Origin: Lawsonibacter sp.
GTDB lineage: Bacteria; Bacillota; Clostridia; Oscillospirales; Oscillospiraceae
NCBI GenBank assembly: GCA_022801435.1
Contig: JAAWSG010000018.1
Location: 1-39,388, forward strand
DNA length: 39,388 nt
Direction of reading: 5' to 3'
Shown: piece after piece, positions 1 to 39,388 of the stretch
How positions within the stretch are numbered: the first letter of the stretch is position 1
Layout of the letters: each line of letters opens with the position of its first letter
The notes under the pieces: model-generated
Databases searched by the model: none
What the model saw: the letters and a program-made list of their open reading frames with translations, nothing else
What the model was told of the DNA's origin: nothing
Made by a program: the position numbers and the translations under genes

Positions 1-13
1 GAGGTTTTGACAG

Positions 14-616
14 ATGGCTAGAAATATGCAGCCCATCGCCAAGCGGTGCAAGGCGCTGAACCTGTCCCCCGCCGCCATGGGCTATGCCAAGAAAACGACT
101 GAGCGCAACCCCAAGGGCCAGATGCGCAAGAAGCAGTCCGAGTATGCCATGCAGATGACCGAGAAGCAGAAGGTCAAGTTCGTCTATGGCATTATGGAGA
201 AGCAGTTCCATATGTACTATGAGAAGGCGTCCCGGATGCAGGGCAAGACGGGCGAGAACCTGCTGACCCTCATCGAGCGCCGGCTGGACAATGTGGTGTA
301 TCGCCTGGGCTTCGCCATGACCCGGCGGGAGGCCCGGCAGCTGACCACCCATGGCCACTTTACCGTCAATGGCCAGCGGGTGGACGTGCCCTCCTACCTG
401 GTGAAGGCGGGCGACGTGATCGAGGTGCGGGAGAAGAGCCGCTCCTCCGTCAAGTTTAAGCGCCTGACCGGCGAGGACGCCCCCATTGTCAACACGCCCA
501 AGTGGCTGGACCGCGCCAAGAACACCCTCCAGGGCACTGTCGTCGCCATGCCCACCCGGGACGATATCGACTTCCCCGTGGAAGAGCACCTCATCGTCGA
601 GCTGTATTCTAAGTAA
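14..616 (+). CDS. rpsD: 30S ribosomal protein S4
   Basis: This 200-residue protein is S4, a primary 16S rRNA binder that nucleates 30S assembly. The C-terminal S4 RNA-binding fold is clear: an [20 protein letters not shown] block near residue 80, then [17 protein letters not shown]. The N-terminus keeps only one cysteine (RCKALNLSP), so this is the form without the four-cysteine zinc site. The ATG follows GAGG by eight bases. It is co-oriented with rpoA and rplQ, the usual end of the S13-S11-S4-alpha-L17 superoperon; the upstream members lie beyond the left edge. In this family S4 often represses its own operon by binding mRNA, and two hairpins between this gene and rpoA could be relevant, but that is inference. 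Confidence 0.98.
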
Positions 617-628
617 TCCCCAGGCCGC

Positions 629-666
629 GGCGGAGTTTTGCGGAAGCGGTTCCGCAGCTCTCCGCC
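629..666 (+). other. Nested hairpin in the rpsD-rpoA spacer
   Basis: Outer arms GGCGGAG (629-635) and CTCCGCC (660-666) enclose inner arms TGCGGAA (639-645) and TTCCGCA (650-656) with a four-base loop. No T-run follows, so it is not an intrinsic terminator. It could be an RNA processing or translational control element. Confidence 0.5.
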
Positions 667-716
667 CGGCGGCCGGCACAGACTTAGAGAACCCTCAGAT
701 ATTGGTGAGCTGAATG

Positions 717-738
717 AGCCGGCGCAGGGACGCCGGCT
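717..738 (+). other. Perfect 8-bp hairpin just before the rpoA ribosome site
   Basis: AGCCGGCG (717-724), loop CAGGGA, CGCCGGCT (731-738), ending a few bases before the AAGGAGGG ribosome site of rpoA. No T-run follows. It may influence rpoA translation or mRNA stability; function is inferred only from position. Confidence 0.5.
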
Positions 739-762
739 AGAAGAAGGAGGGTATTCCAGCAT

Positions 763-1713
763 ATGATAGAAATTGAAAAGCCCCGCATTGACTGTGTGGA
801 AAATCCCGGCGACGGCTCCTACGGAAAGTACGTGGTGGAGCCGCTGGAGCGGGGCTATGGCACCACCCTGGGCAACTCCCTGAGGCGGATCTTGCTGTCC
901 TCCCTGCCCGGTACCGCGGTGACCTCCATCAAGATCGCCGGTGTCCAGCATGAGTTCACCACCATCCCCGGTATCAAAGAGGATGTGACCGAGATCGTGC
1001 TGAATGTGAAGGGCATCATCGCCAAGCTGCACTGCGAGGGTGTGAAAACCGTCCATATTGAGGCCGCGGGCGAGGGAAAGGTGACTGCCGGGGACATCAA
1101 AGCGGACGCGGATGTGGAGATCCTCAACCCGGAGCTGCATATCGCCACCTTGAGCCCGGAAGCCACCCTTTCCATGGAGCTGACCCTGTCCCACGGGCGG
1201 GGGTACGTCTCTGCGGACAAGAACAAGCCCGCTCAGGCCATCATTGGCATCATCCCGGTGGACTCCATCTATACCCCGGTGCGCAAGGTCAACTATACGG
1301 TGGAAAATACCCGCGTGGGCGACGCCACCGACTATGATAAGCTGACCCTTGAGGTGTGGACCAACGGGACCATTGACGCCCGGGACGCGGTCTCCCTGGG
1401 GGCGCGTATCCTGTGCGACCACTTCGCCCTGTTTACCGACCTGTCTGAGACGATGGGCAGCCGCTCCACCGTGGTGGAGAAGGCGGAGGCCCAGCGGGAC
1501 AAGGTGATGGAGATGACCATTGACGATATGGACCTGTCCGTACGCTCCTACAACTGTCTGAAGCGGGCCAACATCAACACGGTGGAGGACCTGATCTCCA
1601 AGACGGAGGAGGAGATGATGAAGGTCCGCAACCTGGGCCGGAAGTCCCTGGAGGAGGTCATCAACAAGCTGTCCATGATGGGGCTCTCCCTGGCCGCGGA
1701 GGAGAATAACTAA
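763..1713 (+). CDS. rpoA: DNA-directed RNA polymerase alpha subunit
   Basis: The 316-residue alpha subunit dimerises to start core RNA polymerase assembly. The N-terminal domain carries the diagnostic [20 protein letters not shown] stretch near residues 26-45, and the C-terminal helix-hairpin-helix domain, which binds UP elements and activators, has the [15 protein letters not shown]-like motif (here [21 protein letters not shown], about residues 257-277) and [10 protein letters not shown]. Length is normal for the family. The ATG at 763 follows GAAGGAGGG. It lies 146 bases after rpsD, an unusually long and structured gap, and 167 bases before rplQ, so the three genes probably share a transcript but may be translated or processed separately. 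Confidence 0.99.
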
Positions 1714-1741
1714 CCCCCCTCCCCGGAAGCGCCGGGAAAAG

Positions 1742-1812
1742 GGGAGCAGCGTTGGGGGTATGTAACGTCCTCCCCGCGCACGAAGGAGCCTTTGTCCCTG
1801 CGGGGTGCTCCC
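1742..1812 (+). other. Structured RNA candidate between rpoA and rplQ
   Basis: Three nested stems can be drawn by eye: GGGAGCA (1742-1748) with TGCTCCC (1806-1812); CCCCGC (1772-1777) with GCGGGG (1800-1805); ACGAAG (1780-1785) with CTTTGT (1790-1795, one G-U pair). The 3' arms of the outer two stems are directly adjacent, so they could stack. It lies about 70 bases before rplQ. It has no T-run and is not a terminator. It is a leader or processing element candidate. Confidence 0.45.
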
Positions 1813-1880
1813 GGTCTGAGCAGGACCAAATGAACGAATTGAACAGGACCTCGTCTGTGAGGCCAAAGGAGTGTATTGTT

Positions 1881-2225
1881 ATGTCTCAAAAGCATCGTAA
1901 GCTGGGCCGTACCAGCGATCAGCGCCGGGCTATGCTCCGCGCTATGGTCACTTATCTGCTGGAGAACGGGCAGATCAAGACCACTGTTACCCGCGCCAAG
2001 GAGGTTGCTCCTGTGGCGGAGAAAATGATTACCCTGGCTAAGGATAACACCCTGGCCTCCTACCGTCAGGCGCTGTCCTACATCACCAAGGAGGACGTGG
2101 CCAACAAGCTGTTTAAGGAAATCGGCCCCAAGTACGCCGGCCGGAAGGGCGGATATACCCGTATCGTCCGCGTGGGTCCCAGACGGGGCGACGCCGCAGA
2201 GATGGCCATTATTCAGCTGGTGTAA
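1881..2225 (+). CDS. rplQ: 50S ribosomal protein L17
   Basis: This 114-residue protein is L17, which sits near the peptide exit tunnel of the 50S subunit. The start [20 protein letters not shown] and the end [20 protein letters not shown] are typical across bacteria. An in-frame ATG lies further upstream at 1752, but the residues it would add have no L17 character, while ATG 1881 follows AAAGGAG with nine bases between. Together with rpsD and rpoA it closes the ribosomal superoperon, and a strong terminator follows directly. Confidence 0.98.
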
Positions 2226-2246
2226 TATGATACTGCTTTTTGAAGT

Positions 2247-2279
2247 GGGAGCCGCTGGGACAGCGGCTCCCGCTTTTTT
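2247..2279 (+). terminator. Intrinsic terminator after rplQ
   Basis: Perfect 11-bp stem GGGAGCCGCTG (2247-2257), loop GGA, CAGCGGCTCCC (2261-2271), then six T. It ends the ribosomal operon. Confidence 0.95.
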
Positions 2280-2367
2280 GTGTTCCGACATCCGGCTTTT
2301 TGGAGACGTCCCGATGATTGTGCAGACATGAAAAGTCATGTCCCTGTACCACCCATGGAAAATATGC

Positions 2368-2397
2368 AAAAAAATCCCTCCCCCGACCGGGGGAGGG
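2368..2397 (-). terminator. Intrinsic terminator after gap
   Basis: CCCTCCCCC (2376-2384) pairs with GGGGGAGGG (2389-2397). On the minus strand the stem is followed by seven T (2368-2375 region), giving a strong terminator 20 bases past the gap stop codon. Confidence 0.93.
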
Positions 2398-2418
2398 AAA
2401 AGCGCATTGTGGAAAAGC

Positions 2419-3510
<1,092 letters not shown>

Positions 3511-3584
3511 CTAGTGTGTTTTTTCATAGAATTTTATACGGATACTGGAAAAATTTTTCCCTTTTACCGTTCAGACCGCCTGGG

Positions 3585-3770
3585 TCAGGCTCTCTTCACC
3601 GGCTGGGACTGCTGTTTTTGCTGTTCTCGCACTGCGTCAAGGCCCAAACGGATCAGAGCGATTGTAGCCTGGTTGCGTGTCTGATAGCGGTGCTCAAAGC
3701 GGAAATTTTCCACCTCCTCGAACATATCCTTGTCCAAAGTGATGGAATATCTGGGCTTTTGGGTTGCCAT
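3585..3770 (-). CDS. Small ribbon-helix-helix-like regulator (hypothetical)
   Basis: The 61-residue protein begins MATQKPRYSITLDKDMFEEV and continues with FRFEHRYQTRNQATIALIRLGLDAV. A short beta strand (RYSITLD) followed by two helices is the layout of MetJ/Arc-type ribbon-helix-helix DNA binders, which dimerise and insert the strand pair into the major groove; this is a fold guess from sequence only. ATG 3770 follows GGAGGT by six bases and is preferred to an ATG seven codons upstream that would overlap the ribosome site. It is divergent from another small protein of the same style at 3923, with both promoters in the 152-base gap. No toxin gene is adjacent, so it may be a stand-alone regulator or orphan antitoxin. 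Confidence 0.75.
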   Translation of the reverse strand: MATQKPRYSITLDKDMFEEVENFRFEHRYQTRNQATIALIRLGLDAVREQQKQQSQPVKRA

Positions 3771-3788
3771 AAGCTCACCTCCCAGCAC

Positions 3789-3817
3789 ATTATAACATCA
3801 GTGAACCAGTTATGCAA
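3789..3817 (-). promoter_or_regulatory. Promoter of the 3770 minus-strand regulator
   Basis: Minus-strand -10 TATAAT (3789-3794) and weaker -35 TTGCAT (3812-3817), spacer 17. The octamer at 3801-3808 lies inside the spacer. Confidence 0.65.
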
Positions 3818-3858
3818 GTGCTGAAAAAGCGCGGATTTGCCTATTGACAAGTGAACCA
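3801..3858 (+). repeat. Direct repeat GTGAACCA, operator candidate
   Basis: GTGAACCA occurs at 3801-3808 and again at 3851-3858, starts exactly 50 bases apart. Each copy falls between the -35 and -10 of one of the two divergent promoters. A ribbon-helix-helix protein from either flanking gene would be a natural binder (inference). Confidence 0.6.
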
Positions 3859-3873
3859 CTCCACCACTATAAT
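3844..3873 (+). promoter_or_regulatory. Promoter of the 3923 plus-strand regulator
   Basis: Perfect -35 TTGACA (3844-3849) and perfect -10 TATAAT (3868-3873), spacer 18. The second GTGAACCA octamer lies in the spacer. Confidence 0.88.
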
Positions 3874-3922
3874 GTAACCAGAGATTCACCCAACCACCAG
3901 AGAGACAGAGGGAGGCAGTCAA

Positions 3923-4108
3923 ATGGCGGCGAAGAACAAACGATTCGTACTGGCTGTTCCGGAGGACATAGAGGCCGCTGTTGCTGAGCTCAAGGGCGGC
4001 CTGTTCCAGGATGAGTCCTATTCCGAAATATACCGGCAGCTCATTCGTATGGGGCTGGATCGTTTGAATGCTGAGAAGGAGGAAAAAAAGTCCGCCGGAG
4101 TTGGATAG
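3923..4108 (+). CDS. Small ribbon-helix-helix-like regulator (hypothetical)
   Basis: The 61-residue protein starts MAAKNKRFVLAVPEDIEAAV, then SYSEIYRQLIRMGLDRLNAE and a lysine-rich tail. The strand-helix-helix layout and the IRMGLDRL helix match the style of the 3770 protein (IRLGLDAV), so the two may be distant paralogues, though they are not close copies. ATG 3923 follows GGGAGG with seven bases between, and a consensus promoter sits 50 bases upstream. The gene ends at a strong terminator. With the divergent neighbour it forms a two-regulator switch-like arrangement over one 50-base operator repeat. The target genes are unknown; gap, the kinase at 4290 and the pair itself are the nearest candidates. 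Confidence 0.75.
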   Translation: MAAKNKRFVLAVPEDIEAAVAELKGGLFQDESYSEIYRQLIRMGLDRLNAEKEEKKSAGVG

Positions 4109-4109
4109 G

Positions 4110-4152
4110 CGCGGCGTACTCCCTGGGGTATGGGAGGGTGCCGCGTTTTTTT
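4110..4152 (+). terminator. Intrinsic terminator after the 3923 gene
   Basis: CGCGGC (4110-4115) with GCCGCG (4140-4145), extended inward by CTCCC with GGGAG across a 3-base internal loop, then seven T. Confidence 0.88.
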
Positions 4153-4174
4153 ACGACATAATTCGACTTTTCTC

Positions 4175-4203
4175 TTGTGGTGTACTGAAAAATTTGTTAT
4201 ACT
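4175..4203 (+). promoter_or_regulatory. Promoter of the kinase gene
   Basis: -35 TTGTGG (4175-4180) and -10 TATACT (4198-4203), spacer 17, about 85 bases before the ATG. TTCGAC at 4162-4167 resembles part of a reversed Spo0A box, but one half-site is weak evidence. Confidence 0.6.
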
Positions 4204-4289
4204 GTTACAGGCGTGAATCTTTGTTCCGCCGCATATCCTATATCTCAACGGGGTCATGCGGCTTCGCCCCTCGTTTGAAAGGATTGCTT

Positions 4290-5336
4290 ATGTTTGATTC
4301 GATGCAGCCTGTCTTTGATATTTTTCCCGAGCCTATGGTCTGTCTCAGCCGCGGCACGGTGACAGGGGTCAACGCCGCCGCACGCTACTACCTGCCCCAG
4401 CTGGAGGCGGGTTCCCCGGTGCCGGACTTTTTGGAGATGGCCTGTACCGTTCCGGCGGGGGCGGGCAGCTTCACCCAAGGGCCCAACTCCTATACCTTCA
4501 GCGCCGCTCCGGTGGCGGGGGAGCAGCTGGTTCTGTTCCGCCCCGCCCCCCAGCGTCTTCTGACCCAGTGCCAGATGGACAGCGTGCTCCGGCATCTGCG
4601 GGAGCTGCTGGGGGAGCTGATAGGCGCGCCCCGCGTTTGGGAGGAGGACGGACAGGCCGCGCTCCCCCTGTCCTCCTTCTCTCAAAGCTTTCACAGGATG
4701 TTCCGCCTGGTAAACAACCTGTCCTATATGCAGCAGGCCGCCGAGGGGAGCGTGGAGTTCCACCCCTTAACCACAGACCTGAGCGGTCTGTGCCGGCATC
4801 TGGTGTCCGACGCCTATGATCTGCTTCATCGGGCCGGCGTGACACTGGACTACGAGTGCCCTGAACGGAGTCTGCTCATCCCCGGCGACCCGGAGCTCAT
4901 TCAGCGTATGCTGCTGGAGCTGATCTCCAACGCCGCCCGGGCGGTGGGGGAGGGGCGGGTGATCCTGGGCCTGCGCCGCACACGGTCCCGGGCGGTCCTC
5001 ACCGTCTCGGACAACGGCCCTCTGCTGGACCAGCGGCAGATGGACGCCCTGCTCCAGGAGGGCGGGGCCGGCGGTATCCCACTCCCCGGCCAGGGCGCGG
5101 GACTGGGCCTGCCCATCGTGCGGCATATCGTCTCCCTCCACCAGGGGGAGATGATTACCAGCCTGAGCCAGTCCACCCCCAGCGTGATGGTCTCCCTGCC
5201 AACCGGCCCCCTGGAGTCCAGAACCAAGGTGGCCTCCCCCCGCAGGCTCCAGCAGGACGGTGGGTTTTCTCCGATACTCACCGCCCTGTCCGGCCTCCTG
5301 CCCAGAGCGCTGTTCACCGGTCAGGAGCTGGATTGA
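4290..5336 (+). CDS. Orphan sensor histidine kinase-like protein with degenerate H-box
   Basis: The 348-residue cytoplasmic protein has a PAS-like N-terminus (residues 5-85, VFDIFPEPMVCLSRG...GVNAAARYYL) and a C-terminal GHKL ATPase domain: N-box LELISNAARA (209-218), G1 DNGP (241-244) and G2 GQGAGLGLPIV (267-277). The dimerisation helix before it is unusual. There is no SHELRTPL; the only candidate phosphoacceptor is His102 in VLRHLRELLGEL. ATG 4290 follows GAAAGGA; an upstream in-frame extension from 4068 has no domain character and overlaps the previous gene. No transmembrane segment and no response regulator are nearby, so the partner is encoded elsewhere or the protein acts through its ATPase domain. 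A role in sporulation phosphorelay input is possible but unproven. Confidence 0.8.
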   Translation: MFDSMQPVFDIFPEPMVCLSRGTVTGVNAAARYYLPQLEAGSPVPDFLEMACTVPAGAGSFTQGPNSYTFSAAPVAGEQLVLFRPAPQRLLTQCQMDSVLRHLRELLGELIGAPRVWEEDGQAALPLSSFSQSFHRMFRLVNNLSYMQQAAEGSVEFHPLTTDLSGLCRHLVSDAYDLLHRAGVTLDYECPERSLLIPGDPELIQRMLLELISNAARAVGEGRVILGLRRTRSRAVLTVSDNGPLLDQRQMDALLQEGGAGGIPLPGQGAGLGLPIVRHIVSLHQGEMITSLSQSTPSVMVSLPTGPLESRTKVASPRRLQQDGGFSPILTALSGLLPRALFTGQELD

Positions 5337-5366
5337 ACGGCATGTGTCAGCTCCCATGAACCAGAA

Positions 5367-5400
5367 AAATCTCCATTCCCGCAGTTGGGAATGGAGATTT
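5367..5400. terminator. Bidirectional terminator between the kinase and HAD genes
   Basis: Perfect 14-bp stem AAATCTCCATTCCC (5367-5380), loop GCAGTT, GGGAATGGAGATTT (5387-5400). T-runs in both directions serve the convergent genes; the plus T-run runs into the HAD stop codon. Confidence 0.93.
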
Positions 5401-5402
5401 TT

Positions 5403-6200
5403 TTAATCCAGGCAGCTTAAAATGGCCCAGGCCGCGCCCCCCTCTCCACAGGGAGGAGCGATACGGGCGGCGGCGTCCTTCACCCCCTGGGAGGCGTTGC
5501 CCATGGCGATGGGGAGTCCGGCGGCCCGGAGCATGGCCAGGTCGTTGTCGCTGTCCCCCACGGCGGCGCACTCCGAGAGGGAGACCCCGTACCGCTCCGC
5601 CAGCCAGCGCAAGGAAAACCCCTTGTCCACCCCGGCGGCGGTCACCTCAAAGTCGTGGTCGTTGGAGGAGGTGAGCGCAATCCCCTCCAGACCGGACAGC
5701 TCCTTCAAGGGGTAGTTTTCCCGGTTCCAGTCCCCGTGGAGCTTGGTCAGAGGCAGGCCGCGCTCCGCCATGTAGGCCAGCGGGTCCGGGGTGAGGACGG
5801 CGTTTTGGTGGAAAGCGGGGAAGGGGTAGGTCCGCAGCAGGGAGCTTTGGGAGAAGGGGTCCAGCAAAATTTCATTGCCGGCGAAGATCATCAGCTCGAT
5901 TTCCCGCCCCAGGCACAGCTCCAGCGCCCGCCGGCCGGAGGTTTGGGGGATGTCCCGCCGCTCCAGCACCTGGCCGCTGTCCCGGTCCACCAGAGCCGCG
6001 CCCCCCAGACAGCCGTTCAGCGCGTCACACCCCGCCGCCCGGGCAAAATATAAAACCTCCGGAATGGGCCGGCCCGTGTTGAGCACTACCCGTACCCCCG
6101 CCGCCCGGGCCTGGGCAATGGCCTCCCTGGCCCCGCCCGCGATCCGGCCCGCGGGGTCCAGCAGAGTCCCGTCCAGATCCAGCGCAATGAGTTTTATCAT
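5403..6200 (-). CDS. Cof-type HAD-superfamily phosphatase
   Basis: The 265-residue protein is a class IIB (Cof-like) haloacid dehalogenase hydrolase that would dephosphorylate small phosphorylated metabolites such as sugar phosphates or flavins. Motif I is LDLDGTLL with nucleophile Asp8 and acid Asp10, motif II is NTGRP (41-45), motif III lysine is Lys193 in VDKG, and motif IV is GDSDND (215-220). Where Cof proteins often read NGA after the first domain, this has NGCLGGAALVD. ATG 6200 has only a weak ribosome site (AAGTGATG), and the stop of the frameshifted hicB gene lies 17 bases upstream, so it probably depends on the hicB promoter. The physiological substrate cannot be read from sequence. 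Confidence 0.9.
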   Translation of the reverse strand: MIKLIALDLDGTLLDPAGRIAGGAREAIAQARAAGVRVVLNTGRPIPEVLYFARAAGCDALNGCLGGAALVDRDSGQVLERRDIPQTSGRRALELCLGREIELMIFAGNEILLDPFSQSSLLRTYPFPAFHQNAVLTPDPLAYMAERGLPLTKLHGDWNRENYPLKELSGLEGIALTSSNDHDFEVTAAGVDKGFSLRWLAERYGVSLSECAAVGDSDNDLAMLRAAGLPIAMGNASQGVKDAAARIAPPCGEGGAAWAILSCLD

Positions 6201-6217
6201 ATGCAGTCACATCACTT

Positions 6218-6630
6218 TTATCGCGTTCCGCTCCCTTGGCCAATCCTCAGCCGGGCCTTGAGCGCCTCCTGGAGGACCGCGGAGAAATTGATACCGGCCT
6301 GCTCCGCCTGAGCGTTCAGCCAGCTGGGAATGGACAGCGTCTTCTTGACCGCTCGGGAGTCGTGCTTCGGCGGTATTCATCCAGGTCCACGCGGACCAGG
6401 TTGACAAACTCCGGGGTCTCCGTCCGGGGCGGCTGGGTGGCGGCGGGAATGGGAGTATGGCTGTCCTCCGCATACCAAAGCCACATGGAAACTGCGTCCT
6501 CCGCCATAAAGAGAGCGTCGGCCAGGTCCTTTCCCTCCGTGATGCACCCCGGCAGGTCAGGGACAATCACCGTGATGGAGCTGTCATCCTCGTTTGGATG
6601 GAATACCGCGGGGTAAACATAGTTTGCCAT
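6218..6630 (-). pseudogene. HicB-family antitoxin, broken by a one-base deletion
   Basis: From ATG 6630 (after GAGGAG, 8 bases) the frame reads MANYVYPAVFHPNEDDSSIT and VPDLPGCITEGKDLADALF, the HicB partial RNase H-like fold. After DEYRR the frame changes to missense and stops near 6316. Adding one base at about 6367-6371 (within CGCCGAAG on the minus strand) restores KHDSRAVKKTLSIPSWLNAQ, then EQAGINFSAVLQEALKARL, the DNA-binding C-terminus expected in HicB, ending at TAA 6218; the repaired protein would have 137 residues. No HicA toxin gene is adjacent. Either the antitoxin is decaying, a programmed shift exists, or the base is an assembly error. The strong promoter with an operator-like dyad suggests an autoregulated gene. 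Confidence 0.85.
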
Positions 6631-6701
6631 GGTCAATTCTCCTCTCCATCCATCTTTAGAATGGCCCTTGCCGTATATTCATTTATACGCCTTACGTCTC
6701 C

Positions 6702-6730
6702 ATTATACACATAACATTACGTGTTGTCAA
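6702..6730 (-). promoter_or_regulatory. Consensus promoter with operator-like dyad for hicB-HAD
   Basis: Minus-strand -35 TTGACA (6725-6730) and -10 TATAAT (6702-6707), spacer 17, both perfect. The spacer is almost exactly an 18-base pseudo-palindrome (6707-6724, ACACGTAATGTTATGTGT on the minus strand), 14 of 18 positions symmetric with only transition mismatches. A HicB or RHH repressor site is likely (inference). Confidence 0.85.
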
Positions 6731-6743
6731 CCGGGGGCAGAGG

Positions 6744-9155
6744 CTAGAAAAACAGCCCCCCGATCTGAAACACCAGCATAGACACGAGATAGGCGCAGCC
6801 CACCTGCCAGGCGATGGAGAACCAGGCCCATTTCCGGCTGTTCATTTCCTTAAACAGGGTGGAGACGGCGGCCACGCAGGGGACATAGAGCAGAATAAAC
6901 ACCAGCAGGGAGAAGGCGGACAGGGGGGAGAACCCGGTCATAGCGGCGGCGACCTCCCCACTGGCGGCGGTGAGGGAGAAGCCGTAGAACATGGACAGGG
7001 AGGAGACCACCATCTCCTTGGCCACCAGCCCGGTGAGCAGCGCCACAGCGGCCTGCCACTGTCCGAAGCCGCAGGGGGCGAAGAGGGGGGCGATCATGCC
7101 GCCCAGGGACCCCAGCATACTCTGGGCGGGGTCCTCCACCATGCGCAGGGAGAAGTCGAAGGATTGCAGCAGCCACAGCACCACCGACATGAGCAGGATG
7201 AGGGTCCCGGCCTTGATTAAAAAGCCCTTCACCTTCTGCCACACGTGGGTGAGCATGTTCCCCAGGGAGGGCAGCCGGTAGGGGGGGAGCTCCAGCACAA
7301 AGGGGGCGGGCTCCCCGGAGAAAAGAGTTTTTTTGAAAAACAGCCCGGACAGCACCCCCACAACCATACCGGTGACATAGAGCCCGAAGACCACCAGCCC
7401 CGCCCAGGGTCCGAAGAAGGCGGCGGAGAGGAGGCCGTAGACGGGGAGCTTGGCGGAGCAGGACATGAAGGGGATGAGGAGGATGGTCATGCGGCGGTCC
7501 TTTTCGTTCTCCATGGTCCTGGCCCCCATGATGGCGGGGACCGAGCAGCCAAAGCCCATGAGCATCGGAATAAAAGCCTTGCCGGACAGGCCGAAGCGGC
7601 GCAGGGCCCGGTCCATGATGAAGGCGGCCCGGGACATATAGCCAGAGTCCTCCAAAAAGGAGAGGAAGAGGAACAGCAGGGCGATCTGGGGCAGGAAGGT
7701 GAGCACGCCCCCCACCCCGGAGATGATGCCGTCACACACCAGGGAGATGAGCACGTGGGACACCCCCATGCGTTCCAGCGCCCTGGCCAGCCCGCTCCCC
7801 AGGGCGTCCATCCCCGTCCCCACCCCGTCAGAGAGCCGGGAGCCAAAGGGACCGAAGGTGACTACAAACATCAGGAGCATGGTACACAGGAACAGGGGGA
7901 TGGCCCAGACCCGGTGGGTGACCACCTTGTCGATCCGCTCGCTGAGGCTGAGGACCCCGGCACGGTCCCCCTTGACCACCGCCGCCTCCACCACCCGCTG
8001 GATGTACTGGTAGCGGCTGTCGGCGATGAGGGTCTCCCGGTCCCCCAGGTCGCTGGAGTTCTCATACTCCGCCACCAGAGCGTCCAGCCTCCCCTTGACC
8101 TCCCCGGGCAGGTCCAGAGCCCGCTCCACAATGGCGTCCCCCTCCAGCAGCTTGATGGCGGTCCAGTGGGCGGGGAGGCCGGCGGCGTAGGCGTAGTCGT
8201 GGAGCAGCTCCCCCATGCGGTGGTGGATGTCGTGGGTGTACTCGTCATACAGGTCGTCGGGCTCCACCGTGAAGCCCAGGTGCATCTGCCGGTGGGCGGT
8301 GTGGAGGAGCAGATCCAGCCCCTCCCCGGTGCGGGCGGTGATGGGGACCACCGGGATGCCCAGCTCCTTGGACAGTTTTTCTGTGTCGATCTGGTCCCCC
8401 CGCTTGGCCACCTCGTCCATGAAGTTGAGGGCCACCACCGTGGGGCGCTCCAGCTCCAGCAGCTGGATGGTGAGGTAGAGGTTGCGCTCCAGATTGGTGG
8501 CGTCCACAATGTCGATGATGCAGTCCGGGGCCTCGCCGATGATAAAATCCCGGGACACGATCTCCTCCATGGAGTAGGGGGACAGGGAGTAGATGCCGGG
8601 CAGGTCCACCACCGTGAGGGTCTTGTCTCCCAGCTGGGCGGAGCCCTCCTTCTTCTCCACCGTGACCCCGGGCCAGTTGCCCACATACTGGTTGGAGCCG
8701 GTGAGGGCGTTGAAGAGGGTGGTCTTGCCGCAGTTGGGGTTGCCTGCCAGGGCGACGCGCATGGGCCGGCTGTCGTGGGCGGAGGGGTCGTAGCCCCGGC
8801 CATGGACCGCCAGCTCATGCGCGTGGTCGGCCAGCTGACGGCGGGCGGTCTCCGGGTCGGGGGCGCGGCGGGTCATGGCGGCCCGGGCGGTGTGCGCGGT
8901 GCGCTGGGGCTGGCCCATGACGATCTGGGCGGCGTCCTCCCGGCGCAGGGACAGCTCATACCCCCGGAGGCCCACCTCCAGAGGGTCCCCCAAGGGGGCG
9001 ATCTTGTGGACCTTCACCCGGGTTCCCGGGGTGAGGCCCATATCCACCAGCCGCCGCTTCACCGCCCCCGACTGGCTGCCCACCGACAAAATGGTCCCGC
9101 TCTGCCCGGGGGCCAGGTCGTTGAGGGTGGTCCTTCTGTTTTCGTGTTTGTCCAA
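6744..9155 (-). CDS. feoB: Ferrous iron transporter, FeoA-FeoB fusion
   Basis: The 803-residue protein imports Fe(II) across the inner membrane. Residues 10-80 are a FeoA SH3-like domain (TTLNDLAPGQSGTIL, then VKRRLVDMGLTPGTRVKV). The FeoB G domain follows: G1 GNPNCGKT (138-145), GVTVEKKEG, G3 DLPG (184-187) and G4 NFMD (244-247). After it comes the helical permease with GFGCSVPAIMGARTMEN and LSFLEDSGYMSRAAFIMD. Separate feoA genes are the rule, so the single chain is notable. No ATG with a ribosome site fits; TTG 9155 follows AAGGAAGGGG and starts just before the FeoA domain. An upstream in-frame ATG at 9362 would cover the promoters and is rejected. It is divergent from spoIIE. Confidence 0.95.
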   Translation of the reverse strand: MDKHENRRTTLNDLAPGQSGTILSVGSQSGAVKRRLVDMGLTPGTRVKVHKIAPLGDPLEVGLRGYELSLRREDAAQIVMGQPQRTAHTARAAMTRRAPDPETARRQLADHAHELAVHGRGYDPSAHDSRPMRVALAGNPNCGKTTLFNALTGSNQYVGNWPGVTVEKKEGSAQLGDKTLTVVDLPGIYSLSPYSMEEIVSRDFIIGEAPDCIIDIVDATNLERNLYLTIQLLELERPTVVALNFMDEVAKRGDQIDTEKLSKELGIPVVPITARTGEGLDLLLHTAHRQMHLGFTVEPDDLYDEYTHDIHHRMGELLHDYAYAAGLPAHWTAIKLLEGDAIVERALDLPGEVKGRLDALVAEYENSSDLGDRETLIADSRYQYIQRVVEAAVVKGDRAGVLSLSERIDKVVTHRVWAIPLFLCTMLLMFVVTFGPFGSRLSDGVGTGMDALGSGLARALERMGVSHVLISLVCDGIISGVGGVLTFLPQIALLFLFLSFLEDSGYMSRAAFIMDRALRRFGLSGKAFIPMLMGFGCSVPAIMGARTMENEKDRRMTILLIPFMSCSAKLPVYGLLSAAFFGPWAGLVVFGLYVTGMVVGVLSGLFFKKTLFSGEPAPFVLELPPYRLPSLGNMLTHVWQKVKGFLIKAGTLILLMSVVLWLLQSFDFSLRMVEDPAQSMLGSLGGMIAPLFAPCGFGQWQAAVALLTGLVAKEMVVSSLSMFYGFSLTAASGEVAAAMTGFSPLSAFSLLVFILLYVPCVAAVSTLFKEMNSRKWAWFSIAWQVGCAYLVSMLVFQIGGLFF

Positions 9156-9198
9156 GTAAAAAACCCCTTCCTTCTCCGGCGGATATATGCTGAGCACT

Positions 9199-9227
9199 AT
9201 TGTAATCATCTGGAAGCGGTTTTGCAA
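9199..9227 (-). promoter_or_regulatory. Promoter of feoAB
   Basis: Minus-strand -35 TTGCAA (9222-9227) and -10 TACAAT (9199-9204), spacer 17, 45 bases before TTG 9155. This supports the short TTG start. No clear Fur box was identified. Confidence 0.72.
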
Positions 9228-9313
9228 GAGGCAGGGCGCATTTTCCCCGTTTCTTCCGGCACAAAACCGGCCTGGAGCGGGAGTCTGGCAATAAAAAGAG
9301 CGGTCCCGCCGCT

Positions 9314-9347
9314 TTCGACGCATAATTTCCAGAAACTGGAATATAAT
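9314..9347 (+). promoter_or_regulatory. spoIIE promoter, Spo0A-type long spacer candidate
   Basis: -10 TATAAT (9342-9347) with TTCGAC (9314-9319) 22 bases before it. B. subtilis spoIIG and spoIIE are Spo0A-activated sigma-A promoters with spacers longer than normal, and TTCGAC matches six bases of a reversed 0A box. A perfect dyad TTCCAG-AAA-CTGGAA (9327-9341) lies inside the spacer. Confidence 0.5.
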
Positions 9348-9379
9348 GGGGGCCACATTCACGCGAGGAGGGGTCTGGC

Positions 9380-11731
9380 ATGACAGCCAAACAGACGATT
9401 TACACCAAACTGACCAAGCTCCGGCAGAAGTCGGACCGCAGAGAGCAGGTAAAAATCTCCGCCTCCGCCCTGCTGCTGTGGGCGGAGGCGGGCATCCACC
9501 TGCTGCTGGCGGCAGTGCTGGCCGGAGCGGTCATCTTTGACGGGCGGGCGCCCTTTGCGGTGGCGCTGGTGGGGGCGGCCGGCTCGGGGCTGTGCGGGGC
9601 GGGGGCGCTGGTGGGGGGATGCTTTGGCTATTTCGCCACCCTGGAGCTGTCCGCCGCTCTGCGGTACACCTCCTGCGCCATCCTGACCTTTGCGGTGGCC
9701 TTCGCCTTCTACGACTGGAAGCCGCTGCACCGGCCCTGGGTGATGCCCCTGGTGGCGGGGAGCTTTGGCGGCTTCACCGGGCTGATTCTCCTCTCCCACG
9801 ACGGGCGGCGGGGGGAGGAGGGGGTCTACCTCCTGCTGGAGTCCGTGCTGATGGCGGCCTGCGTCTGGGCATTCCAGCGGGCGCTGGCTCCGGCGGGCCG
9901 GCGGGAGCGTCAGCCCGTCTCCGCCGCCCGCCGCGGCGGGATGCTGGTCCTGGCCTGCGCCTGTCTGACCGCCCTGGCCCCTCTGGAGGCGGGCGGGGTC
10001 TCTCTGGGCCGGGTGCTGGCCCTGGCGGGGGTGCTGCTGTGCGCCTGGCAGGGCGGGTGCGCCGCCGGAGCGGTGGTGGGGATCGGGGCCGGTCTGGCCA
10101 TGGACCTGGCCGTCCCGGAGATCACCCTGTACACCATGGCCTACGCCCTCACCGGGCTGGTCACGGGGCTGTGCCGGGGCCGGAGCCGCCTGGTGGGGGG
10201 ACTGGCCGGCGGGCTGGCGGCGGGGTCGGCGGTGCTGGGGGCGCTGGAGCAGGGCCTGCCGCTGGGGGCGCTGTATGAGGTGGTGCTGGCCTGCCTCCTC
10301 CTGCTGGCCGTGCCGGGGAGGGCGGTGCGCAGGCTGGCGGTGTGGCTCACCCCCGACCAGTCCAGCACGGCGGACCCCCGGGCCCAGCGCCTGGTCCAGA
10401 GCCGCCTGGAGCACACCGCCCAGGCCTTCCACACCCTGTATGACGCCCTGCGCTCCGCCTTCCGGCCCCCGGAGAACGACAACGACACCGCCGCCGTCTA
10501 TGACCGGACGGCCAGCCGGGTGTGCCGGAGCTGTTCCCTGCGGGACCGGTGCTGGAAGCAGGACTACAACACCACCTTCAACGCCCTGAACGACGCCACC
10601 GCCGCCATGGTGGACCGGGGGAGGGCGGAGAGCGGGGATTTTCCCAAATATTTCGCCGACCGGTGCATCCACTTCCCCCTCTTCCTGCGCACGGTGAACG
10701 AGGAGCTCACCGCCCTGTTCTACCGCCGCCAGTACGCCGCCCGGGTCCGGGAGAACCGGGCCGCAGTGTGCCGGCAGTACGCCCAGCTGTCTGATCTTCT
10801 GGGCTCCGCCGCCGCCGAGCTGGGCCGGGAGCTCACCCCCGACCCCGCCGGGGACCGCCGCCTGCGTCAGCGTCTGGCGGAGCTGGGGGTCAAGAGCCGG
10901 GGGGCGGTGTTCCGGGACGGGCGGGGTCTGGTCCGGGTGGAGGCGGAGGGCCCGGACTGCGGGGAGCTGGCCCGTCCCAGCCGGGTACAGGACCTGTCCC
11001 GTGCCCTGGGAATCCCCCTCCGGGTGGAGGAGGAGGGGGAGCACACCCTGTCCCTCCTCCAGCTGGAGCCGCTGATGGCCCTGGCCGGGGTGGCCGCCAA
11101 AAAGAAGAACGGGGAGACGGTCAGCGGGGACGCGGGGACCTATTTCAAACGGCCGGACGGCAAGCTCTACCTGCTGCTGTGCGACGGCATGGGCAGCGGT
11201 CCCGAGGCCAACCGGGAGAGCTCCCTGGCGGTGCGCCTGCTGGAGCAGCTGCTTCAGGCGGGGGTGGAGACCCGGCACGCCCTGACCACCCTGGCCTCCG
11301 CTCTGGCCCTCCGGGGGGAGGAGACAGGGGGCTTTACCACGGTGGACCTGCTCCAGATTGATCTGTTCTCCGGCGAGGGGGAGCTGTTCAAGCTGGGAGC
11401 CGCCCCCACCTATGTGAAGAAGGGGACAAGCGTGCAGCGGCTTTCAGGCAGCTCCCTCCCCGCCGGCCTGTCCGCCTTCGGCCAGGAGGAGCCCCCCCTG
11501 GACCACTTCTCCCTGCGTCTGGCCCCCGGGGACTGCGTGCTGATGATCAGCGACGGGGTGTGCGGCGGAGAGGAGGACGGCTGGCTTCGGGAGCGGCTTG
11601 CCGGCTTTGACGGGGGCAGCCCCAAGGACCTGGCCCGGGAGCTGGTCACCAACAGCCCCCAACAGGCCACCGACGACCGTACCGCCCTGGTGGTCCGGGT
11701 GGAGCGGAGAGAGGCGCAGAGGGACGCTTGA
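9380..11731 (+). CDS. spoIIE: Stage II sporulation protein E, membrane PP2C phosphatase
   Basis: The 783-residue protein dephosphorylates SpoIIAA to release sigma-F in the forespore and takes part in polar septation. The first roughly 310 residues are a run of hydrophobic segments (the ten-helix membrane region of the family). A central regulatory region contains a cysteine cluster CRSCSLRDRCW. The C-terminal PP2C domain has LLCDGMGSGPEA with metal ligand Asp602, MISDGVCGG with Asp725, and the final ATDDRTALVV motif. The cysteine group in the linker is common in clostridial forms. ATG 9380 follows GAGGAGGGG. Length is slightly under the B. subtilis protein. Its presence indicates an endospore former. 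Confidence 0.96.
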   Translation: MTAKQTIYTKLTKLRQKSDRREQVKISASALLLWAEAGIHLLLAAVLAGAVIFDGRAPFAVALVGAAGSGLCGAGALVGGCFGYFATLELSAALRYTSCAILTFAVAFAFYDWKPLHRPWVMPLVAGSFGGFTGLILLSHDGRRGEEGVYLLLESVLMAACVWAFQRALAPAGRRERQPVSAARRGGMLVLACACLTALAPLEAGGVSLGRVLALAGVLLCAWQGGCAAGAVVGIGAGLAMDLAVPEITLYTMAYALTGLVTGLCRGRSRLVGGLAGGLAAGSAVLGALEQGLPLGALYEVVLACLLLLAVPGRAVRRLAVWLTPDQSSTADPRAQRLVQSRLEHTAQAFHTLYDALRSAFRPPENDNDTAAVYDRTASRVCRSCSLRDRCWKQDYNTTFNALNDATAAMVDRGRAESGDFPKYFADRCIHFPLFLRTVNEELTALFYRRQYAARVRENRAAVCRQYAQLSDLLGSAAAELGRELTPDPAGDRRLRQRLAELGVKSRGAVFRDGRGLVRVEAEGPDCGELARPSRVQDLSRALGIPLRVEEEGEHTLSLLQLEPLMALAGVAAKKKNGETVSGDAGTYFKRPDGKLYLLLCDGMGSGPEANRESSLAVRLLEQLLQAGVETRHALTTLASALALRGEETGGFTTVDLLQIDLFSGEGELFKLGAAPTYVKKGTSVQRLSGSSLPAGLSAFGQEEPPLDHFSLRLAPGDCVLMISDGVCGGEEDGWLRERLAGFDGGSPKDLARELVTNSPQQATDDRTALVVRVERREAQRDA

Positions 11732-11768
11732 GTATCCCGGAATAGAGAGCATCTCCCATATGCTGTGC

Positions 11769-11794
11769 GCCCGCTGACCGCGGGCTGTTTTTTT
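11769..11794 (+). terminator. Intrinsic terminator after spoIIE
   Basis: GCCCGC (11769-11774), loop TGACC, GCGGGC (11780-11785), then TG and seven T. Confidence 0.85.
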
Positions 11795-11849
11795 GTACAA
11801 TTCCGGAAGCGGACACGTCTAGAGCGGCATCGCGGCGCGGAGTCTGGAT

Positions 11850-11902
11850 ATAAAATAGAAAGCCCCCGTCCCTGAACCAGAGATCCGGTCAGGGGCGGGG
11901 GC
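11850..11902 (-). terminator. Terminator after the 11932 minus-strand gene
   Basis: GCCCCCGTCCCTGA (11862-11875) with TCAGGGGCGGGGGC (11889-11902), 14 bp with one G-U pair. On the minus strand it is followed by TTTCTATTTTAT. Confidence 0.82.
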
Positions 11903-11931
11903 AGTGCGCTGTGGGGGGAGTGTCAAGCTTG

Positions 11932-12327
11932 CTAGGACTGTGGAACATCCCCGCTCCGGAATATGACGCAGGCGAAATGGAGCGCAATATAGGGGAATGC
12001 AGCTGCGGCGAATAGTTTCATCATTAAGATGGGGGGCACCCAATCGAACACAATACCAGCGAATGTGCCCACAAGGAAGAGAAGTAAAAAGCCTAAATAG
12101 AAATCAATTACCTTGGTCAGTTTTTTGATCAAAGCAGTTTTCGTGTCCCGCTTTGCCCAGCGCTCAACAAATTCCAGCGGAAAGGTCATTCCAATGGTCA
12201 GGAAAAGAAACTCCAGTACTGATGGCTCATAAATGCCGTTGAGCAGGAGGGGAAGAAACGAGAGGGCGCTGAACAAGCATAAGCCAGCAGGAAGAATGCG
12301 GGATGAAATATGATTCCAGAATGCCAA
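11932..12327 (-). CDS. Hypothetical four-helix membrane protein
   Basis: I do not recognise the family. The protein (131 residues from TTG 12327) shows about four hydrophobic stretches: ALAFWNHISSRILPAGLCLF, EFLFLTIGMTFPLEF, FYLGFLLLFLVGTFAGIVF and FAAAAFPYIALHFACVIF. A basic loop (ERWAKRDTKTALIKKLTKV) separates the second and third. TTG 12327 follows GGAGGT by seven bases and is preferred; an ATG ten codons upstream (12357) has no ribosome site and is the alternative. Base composition is more AT-rich than the neighbours, which hints at separate origin. It is monocistronic, with a terminator downstream and a 10-bp perfect dyad about 55 bases upstream of the 12357 ATG. Confidence 0.65.
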   Translation of the reverse strand: MAFWNHISSRILPAGLCLFSALSFLPLLLNGIYEPSVLEFLFLTIGMTFPLEFVERWAKRDTKTALIKKLTKVIDFYLGFLLLFLVGTFAGIVFDWVPPILMMKLFAAAAFPYIALHFACVIFRSGDVPQS

Positions 12328-12410
12328 TGCGGTTACCTCCAGTGCAACCAGAATCATCTATTTGTGGGTTGAATATTCAAAAGTATTATGTAATGTACCA
12401 TCTGCTTTAT

Positions 12411-12438
12411 ACAACCTATACCCCAAAATATAGGTTGT
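12411..12438. promoter_or_regulatory. Perfect 10-bp inverted repeat, operator candidate
   Basis: ACAACCTATA (12411-12420), 8-base centre CCCCAAAA, TATAGGTTGT (12429-12438). There is no T-run on either side, so it is not a terminator. It lies in the upstream region of the minus-strand membrane protein gene. The regulator is unknown. Confidence 0.6.
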
Positions 12439-12595
12439 GGATATGGCAACTCGATAAGGAAAGCTTTCTGTGCCATTATATTATTATATAAAATCACGAA
12501 TGTCAATAGGAAAAATGAAAATATTTCAAAAAAGATTAGTGGATATAAAATATATATATTGTGTGGGCTGGACAGAGGGGATTTTTTCTTACGGC

Positions 12596-12683
12596 GGTTT
12601 CTCTGGTACGGTCCAGGCGTGCGTATGCAGGGACACGACTTGTCGTGTCCGCGGTCATCGCGCCCCTGGAAGGAGGAGAAACC
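12596..12683. repeat. 88-base nested inverted repeat with 20-base core palindrome
   Basis: Three perfectly nested arm pairs: GGTTTCTC (12596-12603) with GAGAAACC (12676-12683); TCCAGG (12612-12617) with CCTGGA (12665-12670); GGACACGAC (12631-12639) with GTCGTGTCC (12642-12650) around TT. The core recurs at 18773-18790. It is either a palindromic dispersed element or a structured RNA upstream of the Asp23-like promoter. Confidence 0.65.
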
Positions 12684-12723
12684 AGATTTTACGAGACGGG
12701 CACGGAGAACGGTCAATTTGGGC

Positions 12724-12752
12724 TTGTATTTTCCGACGAAATCGAATACAAT
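12724..12752 (+). promoter_or_regulatory. Promoter of the Asp23-like/fakA-like operon
   Basis: -35 TTGTAT (12724-12729) and -10 TACAAT (12747-12752), spacer 17, about 50 bases before the ATG at 12805. Confidence 0.7.
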
Positions 12753-12804
12753 AGGGACAGAATCAAAAACGCTTCGATCCTCATGGAAAGGGAGGTAAGG
12801 ACCC

Positions 12805-13152
12805 ATGAAACTGGAAACAGAATTGGGCGAGATCCGCATCAGCAGCGACGTATTTACCACCGTCACCGGAAGCGCGGCCACCAACTGCTACGGGGTGAAG
12901 GGGATGGCGGTGCGCTCCACCACCGACGGGCTGGTCCATCTGCTCAAGCGGGAGTCCATGGCCAAGGGAGTCAAGGTGTACTACAACGAGGACGGGACCG
13001 TCTCCATTGAGCTGCACATCATTGTGGAGAACGGGGTCAACCTGATGGCGGTCTGCCGCTCCATTATGGGGGAGGTCCGCTACGTGGTCAGCAAGACCAC
13101 AGGGGTGGAGGTTGCCTCGGTGGATGTGTGCGTGGACTCTATGCGATTCTAA
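12805..13152 (+). CDS. Asp23/Gls24 (DUF322) family protein, YloU-like
   Basis: The 115-residue cytosolic protein belongs to the Asp23/Gls24 family, small envelope-stress or cell-wall-associated proteins of Gram-positives. The pattern ELGEIRISSDVFTTVTGSAA, then YNEDGTVSIELHIIVENGVN and MGEVRYVVSKTTGVEVASVD, matches the family's beta-alpha core and the conserved VxVxxV ending. There is no signal peptide and no membrane anchor. ATG 12805 follows GGGAGGT. It lies 27 bases before the DAK2-domain gene, the same pairing as B. subtilis yloU-yloV, which supports both calls. The molecular role of YloU-type proteins remains poorly defined. Confidence 0.9.
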   Translation: MKLETELGEIRISSDVFTTVTGSAATNCYGVKGMAVRSTTDGLVHLLKRESMAKGVKVYYNEDGTVSIELHIIVENGVNLMAVCRSIMGEVRYVVSKTTGVEVASVDVCVDSMRF

Positions 13153-13179
13153 CCATTCGTAGAAAGGATTTTGCCGACT

Positions 13180-14856
13180 ATGGTACACAATATCGACGCG
13201 GCGGCCTTCCAGCGGATGGTTATCCACGCCCACGCCGCCATTTTTGCCCAGATGCAGCCCATCAACGACCTGAACGTCTTCCCCGTGCCCGACGGCGACA
13301 CCGGGACCAACATGACCCTGACCATCGGGGCGGCGGCGCAGGAGATGAAGAAGAACCGCTATGACACCGTGGGCCAGGCGGCGCAGGGTGCGGCCTCCGC
13401 GCTGCTGCGGGGGGCCCGGGGAAACTCGGGCGTCATCCTGTCCCTGCTGTTCCGCGGTCTGTCCAAGGCCATCAAGGACAAGGAGACCATGGACGGACGG
13501 GACTTTGCCCTGGCGCTGGACTTCGGGGTGGCCGCCGCCTATAAAGCGGTGATGAAGCCCGCCGAGGGGACCATCCTTACCGTCTCCCGCCTGTCCGCCG
13601 CCCGGGCCGCCGGCTGCGCCAGGGAGGACAGCGATCTGGAGAGCGTCCTGGCCGCCGCCATCGAGGAGGGCCGCATCGCCCTGGCCGACACCATCAACCA
13701 GAACCCGGTGCTGAAAAAGGCGGGGGTGGTGGACGCCGGCGGCAAGGGATTTCTGGTCATCCTCCAGGGGATGCTGGATGAGCTCCAGGGCCTGCCCATG
13801 CCCGAGACCCAGGAGGAGGACGCCTCCAGTGAGCGGGCCGACTTCGGAGCCCTGTCCCCCGAGGAGATCACCTTCGCCTTCGACACCGTCTTCATCGTGC
13901 GCAAAAACCGGCCCGATGTGGACCTGGAGCCCTTCCGCAAGTATTTGAACTCCATCGGGGACAGCCTGGTCATCGGGGAGGACGACGGGGCCTTCAAGGT
14001 CCACGTCCACACCAACACCCCCGGGGACGCCTTGAACGAGGGGCAGAAGTACGGGGTGCTGGAGCTGGCCAAGATTGAGAATATGCGTACCCAGGCGGAG
14101 GACCTGGCCGCCGGACGGCACGTGCAGAGCACCGACGACCTGGAGGCGGTGGAGGCCGGGCTGGAGGGTGCGCCCCCGGCCAAGGCGGCCCCGGAGAAGA
14201 GGTTCGGCTACGTGGCGGTGTGCGCCGGCGCGGGGCTGGAGGCGGTGTTCCGGGACCTGGGGGTGGACGGCATTGTGGGGGGCGGTCAGACCATGAATCC
14301 CTCCACCCAGGACATCCTCAGGGCCATCGAGGCCACCCCCGCCCAGACGGTCTATGTACTGCCCAACAACAAGAACATCATCATGGCCGCCCAGCAGACC
14401 ATCCCCCTGTGTGAAGACAAAAAGGTGGTGGTCCTGCCCACCAAGACCGTGCCCCAGGGGATTTCCGCCATGCTGTGCGCCGACCCGGAGGCGGAGGAGG
14501 AGGCCAACACCGCCGCCATGACCGGAGGCTTTTCCAATGTGCGCACCAGCGAGATCACCTACGCCGCCCGGGACTCGGATTTCGGGGGCTTCGCCATCCG
14601 GCAGGGGGACTACCTGGCCCTGGAGGAGCACCAGCTCTTCGGCACGGACCAGGACCTCACCGCCCTGCTGGAGCGTCTGGCCCGGTCGGACAGCCACCAG
14701 GAGGCGGAGTTCATCTCCATCTTCTACGGGGAGGACGTGGAGGAGGAGCAGGCCCGCCAGGCGGAGGAGATCTTTGTTGCGGCCTGCCCCAACGCGGAGG
14801 TCACCCTGCTCCCCGGGGGACAGCCGGTGTACTACTACATGATCTCCGCGGAGTAG
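13180..14856 (+). CDS. fakA: DAK2-domain fatty acid kinase catalytic subunit-like (FakA/YloV)
   Basis: The 558-residue protein is the FakA/YloV type: an N-terminal dihydroxyacetone-kinase-like ATP domain (FPVPDGDTGTNMTLT with Asp38, Asp40 and Asn44 for metal and nucleotide), GARGNSGVILS, then a middle domain (GDSLVIGEDDGAFKVHVHTN) and a C-terminal DegV-like region (NPSTQDILRAIEATPAQTVYVLPNNKN). In S. aureus FakA phosphorylates fatty acids bound by FakB. No fakB/degV gene is in the window. ATG 13180 is 11 bases after GAAAGGA; a TTG at 13171 in the same frame is too close to that site. It is co-transcribed with the Asp23-like gene and ends at a strong terminator. Confidence 0.9.
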   Translation: MVHNIDAAAFQRMVIHAHAAIFAQMQPINDLNVFPVPDGDTGTNMTLTIGAAAQEMKKNRYDTVGQAAQGAASALLRGARGNSGVILSLLFRGLSKAIKDKETMDGRDFALALDFGVAAAYKAVMKPAEGTILTVSRLSAARAAGCAREDSDLESVLAAAIEEGRIALADTINQNPVLKKAGVVDAGGKGFLVILQGMLDELQGLPMPETQEEDASSERADFGALSPEEITFAFDTVFIVRKNRPDVDLEPFRKYLNSIGDSLVIGEDDGAFKVHVHTNTPGDALNEGQKYGVLELAKIENMRTQAEDLAAGRHVQSTDDLEAVEAGLEGAPPAKAAPEKRFGYVAVCAGAGLEAVFRDLGVDGIVGGGQTMNPSTQDILRAIEATPAQTVYVLPNNKNIIMAAQQTIPLCEDKKVVVLPTKTVPQGISAMLCADPEAEEEANTAAMTGGFSNVRTSEITYAARDSDFGGFAIRQGDYLALEEHQLFGTDQDLTALLERLARSDSHQEAEFISIFYGEDVEEEQARQAEEIFVAACPNAEVTLLPGGQPVYYYMISAE

Positions 14857-14885
14857 CGGGAAGGCCCCTATCCCAGAGGCATATG

Positions 14886-14924
14886 GCGCTCCGGACAAAA
14901 AATGGTCCGGGGCGCTGTTTTTTT
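14886..14924 (+). terminator. Intrinsic terminator after the fakA-like gene
   Basis: GCGCTCCGGAC (14886-14896) with GTCCGGGGCGC (14905-14915), one wobble pair, then TG and seven T. Confidence 0.9.
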
Positions 14925-15011
14925 CTTGACATTCCCCCTGGTGGAGGGTGTACAGTGGCTCCAGCCTCTTCCGCTTCCGGAAAAAATTTAATGAAATTTT
15001 TAAGTTTTCTT

Positions 15012-15041
15012 TTGAGAAATGTAAGGATCATCCGCTACAAT
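15012..15041 (+). promoter_or_regulatory. Promoter of the efflux operon
   Basis: -35 TTGAGA (15012-15017) and -10 TACAAT (15036-15041), spacer 18. A further TTGACA at 14926-14931 with TACAGT at 14951 has spacer 19 and is a weaker alternative. Confidence 0.62.
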
Positions 15042-15123
15042 ACAGTTCACGGAAGACAGCCGGAACACCGAAGAGACAAGGGGATCCCCCCTTCAGGCAA
15101 ACCACAAGGTAAGGAGAATGACC

Positions 15124-16764
15124 ATGGAAACCACCCAGACATTGCAGTCCCCCCAGGACACAGAACCCAAAAAGGAGAAGAAGCGCCCCGCCCTCAAGCT
15201 GCCCAGGCGGCCCAAAAAGCTGCTGCGGCTGGCGGTCCTGCTGGCCATAGCAGGGGCGGGGGTCTACTGGTTCACCCTCCGGCCCCAGCAGGCCCCCGGC
15301 GGCGGGCTCCAGGGACAGTACATTCCGGACACGGTCCAGCGGCGGGACCTGACGACCGCGGTGTCCGGCACAGGGACCATCACGCCCATTGACTCCTACT
15401 ACCTCAAGCCCCTGGTCACCGGCGAGGTGCTGGAGGCCCCCTTTGAGGTGGGGGACCGGGTGGAGAAGGGGGATGTGCTCTACCGCCTGGACGCGGGGGA
15501 CGCCCAGATGAACATCCAGCAGTCCGAACTGTCGGTGCGGCAGGCCCAGAAGGGCTATGACGACCTGGCCAAGAACCTCACCGTCCGGGCGGGGGCGGAG
15601 GGAGTGGTCCAGCAGGTGCTGGTCCAGAAGGGGGACACGGTGGCCCCCGGCTCCCCCATCGCGGAGATTGCGGACACCTCCACCCTCACCCTCACCCTGC
15701 CCTTCCACTCCGCTGACGCCCAGCGGGTCTTCCCCGGCCAGAGCGCCCAGGTGACCATCGCCGGGAGCTTGGAGGTACTGCCTGGGACGGTGGAGTCGGT
15801 CTCCACCGCCGACCTGGTGGGGACGGGCGGGGCCCTGGTGCGGAACGTGAAGCTTCGGGTGGAGAATCCCGGGGCCCTCACCTGTGACCACTCCGCCACC
15901 GCGGAGGTGGGGGACATCTCCTGCGCCGGCAGCGGCAAATTCCAGGAGGCCCTGCGCCAGACCATCTCCGCCCAGGCCAGCGGGGAGGTCACCTCGGTCC
16001 CCGTCTCCGCCGGCAGCCGGGTGTCCGCCGGGGACGTGCTGGCCGAGCTGGGTGGGACCGCCGCCCAGAGCGCCCTGGAGGACCTGTCCATCGCCATGGA
16101 GAACGCCCGGCTCTCCCTCCAGCGGGCCCAGGACGCTTTGGAGAACTACACCATCCCCTCCCCCATCTCGGGCACAGTCATCGAGAAGAACGTGAAGGCC
16201 GGGGACAACGTGAACAACATTGAATCTGGCTCCCTGGCTGTGATCTACGACCTGAGCTACCTGAAGCTGGAGATGAACATCAGCGAGCTGGACCTGAGCA
16301 AAATTCAGGAGGGCCAAACGGTGGATATCACCGCCGACGCCATCCCCGGCCAGGTCTTCCAGGGCAAGGTGGACCGGGTGAGCATCAACGGGACCACCAC
16401 CAACGGCTTTACCACCTACCCCGCCACCATACTGCTGGAAGACTACGGCGGACTGAACCCCGGCATGAACGTCTCCGCCGACATCGTGGTGGAGCGGAAG
16501 GAACAGGCCCTGACCATCCCCGCTTCGGCGGTGCAGAGGGGAGACACGGTGCTGGTCCCCCTGGAGGGCTGCCTGTCGGAGGACGGAGCCGCCGTGGCCG
16601 ACCCCTCCAAGGTGGAGGAGCGGACCGTCACCCTGGGGGGCGGAGACGGGGAGTTCGTGGAGATCACCTCCGGACTGAGCGAGGGGGAGACGGTCCTGGT
16701 CCCCCTCCAGGCCCAGGGCGGCATGAACGGCGGAGGAGCGGCTATGACACCCGCGGGAGGTTGA
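15124..16764 (+). CDS. Efflux membrane fusion (HlyD/MacA-type) protein, tandemly duplicated core
   Basis: This 546-residue protein links a MacB-type ABC exporter to the outside of the cell. A basic cytoplasmic stretch and one anchor helix (about 34-50, LLRLAVLLAIAGAGVYWF) are followed by two copies of a lipoyl-plus-barrel module. Copy 1 has GEVLEAPFEVGDRVEKGDVL and VVQQVLVQKGDTVAPGSPI; copy 2 has GEVTSVPVSAGSRVSAGDVL and GTVIEKNVKAGDNVNNIESG. Typical MacA has one such core and is about 370 residues. ATG 15124 is seven bases from AGGAG; ATG 15118 in the same frame sits only one base from it. The ATPase and permease follow directly. Substrate is unknown: macrolide, peptide or lipid export are all compatible. 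Confidence 0.9.
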   Translation: METTQTLQSPQDTEPKKEKKRPALKLPRRPKKLLRLAVLLAIAGAGVYWFTLRPQQAPGGGLQGQYIPDTVQRRDLTTAVSGTGTITPIDSYYLKPLVTGEVLEAPFEVGDRVEKGDVLYRLDAGDAQMNIQQSELSVRQAQKGYDDLAKNLTVRAGAEGVVQQVLVQKGDTVAPGSPIAEIADTSTLTLTLPFHSADAQRVFPGQSAQVTIAGSLEVLPGTVESVSTADLVGTGGALVRNVKLRVENPGALTCDHSATAEVGDISCAGSGKFQEALRQTISAQASGEVTSVPVSAGSRVSAGDVLAELGGTAAQSALEDLSIAMENARLSLQRAQDALENYTIPSPISGTVIEKNVKAGDNVNNIESGSLAVIYDLSYLKLEMNISELDLSKIQEGQTVDITADAIPGQVFQGKVDRVSINGTTTNGFTTYPATILLEDYGGLNPGMNVSADIVVERKEQALTIPASAVQRGDTVLVPLEGCLSEDGAAVADPSKVEERTVTLGGGDGEFVEITSGLSEGETVLVPLQAQGGMNGGGAAMTPAGG

Positions 16765-16768
16765 GGAA

Positions 16769-17503
16769 GTGGAACACCTCATTGAACTGAACAACATCTA
16801 TAAAATCTATCAGATGGGCTCGGAGACGGTCCACGCCCTGGACGGGGTGGACCTGACCATCGACCGGGGGGAGTTCGTGGCCATTGTGGGCTCCTCCGGG
16901 TCGGGCAAATCCACCGCCATGAACATCATCGGCTGTCTGGACGTGCCCACCTCGGGGAGCTACCACCTGGGGGGTGTGGACGTGTCCACCATGGACGACG
17001 ACCAGCAGGCGGAGATACGCAACAAAATGCTGGGGTTCATCTTCCAGCAGTACAACCTGATCCCCAAGCTGTCCGTGCTGGAGAACGTGGAGCTGCCCCT
17101 GCTGTACGCCGGGGTGGACAGCGGCGAGCGGCGGGAGCGGGCCCTGAGCTCCCTGGAGCGGGTGGGGCTGCGGGACAAGGGAAAAAATCTGCCCTCCCAG
17201 CTGTCCGGCGGCCAGCAGCAGCGGGTCTCCATCGCCCGGGCGCTGGCCGGGGACCCCAGTCTGATTCTGGCCGACGAGCCCACCGGCGCCCTGGACTCCC
17301 GCACGGGCCGGGAGGTGCTGGGCTTCCTCAAGCAGCTGCACCGGGAGGGAAACACGGTGGTCCTCATCACCCATGACAACTCCATCGCCGTGAAGGCCGA
17401 CCGCATTGTCAGGCTCCAGGATGGAAAGATCATCTATGACGGCGATTCCCGCGACCCCCGGGCGGTGGTCCAGCCCCACGAGGAAGAGGAGGAGTCTTTA
17501 TGA
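16769..17503 (+). CDS. ABC transporter ATP-binding protein, MacB/LolD type
   Basis: The 244-residue ATPase powers the export complex. Walker A GSSGSGKST is at about 41-49, the Q-loop reads FIFQQYNLIPKLSVLENVELPL, the signature is LSGGQQQRVSIARAL, Walker B is LILADEPTGALD and the H-loop is VLITHDN. The FQQYNLIP and LDSRTGREVL wording is characteristic of the MacB/LolD/FtsE group. The start is GTG 16769, eight bases after GGAGG and four bases past the fusion protein stop. Its stop overlaps the permease ATG by four bases (ATGA), implying coupled translation. The last 15 residues are an acidic tail (HEEEEESL). Confidence 0.96.
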   Translation: MEHLIELNNIYKIYQMGSETVHALDGVDLTIDRGEFVAIVGSSGSGKSTAMNIIGCLDVPTSGSYHLGGVDVSTMDDDQQAEIRNKMLGFIFQQYNLIPKLSVLENVELPLLYAGVDSGERRERALSSLERVGLRDKGKNLPSQLSGGQQQRVSIARALAGDPSLILADEPTGALDSRTGREVLGFLKQLHREGNTVVLITHDNSIAVKADRIVRLQDGKIIYDGDSRDPRAVVQPHEEEEESL

Positions 17504-18744
17504 ATTTTACCCAATCCTTCCGGCTGGCCATCAAATCCCTGACCACCAGCAAAATGCGGGCCCTGCTCACCATGCTGGGCATCATCATCGGGGTGGGGGC
17601 GGTCATCGTCATCCTCTCCCTGGGCAACGGCCTGACGGGGATGGTCCAGCAGCAGGTGGACAAACTGGGCATCAACATGATCCAGGCCCAGCTCTTCGGC
17701 GGGACCGAGGACGGACTGCCCGACCCGGAGGAGATGTATGACTTGGTGGAGGCAAACGCGGACATCCTCACCGGCGTATCCCCCTATCTGGGGGTCAATG
17801 CCGTGGTCCGCCACGGCAGCGACAAATTCGACCGAACCAGCCTCTACGGCGTCAGCGAGATCATGTACAACGCCGCCACCGGCTACACCATCGATGGCGA
17901 GCAGCTGGCGAAGGGCCGCTTCATCAGCTATATGGACGTGGAGCGGCGGGAAAACATCTGCGTCATCGGGGCCTATCTGGAGCAGGAGGCCTTTGACGGA
18001 GACGCCCTGGGGAAACAGCTCTCCATCGACGGCCGGCCCCTCACGGTGGTGGGGGTGCTCAAGCGCAACGCCGAGCTGGAGATGCTCCCCGGCAGCCAGG
18101 ACGACCAGATATACCTCCCCTACACCACCGCCCTGGAGATCATAGGCAGCCGGTGGGTCAATTTTTACATCTTCACCAGCTCCTCCGGGGAGACCGCCCA
18201 GGCCGCCAAGAACATCCTGGTCAGCTGGCTCAACGACTTTTTCCGGACGGACGATGGGGAGTACCGGTACTTCTATGTGATCACTATGGCGGAGCAGGCC
18301 AACCAAATCAACGCCATGATGGGGGTGGCTATGGGAGTGCTGGTGGCCATCGCGGCCATCTCTCTGCTGGTGGGGGGCATCGGCATCATGAACATCATGC
18401 TGGTCTCCGTCACTGAGCGCACCCGGGAGATCGGGGTGCGGAAATCCCTGGGGGCCAAGCGGCGGGACATCCGGAGCCAGTTCGTCATCGAGGCCGGGAC
18501 CACCTCCGCCATCGGGGGACTGCTGGGCATCGGCTTCGGCTGGCTGCTGGCCAAGGGCATCGGCGCGGTGCTGGGGGGAATGCTTTCTGAAAATATGGGC
18601 GGCGGTGTCTTCGACGCTACCCCCACCATGGGTGCGATCCTTCTCAGCTTTGGGGTGTCGGTGGGCATCGGGGTCCTGTTCGGATACCTGCCCGCCAACA
18701 AGGCCGCCAAGCTCAACCCCATCGACGCGCTGCGGTACGACTGA
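17500..18744 (+). CDS. MacB-like ABC transporter permease (FtsX fold)
   Basis: The 414-residue permease has the MacB/FtsX layout: helix 1 near residues 25-47 after SLTTSKMRALLTMLGIIIGVGAV, a large extracytoplasmic MacB_PCD domain (about 50-265), then three helices in the FtsX domain with VGGIGIMNIMLVSVTERTRE and IGVRKSLGAKRRDIRSQF. The end GYLPANKAAKLNPIDALRYD is the standard MacB ending. Four helices and about 400 residues match non-fused MacB permeases of Gram-positives, where the ATPase is separate, as here. It works with the two preceding products as a tripartite-like exporter; no outer membrane partner is expected in this lineage. Confidence 0.96.
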   Translation: MNFTQSFRLAIKSLTTSKMRALLTMLGIIIGVGAVIVILSLGNGLTGMVQQQVDKLGINMIQAQLFGGTEDGLPDPEEMYDLVEANADILTGVSPYLGVNAVVRHGSDKFDRTSLYGVSEIMYNAATGYTIDGEQLAKGRFISYMDVERRENICVIGAYLEQEAFDGDALGKQLSIDGRPLTVVGVLKRNAELEMLPGSQDDQIYLPYTTALEIIGSRWVNFYIFTSSSGETAQAAKNILVSWLNDFFRTDDGEYRYFYVITMAEQANQINAMMGVAMGVLVAIAAISLLVGGIGIMNIMLVSVTERTREIGVRKSLGAKRRDIRSQFVIEAGTTSAIGGLLGIGFGWLLAKGIGAVLGGMLSENMGGGVFDATPTMGAILLSFGVSVGIGVLFGYLPANKAAKLNPIDALRYD

Positions 18745-18772
18745 GCCCCAGCACGCCCCAATCATTCTGTGG

Positions 18773-18790
18773 ACACGACAAGTCGTGTCT
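18773..18790. repeat. Second copy of the GACACGAC palindrome
   Basis: GACACGAC, centre AA, GTCGTGTC lies between the permease stop and the SLH-protein start. The same arms occur in the core of the 12596-12683 element. No outer nested arms and no T-run are present here, so it is not an evident terminator. Confidence 0.65.
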
Positions 18791-18821
18791 CGACATTCCG
18801 AATCGGAAAGGAAGAGAACCT

Positions 18822-20705
18822 ATGAACAAGAAGCGTCTGACGGCGGGAGCCGCGGCTGTCTGTTTGAGTCTGACCCTGTGCCTCCCCATCTCCGCCGCCG
18901 GTGGAGGGGCCTCGCTGGAGGAGGCCAGTCAGGTGGTGTCCGCCCTGGGCATCCTGGCGGGGGACGAGAGCGGAAATCTGAACCTGTCCCGGCGGGTGAC
19001 CCGGGCGGAGTTTGTAACCATGGCGGTCAAAGCATCCCCCGGCGGGGAGCTGGTGGGACAGGCCGCCACCTCCCCCTATCCCGACGTGCCCCGGGACCAC
19101 TGGGCCAGCGGCTATGTGGAGGCGGGGGTGAGCCGGGGCCTGATCTCGGGCTACAGCGACGGGACCTTCCGCCCCGGGCTGGAAATCAAGCTGGCCGAGG
19201 GGGTGACCATCGCCCTGTCCCTGCTGGGCTATGGGCCGGAGGATTTTTCCGGGGCCTACCCCACCGGTCAGATGGCCCTCTACCACAGTCTCCGGCTGGA
19301 CCGGGGGATGAGCGCCTCCGGGCCCTCCGACCCCATGACCCGGCAGGACGCCCTGTACCTGTTCTATAACCTCCTCTCCGCCCGGACCAAGGAGGGCTCC
19401 CCCTACCTCAACACCTTGGGGTACAGCCTGAACGCCGCCGGAGAGCCCGACCTGCTCTCCCTCATCAACGGGGAGATGGAGGGCCCCATCGTGGCCCAGG
19501 GCTCCAACTGGCGGGAGCAGCTCCCCTTCCCCCCCGCCCAGGGGAAGGTTTTTCGGGACGGGGCCAGTGTCTCCCCCTCCGCCCTGCGGGAGTACGACCT
19601 GATCTACTGGAACCCCTCCGCCGGGACGGTCTGGGCCTGCTCGAAGAAGCTCTCCGGCACAATCCAGGCCCTGGAGCCCTCCACCTCCAGCCCCACCTCG
19701 GTGACGGTGGCGGGCCGGAGCTACCCCATTGAGACCTCCGCCGCCGCCTACGCCCTGTCAAACCTGGGCAGCTTCCACGTGGGGGACAGCGTGACCCTCC
19801 TGCTGGGCCGGAGCGGCGGGGTGGCGGGCGTGGTGGACGCCTCGGTCGCCGCCCCCTCCGGCGAGCGGGTGGGGGTGGTCACCGCCGTCACCCAGGAGCC
19901 CGTCCCCGACGGACACGGGGGGACCTATGTGACCCAGATGGTCACCCTCCTGGCCACCGACGGGGAGGAGTACCAGTATCAGTACCAGGGGACCGGGATG
20001 CGGACCGGCGCGGTGGTTCGGGCCGCCGTCTCCCCCCAGACCGGGGAGGTCACCCTGGGCCGCGCCTCCAGCGTCCCCGTCTCGGGCACGGTGAACCGGG
20101 ATGGGACCAAGCTGGGCAAGTACAGCTTCGCCCAGGGAATCCGTATCCTGGATGTCAGCGACCACCGGGGGATCATCGTCTACCCCAGCCGGCTGGCCAA
20201 CCTGGAGCTCACCAGCGGGATGGTGCGCTACTGCGGGCTTAACGGCCAGGGGGAGATCGAAAAGCTTATTCTGGACGATGTCACCGGGGACGCCTACCAC
20301 TACGGGGTGCTCATCGGAGTGGAGCAGCTGGGGGACGAGTCCTACTCCTCCTACAGCTATACCTATGACATCGCCGGGACGCCGGGGTCGGTGATGGGCG
20401 TTTCCACCAAATATCCCGTCTCCTCCGCCACCCCCATCCGCCTGCTGGGGGAGATCGGACAGCCTGACCGGCTCCAGTCCCTGACCAGCGCGGGGCGGGG
20501 AGGCTTGGTGGGCGGACAGTTCGTCTCCGAGGGACGGCACTACGCCCTGGCCCCCAACGTGCTGGTCTATGAGGTGCGGGATAATGTCTACACCCTGTCC
20601 AGCCTGGCCCGGGCGGAGAGCGGGGAGTTCTCCCTCACCGCCTGGTACGACCGGCCGGAGAGCGCCGGAGGCCGTATCCGGGTCATCCTGGCAAAGCCTG
20701 TCTAA
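18822..20705 (+). CDS. Exported protein with S-layer homology (SLH) domain
   Basis: The 627-residue protein has a signal peptide (MNKKRLTAGAAAVCLSLTLC, cleavage near SAA at 23-26). SLH-type repeats follow: one partial repeat at about 34-72 (ALGILAGDESGNLNLSRRVT, RAEFVTMAV) and a clear one at 86-137 (YPDVPRDHWASGYVEAGVSRG, GYSDGTFRPG, LAEGVTIALSLLGY). A possible third, degenerate one follows. SLH domains bind pyruvylated secondary cell wall polymers. The remaining 450 residues are beta-rich with no recognised enzyme motif and may be repeated small barrels (VTVAGRSYPI, VTLLATDGEEYQYQYQ). ATG 18822 follows AAGGAAGAG. It is downstream of the exporter, but a palindrome separates them, so co-transcription is uncertain. 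Confidence 0.88.
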   Translation: MNKKRLTAGAAAVCLSLTLCLPISAAGGGASLEEASQVVSALGILAGDESGNLNLSRRVTRAEFVTMAVKASPGGELVGQAATSPYPDVPRDHWASGYVEAGVSRGLISGYSDGTFRPGLEIKLAEGVTIALSLLGYGPEDFSGAYPTGQMALYHSLRLDRGMSASGPSDPMTRQDALYLFYNLLSARTKEGSPYLNTLGYSLNAAGEPDLLSLINGEMEGPIVAQGSNWREQLPFPPAQGKVFRDGASVSPSALREYDLIYWNPSAGTVWACSKKLSGTIQALEPSTSSPTSVTVAGRSYPIETSAAAYALSNLGSFHVGDSVTLLLGRSGGVAGVVDASVAAPSGERVGVVTAVTQEPVPDGHGGTYVTQMVTLLATDGEEYQYQYQGTGMRTGAVVRAAVSPQTGEVTLGRASSVPVSGTVNRDGTKLGKYSFAQGIRILDVSDHRGIIVYPSRLANLELTSGMVRYCGLNGQGEIEKLILDDVTGDAYHYGVLIGVEQLGDESYSSYSYTYDIAGTPGSVMGVSTKYPVSSATPIRLLGEIGQPDRLQSLTSAGRGGLVGGQFVSEGRHYALAPNVLVYEVRDNVYTLSSLARAESGEFSLTAWYDRPESAGGRIRVILAKPV

Positions 20706-20711
20706 AATAGC

Positions 20712-20753
20712 CACCCCCGCCGCGGTCTGTTCAGCGGCGGGGGTGATTTTTTG
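20712..20753 (+). terminator. Intrinsic terminator after the SLH protein gene
   Basis: Perfect 12-bp stem CACCCCCGCCGC (20712-20723) with GCGGCGGGGGTG (20734-20745), then A and six T. Confidence 0.95.
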
Positions 20754-20770
20754 TCAGTGTTTTTTCTTGG

Positions 20771-21040
20771 TTAGAGTGATAGAGGCGATTTGCCGGTGAT
20801 CCCGAGGTTTTTCTCCACGGCTTCAAGAGTCAGCCAGCCTTTCTCCTCCCCGGACCGCCTTCCCTTTTCAAGCTCATTCATCAGCCGGATGGTGGCTGCC
20901 AGCTTTTCATAGTCCCGCATGTCCACAATGGCGTACCTGCCCCGGCCGTTCTTGGTCAGAAAGACGGGGGACCCCTCCGCGACATCCTGCAAAACCTCGT
21001 TGTAGTTTCGCAGGTCGGAAACCGGTTTGATATTCGGCAT
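20771..21040 (-). CDS. Phd/YefM-family antitoxin without a visible toxin
   Basis: The 89-residue protein starts MPNIKPVSDLRNYNEVLQDV and continues EGSPVFLTKNGRGRYAIVDM, RDYEKLAATIRLMNELEKG. This is the Phd/YefM antitoxin fold: the N-terminal half dimerises and binds DNA, and the C-terminal tail (GWLTLEAVEKNLGI) would normally wrap a RelE, Doc or VapC-like toxin. ATG 21040 follows AAGGAG by nine bases; an upstream in-frame start at 21166 would run over the promoter and is rejected. Downstream is the terminator of the convergent SLH gene and upstream is the ileS terminator, so no toxin gene is present. It may act as a stand-alone repressor or pair with a toxin elsewhere. Confidence 0.87.
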   Translation of the reverse strand: MPNIKPVSDLRNYNEVLQDVAEGSPVFLTKNGRGRYAIVDMRDYEKLAATIRLMNELEKGRRSGEEKGWLTLEAVEKNLGITGKSPLSL

Positions 21041-21064
21041 GTTACCCAGCTCCTTTCTGACCCT

Positions 21065-21093
21065 AGTATACACCGGTTTGCTGTAAAATTCAA
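21065..21093 (-). promoter_or_regulatory. Promoter of the Phd/YefM gene
   Basis: Minus-strand -35 TTGAAT (21088-21093) and -10 TATACT (21065-21070), spacer 17. It supports the short ATG start at 21040. Confidence 0.75.
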
Positions 21094-21163
21094 CGTAAAA
21101 TTTTGCTTCAGAAAAGCGTTGTTCAGGGAGATTCAACCAAAAAGATGACCCCCCCGATAAATG

Positions 21164-21214
21164 CAAATTTGTAAAAGAGCCCGCCCGGCACGAGCGTAAA
21201 CTGAGCCGGGCGGG
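21164..21214 (-). terminator. Terminator after ileS
   Basis: CCCGCCCGGC (21180-21189) with GCCGGGCGGG (21205-21214), perfect 10 bp. On the minus strand it is followed by GCTCTTTTACAAATTT, a modest U-rich tail. Confidence 0.78.
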
Positions 21215-21221
21215 GGTTGTG

Positions 21222-24005
21222 TTATTCGATCTCGATGGCGGGCATAGCCTGGACCACGCGGGCGCACCGGGGGCAGAGGGTGGGGTGCTTGGCGCTGGCT
21301 CCCACGGTGGGGAGGACCTTCCAGCACCGCTCGCACTTCTGACCGGCGGCGGGCTCCACGTCCACCTTCAGGACGTTCATATCGCTCTTTTGCACCTCCG
21401 CCTGGGAGACGATGAGGATATCGGCCAAAGTGTCCGCATCCATCCCGTCCAGGGCGGTCTCAAAGGCGGGGACGGTGAGCACGATCTTCGCCTCCAGGCT
21501 CTTGCCGATCTCCTTCTTGTTCCGGGCGGTTTCCAGGGCCTGGTTGACTACATCCCGCAGCTTGATGACCTTGTCCCACCGCTCCATAGCCGTGCTGTCC
21601 AGGGCGTACTGGACGAAGGGCCGGTTCATCTCATTGAGCAGGACGTTCCGGGGGTCGTCTCCCTCCTGGTGGGGCATGGCCAGCCAGATCTCATCGCAGG
21701 TGAAGGCCAGGATGGGGGCGAAGAGCTTGGTGATGGTGTCCAGAATCATCCACAGGGCGGTCTGGGCGGAGCGGCGGAGCAGGCCGTCCTTCTCCTCGCA
21801 GTACAGCCGGTCCTTGATAATGTCCAGGTAGAAGGAGGACAGCTCCACCACGCAGAAGTCGTTGATGGCGTGGGAGACCACGTGGTACTCAAAGTTGTCG
21901 TAGGCGGCGAAGCACTTTTCAATGAGCTGGTTCAGCTTGCTGATGGCCCAGCGGTCCAGCTCCGCCATCTCCTCCGGCCTGACCAGATTGTTGGGGTCGA
22001 AGCCGTCCAGGTTGCCCAGGCAGTACCGGGCGGTGTTGCGGAACTTCAGGTAGTTCTGAGAAAGCTGCTTAAAGATGCTGTCGGAGCAGCGCACGTCCAC
22101 ATGATAGTCGGCGGAGCCGGCCCACAGGCGGATCAGGTCGGCGCCGTACTTTTTGAAAATGTCGGCGGGGTCCACGCCGTTGCCCAGGGATTTGTGCATG
22201 GCCTTGCCCTCGCCGTCCACCGTCCAGCCGTGGGTGACGCACTCCCGGAAGGGCGCCCCCTTGCCCAGAGCGCCCACGGCGGTGAGGAGGGAGGACTGGA
22301 ACCATCCGCGGTACTGGTCCAGGCCCTCCATATAGACGGTGGCGGGCCAGAACCCCTGGTCCTTCTGCATGGAGGCGAAGTGGGTGGAGCCCGAGTCGAA
22401 CCAGCCGTCCAGGGTGTCCTCCTCCTTGGTGAAGCCGGACTTGCTCCCGCAGTGGGGGCAGGCAAAATCCTTGGGCAGGATGTCCGCCGCCTCCATCTCG
22501 TACCAGGCGTTGGAGCCCTTCTCGCCAAAGAGGGCGGAGACGGCGGCGATGGTCTCATCGGTGCAGATGGGCTTGCCGCAGTCCGCGCAGTAGAATACCG
22601 GGATGGGCAGGCCCCACCGGCGCTGGCGGGAGATGCACCAGTCGGTCCGCTCCTGAATCATGGACTTCATCCGGTCGATGCCCCAGCCGGGGACCCAGCG
22701 GACCTGGTCGCAGGCGGCCATGGCGGCGTCCTTGAAGGCTTCCACCGAGCAGAACCACTGAGGGGTGGCCCGGAAGATGATGGGCTTCTTGCACCGCCAG
22801 CAGTGGGGGTAGGAGTGGACGATATCCTCACTGGCAAACAGCGCGCCGCTGGCCTTCATGTCGGCCAGGATGACGGGGTTGGAGTCGTCCGTCTTCATCC
22901 CGGCGTACTTGCCTGCGTACTCGGTGTGGCGGCCCCGGTCATCCACAGGGACCACCATGTCGATTTTGTACCGCTTACAGGTCTCGTAGTCGTCCGCGCC
23001 GAAGCCGGGGGCGGTGTGGACGCAGCCCGTGCCGGAGTCCATGGTGACGTACTCGGCGGTACACAGCTGGGAGGTCTTGTCCAGGAAGGGGTGCTGGGCC
23101 AGCATATACTCAAAGTCGGAGCCGGTGAAGGTGGCCGCCGTCTCATAGTGCTCGATGCCGCCCGCCTTCATGACCTTCCCGCAAAGAGCCTCGGCCAGGA
23201 TATACATCTCCCCGTTGTCCGCCTTCACCAGCACGTAGCTGTCCCGGGGGTGGAGGGCGATGGCCAGGTTGCCGGGGAGGGTCCAGATGGTGGTGGTCCA
23301 GATGAGGAAGTACATCTTGGATACGTCTCCGTACTGGCCCAGCTTGCCCTGGTCGTCCTTCACCTGGAACTTCACGTAGACGGTGGTACAGGGGTCGTCC
23401 TGGTACTCGATCTCCGCCTCGGCCAGGGCGGTCTCGTCGTGGGGACACCAGTACACCGGCTTGAGGCCCTTGTAGATATAGCCGTTTTTGTACATGGCCC
23501 CGAAAATCTTGACCTCCTCCGCCTCAAAGCCGGGGTTCATGGTCAGGTAGGGGTTCTCCCAGTCGCCGATGACCCCCATCCGCCGAAAACCCTCCATCTG
23601 CACGTCCACGTAGTGCTGGGCGAACTCGTGGCAGGCGGTGCGGAACTCGGGGACCGACATGGCCTTGCGGTTGAGCTTATTCTGCTTGATGATGGCGGAC
23701 TCGATGGGCATTCCGTGGTTGTCCCAGCCGGGGATATAGGGGGTGTAGTACCCTCTCATGGCGGCGGTACGGGTAATAAAATCCTTGATGGACTTGTTCA
23801 GGGCGTGGCCCATATGGAGCGCCCCGTTGGAGAAGGGAGGGCCGTCGTGGAGGGAGTACAGGGGTTTCCCCTCGTTCTTCTTGAGCAGCTCGTGATAGAG
23901 GTCCAGCTCCTCCCAGCGCTTGAGCATCTCCGGCTCCCGCTTGGGCAGCCCCCCCCGCATGGGGAAGTCGGTCTTGGGCAGGTTGATGGTCTTGTTGTAA
24001 TCCAT
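21222..24005 (-). CDS. ileS: Isoleucyl-tRNA synthetase
   Basis: The 927-residue class Ia synthetase charges tRNA-Ile. The HIGH box is HMGH (64-67) in SNGALHMGHALNK. The KMSKS position reads AMHKS (602-606) in GEGKAMHKSLGN, a substituted form that keeps the catalytic lysine. The CP1 editing domain contains the TGCVHTAPGFGADDYE block. A zinc-ribbon tail near the C-terminus has CERC and CPRC pairs. ATG 24005 follows AAAGGAG by nine bases; the longer in-frame ATG at 24062 lies inside the upstream gene. Only 32 bases separate it from the upstream 24038-24544 gene, leaving no room for a T-box. The isoleucine T-box is instead 2.6 kb upstream, in front of three unrelated genes of the same orientation. 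Confidence 0.98.
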   Translation of the reverse strand: MDYNKTINLPKTDFPMRGGLPKREPEMLKRWEELDLYHELLKKNEGKPLYSLHDGPPFSNGALHMGHALNKSIKDFITRTAAMRGYYTPYIPGWDNHGMPIESAIIKQNKLNRKAMSVPEFRTACHEFAQHYVDVQMEGFRRMGVIGDWENPYLTMNPGFEAEEVKIFGAMYKNGYIYKGLKPVYWCPHDETALAEAEIEYQDDPCTTVYVKFQVKDDQGKLGQYGDVSKMYFLIWTTTIWTLPGNLAIALHPRDSYVLVKADNGEMYILAEALCGKVMKAGGIEHYETAATFTGSDFEYMLAQHPFLDKTSQLCTAEYVTMDSGTGCVHTAPGFGADDYETCKRYKIDMVVPVDDRGRHTEYAGKYAGMKTDDSNPVILADMKASGALFASEDIVHSYPHCWRCKKPIIFRATPQWFCSVEAFKDAAMAACDQVRWVPGWGIDRMKSMIQERTDWCISRQRRWGLPIPVFYCADCGKPICTDETIAAVSALFGEKGSNAWYEMEAADILPKDFACPHCGSKSGFTKEEDTLDGWFDSGSTHFASMQKDQGFWPATVYMEGLDQYRGWFQSSLLTAVGALGKGAPFRECVTHGWTVDGEGKAMHKSLGNGVDPADIFKKYGADLIRLWAGSADYHVDVRCSDSIFKQLSQNYLKFRNTARYCLGNLDGFDPNNLVRPEEMAELDRWAISKLNQLIEKCFAAYDNFEYHVVSHAINDFCVVELSSFYLDIIKDRLYCEEKDGLLRRSAQTALWMILDTITKLFAPILAFTCDEIWLAMPHQEGDDPRNVLLNEMNRPFVQYALDSTAMERWDKVIKLRDVVNQALETARNKKEIGKSLEAKIVLTVPAFETALDGMDADTLADILIVSQAEVQKSDMNVLKVDVEPAAGQKCERCWKVLPTVGASAKHPTLCPRCARVVQAMPAIEIE

Positions 24006-24037
24006 GTTGTATGACTCCTTTGCTTTATTGTGTTTGG

Positions 24038-24544
24038 TTATACATAGTGCTCCCCGTGCCAACCGCTCTCGCCGCCGAGCCTGTACTCCACTCCGGCGAT
24101 CAGCCAGCCGTCCTCAAAAGGCTTTAGGGTGAAGCGGTAGCACGCTTCCCAGGATTTTTTGCAGGTAGTCTCCACGGTGGCTTTTTTGGCGCTCTTCATG
24201 GTAAAGATGACCTGTCCCTCCGGGTCCTCAAAGAGGGGATCGTACCGGGCCGGCTTGCCGCAGCTCCCCGCCGCGCCGTATTTCAGCAGGCCGGGGACGC
24301 ACCGGGGTTGGACCAGCTCCAAATACCGGCGGCGGTACTCCTCCCACAGGGCCGGGTCGTCCGGGTGTACCTGGTTTTTGGGGATGCCCAGCGCCGGTTT
24401 TTCCGCCTCCAGTGCCTGGAAGCGCTCCTGTATCTCCCGCTCCAGGTCGTTCCGCGCCCGCAGCAGCTCCAGCAGGGGCGGGACAAGCTCCTCCGCCATG
24501 GGCTGAAACTTTTCCGGGGTATCCTGAATGGTATAGGCGTTCAT
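24038..24544 (-). CDS. Hypothetical protein, NTF2-like fold (immunity-like)
   Basis: The 168-residue protein has no signal peptide or membrane helix. The N-terminal half is helical and charged (MAEELVPPLLELLRARNDLE). The C-terminal half reads like an NTF2-like cone: DPLFEDPEGQVIFTM, ATVETTCKKSWEACYRFTLK, EDGWLIAGVEYR. Proteins of this shape include immunity proteins of contact-dependent toxin systems, but the assignment is by eye and weak. ATG 24544 follows GGAGGAG by four to five bases. It is the third gene after the Ile T-box and lies directly before ileS. A 14-base dyad (24556-24569) just upstream closely matches the operator candidate of the protease operon. No toxin gene is in the window. 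Confidence 0.6.
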   Translation of the reverse strand: MNAYTIQDTPEKFQPMAEELVPPLLELLRARNDLEREIQERFQALEAEKPALGIPKNQVHPDDPALWEEYRRRYLELVQPRCVPGLLKYGAAGSCGKPARYDPLFEDPEGQVIFTMKSAKKATVETTCKKSWEACYRFTLKPFEDGWLIAGVEYRLGGESGWHGEHYV

Positions 24545-24555
24545 TATACTCCTCC

Positions 24556-24569
24556 TTGTATTGATACAT
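24556..24569. promoter_or_regulatory. Dyad TTGTATTGATACAT, operator candidate
   Basis: It differs at two of 14 positions from the perfect palindrome TTGTATCGATACAA at 28710-28723, and sits three bases upstream of the GGAGGAG ribosome site of the 24544 gene. No convincing promoter was found around it. Confidence 0.4.
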
Positions 24570-24655
24570 GGATAAGAATACGGTTCGTTTTGGACTCTGC
24601 CGGAAATCGGGACCTCCCAATTATGCGTGTCCCTACCTATCCGCGGTGTGTGGGT

Positions 24656-25678
24656 TCAGGTACACGCCCACTGGGCCAGCAGCTTGGAAAAATCCCGGTT
24701 TTTCAAATCCTCGGACCGGATGAGGAAGTTGACGGAGCCAAAGCCGCCCAGGTACAGGTCCATATCCTCCAGAGAGTCCAGGCTGCCGTCATCGTCGTCC
24801 AGCTGGAAGAGGAGGGTGTCCCAGGCGGTCTGGGCCAGGGCCTGCCGCACCTGCTCGGGGGAGATGCTGTACTGTTTCAAAGACTCCTCGCTCATGCCCC
24901 GGTAGGGATTTTCCCGGGGGTCGCACTGGTAGTACCGGGGGTGGCCGCCGATCTTGCAGCCGCCCCGCTGTGTCTGTTTCTCCAGCCGGTCCAGGGCCTC
25001 CCGCTCCTCGGGGACGTCGGAGCGCATCTGGTAGGGGTTGAACTCCTCCGGGTCCGCGCCTGGCAGTCGGGCCTCCAGGGCGGCGCAAAACAGCTCCTGG
25101 AAGAGGTACTCCTCGTCCCCCGCCCCCTCCTCCTCCGGGGGGAGGAAGGTGAGTTTCAGGGGCACGTTGGGACAGCGCCACAAATCGGTGTCCCCCCTTG
25201 CGATCTCCTCCAGGTCGAACTTGTGAGGGGTGCGGGGCATATTTTCCTTGCTGGCCTCCTCCCAGGGGACCGCCATCTTGACCGCACACTCCTCCATCGT
25301 GACAGTGCCGTCCACATCCGGATACCAGGCGGTTTTCCAGTCCTCCTGGGGCGTGCCCTCCCCCGAGTCCTCCCCGCACAGGCCAAAGTCGTCCAGGCCC
25401 ATGTCGGAGAGGAAAATCTGCAAGATGCCCTCTTGGGGAAAGCCTTCCAGCCGTGGCATCTGGGCAAAATTGATCTGGGCGCACAGCCACAGCTGGTTCC
25501 CGTCCTCATCGGTGGGGATTTGTCCCGCCCGGGGCACATAGGGGACGCCTCCCAAATGGCTGTCCGTCACCCCGAAAGGCTCCCGGCTCAGGCGGAGGCG
25601 GCACACCGGGCGCAGGCTCTCCCGCTGGACCTGGTCCACAAGCTCTTGATACAGCTGAATTTTTTCCAGATTGGTCAT
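24656..25678 (-). CDS. YwqG-family (DUF1963) protein
   Basis: The 340-residue cytosolic protein has the YwqG pattern: HLGGVPYVPRAGQIPTDEDG, NQLWLCAQINFAQMPRLEGF, PQEGILQIFLSDMG, then a long acidic middle and an ending KLGGHPRYYQCDP-like block (here KIGGHPRYYQCDPRENPYRG). The last residues give LLFQLDDDDG and FGSVNFLIRSEDL, again typical. B. subtilis ywqG lies beside the ywqJ/ywqK LXG toxin-antitoxin genes, and DUF1963 proteins are often near toxin-immunity loci, but their function is unresolved. ATG 25678 follows GGAGGT, and the upstream gene's stop overlaps it by four bases, so translation is coupled. It is the second gene after the Ile T-box. Confidence 0.88.
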   Translation of the reverse strand: MTNLEKIQLYQELVDQVQRESLRPVCRLRLSREPFGVTDSHLGGVPYVPRAGQIPTDEDGNQLWLCAQINFAQMPRLEGFPQEGILQIFLSDMGLDDFGLCGEDSGEGTPQEDWKTAWYPDVDGTVTMEECAVKMAVPWEEASKENMPRTPHKFDLEEIARGDTDLWRCPNVPLKLTFLPPEEEGAGDEEYLFQELFCAALEARLPGADPEEFNPYQMRSDVPEEREALDRLEKQTQRGGCKIGGHPRYYQCDPRENPYRGMSEESLKQYSISPEQVRQALAQTAWDTLLFQLDDDDGSLDSLEDMDLYLGGFGSVNFLIRSEDLKNRDFSKLLAQWACT

Positions 25679-26562
25679 GGCAATACCTCCGACAGGTTTT
25701 TGACCTCCACAAGCACGTGCTTGGCGTCGTACCGGGGACACTGGTCCAGCTTCACCTTCTGGGCAAACTCGGCAAAGGAGAGGTAGCCCAAGGTGTCCGC
25801 CTTCATCTCGCCGTTCTCCTCCCACACCCGGTTGAGGGACACCCGCCAGTCTGTGACCTGCTCCGTGGTCAGGTCGAACCCCTGGAGCAGAACGGAGTAC
25901 AGCGGGGGCACAAAGGGCTCCAGGGGGAGGATGGAGGGGACCTCCTCGGTGATGGCGTACACCCCCAAAACATCCGTGCCGTTCTTGTGCCGGAAGAAGT
26001 TGGGCTTGGCGTAGTACCAGTCCCCGGTCTGCTTCTGGGTCAGGAAGCGTTGGAAAAAGTCCAGGTCGCCGGTGCTCAGCCGCTCCAGGGTCTCCTCCTC
26101 CAGGCAGAGGGGGTACACCGCCCCGGTGAGGACCCCGTCGCCGTCCTCCTTCCACCGCTCGGCCATAGCCTTGAGGAATCCCGCACAGCCCTTCCGCTGG
26201 TCCTCCATCAGCCGTGGGATGTCCCCCAGACGGTGGTTCTCCCCGTCCTGGGTGAAGCGGTCTGTCTTCCAGAAGCGGCAGAGGGACTCCACCAGCCCAT
26301 AGAAGATCTCCAGGTCCCGGGGAGTGCAGGGGAGGGTCTGACGGAGATAGGCCCGCTCCTTCTCCCCGGGAGCGGCCTGGAGATAGCAGCCCCGGCCAGG
26401 CTGGACCGGGTCGCAGAGCACCCGTCCGTCCGAGGCCGGACCCGGGTCCAGCACGCCGGCCTGGTTCCAGTGCCCCATCCGCAGTCCGGCGGGGGACAGC
26501 TCCGCCTCGGTGAGGGGTTTTTTGAACAGTCCTTTTTGCGTGATGACAATTTCGATGGCCAT
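25675..26562 (-). CDS. DUF4299-like protein
   Basis: The 295-residue protein starts MAIEIVITQKGLFKKPLTEA and ends with LGYLSFAEFAQKVKLDQCPR then KHVLVEVKNL. It looks like the DUF4299 group of Firmicutes, but recognition is tentative and no catalytic motif stands out. There is no signal peptide or membrane segment. ATG 26562 follows AAAGGAG by nine bases; an in-frame extension to 26673 would run through the T-box terminator and is rejected. It is the first gene after the T-box leader and overlaps the YwqG-like gene by four bases. Pairing of these two may mean a joint role, perhaps immunity-like; this is inference from context only. Confidence 0.75.
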   Translation of the reverse strand: MAIEIVITQKGLFKKPLTEAELSPAGLRMGHWNQAGVLDPGPASDGRVLCDPVQPGRGCYLQAAPGEKERAYLRQTLPCTPRDLEIFYGLVESLCRFWKTDRFTQDGENHRLGDIPRLMEDQRKGCAGFLKAMAERWKEDGDGVLTGAVYPLCLEEETLERLSTGDLDFFQRFLTQKQTGDWYYAKPNFFRHKNGTDVLGVYAITEEVPSILPLEPFVPPLYSVLLQGFDLTTEQVTDWRVSLNRVWEENGEMKADTLGYLSFAEFAQKVKLDQCPRYDAKHVLVEVKNLSEVLP

Positions 26563-26579
26563 ACGCGTCCGCTCCTTTC

Positions 26580-26831
26580 TAAAATAAAAGCGCCTCTGCC
26601 TCCACAAAGAGACAAAGGCGCGAAACCTCTGCGGTACCACTCTTCTTGCCGGCGAGAAAAACCGGCCACTCAAATGCTGCCCTGTAACGGAGGCGTCCGG
26701 AGGGGCCTACTGCCTGTTCGGCTCCCCTGCTCCAAGGTGATGTTCGCCGCCCCCTCCCGTCCGCCTTGCACCAAACGGCGGCTCTCTGCGCGTCTCAGAG
26801 GCGGGTACTTGTCCTTTTCCACGCATGTAAC
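26580..26831 (-). promoter_or_regulatory. T-box riboswitch with isoleucine (ATC) specifier
   Basis: On the minus strand the leader shows stem I landmarks in order: GACAAGTACC, AGAGAGCC (26780-26787), GGTGCAAG (26765-26772), then GAAC-ATC-ACC with the specifier ATC at 26739-26741, and CCTTGGAGC. The T-box AGAGTGGTACCGC (26631-26643) follows, then the terminator GCGCCT (26616-26621 arm) with AGGCGC (26590-26595 arm) and TTTTATTTT. Uncharged tRNA-Ile should cause read-through. ileS is the fourth gene of the transcript. Confidence 0.93.
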
Positions 26832-26837
26832 GCCCCT

Positions 26838-26866
26838 ATCTTATCCGTTTTTCCCCGCCTTGTCAA
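26838..26866 (-). promoter_or_regulatory. Promoter of the T-box transcript
   Basis: Minus-strand perfect -35 TTGACA (26861-26866) and -10 TAAGAT (26838-26843), spacer 17. The -35 overlaps the stop codon of the 26863 gene, so no terminator separates the protease operon from this leader. Confidence 0.88.
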
Positions 26867-27555
26867 GAGTCAAGGGGCACATAAATCCAATAAAGTTTGT
26901 CGGCATAGCCGGCATAGAGCAGGTCGGGATTCCTGCCGTCTCGGTAGACCTCCGCCGGCTCCCAAAAGGTGTTGGATTGAAGCTCCTGGGATACGAACAT
27001 GTCATAGCCGATAAAATTGGTGCTGCCGATAAAAGCTGCGCCCTCGGGGATTTCATCTACTGTAATGTCCGTTCCGTAGCGCTCATCATACTTGGGGGAG
27101 TCCTCATAGGAAACTGAGGTCAGGGAGATGTAGGTGGTCCCGTTGTGATACAGGTAGTCCCTCATTGCCTCGCTTGTGGCGTAGCGCGTGGGGGTAGCAC
27201 CCGTCTCCACGTAGATGATTTGAGGAAGCTTTTCGTTTCCATATAGTTCCGTGCCCACGCTGAGTCCATAGGCCTGAAAGTTTTCCGTCGGGGTATCGGC
27301 CACCGTAGACTGTACCTCTCCAATACAGGTGAAATTGTGGTGAGAGGAGTCGTAGTCCGGGTTAACTGGAGGCTTTGACGACATCCAATAGATTTGGCCG
27401 TTCACCATGAGATGGGGACGCATCGTTGCCGGGAAAAAGAAATCGTCGTCTTTTTCCCGTGTGAGGAAAACGCAGAGGAGGGCGAGGGCGATACATACAA
27501 TGCCACCAAATAAAAATATACGTCCCTTATAACTGTTAAATTTACCTGATTTCAT
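26863..27555 (-). CDS. Membrane-anchored hypothetical partner of the C47-like protease
   Basis: I do not recognise this 230-residue protein. A basic start (MKSGKFNSYKGR) and one hydrophobic helix (about 13-31, IFLFGGIVCIALALLCVFL) suggest an N-in anchor with about 195 residues outside the cell. The outer part may hold two similar beta-rich units: CIGEVQSTVADTPTENFQAY with GTELYGNEKLPQIIYVE, and FIGSTNFIGYDMFVSQELQS with PAEVYRDGRNPDLLYAGYAD. Its ATG shares one base with the protease stop (TAATG), and there is no ribosome site, so it is made by translational coupling. The order protease then small partner recalls staphopain-staphostatin operons, but the sequence is not staphostatin-like and location differs. 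It could be an inhibitor, immunity protein, activator or substrate. Confidence 0.7.
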   Translation of the reverse strand: MKSGKFNSYKGRIFLFGGIVCIALALLCVFLTREKDDDFFFPATMRPHLMVNGQIYWMSSKPPVNPDYDSSHHNFTCIGEVQSTVADTPTENFQAYGLSVGTELYGNEKLPQIIYVETGATPTRYATSEAMRDYLYHNGTTYISLTSVSYEDSPKYDERYGTDITVDEIPEGAAFIGSTNFIGYDMFVSQELQSNTFWEPAEVYRDGRNPDLLYAGYADKLYWIYVPLDS

Positions 27556-28661
27556 TAGTAATTGTTATACCAGTATAGAGCAAGTGAATAATGGAAAACT
27601 ACGCGGTCTGGTCGTTCCACAATATAGTTGTTTAAGTCAATAACAGTTTCAAAGAATGGATTCCAAGGATTCCAAATAGTAACAGTTCCTCTCACATCTT
27701 CATATCCAAGTGCAACAAGGGCATGTCCACTGATAGCTGCTAAATCGTTCATAGCTAAGATTAGGGGACGATTGTTATTAATTTCTGATACAAGTTTAGT
27801 ATAAAAACTATTGTAATCTGGCCAGCGTTCGGACTCTTTAGTGTGTATGTTATATCTAGTATTCATATATGAACGGAGCTTATGGAAGTCGAATACTGTT
27901 CTGTCTGTGAAATCCTCCCCCTCGACCCCATAGTTTTCTATCATCACATTCAAGGCATTCTTGTTTACACCTCTATACCGTAAAACCATTGCCGTAGCAT
28001 AAGCGAGACACCAGTTATTCGCTCCTTGGGTCTCTGAAATGCTCATAGGTAGAATTTTACTTGTTCTTGAAGAAGGCGCTAATTGAATTTGATCAAAGGG
28101 AACACAATTTACAGTTTCCAATTCGCTTTCCGCAGATATGGTATATGTGGTGTCAATTTCTGTGGAAACTGGGATAGTGAATACTTCTTTTTTATCATTA
28201 GCGAGTTTGAATATAACTGATGAAGAATCACTATCTTTACCTTCAAATGTGATTCTCAAGGGATTTGAAATAGTTGTCATTTTAGCTATTTCATTTAAGT
28301 CCTCTGCAAGAAACGGTGATACCACACCTGTAAGCTCTCCAGTGGAACCTAAATAGACACGGAAAGTTAAAACAATTTTGTGGTTCGAGTATATAGGGAA
28401 GTAGTAAATATCAGATTTTTGGGAGCTAAATGTAAAGGGTCTTCCCAAAGAAGCGTTTGAGAGATTGTATCCAGCTAGTATATCACCTACAATCTCTTTC
28501 GCATAATCTATATATTGCTCTGGGCATTGTTTCGAGAGAATATAAAGTTGCTGAATTGAGGTTGAATCATTGCTATTGACATTGACTGCAAGGACGGTCT
28601 GATTAGTTGTAAACAAAAGAACCAGTGCTAAAAACATAGAAGTAATTCGTTTGATTTTCAT
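27555..28661 (-). CDS. Secreted staphopain-like cysteine protease (peptidase C47 type)
   Basis: The 368-residue preproprotein has a signal peptide (MKIKRITSMFLALVLLFTTN, cleavage near LA-VN at 25-26) and a propeptide-like region to about residue 208. The papain-fold domain has Gln212, six residues before Cys218 in ETQGANNWCLAYATAMVLRY, His313 in SGHALVALGYED and Asn331 in IWNPWNPF. The NNWC...GHA...WNPW pattern and the size match staphopains (clan CA, C47) best; C39-like bacterial proteases are the alternative. ATG 28661 follows GGAGG by seven bases. A consensus promoter and a perfect palindrome lie upstream. Base composition is strikingly AT-rich (21 of 60 bases G+C at 28081-28140, against 38 of 60 at 13261-13320), so it was probably acquired by transfer. 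Confidence 0.85.
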   Translation of the reverse strand: MKIKRITSMFLALVLLFTTNQTVLAVNVNSNDSTSIQQLYILSKQCPEQYIDYAKEIVGDILAGYNLSNASLGRPFTFSSQKSDIYYFPIYSNHKIVLTFRVYLGSTGELTGVVSPFLAEDLNEIAKMTTISNPLRITFEGKDSDSSSVIFKLANDKKEVFTIPVSTEIDTTYTISAESELETVNCVPFDQIQLAPSSRTSKILPMSISETQGANNWCLAYATAMVLRYRGVNKNALNVMIENYGVEGEDFTDRTVFDFHKLRSYMNTRYNIHTKESERWPDYNSFYTKLVSEINNNRPLILAMNDLAAISGHALVALGYEDVRGTVTIWNPWNPFFETVIDLNNYIVERPDRVVFHYSLALYWYNNY

Positions 28662-28709
28662 AGTACGTCCTCCATTCAAATTGTGAATTGTATATATTGC
28701 TCAACTGCC

Positions 28710-28723
28710 TTGTATCGATACAA
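28710..28723. promoter_or_regulatory. Perfect palindrome TTGTATCGATACAA at the start site
   Basis: A 14-base perfect palindrome placed four bases past the -10, so it would cover the transcription start, the position of a repressor site. A near copy lies at 24556-24569. The regulator is not identified. Confidence 0.6.
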
Positions 28724-28727
28724 CTAA

Positions 28728-28756
28728 ATTTTATCAGATTATCAAGGAAATGTCAA
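28728..28756 (-). promoter_or_regulatory. Promoter of the protease operon
   Basis: Minus-strand perfect -35 TTGACA (28751-28756) and -10 TAAAAT (28728-28733), spacer 17, about 67 bases before the ATG at 28661. Confidence 0.85.
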
Positions 28757-28799
28757 TGTAAAAATTGTTAATGCGAGACATGCGATTTATTCAGTATTA

Positions 28800-28845
28800 A
28801 ATAAAAAGCGCCTCTGCTCCCTTTCGTTAAGAGAGAACAGAGACG
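28800..28845 (-). terminator. Terminator upstream of the protease promoter
   Basis: CGCCTCTGCTCCCT (28809-28822) pairs with AGAGAACAGAGACG (28832-28845) with several G-U pairs; the minus strand continues GCTTTTTATTT. It shares AAAAGCGCCTCTGC with the T-box terminator at 26587-26600. It would stop transcripts from the thiN side. Confidence 0.72.
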
Positions 28846-28847
28846 GA

Positions 28848-28893
28848 TTATTTATATTTCTTTACCCAGAGATTAGGGAGCAGGCGGTAATAA
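28848..28893 (-). pseudogene. Relic of a second thiN 3' end
   Basis: The minus strand encodes YRLLPNLWVKKYK and a stop, matching the intact ThiN ending YRLLPDLWVEKGEK. Over TACCGCC to GGGTAAAG every difference from thiN (29105-29140 region) is a G-to-A or C-to-T change on the coding strand. Sequence further upstream does not align. It looks like the end of a thiN copy from an AT-richer relative or a decayed duplicate. Confidence 0.65.
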
Positions 28894-29034
28894 TATTGAG
28901 ACAAAATATTGCGCTACAATGTGCGAACGCTCCAAATTTGCTCCAACGCCTCTTTTTAGTATACCAATTCTGGGCTTCGGTATCTGAAACTTGCAACAGA
29001 ACATGGGGGCAGGTTCATAAAAGCAGCACTTGAG

Positions 29035-29059
29035 ATTTTCCACTCAGTGCGTGGAAAAT
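29035..29059. other. 9-bp perfect hairpin after thiN
   Basis: ATTTTCCAC (29035-29043), 7-base loop, GTGGAAAAT (29051-29059), 16 bases past the thiN stop. There is no long T-run on the minus strand, so it is at best a weak terminator or 3' stabiliser. Confidence 0.45.
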
Positions 29060-29074
29060 GTTTGGGGGTGTTTT

Positions 29075-29776
29075 TTAGGAGGGCATCAGGCTGATTTTTT
29101 CTCCCTTCTCCACCCAGAGGTCGGGGAGCAGGCGGTAAAAGTTCCCTCTGTCCTCCCAAATCAGGAGCAGGCTGCCCTCCGCCACCGAAACCTGGGCGGG
29201 CTGACCCAGAAACCGGTTGCTCACCCCCAGGGGAAGATCCCCGGTGAGGGTGTGGCCCTCCAGCGGGTATTTCAGCCCCCGCAGAGTCACCCCCTGGGCC
29301 GTGCCGCTGTTGCAGAAGATGGAGAGGGTCCCCTGAATCTCCCGGGGGAAGGTGAGCCGTCCCCCGTCCCGAATGGCGGTGGCGGCGGTCTTCTCCCCGG
29401 CCAGGAACCCCTGGGCTCCCTGGCGGGCCAGCCAGTCCAGCAGCTGCAAATTGCCCAAGGTGTGCTCCAGCCGGCCCCCCACCCCTCCCAGCAGCACAAA
29501 CCGCCGGTAGCCCAGCTCCAGCCCCTTGCGCAGGGCGAAGAGCATATCGGTGTCGTCCTTCTCAGCGGGCAGCTGGATGACGTTGGGGTGGTGGGGGCGG
29601 TGGCCTAGGGAGTCGAAATCCCCCACCGCCAGGTCGGGCATGACCCCGTAGGCGGCCAGGGAGTCGAACCCCCGGTCGGCAGCGATGACGTAGTCCCCCG
29701 GGGCGGGGTAGGGCCGCAGAGAGGGGGTGAGGGACATTGCGCCCGCGATATAACAGATACTGGACGGCCTGCGCAT
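29075..29776 (-). CDS. thiN: Thiamine pyrophosphokinase
   Basis: The 233-residue enzyme transfers pyrophosphate from ATP to thiamine, giving thiamine pyrophosphate in the cytosol. Family marks are AADRGFDSL (32-40), PDLAVGDFDSLG with the two acidic residues Asp53 and Asp55, EKDDTDMLFAL (72-82) and GGRLEHTLGNLQLL (100-113). The C-terminal TPK B1-binding domain ends YRLLPDLWVEKGEK. ATG 29776 lies ten bases after AAAGGAG; a longer in-frame start at 29935 would cover the promoter and is rejected. B. subtilis thiN lies downstream of rsgA and rpe; here the neighbours differ. A relic of its 3' end is repeated 230 bases downstream, beside the AT-rich protease cassette. Confidence 0.95.
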   Translation of the reverse strand: MRRPSSICYIAGAMSLTPSLRPYPAPGDYVIAADRGFDSLAAYGVMPDLAVGDFDSLGHRPHHPNVIQLPAEKDDTDMLFALRKGLELGYRRFVLLGGVGGRLEHTLGNLQLLDWLARQGAQGFLAGEKTAATAIRDGGRLTFPREIQGTLSIFCNSGTAQGVTLRGLKYPLEGHTLTGDLPLGVSNRFLGQPAQVSVAEGSLLLIWEDRGNFYRLLPDLWVEKGEKISLMPS

Positions 29777-29834
29777 GGGGACAGAACTCCTTTCCGCGCT
29801 CCCTCCGGGTGGCCGGGGGAGGATTTTGGATTCA

Positions 29835-29863
29835 TTATACTGGAAACCGCTGGATGTGTCAAC
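29835..29863 (-). promoter_or_regulatory. Consensus promoter of thiN
   Basis: Minus-strand TTGACA (29858-29863) and TATAAT (29835-29840), spacer 17, both perfect. No THI-box was recognised in the short leader. Confidence 0.92.
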
Positions 29864-29896
29864 AAGGAGGTTTTTTCCGCGGACAGAGAAAAAAGC

Positions 29897-29925
29897 TTGA
29901 AGCGGGGCGGAAAATCTGATACAAT
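29897..29925 (+). promoter_or_regulatory. Promoter of the CAP-domain gene
   Basis: -35 TTGAAG (29897-29902) and -10 TACAAT (29920-29925), spacer 17, 40 bases before the ATG and divergent from the thiN promoter. Confidence 0.75.
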
Positions 29926-29964
29926 ACAGAGCCATAGAACCGGGCGAAGAGGAGGCATCCTGCC

Positions 29965-30552
29965 ATGAAACACGGGAAAAAGAGGGGATTTTTTGGGGCG
30001 CTCCTGCTGGCGGCGGTCTGCGGGGCGGTTCTGCTGTCCGGACCCCGGACCGCGCTGCTGGAGAATGAGAAGGAATGGGACATCCCGGACGGGCGGGTCC
30101 CGCTGTCCGGGCTCCCGGAGGCCGGCGGGGAGGACGCGGACTGGCGGGAGGGGCTGGAAGAGACCGAGATCACCCAGGTGGAGGAGGTGCTCCGGCTGGT
30201 CAACGAGGAGCGGGTCCAGGCGGGGCTGGAGGAGCTGGAGCTGGACCCCGCTCTGTGCGCGGCGGCCCAGGTACGGGCGGAGGAGTGTGTGGGCAGCTTC
30301 AGCCACACCCGCCCGGACGGCAGCTCCTATCGGACCGCCCTGAGCGAGCAGGGGGTGGAGAAAAGCTATGTGGGGGAGAATGTGGCCACCGGCTACCCCG
30401 ACGCCCGGCGGGTGGTGGAGGGCTGGATGGAGTCGGAGGGCCACCGGGCGAACATCCTCAACGCCAGCTGCTGCCGCATCGGAATCGGCCTGGAGGAGAA
30501 CGCCGGGAACCGCTACCGGGGGTACGCCTGGTGTCAGCTGTTTACCGACTAA
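29965..30552 (+). CDS. Exported CAP (SCP/PR1) domain protein
   Basis: The 195-residue protein has a basic start and hydrophobic segment (KKRGFFGALLLAAVCGAVLL, about 6-25), so it is exported or membrane-anchored. The CAP domain occupies about 70-193: EVLRLVNEERVQAGLEELEL, CVGSFSHTRPDGSSYRTALS with the conserved histidine, YVGENVATGYPD, VEGWMESEGHRANILNA, and a final YAWCQLF. Bacterial CAP proteins with this HxxR-GEN-GHR set include B. subtilis YkwD and spore-coat SafA-associated types; the biochemical role is unclear. ATG 29965 follows GAGGAGG by nine bases. It is monocistronic, with a promoter and terminator of its own. Confidence 0.93.
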   Translation: MKHGKKRGFFGALLLAAVCGAVLLSGPRTALLENEKEWDIPDGRVPLSGLPEAGGEDADWREGLEETEITQVEEVLRLVNEERVQAGLEELELDPALCAAAQVRAEECVGSFSHTRPDGSSYRTALSEQGVEKSYVGENVATGYPDARRVVEGWMESEGHRANILNASCCRIGIGLEENAGNRYRGYAWCQLFTD

Positions 30553-30568
30553 AAACCCCTTTTGTTCT

Positions 30569-30602
30569 GCCCCGCCCCGTTCTGTTGGGCGGGGCGGTTT
30601 TT
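30569..30602 (+). terminator. Terminator after the CAP-domain gene
   Basis: GCCCCGCCC (30569-30577) with GGGCGGGGC (30587-30595), perfect 9 bp, then GG and a five-T run. Confidence 0.88.
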
Positions 30603-30617
30603 GACGGGGAATTTTCA

Positions 30618-30646
30618 TTGTCATTTTGGGAAAAAGGATGTATAAT
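30618..30646 (+). promoter_or_regulatory. Promoter of the cytidylate kinase-like operon
   Basis: -35 TTGTCA (30618-30623) and -10 TATAAT (30641-30646), spacer 17. It heads the 30719-33079 genes. Confidence 0.82.
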
Positions 30647-30718
30647 GGAGGTGAGGAGAGGAAAACGGCCCCTCTCAGAGAGGAAACAACAGGCCGACGT
30701 GTTTCAGGAGGTGCGCAT

Positions 30719-31336
30719 ATGAACAGCAGTGTGATATCCATCAGCCGGGAATTCGGCAGCGGAGGCCGCCTCATCGGCAAGCGGCTGGCGGCCCGTCTGG
30801 GCGTCCCCTGCTACGACCGGACCATTATTCAGAAGACGGCGGAGAAGAGCGGTCTCTCCCCAGACTTCATCGCCCGGGCGGAGGAGCGCGCCCGCAGCCG
30901 CTTCCACCTGTCCGCCGCCCCGGCGGGGGTGGGCAGCTCCCCCATCTCCCAGGGGGTCCCGGTGAGCCACCAGGTCTTCTTTGCCCAGGCGGAGGTCATC
31001 CGGGAGCTGGCGGACAAGGGCCCCTGCGTCATTGTGGGCCGGTGCGGGGACTACGTGCTGGGGGACCGGCCCGGCTGCCTGAGGGTGTTTGTCCACGCCA
31101 GCCTGCCCAGCCGGGAGGCGCGGTGTCTGGAGGAGTACCATCTGTCTCAGGAGGATATGGGCAAATACATCCTTCAGATGGATAAGGGGCGGGCCAACTA
31201 CTACAACTACTTCACCGGCCACCGCTGGGGGGACATGCGCCGCTATGACATGACCCTGAATTCCGCCGTCACCGGGATCGACGGGGCGGTGGAGCTTATC
31301 TTCGCCATGGACCAGAAGCGGCAGGAACAGCCATAG
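30719..31336 (+). CDS. Cytidylate kinase-like family protein
   Basis: The 205-residue protein begins MNSSVISISREFGSGGRLIG, with a P-loop variant GSGGRLIGK ending at Lys21. It continues PCYDRTIIQKTAEKSGLSPD, CVIVGRCGDYVLGDRPGCLR and ANYYNYFTGHRWGD. This is the Cytidylate_kin2 group common in Clostridia, related to but distinct from Cmk; substrates are not established and may not be CMP. ATG 30719 lies six bases after AGGAGGT; an upstream in-frame start at 30626 is not supported by a ribosome site. It opens a likely operon with the amidotransferase (9-base gap) and VanY-like gene (21-base gap). Confidence 0.9.
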   Translation: MNSSVISISREFGSGGRLIGKRLAARLGVPCYDRTIIQKTAEKSGLSPDFIARAEERARSRFHLSAAPAGVGSSPISQGVPVSHQVFFAQAEVIRELADKGPCVIVGRCGDYVLGDRPGCLRVFVHASLPSREARCLEEYHLSQEDMGKYILQMDKGRANYYNYFTGHRWGDMRRYDMTLNSAVTGIDGAVELIFAMDQKRQEQP

Positions 31337-31345
31337 GAGGACGGA

Positions 31346-31999
31346 ATGAAACTTCAAATTTCGGTGGGCAGAGGGGACAAGGGCAATTACACCGCCGCGG
31401 TGGAGGGGGCGGGAGGGCAGGCGCTGACCGCCTTCTGCCCCGAGCCGGACCTGTCCTGTGATGGGCTGATTTTGGCCGGCGGGGAGGATGTGGCCCCTGA
31501 CCGGTACGGCCAGGAGAACTGTGGCTCCCAGCCGCCGGACCTGGAGCGGGACCGGGCGGAATTTGCCCTGTTCCAGAGCTTTTCCTGCGCGGGGAAGCCG
31601 ATTTTGGGCATTTGCAGGGGCTGCCAGCTGGTCAACGTGGCCATGGGCGGAACCCTGATCCAGGACCTGCCCCCCAGCTGCGCCCCCTTCCACAGCTGTG
31701 ACGGCGAGGGGCGGGACCGGGTCCACACCATCCGGGCGGAACAGGACGCCCCTCTGTACAGCCTGTACGGGCCCCTCTTCCCGGTCACCAGCCACCACCA
31801 CCAGGCTTTGGACCGGCTGGGGGAGGGACTGAGGGCCTCCGCATGGTCGGAGAGCGGCTTCCCGGAGGCGGCAGACTGTCCGTCCAGGAGAATTTTTACC
31901 GTCCAGTTCCACCCCGAGCGCATGGCGTTCGCCCACCGAAGGGCGGATACCGTGGATGGCGCGGCGCTGTTCCGCTGGTTCCTTTCGCTGTGCCGGTAG
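31346..31999 (+). CDS. Class I glutamine amidotransferase-like hydrolase (peptidase C26)
   Basis: The 217-residue protein is of the gamma-glutamyl-GABA hydrolase (PuuD-like) family. The nucleophile is Cys90 in GICRGCQLVNVAMGG, and His189 and Glu191 in QFHPERM complete the triad. LILAGGEDVAPDRYG and VTSHHHQALD are further family marks. PuuD proteins hydrolyse gamma-glutamyl amides; the exact substrate is open. It is slightly shorter than typical members (about 240-250), mainly at the N-terminus. ATG 31346 follows AGGAGG. Its place between a kinase-like gene and a cell-wall carboxypeptidase suggests a role in gamma-glutamyl or muropeptide metabolism, but that is inference. Confidence 0.92.
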   Translation: MKLQISVGRGDKGNYTAAVEGAGGQALTAFCPEPDLSCDGLILAGGEDVAPDRYGQENCGSQPPDLERDRAEFALFQSFSCAGKPILGICRGCQLVNVAMGGTLIQDLPPSCAPFHSCDGEGRDRVHTIRAEQDAPLYSLYGPLFPVTSHHHQALDRLGEGLRASAWSESGFPEAADCPSRRIFTVQFHPERMAFAHRRADTVDGAALFRWFLSLCR

Positions 32000-32020
32000 T
32001 ACATACAAAGGAGAGACCTG

Positions 32021-33079
32021 ATGCGTAAACCACCCTTTTTCATCGCGGCGGCGGTCATCCTGTTCTGCTTGTCCCCGGTGCGGGCCACGGCGGACAGTCC
32101 AATCCGCCCCGTGGAGGGCCGGCAGGCCGGCCGCCCCGTGGAGGACGTGCAGAGCATCCGCCCCTTCCAGCCCTCCGAGTCCCCCGCTCAGCGGGCCGGG
32201 CGGCTGCTGGAGGGGAGGGACCTGACAGCGGAACAGGCCGTCCTGCTCCGGGGCCTGCTCCTCCGGGACGGGGCGCTTCTGGACCGGCTGGAGCGGGGGG
32301 AGCTGTCCGACGGGGATCTGCTCGCCCTGATTCAGCCGGAGGAACAGGCTCCGGAGCGGAAGGAGGGTGAACCGGAGGAGCTCCCTCTCTCCAGCCTGCC
32401 CAATTTCCGGCCCGCCCTCCTGGAGCGGTACACCGCCTGGGCGCAGGCGCACCCGGAGGCGGGGGCGGAGGAAGCGGTGCTGACGGTCAACATGGATCTG
32501 GACCGCCCCTTTTATGACAATCCCCAGGAGGTGGAGGACCCGGACAGCCTGACCGCGCTGGTGAACAAGTACCACAGCCTGCCCAAAGGCTACGCCCCCC
32601 AGGTGGAGACGCTGGGCAGCCGGTACGGCACGGGCGCGCTCCGGCAGGAGGCGGCCCAGGCCTTCCGGGACATGGCGGACGGGGCGCGGGCGGATGGCAT
32701 CAGCCTGCGCAGCGTGTCCGCCTACCGCTCCTACCAGACCCAGAGCGGCCTCTATGCCGGGTATCTGAAAACCGGCAAGCGCGCCGTGGTGGATACCTAC
32801 TCCGCCCGGGCGGGCCACTCGGAGCACCAGACCGGACTGGCCCTGGATATCAATACCGCCAGCACCCAGGCGCATTTCGAGAACACCAGGGCCTATGCCT
32901 GGCTGCAAACCCACTGCGCCCAGTACGGGTTTCTTCTCCGCTACCCCAAGGGGAAGGAGGCGGTTACCGGCTACCGCTTTGAACCCTGGCACTACCGGTA
33001 CGTGGGGGCGGAGATTGCCGGGGCCTGTATGTCCCAGGGGATCACCTATGAGGAGTATCTGGCCGCCCTCCCCGGCTGA
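32021..33079 (+). CDS. D-alanyl-D-alanine carboxypeptidase, VanY/M15B type
   Basis: The 352-residue exported peptidase trims D-Ala from peptidoglycan stems. A signal peptide covers about 1-24 (FFIAAAVILFCLSPVRATA). A proline- and charge-rich linker and a helical region reach about residue 150. The M15B domain has SAYRSYQTQSGLYAGYL, the zinc motif SEHQTGLALD with His269 and Asp276, and EPWHYRYVG with Glu321 and His324. Full zinc-ligand and catalytic residues are present, so it should be active. ATG 32021 follows AAGGAGAG. No VanA/VanH/VanX genes are near, so this is housekeeping or sporulation wall remodelling rather than a glycopeptide-resistance cluster. Confidence 0.95.
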   Translation: MRKPPFFIAAAVILFCLSPVRATADSPIRPVEGRQAGRPVEDVQSIRPFQPSESPAQRAGRLLEGRDLTAEQAVLLRGLLLRDGALLDRLERGELSDGDLLALIQPEEQAPERKEGEPEELPLSSLPNFRPALLERYTAWAQAHPEAGAEEAVLTVNMDLDRPFYDNPQEVEDPDSLTALVNKYHSLPKGYAPQVETLGSRYGTGALRQEAAQAFRDMADGARADGISLRSVSAYRSYQTQSGLYAGYLKTGKRAVVDTYSARAGHSEHQTGLALDINTASTQAHFENTRAYAWLQTHCAQYGFLLRYPKGKEAVTGYRFEPWHYRYVGAEIAGACMSQGITYEEYLAALPG

Positions 33080-33357
33080 GGGGGGCGTGGAGAGGAGTGT
33101 ATACCGTTTGGCAACGGCGCTTCCGCCGCCGGACCGGACGGTATGCACTGCGCTCCGGAACGGATACAGAGGTTCCCTTCCCCGGTGCAGCGAACGGACG
33201 GGATTTGCCAAGGGAGGTGTATGAGCAGATCGGTGTCCCGGAGTATTGGCAGATCAGAGCTCCCCGGAGCGCATCCGCTGGGGGGACTGATCTGCGCGAT
33301 GGCCTGATGATCCGCTGGATGAGATCCCCGAGGGGCCATTATGATTGGAGGATATGT

Positions 33358-33510
33358 ATGCAGTATGAACTTTCTACCCAGGAAATTCAGCACATTGAGC
33401 GGTATCGTGATCTTCTCCCCGAGTTTCAGACGGTTCTGGACGCGTATCTGCATTCCTGCTTTGAGCTTCAGACACGGATTTTGAGGGATGCCTTTGAATT
33501 GACCCGATAG
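33358..33510 (+). CDS. Small 50-residue hypothetical protein
   Basis: The frame from ATG 33358 encodes MQYELSTQEIQHIERYRDLL and then PEFQTVLDAYLHSCFELQTR. It is acidic, probably mostly helical, with no signal peptide or membrane helix. ATG 33358 follows GGAGG by six bases, and a terminator lies 97 bases past the stop, so a real small gene is plausible. The same frame is open back to a GTG at 33097, giving 137 residues; that extra part (containing VYEQIGVPEYWQI, faintly like Uma2 nucleases) sits badly on its ribosome site and could be a relic. I do not recognise the family. It may share the VanY transcript, since no terminator separates them. Confidence 0.5.
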   Translation: MQYELSTQEIQHIERYRDLLPEFQTVLDAYLHSCFELQTRILRDAFELTR

Positions 33511-33606
33511 CGTTCAGGCTTCGGGAGGAGCGCCGGCGAGTACCTGACAGGTCTCCCTAACAGCTGGACAGCGTCTGAGGGCAGACACAAAACCAATACT
33601 CCAAGA

Positions 33607-33635
33607 AAGCACGAGAATTATGCTCGTGCTTTTTT
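33607..33635 (+). terminator. Terminator after the small 33358 ORF
   Basis: AAGCACGAG (33607-33615), loop AATTATG, CTCGTGCTT (33623-33631), then more T to 33635. Confidence 0.88.
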
Positions 33636-33652
33636 ACGTCCGGGTCCGCGGT

Positions 33653-33681
33653 AAAAAAATCCCCTCCCCGTGGGGGAGGGG
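33653..33681 (-). terminator. Terminator of the rpsF-ssb-rpsR operon
   Basis: CCCCTCCCC (33661-33669), loop GTG, GGGGAGGGG (33673-33681); seven T follow on the minus strand. Located 10 bases past the rpsR stop. Confidence 0.93.
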
Positions 33682-33690
33682 AGGGGGAAA

Positions 33691-33936
33691 TCAATCGGTG
33701 ACGTAGGGCAGCAGCGCGATCTGACGGGCGCGCTTGATGGCCTCCGTCAGCTGGCGCTGGTGCATGGCGCAGGTGCCGGTGGTGCGGCGGGGCAGGATCT
33801 TGGCCCGCTCGGATGTGAACCGGCGCAGCTTGGCGGCGTCCTTGTAGTCGATGCACTCCACCTTGTCGGCACAGAAAGCGCATACCTTGCGGCGCTTGCG
33901 GCCGCGGGGAGCCTTGTTATCCCGTTCCATAGCCAT
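33691..33936 (-). CDS. rpsR: 30S ribosomal protein S18
   Basis: The 81-residue S18 binds S6 in the 30S platform. It starts [20 protein letters not shown], has the CAFC pair and a further Cys in [15 protein letters not shown], and ends with the typical [20 protein letters not shown] then [16 protein letters not shown] 33936 follows AAGGAGGT by seven bases; a longer in-frame ATG at 33978 precedes the ribosome site and is rejected. It is the last gene of the canonical rpsF-ssb-rpsR operon and is followed by a strong terminator. Confidence 0.98.
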
Positions 33937-33999
33937 GGATGTTACCTCCTTCTTACGACCATATAGGGTCAGAGTCAAGCCCGCGCTGGGGCGAATGGA

Positions 34000-34476
34000 T
34001 TAAAATGGGAGATCGCCGTCGTCCCCGGACAGCTCCGAGAACTGGTCCCCCTCCGCGGGGGGAGCGCTGTAGGGGGAGGGGGCCGGAGCGGGAGCCGGAT
34101 AGCCGCCGCTCTGGGGATAGCCGTCCTGGCTCGGGGCATAGCCGCCGCCGTCCCGCTTGGAGTCGGCGAAGTAGACGTTGTCGGCCACCACCTCCGCAGA
34201 GGTGCGCTTGTTCCCCTCCTTATCGGTCCAGTCCCGCATCTGGAGCCGCCCCTCCACCACGGCCATGCGGCCCTTGGTGAAGTAGCGGCTGACAAACTCC
34301 CCGGTCTGACGCCAGGCCACCACGTCAATCCAGTCGGTGGCCCGCTCTCCGGTGGCTTTGTCCTTAAAATCCCGGTCCACTGCCAGCCGGAAGGAGGCCA
34401 CAGCGACGCCGGCCTGGGTATGGCGCAGCTCGGGGTCTCGCGCCAGACGGCCCATGATGATGATACGATTGAGCAT
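34000..34476 (-). CDS. ssb: Single-stranded DNA-binding protein
   Basis: The 158-residue SSB coats single-stranded DNA in replication and repair. The OB fold covers about 1-105: MLNRIIIMGRLARDPELRHT, then ASFRLAVDRDF, DWIDVVAWRQTGEFVSRYF and KGRMAVVEGRLQMRDW. A disordered Gly/Pro/Ser/Tyr linker follows, and the acidic tip DGDLPF recruits partner proteins, so the tail is intact. It is central in the rpsF-ssb-rpsR operon, 12 bases after rpsF and 63 before rpsR. It should be the essential chromosomal SSB, not a phage or plasmid copy. Confidence 0.98.
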   Translation of the reverse strand: MLNRIIIMGRLARDPELRHTQAGVAVASFRLAVDRDFKDKATGERATDWIDVVAWRQTGEFVSRYFTKGRMAVVEGRLQMRDWTDKEGNKRTSAEVVADNVYFADSKRDGGGYAPSQDGYPQSGGYPAPAPAPSPYSAPPAEGDQFSELSGDDGDLPF

Positions 34477-34488
34477 ACGAGACCCCCT

Positions 34489-34785
34489 TTACTCGTCCTT
34501 GCAGACGATCATGGAGCGCATTACGCCGTCAGTAATGCGGAAGATACGATCCAGCTCGGCGGGGACAGCGGCTGCGGCGGTGAAGGTCATCAGCACGTAG
34601 TAGCCGTCCATCAGATCATTGATGGGGTAGGCCAGGCGGCGTTTGCCCCACTCGTTGACCTCGGACACAGTGCCGTTGGCCTCGACCACGGACTTGAACC
34701 GCTCCACCAGCGCGGCGATCTGCTCCTCGGTCAGGTCGGGGTTCAGGATATAGACCGCCTCGTAATTGGCATTGACTTTTGCCAT
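34489..34785 (-). CDS. rpsF: 30S ribosomal protein S6
   Basis: The 98-residue S6 pairs with S18 in the small subunit platform. It reads MAKVNANYEAVYILNPDLTE, then EANGTVSEVNEWGKRRLAYP and DGYYVLMTFTAAAAVPAELD, all S6-typical. ATG 34785 follows AAGGAGGT by several bases; a longer in-frame ATG at 34836 lies before the ribosome site. In many bacteria an S6:S18 complex binds a hairpin with a CCG bulge in the rpsF leader. The 80-base leader here can form a hairpin (CTCCCGGAGGG with TTTCCGGGGG on the minus strand), but assignment of that motif is uncertain. Confidence 0.98.
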   Translation of the reverse strand: MAKVNANYEAVYILNPDLTEEQIAALVERFKSVVEANGTVSEVNEWGKRRLAYPINDLMDGYYVLMTFTAAAAVPAELDRIFRITDGVMRSMIVCKDE

Positions 34786-34871
34786 GTTTTGCACCTCCTT
34801 ATGGACATATGGCCCCCGGAAACCCTCCGGGAGCAAGGATCTGCCGCCTCCAACCGGAGACAGACTACATT

Positions 34872-34899
34872 ATTATACCGAAAAATGTGGAAATGTCAA
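34872..34899 (-). promoter_or_regulatory. Promoter of rpsF-ssb-rpsR
   Basis: Minus-strand TTGACA (34894-34899) and TATAAT (34872-34877), spacer 16, both hexamers perfect, about 87 bases before the rpsF ATG. Confidence 0.9.
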
Positions 34900-34952
34900 G
34901 GAAAATTTCGCTCTGCGCCCTGGATTTCCAGTAAATTTCCAGCTCCGGGCGG

Positions 34953-36110
34953 CTAAAAGAGCTTAGGGTCCAGCTCCTGTCCCTTCAGGGCCCGCTCCAG
35001 GAGGGTGGGCAGCTTCTCCGGGGGGCAGGCGAAGCAGGGGATGTCCAATCCCGCCACCCGCTGGGCGGTCTGGGCGTCGTAGTAGGGCTTTCCGCCGTCG
35101 GCGATGGCCAGGAGGACGATGACCGTGACCCCCGCCCCCTTCAGCTCCTCCAGTCGGCGGAGGAGGGCGGCCCGGTTGCCCCCCTCGTCCAGGTCGGAGA
35201 TGAGGAAAAACAGGGTCTTCCCCGGGGATTCCACCAGGTTCTGGCAGTAGGCGATGGATTTTGCGATATCCGTACCGCCCCCCATCTGGAAGCCGAAGAG
35301 CAGGTCCACCGGGTCCTCGCACAGGGGGGTCAGGTCCATAATCTCGGTGTCGAAGGCCACCACGCTGGTCTGGACGGCGGACATGGAGGCCAGGATACAG
35401 GCCATCACCGAGGAGTAGAGGATGGACTGGCCCATGGAGCCGCTCTGGTCGATGTCCAGGATGACGTGCCAGCGGTTGACCCGGCTGGAGCGGTCAAAGA
35501 ACCACACCCGCTCGGGAATAATGGTCCTCAACTGAGGGTTATAGTTTTTCAGATTGCGCCGGATGGTATAGGGGAAGTCCAGGGCGGCGGCGGAGGGCAG
35601 GGGGGAGTGGGCCCGCCGGTTCAGGGCCGCGGTCACCGCCCGGCGCACGTCGTTCTCCAGCAGCCGGTTGATCTCCGCCACGATTCTGCGGATAAAATTC
35701 CGGGCGGACTCCTTGGACTTTTTGGGGATCTGGTCCTTGAGCATCAGCAGGGTGGAGGCCATGTTCAGGTCAGGCTCCAGCCCCTCCAGCAGCTCGGGCT
35801 CCAGAAGAAGCTGGGTCAGCCCCTTGCGCTGGATGGCGTCGTTCTGCACCACCGCTACCGTCTCCGGGTCGAAGAGGGCCCGCAGGTCCCCCAGCCACTT
35901 GGAGATGACCGGGGAGGAGGGTCCCTTCCCCGCCCCCCGGCCTGGGCTGCCCGCGCCAAATTCCCCCGGGCCGCCGTAGATGGCCTCCAGAGCGGAGTCC
36001 ATCAAAAGCTCCTCCCGGGCCAGGGGGACGCCCCCCATTCCCTCGAAGGACTGCTGGGTCTCGCTGCCCAAAATCAGACGCCAGCGGGTCAGTTGTTCCT
36101 GTTGTGTCAT
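34953..36110 (-). CDS. VWA-domain protein, YehP-like
   Basis: The 385-residue cytosolic protein has a helical N-terminal half and a von Willebrand factor A domain from about 210. The MIDAS motif is DIDQSGSMG with Asp221, Ser223 and Ser225, then GGGTDIAKSI and FFLISDLDEGG, so metal binding looks intact. No signal peptide or membrane segment is seen. It lies 11 bases downstream of the DUF5682 gene and in the order MoxR, DUF5682, VWA, the same set as E. coli yehL, yehM and yehP. MoxR-VWA pairs usually act as AAA+ remodellers with a metal-dependent adaptor. Function of this subtype is not settled. Confidence 0.92.
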   Translation of the reverse strand: MTQQEQLTRWRLILGSETQQSFEGMGGVPLAREELLMDSALEAIYGGPGEFGAGSPGRGAGKGPSSPVISKWLGDLRALFDPETVAVVQNDAIQRKGLTQLLLEPELLEGLEPDLNMASTLLMLKDQIPKKSKESARNFIRRIVAEINRLLENDVRRAVTAALNRRAHSPLPSAAALDFPYTIRRNLKNYNPQLRTIIPERVWFFDRSSRVNRWHVILDIDQSGSMGQSILYSSVMACILASMSAVQTSVVAFDTEIMDLTPLCEDPVDLLFGFQMGGGTDIAKSIAYCQNLVESPGKTLFFLISDLDEGGNRAALLRRLEELKGAGVTVIVLLAIADGGKPYYDAQTAQRVAGLDIPCFACPPEKLPTLLERALKGQELDPKLF

Positions 36111-36121
36111 AAGCGCCCCCC

Positions 36122-38413
36122 CTAAATGTCGTCAAAGTCGAAGCCGGACAGGCTGTCCAAAATCTCCCGCTCCGCCTGGGTGGTGTCCTGCATCAGCAGC
36201 TCCGCGGTCTGGCTGGTGTTGACCCCCCAGAGCTCCGCCAGGTTTTCCGCAATGTCGTTTTTCTCCCCGGGGGTGAAGTCCGCAAAGGCCCGGCGCAGGA
36301 AGACCAGCGCCCGGCGGAAGTCCTCCTCCTCCAGGTCCCGGAGGTAGTCGTCCAGATGCCGCCACAGGGACAGCCGGGCGATGAGGGCGTACCGGTTCTT
36401 CCCCGCCAGCCCCTCGAACCACCCCGCCCCCAGGTCGGCGGGGACCCCGGGGGAGAGCCGCCGGGCGACCTCCCGGGCCAGCAGGGCCTCGTCCGCCTTC
36501 CCCCGCTCCAGCAGGATGGCCATGGCGAAGCCCGAGCACCGGGTGTTCAGATCGTCCCGGTCGGAGACCTCCTCCAGAAGGGAAATCCACCGCTCCCCGT
36601 CCAGAAAGTCGTGGCTGAGCTGTAAAGTATTTAACCGGTCCATCGCCTGTGTCACAGCGGGGGCCTCCTTGTTGTCACAGACGCAGGCCTCCGCCAGGGT
36701 CAGGCAGGCACGCAGGTAGAGCTGCTTGACAAGGGGGATGACCGGCTGGGGGTCGAACCGCCGCAGGTCCCCGTACCGCACCACCAGGGACAGCCGGACA
36801 GCGGTCTCCGCCACATCGGCCAGGGCGGCGGCGTCCACGCTCAGACCCTGGAGCACCGACAGGGCGTGGGCGGCGGCGGCAGGCATCCCGCACAGGAAGG
36901 CGTCCTCAAAGATGGCGGCGGCCTGAGCGATGGTGGTGCTCTCCTCCCCCCGCTCCTGGAGGGCGCAGGCGGCGGCGCCCTCCACCGTGTCCCCCAGGAG
37001 GGCGGACTCCACAATCTCAATCTCCGCCTCCGGGGTCCAGCGCAGGTCCCAGTACTCCCCCCAGCTGGCCCCCTCCTGCTGGGAGGGGAGAAGGCTGGCG
37101 AAATGGACCCCCAGCACCCGCAGGCGGTGGAGGAAGAAGGAACGGCGCAGGTCGGCCAGGGCGGCGTCCTGGGACTTGACGTTCAGCTTCTCCCTCAAAT
37201 CCAGGTCCAGCCGCTGGAGCTGGGCGGTGCGGAATTTCTCCAGCCGCAGCGCCTTGAGCTGGCGGTAGAAGTCCTCCTGGATGGAGGTGCGGCTCACCCC
37301 CTGGGGGAGGGAGCCGATTTTTGTGCCGATCTCGGTGTCCGCGGCGGCCAGGGCCAGCTCAGAGAACTGCCCGTGGCCCATGGCGGTGACGGCGGCGTCC
37401 CGCAGGTCGGCCAGGGCGGGATACCGGCTCCCCCGCATGGCGCAGAGGGTCTGGGCCAGGCGCGCCGCCTCGATGATTTCGGCGGAGGAGACCAGGTTTC
37501 CCGCCCTCCGGTGGGCGGCGGCCAGACGGGTGAGGTACTGGTAGGGGGCCTGGGACAGCTTGCCGGAGCACATGCACTCCCACAGCAGCTGGAAATAGGC
37601 GGGGGCCTTGTTGCCCGCCCCGTAGCCCGAGCGGGTGGACATCCGGTAGTAGGAGTAGGGCATGAGGGTGGCGGAGGAGGGCAGGGTGGGGAGGGAGGAG
37701 AACTCCTGGTTGGTCATGGGGGCGTTCTCCTCCAGGCCCGCCACGTGGAAAGCCCCGCAGACACAAAAAATCCTTTCCGCCGAAACCCCTCCGTCTATGG
37801 CCTGTTGGATCACCCGCTTCATGTACGCCTCCCGGACCAGGGTCTCGGCGGTGCGGCAGGGGCTGTCCTGGGCGGCCTCCCGGAGCTGGCTGCCAAATGT
37901 ATTTCCGGCCAGCTGGTATTCCGCAAAATGTTCAATCTGCTCAAAGTTCCGCTCCCAGAAGGTGTCGTGGTCCTCCCCGGTGAGGGTCTCCAGCCGGTGG
38001 TAGACCCCCTCGGTGGTTTGGATTTGCTCCTCCGGGGAGGGGGCTGCGCCCTCCTCCTGCGCCTCCAGACGGCGCTGCTCCCGGGCCTGAGCCAGGGCGA
38101 GAAAGACGGAGGAGGGCAGGTCCATAAAGCGGCAGGGGACCTTGTGGGCGTGGGCCCAGAGGATGGCCTGCACCTCCGGGGAGTAGAGGGCGAAGGGCCA
38201 CAGGGCGGTGCGCACCGGCGGAGCGCTGGTATAGGCCAGGATGGCGGCGGGGAACTCGGTCTCCGGATGGCACAGCCACTGCATCTGGTCGTTCAGGTCG
38301 CTGGGCCCCTCCACCAGGACCAGCTGGGGGGAGGTCCGGTCCAGGGCGGCGCGCAGGTGGTACGCCGACGCGGGGGACAGGTGGCGCACCCCGAAAAATA
38401 CCGGGCCGCCCAT
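36122..38413 (-). CDS. DUF5682-family protein, YehM-like
   Basis: The 763-residue protein begins MGGPVFFGVRHLSPASAYHL and VLVEGPSDLNDQMQWL, then FCVCGAFHVAGLEENAP around His223. GVRH near the start, EGP, and GAFHV resemble the GxxH and GxxHxxG marks of the TraB/ChaN/erythromycin-esterase-like hydrolase folds (inference). The rest is largely helical, with SYYRMSTRSGYGAGNKAPAY and repeated helix pairs to the acidic C-terminus. ATG 38413 overlaps the MoxR stop by one base (TAATG), so translation is coupled. It is the middle of the MoxR-DUF5682-VWA set. A fourth family member, a SWIM zinc-finger protein (YehQ-like), is often present and would lie beyond the right edge if it exists. Confidence 0.9.
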   Translation of the reverse strand: MGGPVFFGVRHLSPASAYHLRAALDRTSPQLVLVEGPSDLNDQMQWLCHPETEFPAAILAYTSAPPVRTALWPFALYSPEVQAILWAHAHKVPCRFMDLPSSVFLALAQAREQRRLEAQEEGAAPSPEEQIQTTEGVYHRLETLTGEDHDTFWERNFEQIEHFAEYQLAGNTFGSQLREAAQDSPCRTAETLVREAYMKRVIQQAIDGGVSAERIFCVCGAFHVAGLEENAPMTNQEFSSLPTLPSSATLMPYSYYRMSTRSGYGAGNKAPAYFQLLWECMCSGKLSQAPYQYLTRLAAAHRRAGNLVSSAEIIEAARLAQTLCAMRGSRYPALADLRDAAVTAMGHGQFSELALAAADTEIGTKIGSLPQGVSRTSIQEDFYRQLKALRLEKFRTAQLQRLDLDLREKLNVKSQDAALADLRRSFFLHRLRVLGVHFASLLPSQQEGASWGEYWDLRWTPEAEIEIVESALLGDTVEGAAACALQERGEESTTIAQAAAIFEDAFLCGMPAAAAHALSVLQGLSVDAAALADVAETAVRLSLVVRYGDLRRFDPQPVIPLVKQLYLRACLTLAEACVCDNKEAPAVTQAMDRLNTLQLSHDFLDGERWISLLEEVSDRDDLNTRCSGFAMAILLERGKADEALLAREVARRLSPGVPADLGAGWFEGLAGKNRYALIARLSLWRHLDDYLRDLEEEDFRRALVFLRRAFADFTPGEKNDIAENLAELWGVNTSQTAELLMQDTTQAEREILDSLSGFDFDDI

Positions 38414-39388
38414 TAGCCGTTCAGCTCCCGGCAGGCGCGGTAGAGGGGGAGCCAGGCGGAGCCCCGCTTCTTCATGACGTTTTCCAAATACTCCTTCCAG
38501 GCGATTTTGTCCTTGTCCTCGTCCTTCACCACCGCCCCCTGGAGGCCGGCGGCCAGGTCGGCGGGGGAGATGGAGCCGTCCCCGAAGCTCCCCGCCAAAG
38601 CCATGGAGTTGGCCAGGAGGGAGATGGCCTCGGCGGTGGACAGCACCCCGGAGGTGGGCTTGAGCTTCTGCTTGCCGTCCAGGGTGGCCCCGGACCGCAG
38701 CTCCCGGAAGATGGTGACCACTTTCTCCACCGTGTCCCCATCGGGCTGGCGCACGTCCAGGTCCAGTCCGGCGGACAGCTGCTCCACCCGGTCCTGGACG
38801 ATGTCCAGCTCGGTCTGAAGGTCGGAGGGGGTGGGGAGGACGATGATGTTGAACCGCCGTTTCAGGGCGGCGGACATATCGTTGACCCCCTTGTCCCGGG
38901 TGTTGGCGGTGGCGATGACCGAAAATCCCTTTTGGGCGGGGAGCTCCAGACCCAGCTCGGGGACGGACAGCCGCTTTTCGGACAGGATGGAGATGAGGGC
39001 GTCCTGGACCTCGCTGGCGCAGCGGGAGATCTCCTCTACGCGGGCGATGGAGCCGGTCTCCATGGCGCGGTAGACGGGGCTTTTCACCATGGCCTCGGGG
39101 CAGGGACCCTTGGCGATGAGCATGGCGTAGTTCCAGGAGTATTTGATTTGCTCCTCGGTGGTCCCGGCGGTCCCCTGGACGACTTTTGTGGAGTCCCCGG
39201 TGATGGCGGCGGCCAGGTGCTCGGACAGCCAGCTCTTGGCGGTCCCCGGCTCGCCGATGAGGAGGAGGGCCCGGTCGGTGAGGAGGGTGGCGATGGCGAT
39301 CTCCACCAGCCGGCAGTCCCCATAGTATTTGGCGGAGATGGGGACCCCCTTGGCGGTACACTCCCCGGTGATGTAGTGGAGCACCGCC
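38413..39388 (-). CDS. MoxR-like AAA+ ATPase, YehL-like (5' end outside window)
   Basis: At least 324 residues are visible and the frame is open to the right edge; the GTG at 39384 is probably internal. Walker A is GEPGTAKSWLSEHLA. The Walker B position reads SIARVEEISRCASEV, with Glu-Glu in place of the usual Asp-Glu. VIATANTRD is sensor 1, and ALKRRFNIIVLP carries the arginine finger region. SEVQDALISILSEKRLSVPE is typical of this MoxR subgroup. It should remodel protein targets with the VWA protein as adaptor. It is coupled to the DUF5682 gene by a one-base overlap. Confidence 0.92.
   Translation of the reverse strand, partial: AVLHYITGECTAKGVPISAKYYGDCRLVEIAIATLLTDRALLLIGEPGTAKSWLSEHLAAAITGDSTKVVQGTAGTTEEQIKYSWNYAMLIAKGPCPEAMVKSPVYRAMETGSIARVEEISRCASEVQDALISILSEKRLSVPELGLELPAQKGFSVIATANTRDKGVNDMSAALKRRFNIIVLPTPSDLQTELDIVQDRVEQLSAGLDLDVRQPDGDTVEKVVTIFRELRSGATLDGKQKLKPTSGVLSTAEAISLLANSMALAGSFGDGSISPADLAAGLQGAVVKDEDKDKIAWKEYLENVMKKRGSAWLPLYRACRELNG

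Follow-up and report, generated by a model that had tools for sequence, protein, structure and literature searches.

The window analysed here, a stretch of 39,388 nucleotides from the gut-type anaerobe Lawsonibacter sp., encodes on its minus strand a putative secreted cysteine protease of the staphopain type (P0001) and, in a gene that overlaps the first, a membrane-anchored protein (P0002). The question raised by this locus is what the anchored partner does: whether it guards the producing cell from its own enzyme, holds the enzyme at the surface, senses it, confers immunity to it as a weapon, or stands beside it by accident.

Gene layout of the pair

The protease gene (27555..28661, minus strand) encodes a predicted zymogen of 368 aa, recognized from its sequence, Pfam, solved-structure matches, and alignment. 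The partner gene (26863..27555, minus) encodes 230 aa comprising a signal anchor and two copies of an unannotated domain. A GGAGG Shine-Dalgarno sequence (28669..28673, minus) lies 7 nt before the protease ATG. Further 5' is a promoter-like TTGACA-17-TAAAAT with TG before the -10 (28728..28756, minus), which matches the consensus at 11 of 12 positions; the stretch holds 9 such promoter-like sites, where shuffling predicts 5.6. The two genes have one base in common, in a TAATG stop/start overlap (27553..27557, minus), and no Shine-Dalgarno sequence was seen directly 5' of the partner start. The sequence thus confirms the junction without a partner ribosome site that the initial annotation had described, and we infer that the genes are co-transcribed.

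The neighbors of the pair are a DUF4299 gene and a thiamine pyrophosphokinase gene, both assigned by Pfam. The next operon, which lies outside the pair, has a T-box leader (26605..26830, minus) that is conserved in another genome of the genus, G020, and its promoter-like site (26866-26838) has a -35 that overlaps the partner stop codon. The stretch 24655-26819 holds the T-box leader, then the DUF4299 gene and more genes down to an ileS-like gene (ileS by eye). Beyond the thiamine pyrophosphokinase gene, a secreted CAP-domain protein is encoded at 29965-30552 (Pfam CAP, 5.1e-22).

The protease is a divergent C47 member

Read by eye, the first 25 or so residues of P0001 (28587..28661, minus) form a Sec signal peptide with a basic start, a hydrophobic core, and an AVLA end; it contains no lipobox, which leaves the protease without an anchor of its own. 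The propeptide (about residues 26-205; 28047..28586, minus; borders by eye) is followed by the catalytic domain (27558..28046, minus), assigned by Pfam, solved-structure matches, and alignment. Three Pfam families match above their curated cut-offs, C39_2 (E 8.1e-9), C47 (6.4e-6), and C70 (2.3e-4), with C39_2 outscoring C47, and the only solved relatives found by sequence are two staphopains, 8oig (E 3.4e-8) and 1cv8 (E 1.8e-4). The first reading of P0001 as a staphopain-like relative of the papain type is borne out by these matches.

The catalytic Gln212 (28026-28028), Cys218 (28008-28010), His313 (27723-27725), and Asn331 (27669-27671, all minus) stand in C47 order, the last in a WNPW motif, and correspond to the residues described for staphopain C, in which the counterparts are Gln17, Cys23, His119, Asn140, and Trp142 (PMC10254297). 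Alignment of 11 proteases, P0001 included, agrees with this previously proposed papain-type set: Cys218, His313, Asn331, and Trp333 are identical in all 11, and Gln212 is kept in 10. The Gly found in the latter column at one locus, L044, is taken for an alignment shift. The region first described only as propeptide-like is homologous to the staphylococcal and enterococcal proregion. An hhalign comparison of five clostridial with two staphylococcal/enterococcal proregions gave 97% (E 8.5e-11) and that of the P0001 proregion alone 87% (E 3.6e-6), while four shuffled controls gave 0.12% or less; the Pfam Staphopain_pro model (PF14731) does not match P0001 and matches the enterococcal protein only. 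A tblastn search of plasmids with the protease returned 114 records, 94 from Enterococcus and 20 from Staphylococcus, with 108 of the 114 matching over at least 80% of the query and an identity of about 24% among the 20 matches listed. Judged by its sequence, P0001 is a divergent member of C47 and a predicted secreted zymogen.

The partner carries an unannotated beta domain

The transmembrane signal anchor of P0002 was placed by eye at about residues 13-32 (27460..27519, minus) and coincides with a predicted helix at residues 8-33. Some 200 residues follow, consistent with the single-pass protein, at the membrane and with most of its mass outside, that had been proposed. Profile and pairwise comparison divide this outer part into domain copy 1 (about residues 41-115; 27211..27435, minus) and copy 2 (about residues 130-230; 26866..27168, minus). 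The domain is carried twice by the window's partner and once by each partner at the other loci described below. It comprises about 90 residues and reads roughly P-x-I-x-V-x-D-x-L-Y ... L-P-x-G-x-x-x-I-G-E-I ... E-N-F-x-S-N ... G-x-x-L-Y ... Y-x-x-Y.

AlphaFold predicts the homologous partner from Tissierella to be all-beta with six strands, and this model is good over the ectodomain, with ten-residue blocks of 86 to 95 from residue 31 on. The model of P0002 is weak (mean pLDDT 61), but a comparable pattern of strands appears in it two times. A search of solved structures with the partner models gave no good match and no known inhibitor fold, all matches being weak, those to fatty-acid-binding proteins and lipocalins among them. 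In Pfam and NCBIfam no family covers the partners above cut-off. To this extent the partner remains without an entry, but it can no longer be called an unrecognized protein, as it has relatives both at other protease loci and among proteins linked to ECF sigma factors.

Pairing at other loci

A pattern scan of a collection of 84,980 species found 8 related protease loci outside the window; the scan used two short patterns, and relatives will therefore have been missed. They come from Tissierella praeacuta; from Anaerocolumna aminovalerica, at 93% identity to the former; from Clostridium tepidiprofundi; and from five metagenome-assembled genomes of Clostridia or Bacillota. C47-type proteases thus occur in several other Clostridia and are not peculiar to this organism, a point on which the first suggestion of novelty has to be corrected. 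Within the class, a three-row profile found the protease in 4 of 391 genomes, its own included (L037, L039, and L043 of the scan are apparently G433, G390, and G389 of this sample), and none was found in 295 other relatives searched with one query sequence, many of these genomes being incomplete.

Of the 9 loci, 8 (seven from the scan, plus the window) have the protease next to a gene encoding a small anchored protein. At the ninth, L044, no partner was seen in the 231 bases behind the protease, where the contig ends, or in the 5 kb ahead. Five of the partners are lipoproteins with a lipobox cysteine, of 119, 121, 140, about 146-167, and 125 aa (L037, L038, L040, L041, and L042, respectively). 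Three have a hydrophobic anchor: P0002, in which it is also predicted, and the single-pass partners of L039 and L043, of 118 aa each. All of these anchors, like the lengths at the other loci, were read by eye. Because the partners are anchored in two different ways, a position at the surface seems to be selected. The partner gene is upstream of the protease in L041 and downstream at the other loci, so that the link between the two is independent of any one gene order, and the spacing ranges from a 1-base overlap to 36 nt in seven of the eight pairs and is 194 nt in L043. That the protease has a dedicated partner, as first suggested from the window only, gains support from this neighborhood, in which the one unpaired locus is cut by a contig edge. 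In L039 the protease has no signal peptide or propeptide and the partner frame is open; a decaying protease may here leave its partner behind (L039:957-1939).

All eight partners are homologous and share the unannotated domain. Leave-one-out profiles recovered each omitted partner at E values of 4e-15 to 0.0041, with the best unrelated frame of 610 at E 0.2, and the window's partner, which was outside these profiles, scored between 2.3e-17 and 3.7e-7 (8.8e-14 when all seven were included). As this procedure finds protease neighbors by way of protease neighbors, a further profile was built from ten copies of the domain in proteins with no protease in view. The E value was 7.5e-18 for the partner in the window and ranged from 1.7e-12 to 1.7e-4 for the seven others, with the best other frame of 610 at E 2.3. 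With two of these copies omitted (G403 and G509), the eight-domain profile gave 1e-11 for the window's partner, 0.024 for the weakest partner (L043), and 0.59 for the best other frame of 610. These domains had themselves first been found by their likeness to the partners, and the test accordingly demonstrates homology and place rather than independent discovery.

The pairing of protease and partner is thus conserved, and the link looks functional rather than accidental on these comparisons. Its recurrence in distant anaerobes points to a partner that protects the producing cell against this protease. C47 protease-partner pairs are thereby extended from Bacilli to several distant Clostridia. 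Among the literature matches listed, a set in which subscription papers are mostly absent, no clostridial C47 protease with an anchored partner was described, which is weak evidence of absence.

The partner domain away from the protease

At a threshold of E 1e-3, 8 of the 391 class genomes contained the domain; this seems to be the sample that the protease profile search used. Four of these carry the protease and are the profile's own members (E 3.4e-24 to 4.5e-31). The other four have no protease in view and match at 8.1e-5 to 9.5e-10. In G403 and G509 the domain is part of a lone lipoprotein, in G366 it occurs in a two-domain lipoprotein, and in G594 a single copy is found in a protein behind an ECF sigma gene. 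No protease was recognized in the 4-8 kb around each of these genes, nor does the protease profile search of the 391 genomes list one for any of the four genomes, although the G403 gene begins 233 bases from a contig end and a protease may lie beyond. Two further genomes, of the window's own genus, have tandem copies of the domain in proteins encoded behind an ECF sigma gene (G013 and G047, at L003 and L004; sigma by Pfam), with no protease in the frames beside them. The initial annotation had turned on whether relatives of the partner occur mostly without such a protease nearby. For the close family they do not (8 of 9 loci are paired). Copies more distantly related are found with no protease in view in four of the eight domain-bearing genomes of the class and in G013 and G047. 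Because the domain also occurs on ECF-linked ectodomains and lone lipoproteins with no protease in view, it is not an inhibitor by nature.

In layout, P0002 most resembles the ECF-linked proteins of G013 and G047, which likewise present tandem domain copies outside the membrane. The closest likeness of its copy 1 is to the corresponding copy in the G013 protein (z 14.6). For its copy 2, the Tissierella partner and the second G013 copy score the same (z 11.6 each), and the two copies of P0002 compare with each other at z about 7; the domain tree does not settle the descent of the window's partner. The ECF-linked proteins differ from P0002 in having a cytoplasmic N-terminal part and an upstream sigma gene. 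Assignment of P0002 as an ECF anti-sigma-like membrane protein was considered and rejected, as it has no such cytoplasmic part and its neighbors are the DUF4299 and thiamine pyrophosphokinase genes. The ECF-linked proteins, by carrying the domain, give an entry point to the question of what their systems sense.

Composition and transfer

The GC content of the protease gene is 36.9%, that of the partner gene 50.7%, and that of the rest of the window 63.8%; within the partner gene it rises from 29% in the first 55 bases to 53% in the remainder. The description of an AT-rich two-gene cassette therefore stands for the protease and fails for the pair as a uniform unit. At one other locus, L040, both genes (38.6% and 41.2% GC) stand out from surroundings of 52.6%, and at the other six the GC of the pair is within 0.07 of its surroundings. 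In G020 the T-box operon is conserved up to window position 26819, with most of the stretch 24655-26819 retained and a DUF4299 protein 74% identical to that of the window, and the pair is missing. Only 3 of the 60 genomes searched have a relative of the first gene of this operon, so the absence in G020 is a single comparison. Together with the search that found the protease in none of 295 other relatives, the G020 operon without the pair supports the acquisition by transfer that had been suggested. The incoming protease may have been placed before a resident tandem ectodomain, which would amount to local recruitment of a partner. A second AT-rich patch (GC 43-48%) lies at 11932-12884 of the window and holds two overlapping minus-strand frames of 141 and 176 aa with no Pfam family.

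Comparison with known systems

Spi is an inhibitor encoded beside a secreted papain-fold protease. The closest parallel to the window is the staphopain-staphostatin system (C47/I57), which shares with it a papain-fold secreted zymogen, homologous in proregion and catalytic residues, and a small beta-rich neighbor; on pAVX the staphostatin A gene lies directly behind that of the staphopain. Staphostatins are beta-barrel inhibitors that bind in a substrate-like manner (PMC7863939) and are thought to act in the cytoplasm (PMC3462683). The clostridial partner, in contrast, is predicted to be outside and anchored, often as a lipoprotein, and is doubled in the window. Membership of the staphostatin family was rejected on sequence and location: the partner profile does not match staphostatin A (-0.4 bits), and the predicted signal anchor or lipobox argues against a cytoplasmic protein. 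As for fold, staphostatins have a lipocalin-like beta-barrel with a Gly-containing segment resembling a substrate, and the partner side offers the six-strand all-beta Tissierella model with its weak lipocalin matches. In sequence and predicted location the partner is, as the initial annotation held, unlike a staphostatin and situated at the membrane.

Exported staphostatin-like proteins, Bfi and Bti, are encoded beside C10 proteases in Bacteroides and have been read as protecting the envelope (PMC2873492, PMC3462683). They have 116-138 aa, are exported or lipid-anchored and predicted to be beta-rich, and their genes lie close to that of the papain-fold protease, upstream or downstream, with several shown to be co-transcribed (PMC2873492, PMC3462683). 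The system is likened to the window by published description, and it differs in its C10 rather than C47 proteases, most of them predicted lipoproteins, and in its Gram-negative envelope. An Enterococcus faecium plasmid provides a pair like that of the window, a C47 protease with a proregion (PF14731) and, in an overlapping gene, what looks by eye like a small lipoprotein, which goes unrecognized by the partner profile (-0.6 bits).

Role of the partner

The reading that we favor, with slightly better than even confidence, is that the partner is a membrane-anchored cognate inhibitor or immunity protein with a role like that of a staphostatin, built on an unrelated sequence and working outside the cell. 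In its favor, the small neighbors known for secreted papain-fold proteases are inhibitors, and the clostridial partners fit such a role by their place, size, beta structure, and pairing. The locus would produce a secreted staphopain-type zymogen and then, from the overlapping next gene, an anchored partner with a small beta domain as its ectodomain, present in two copies in the window. Held on the outer face of the producer cell, the partner would bind protease that becomes activated at the surface and so keep the secretion machinery and the proteins of the envelope from harm; enzyme diffusing away would stay free to act on its targets. The binding, the inhibition, and the targets are what we infer from the comparisons above. 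Weighing against this reading are the copies of the domain with no protease in view, the lack of a staphostatin match or a known inhibitor fold, the open partner frame of L039 beside a protease without signal peptide and propeptide, and the unpaired protease of L044. The locus gives a domain family without a Pfam or NCBIfam entry a testable function and places the putative guard on the outer side of the membrane instead of in the cytoplasm. If the partner does inhibit, it would represent a new inhibitor class for papain-fold proteases. A broader version, to which we give only a modest chance, is that the domain is a new class of membrane-anchored cysteine-protease inhibitor of Clostridia, without relation to staphostatin, and that C47 proteases repeatedly recruit guards from local stock: in staphylococci these would be the cytoplasmic staphostatins, in enterococci a lipoprotein of no relation, and here the tandem outer part of an ECF-type sensor already resident in the genome. 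If this is true, the sensing kin of the domain would read out extracellular papain-type proteolysis.

A docking or maturation factor, which would hold the zymogen or mature protease at the surface or aid its folding or activation, is the foremost alternative and seems unlikely. It would make sense of eight partners that all look membrane-anchored beside a protease that, in the window, has no anchor of its own by eye; a tandem ectodomain would offer two binding sites, and adjacent genes suit a stoichiometric complex. The protease already has its own proregion, however, the usual device for staphopain latency, and the known small neighbors of secreted papain-fold proteases are inhibitors.

It is less probable still that the partner is a sensor or deliberate substrate, a protease- or ligand-sensing module that reports on or tunes the neighboring enzyme. 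The same tandem domain is encoded next to ECF sigma factors in the genus, with a single copy in G594, and both halves of P0002 match those of the G013 protein, copy for copy. Nevertheless, P0002 has neither the cytoplasmic N-terminal part nor a sigma gene as neighbor, and the single-domain partners elsewhere are short and anchored, with little or nothing inside the cell for signaling.

We consider it very unlikely that the pair is a weapon and immunity set, in which the protease would work against rival bacteria in the manner of plasmid-borne bacteriocins and the partner would be the immunity protein of the producer, as the likeness of the partner to NisI (NisI/SpaI family, NF033433) is within noise and staphopain A is described as acting on host proteins (PMC10318531). 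Least probable of all is an accidental adjacency in which a transferred protease landed before a resident membrane-protein gene, a view that suits the step in GC about 55 bases into the partner gene and a tandem layout like that of resident proteins of the genus, but that has to contend with an exact stop/start overlap and with a domain that adjoins the protease in seven other loci (two of them near-identical).

Related pairings

Further proteins of the papain superfamily are encoded close by at two loci. Near the protease pair in Anaerocolumna, a C39_2 domain protein (Pfam) is encoded together with a 140-aa lipoprotein (L038:835-2379), and near that of Tissierella a C39-like frame accompanies a 160-aa lipoprotein, by eye (L032:701-1984). 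The pairing of a protease with a lipoprotein may be a wider theme. Three loci also have, near the protease pair, a secreted protein of 144-161 aa that looks similar by eye (L038:8334-8819, L041:4063-4497, and L032:3672-4121); the two of these that were tested have no Pfam match. In G723 a Mutator transposase frame carries at its end a fused papain-like frame (Pfam C70, 1.6e-11; L068:609-2121), which adjoins a 262-aa anchored protein with no Pfam family, the outer part of which resembles the staphopain proregion by eye. Lastly, the Lactococcus plasmid pG322 encodes a protein of about 1020 aa annotated as a C47 peptidase, and a small hypothetical gene precedes it by 18 nt (L071:575-3637).
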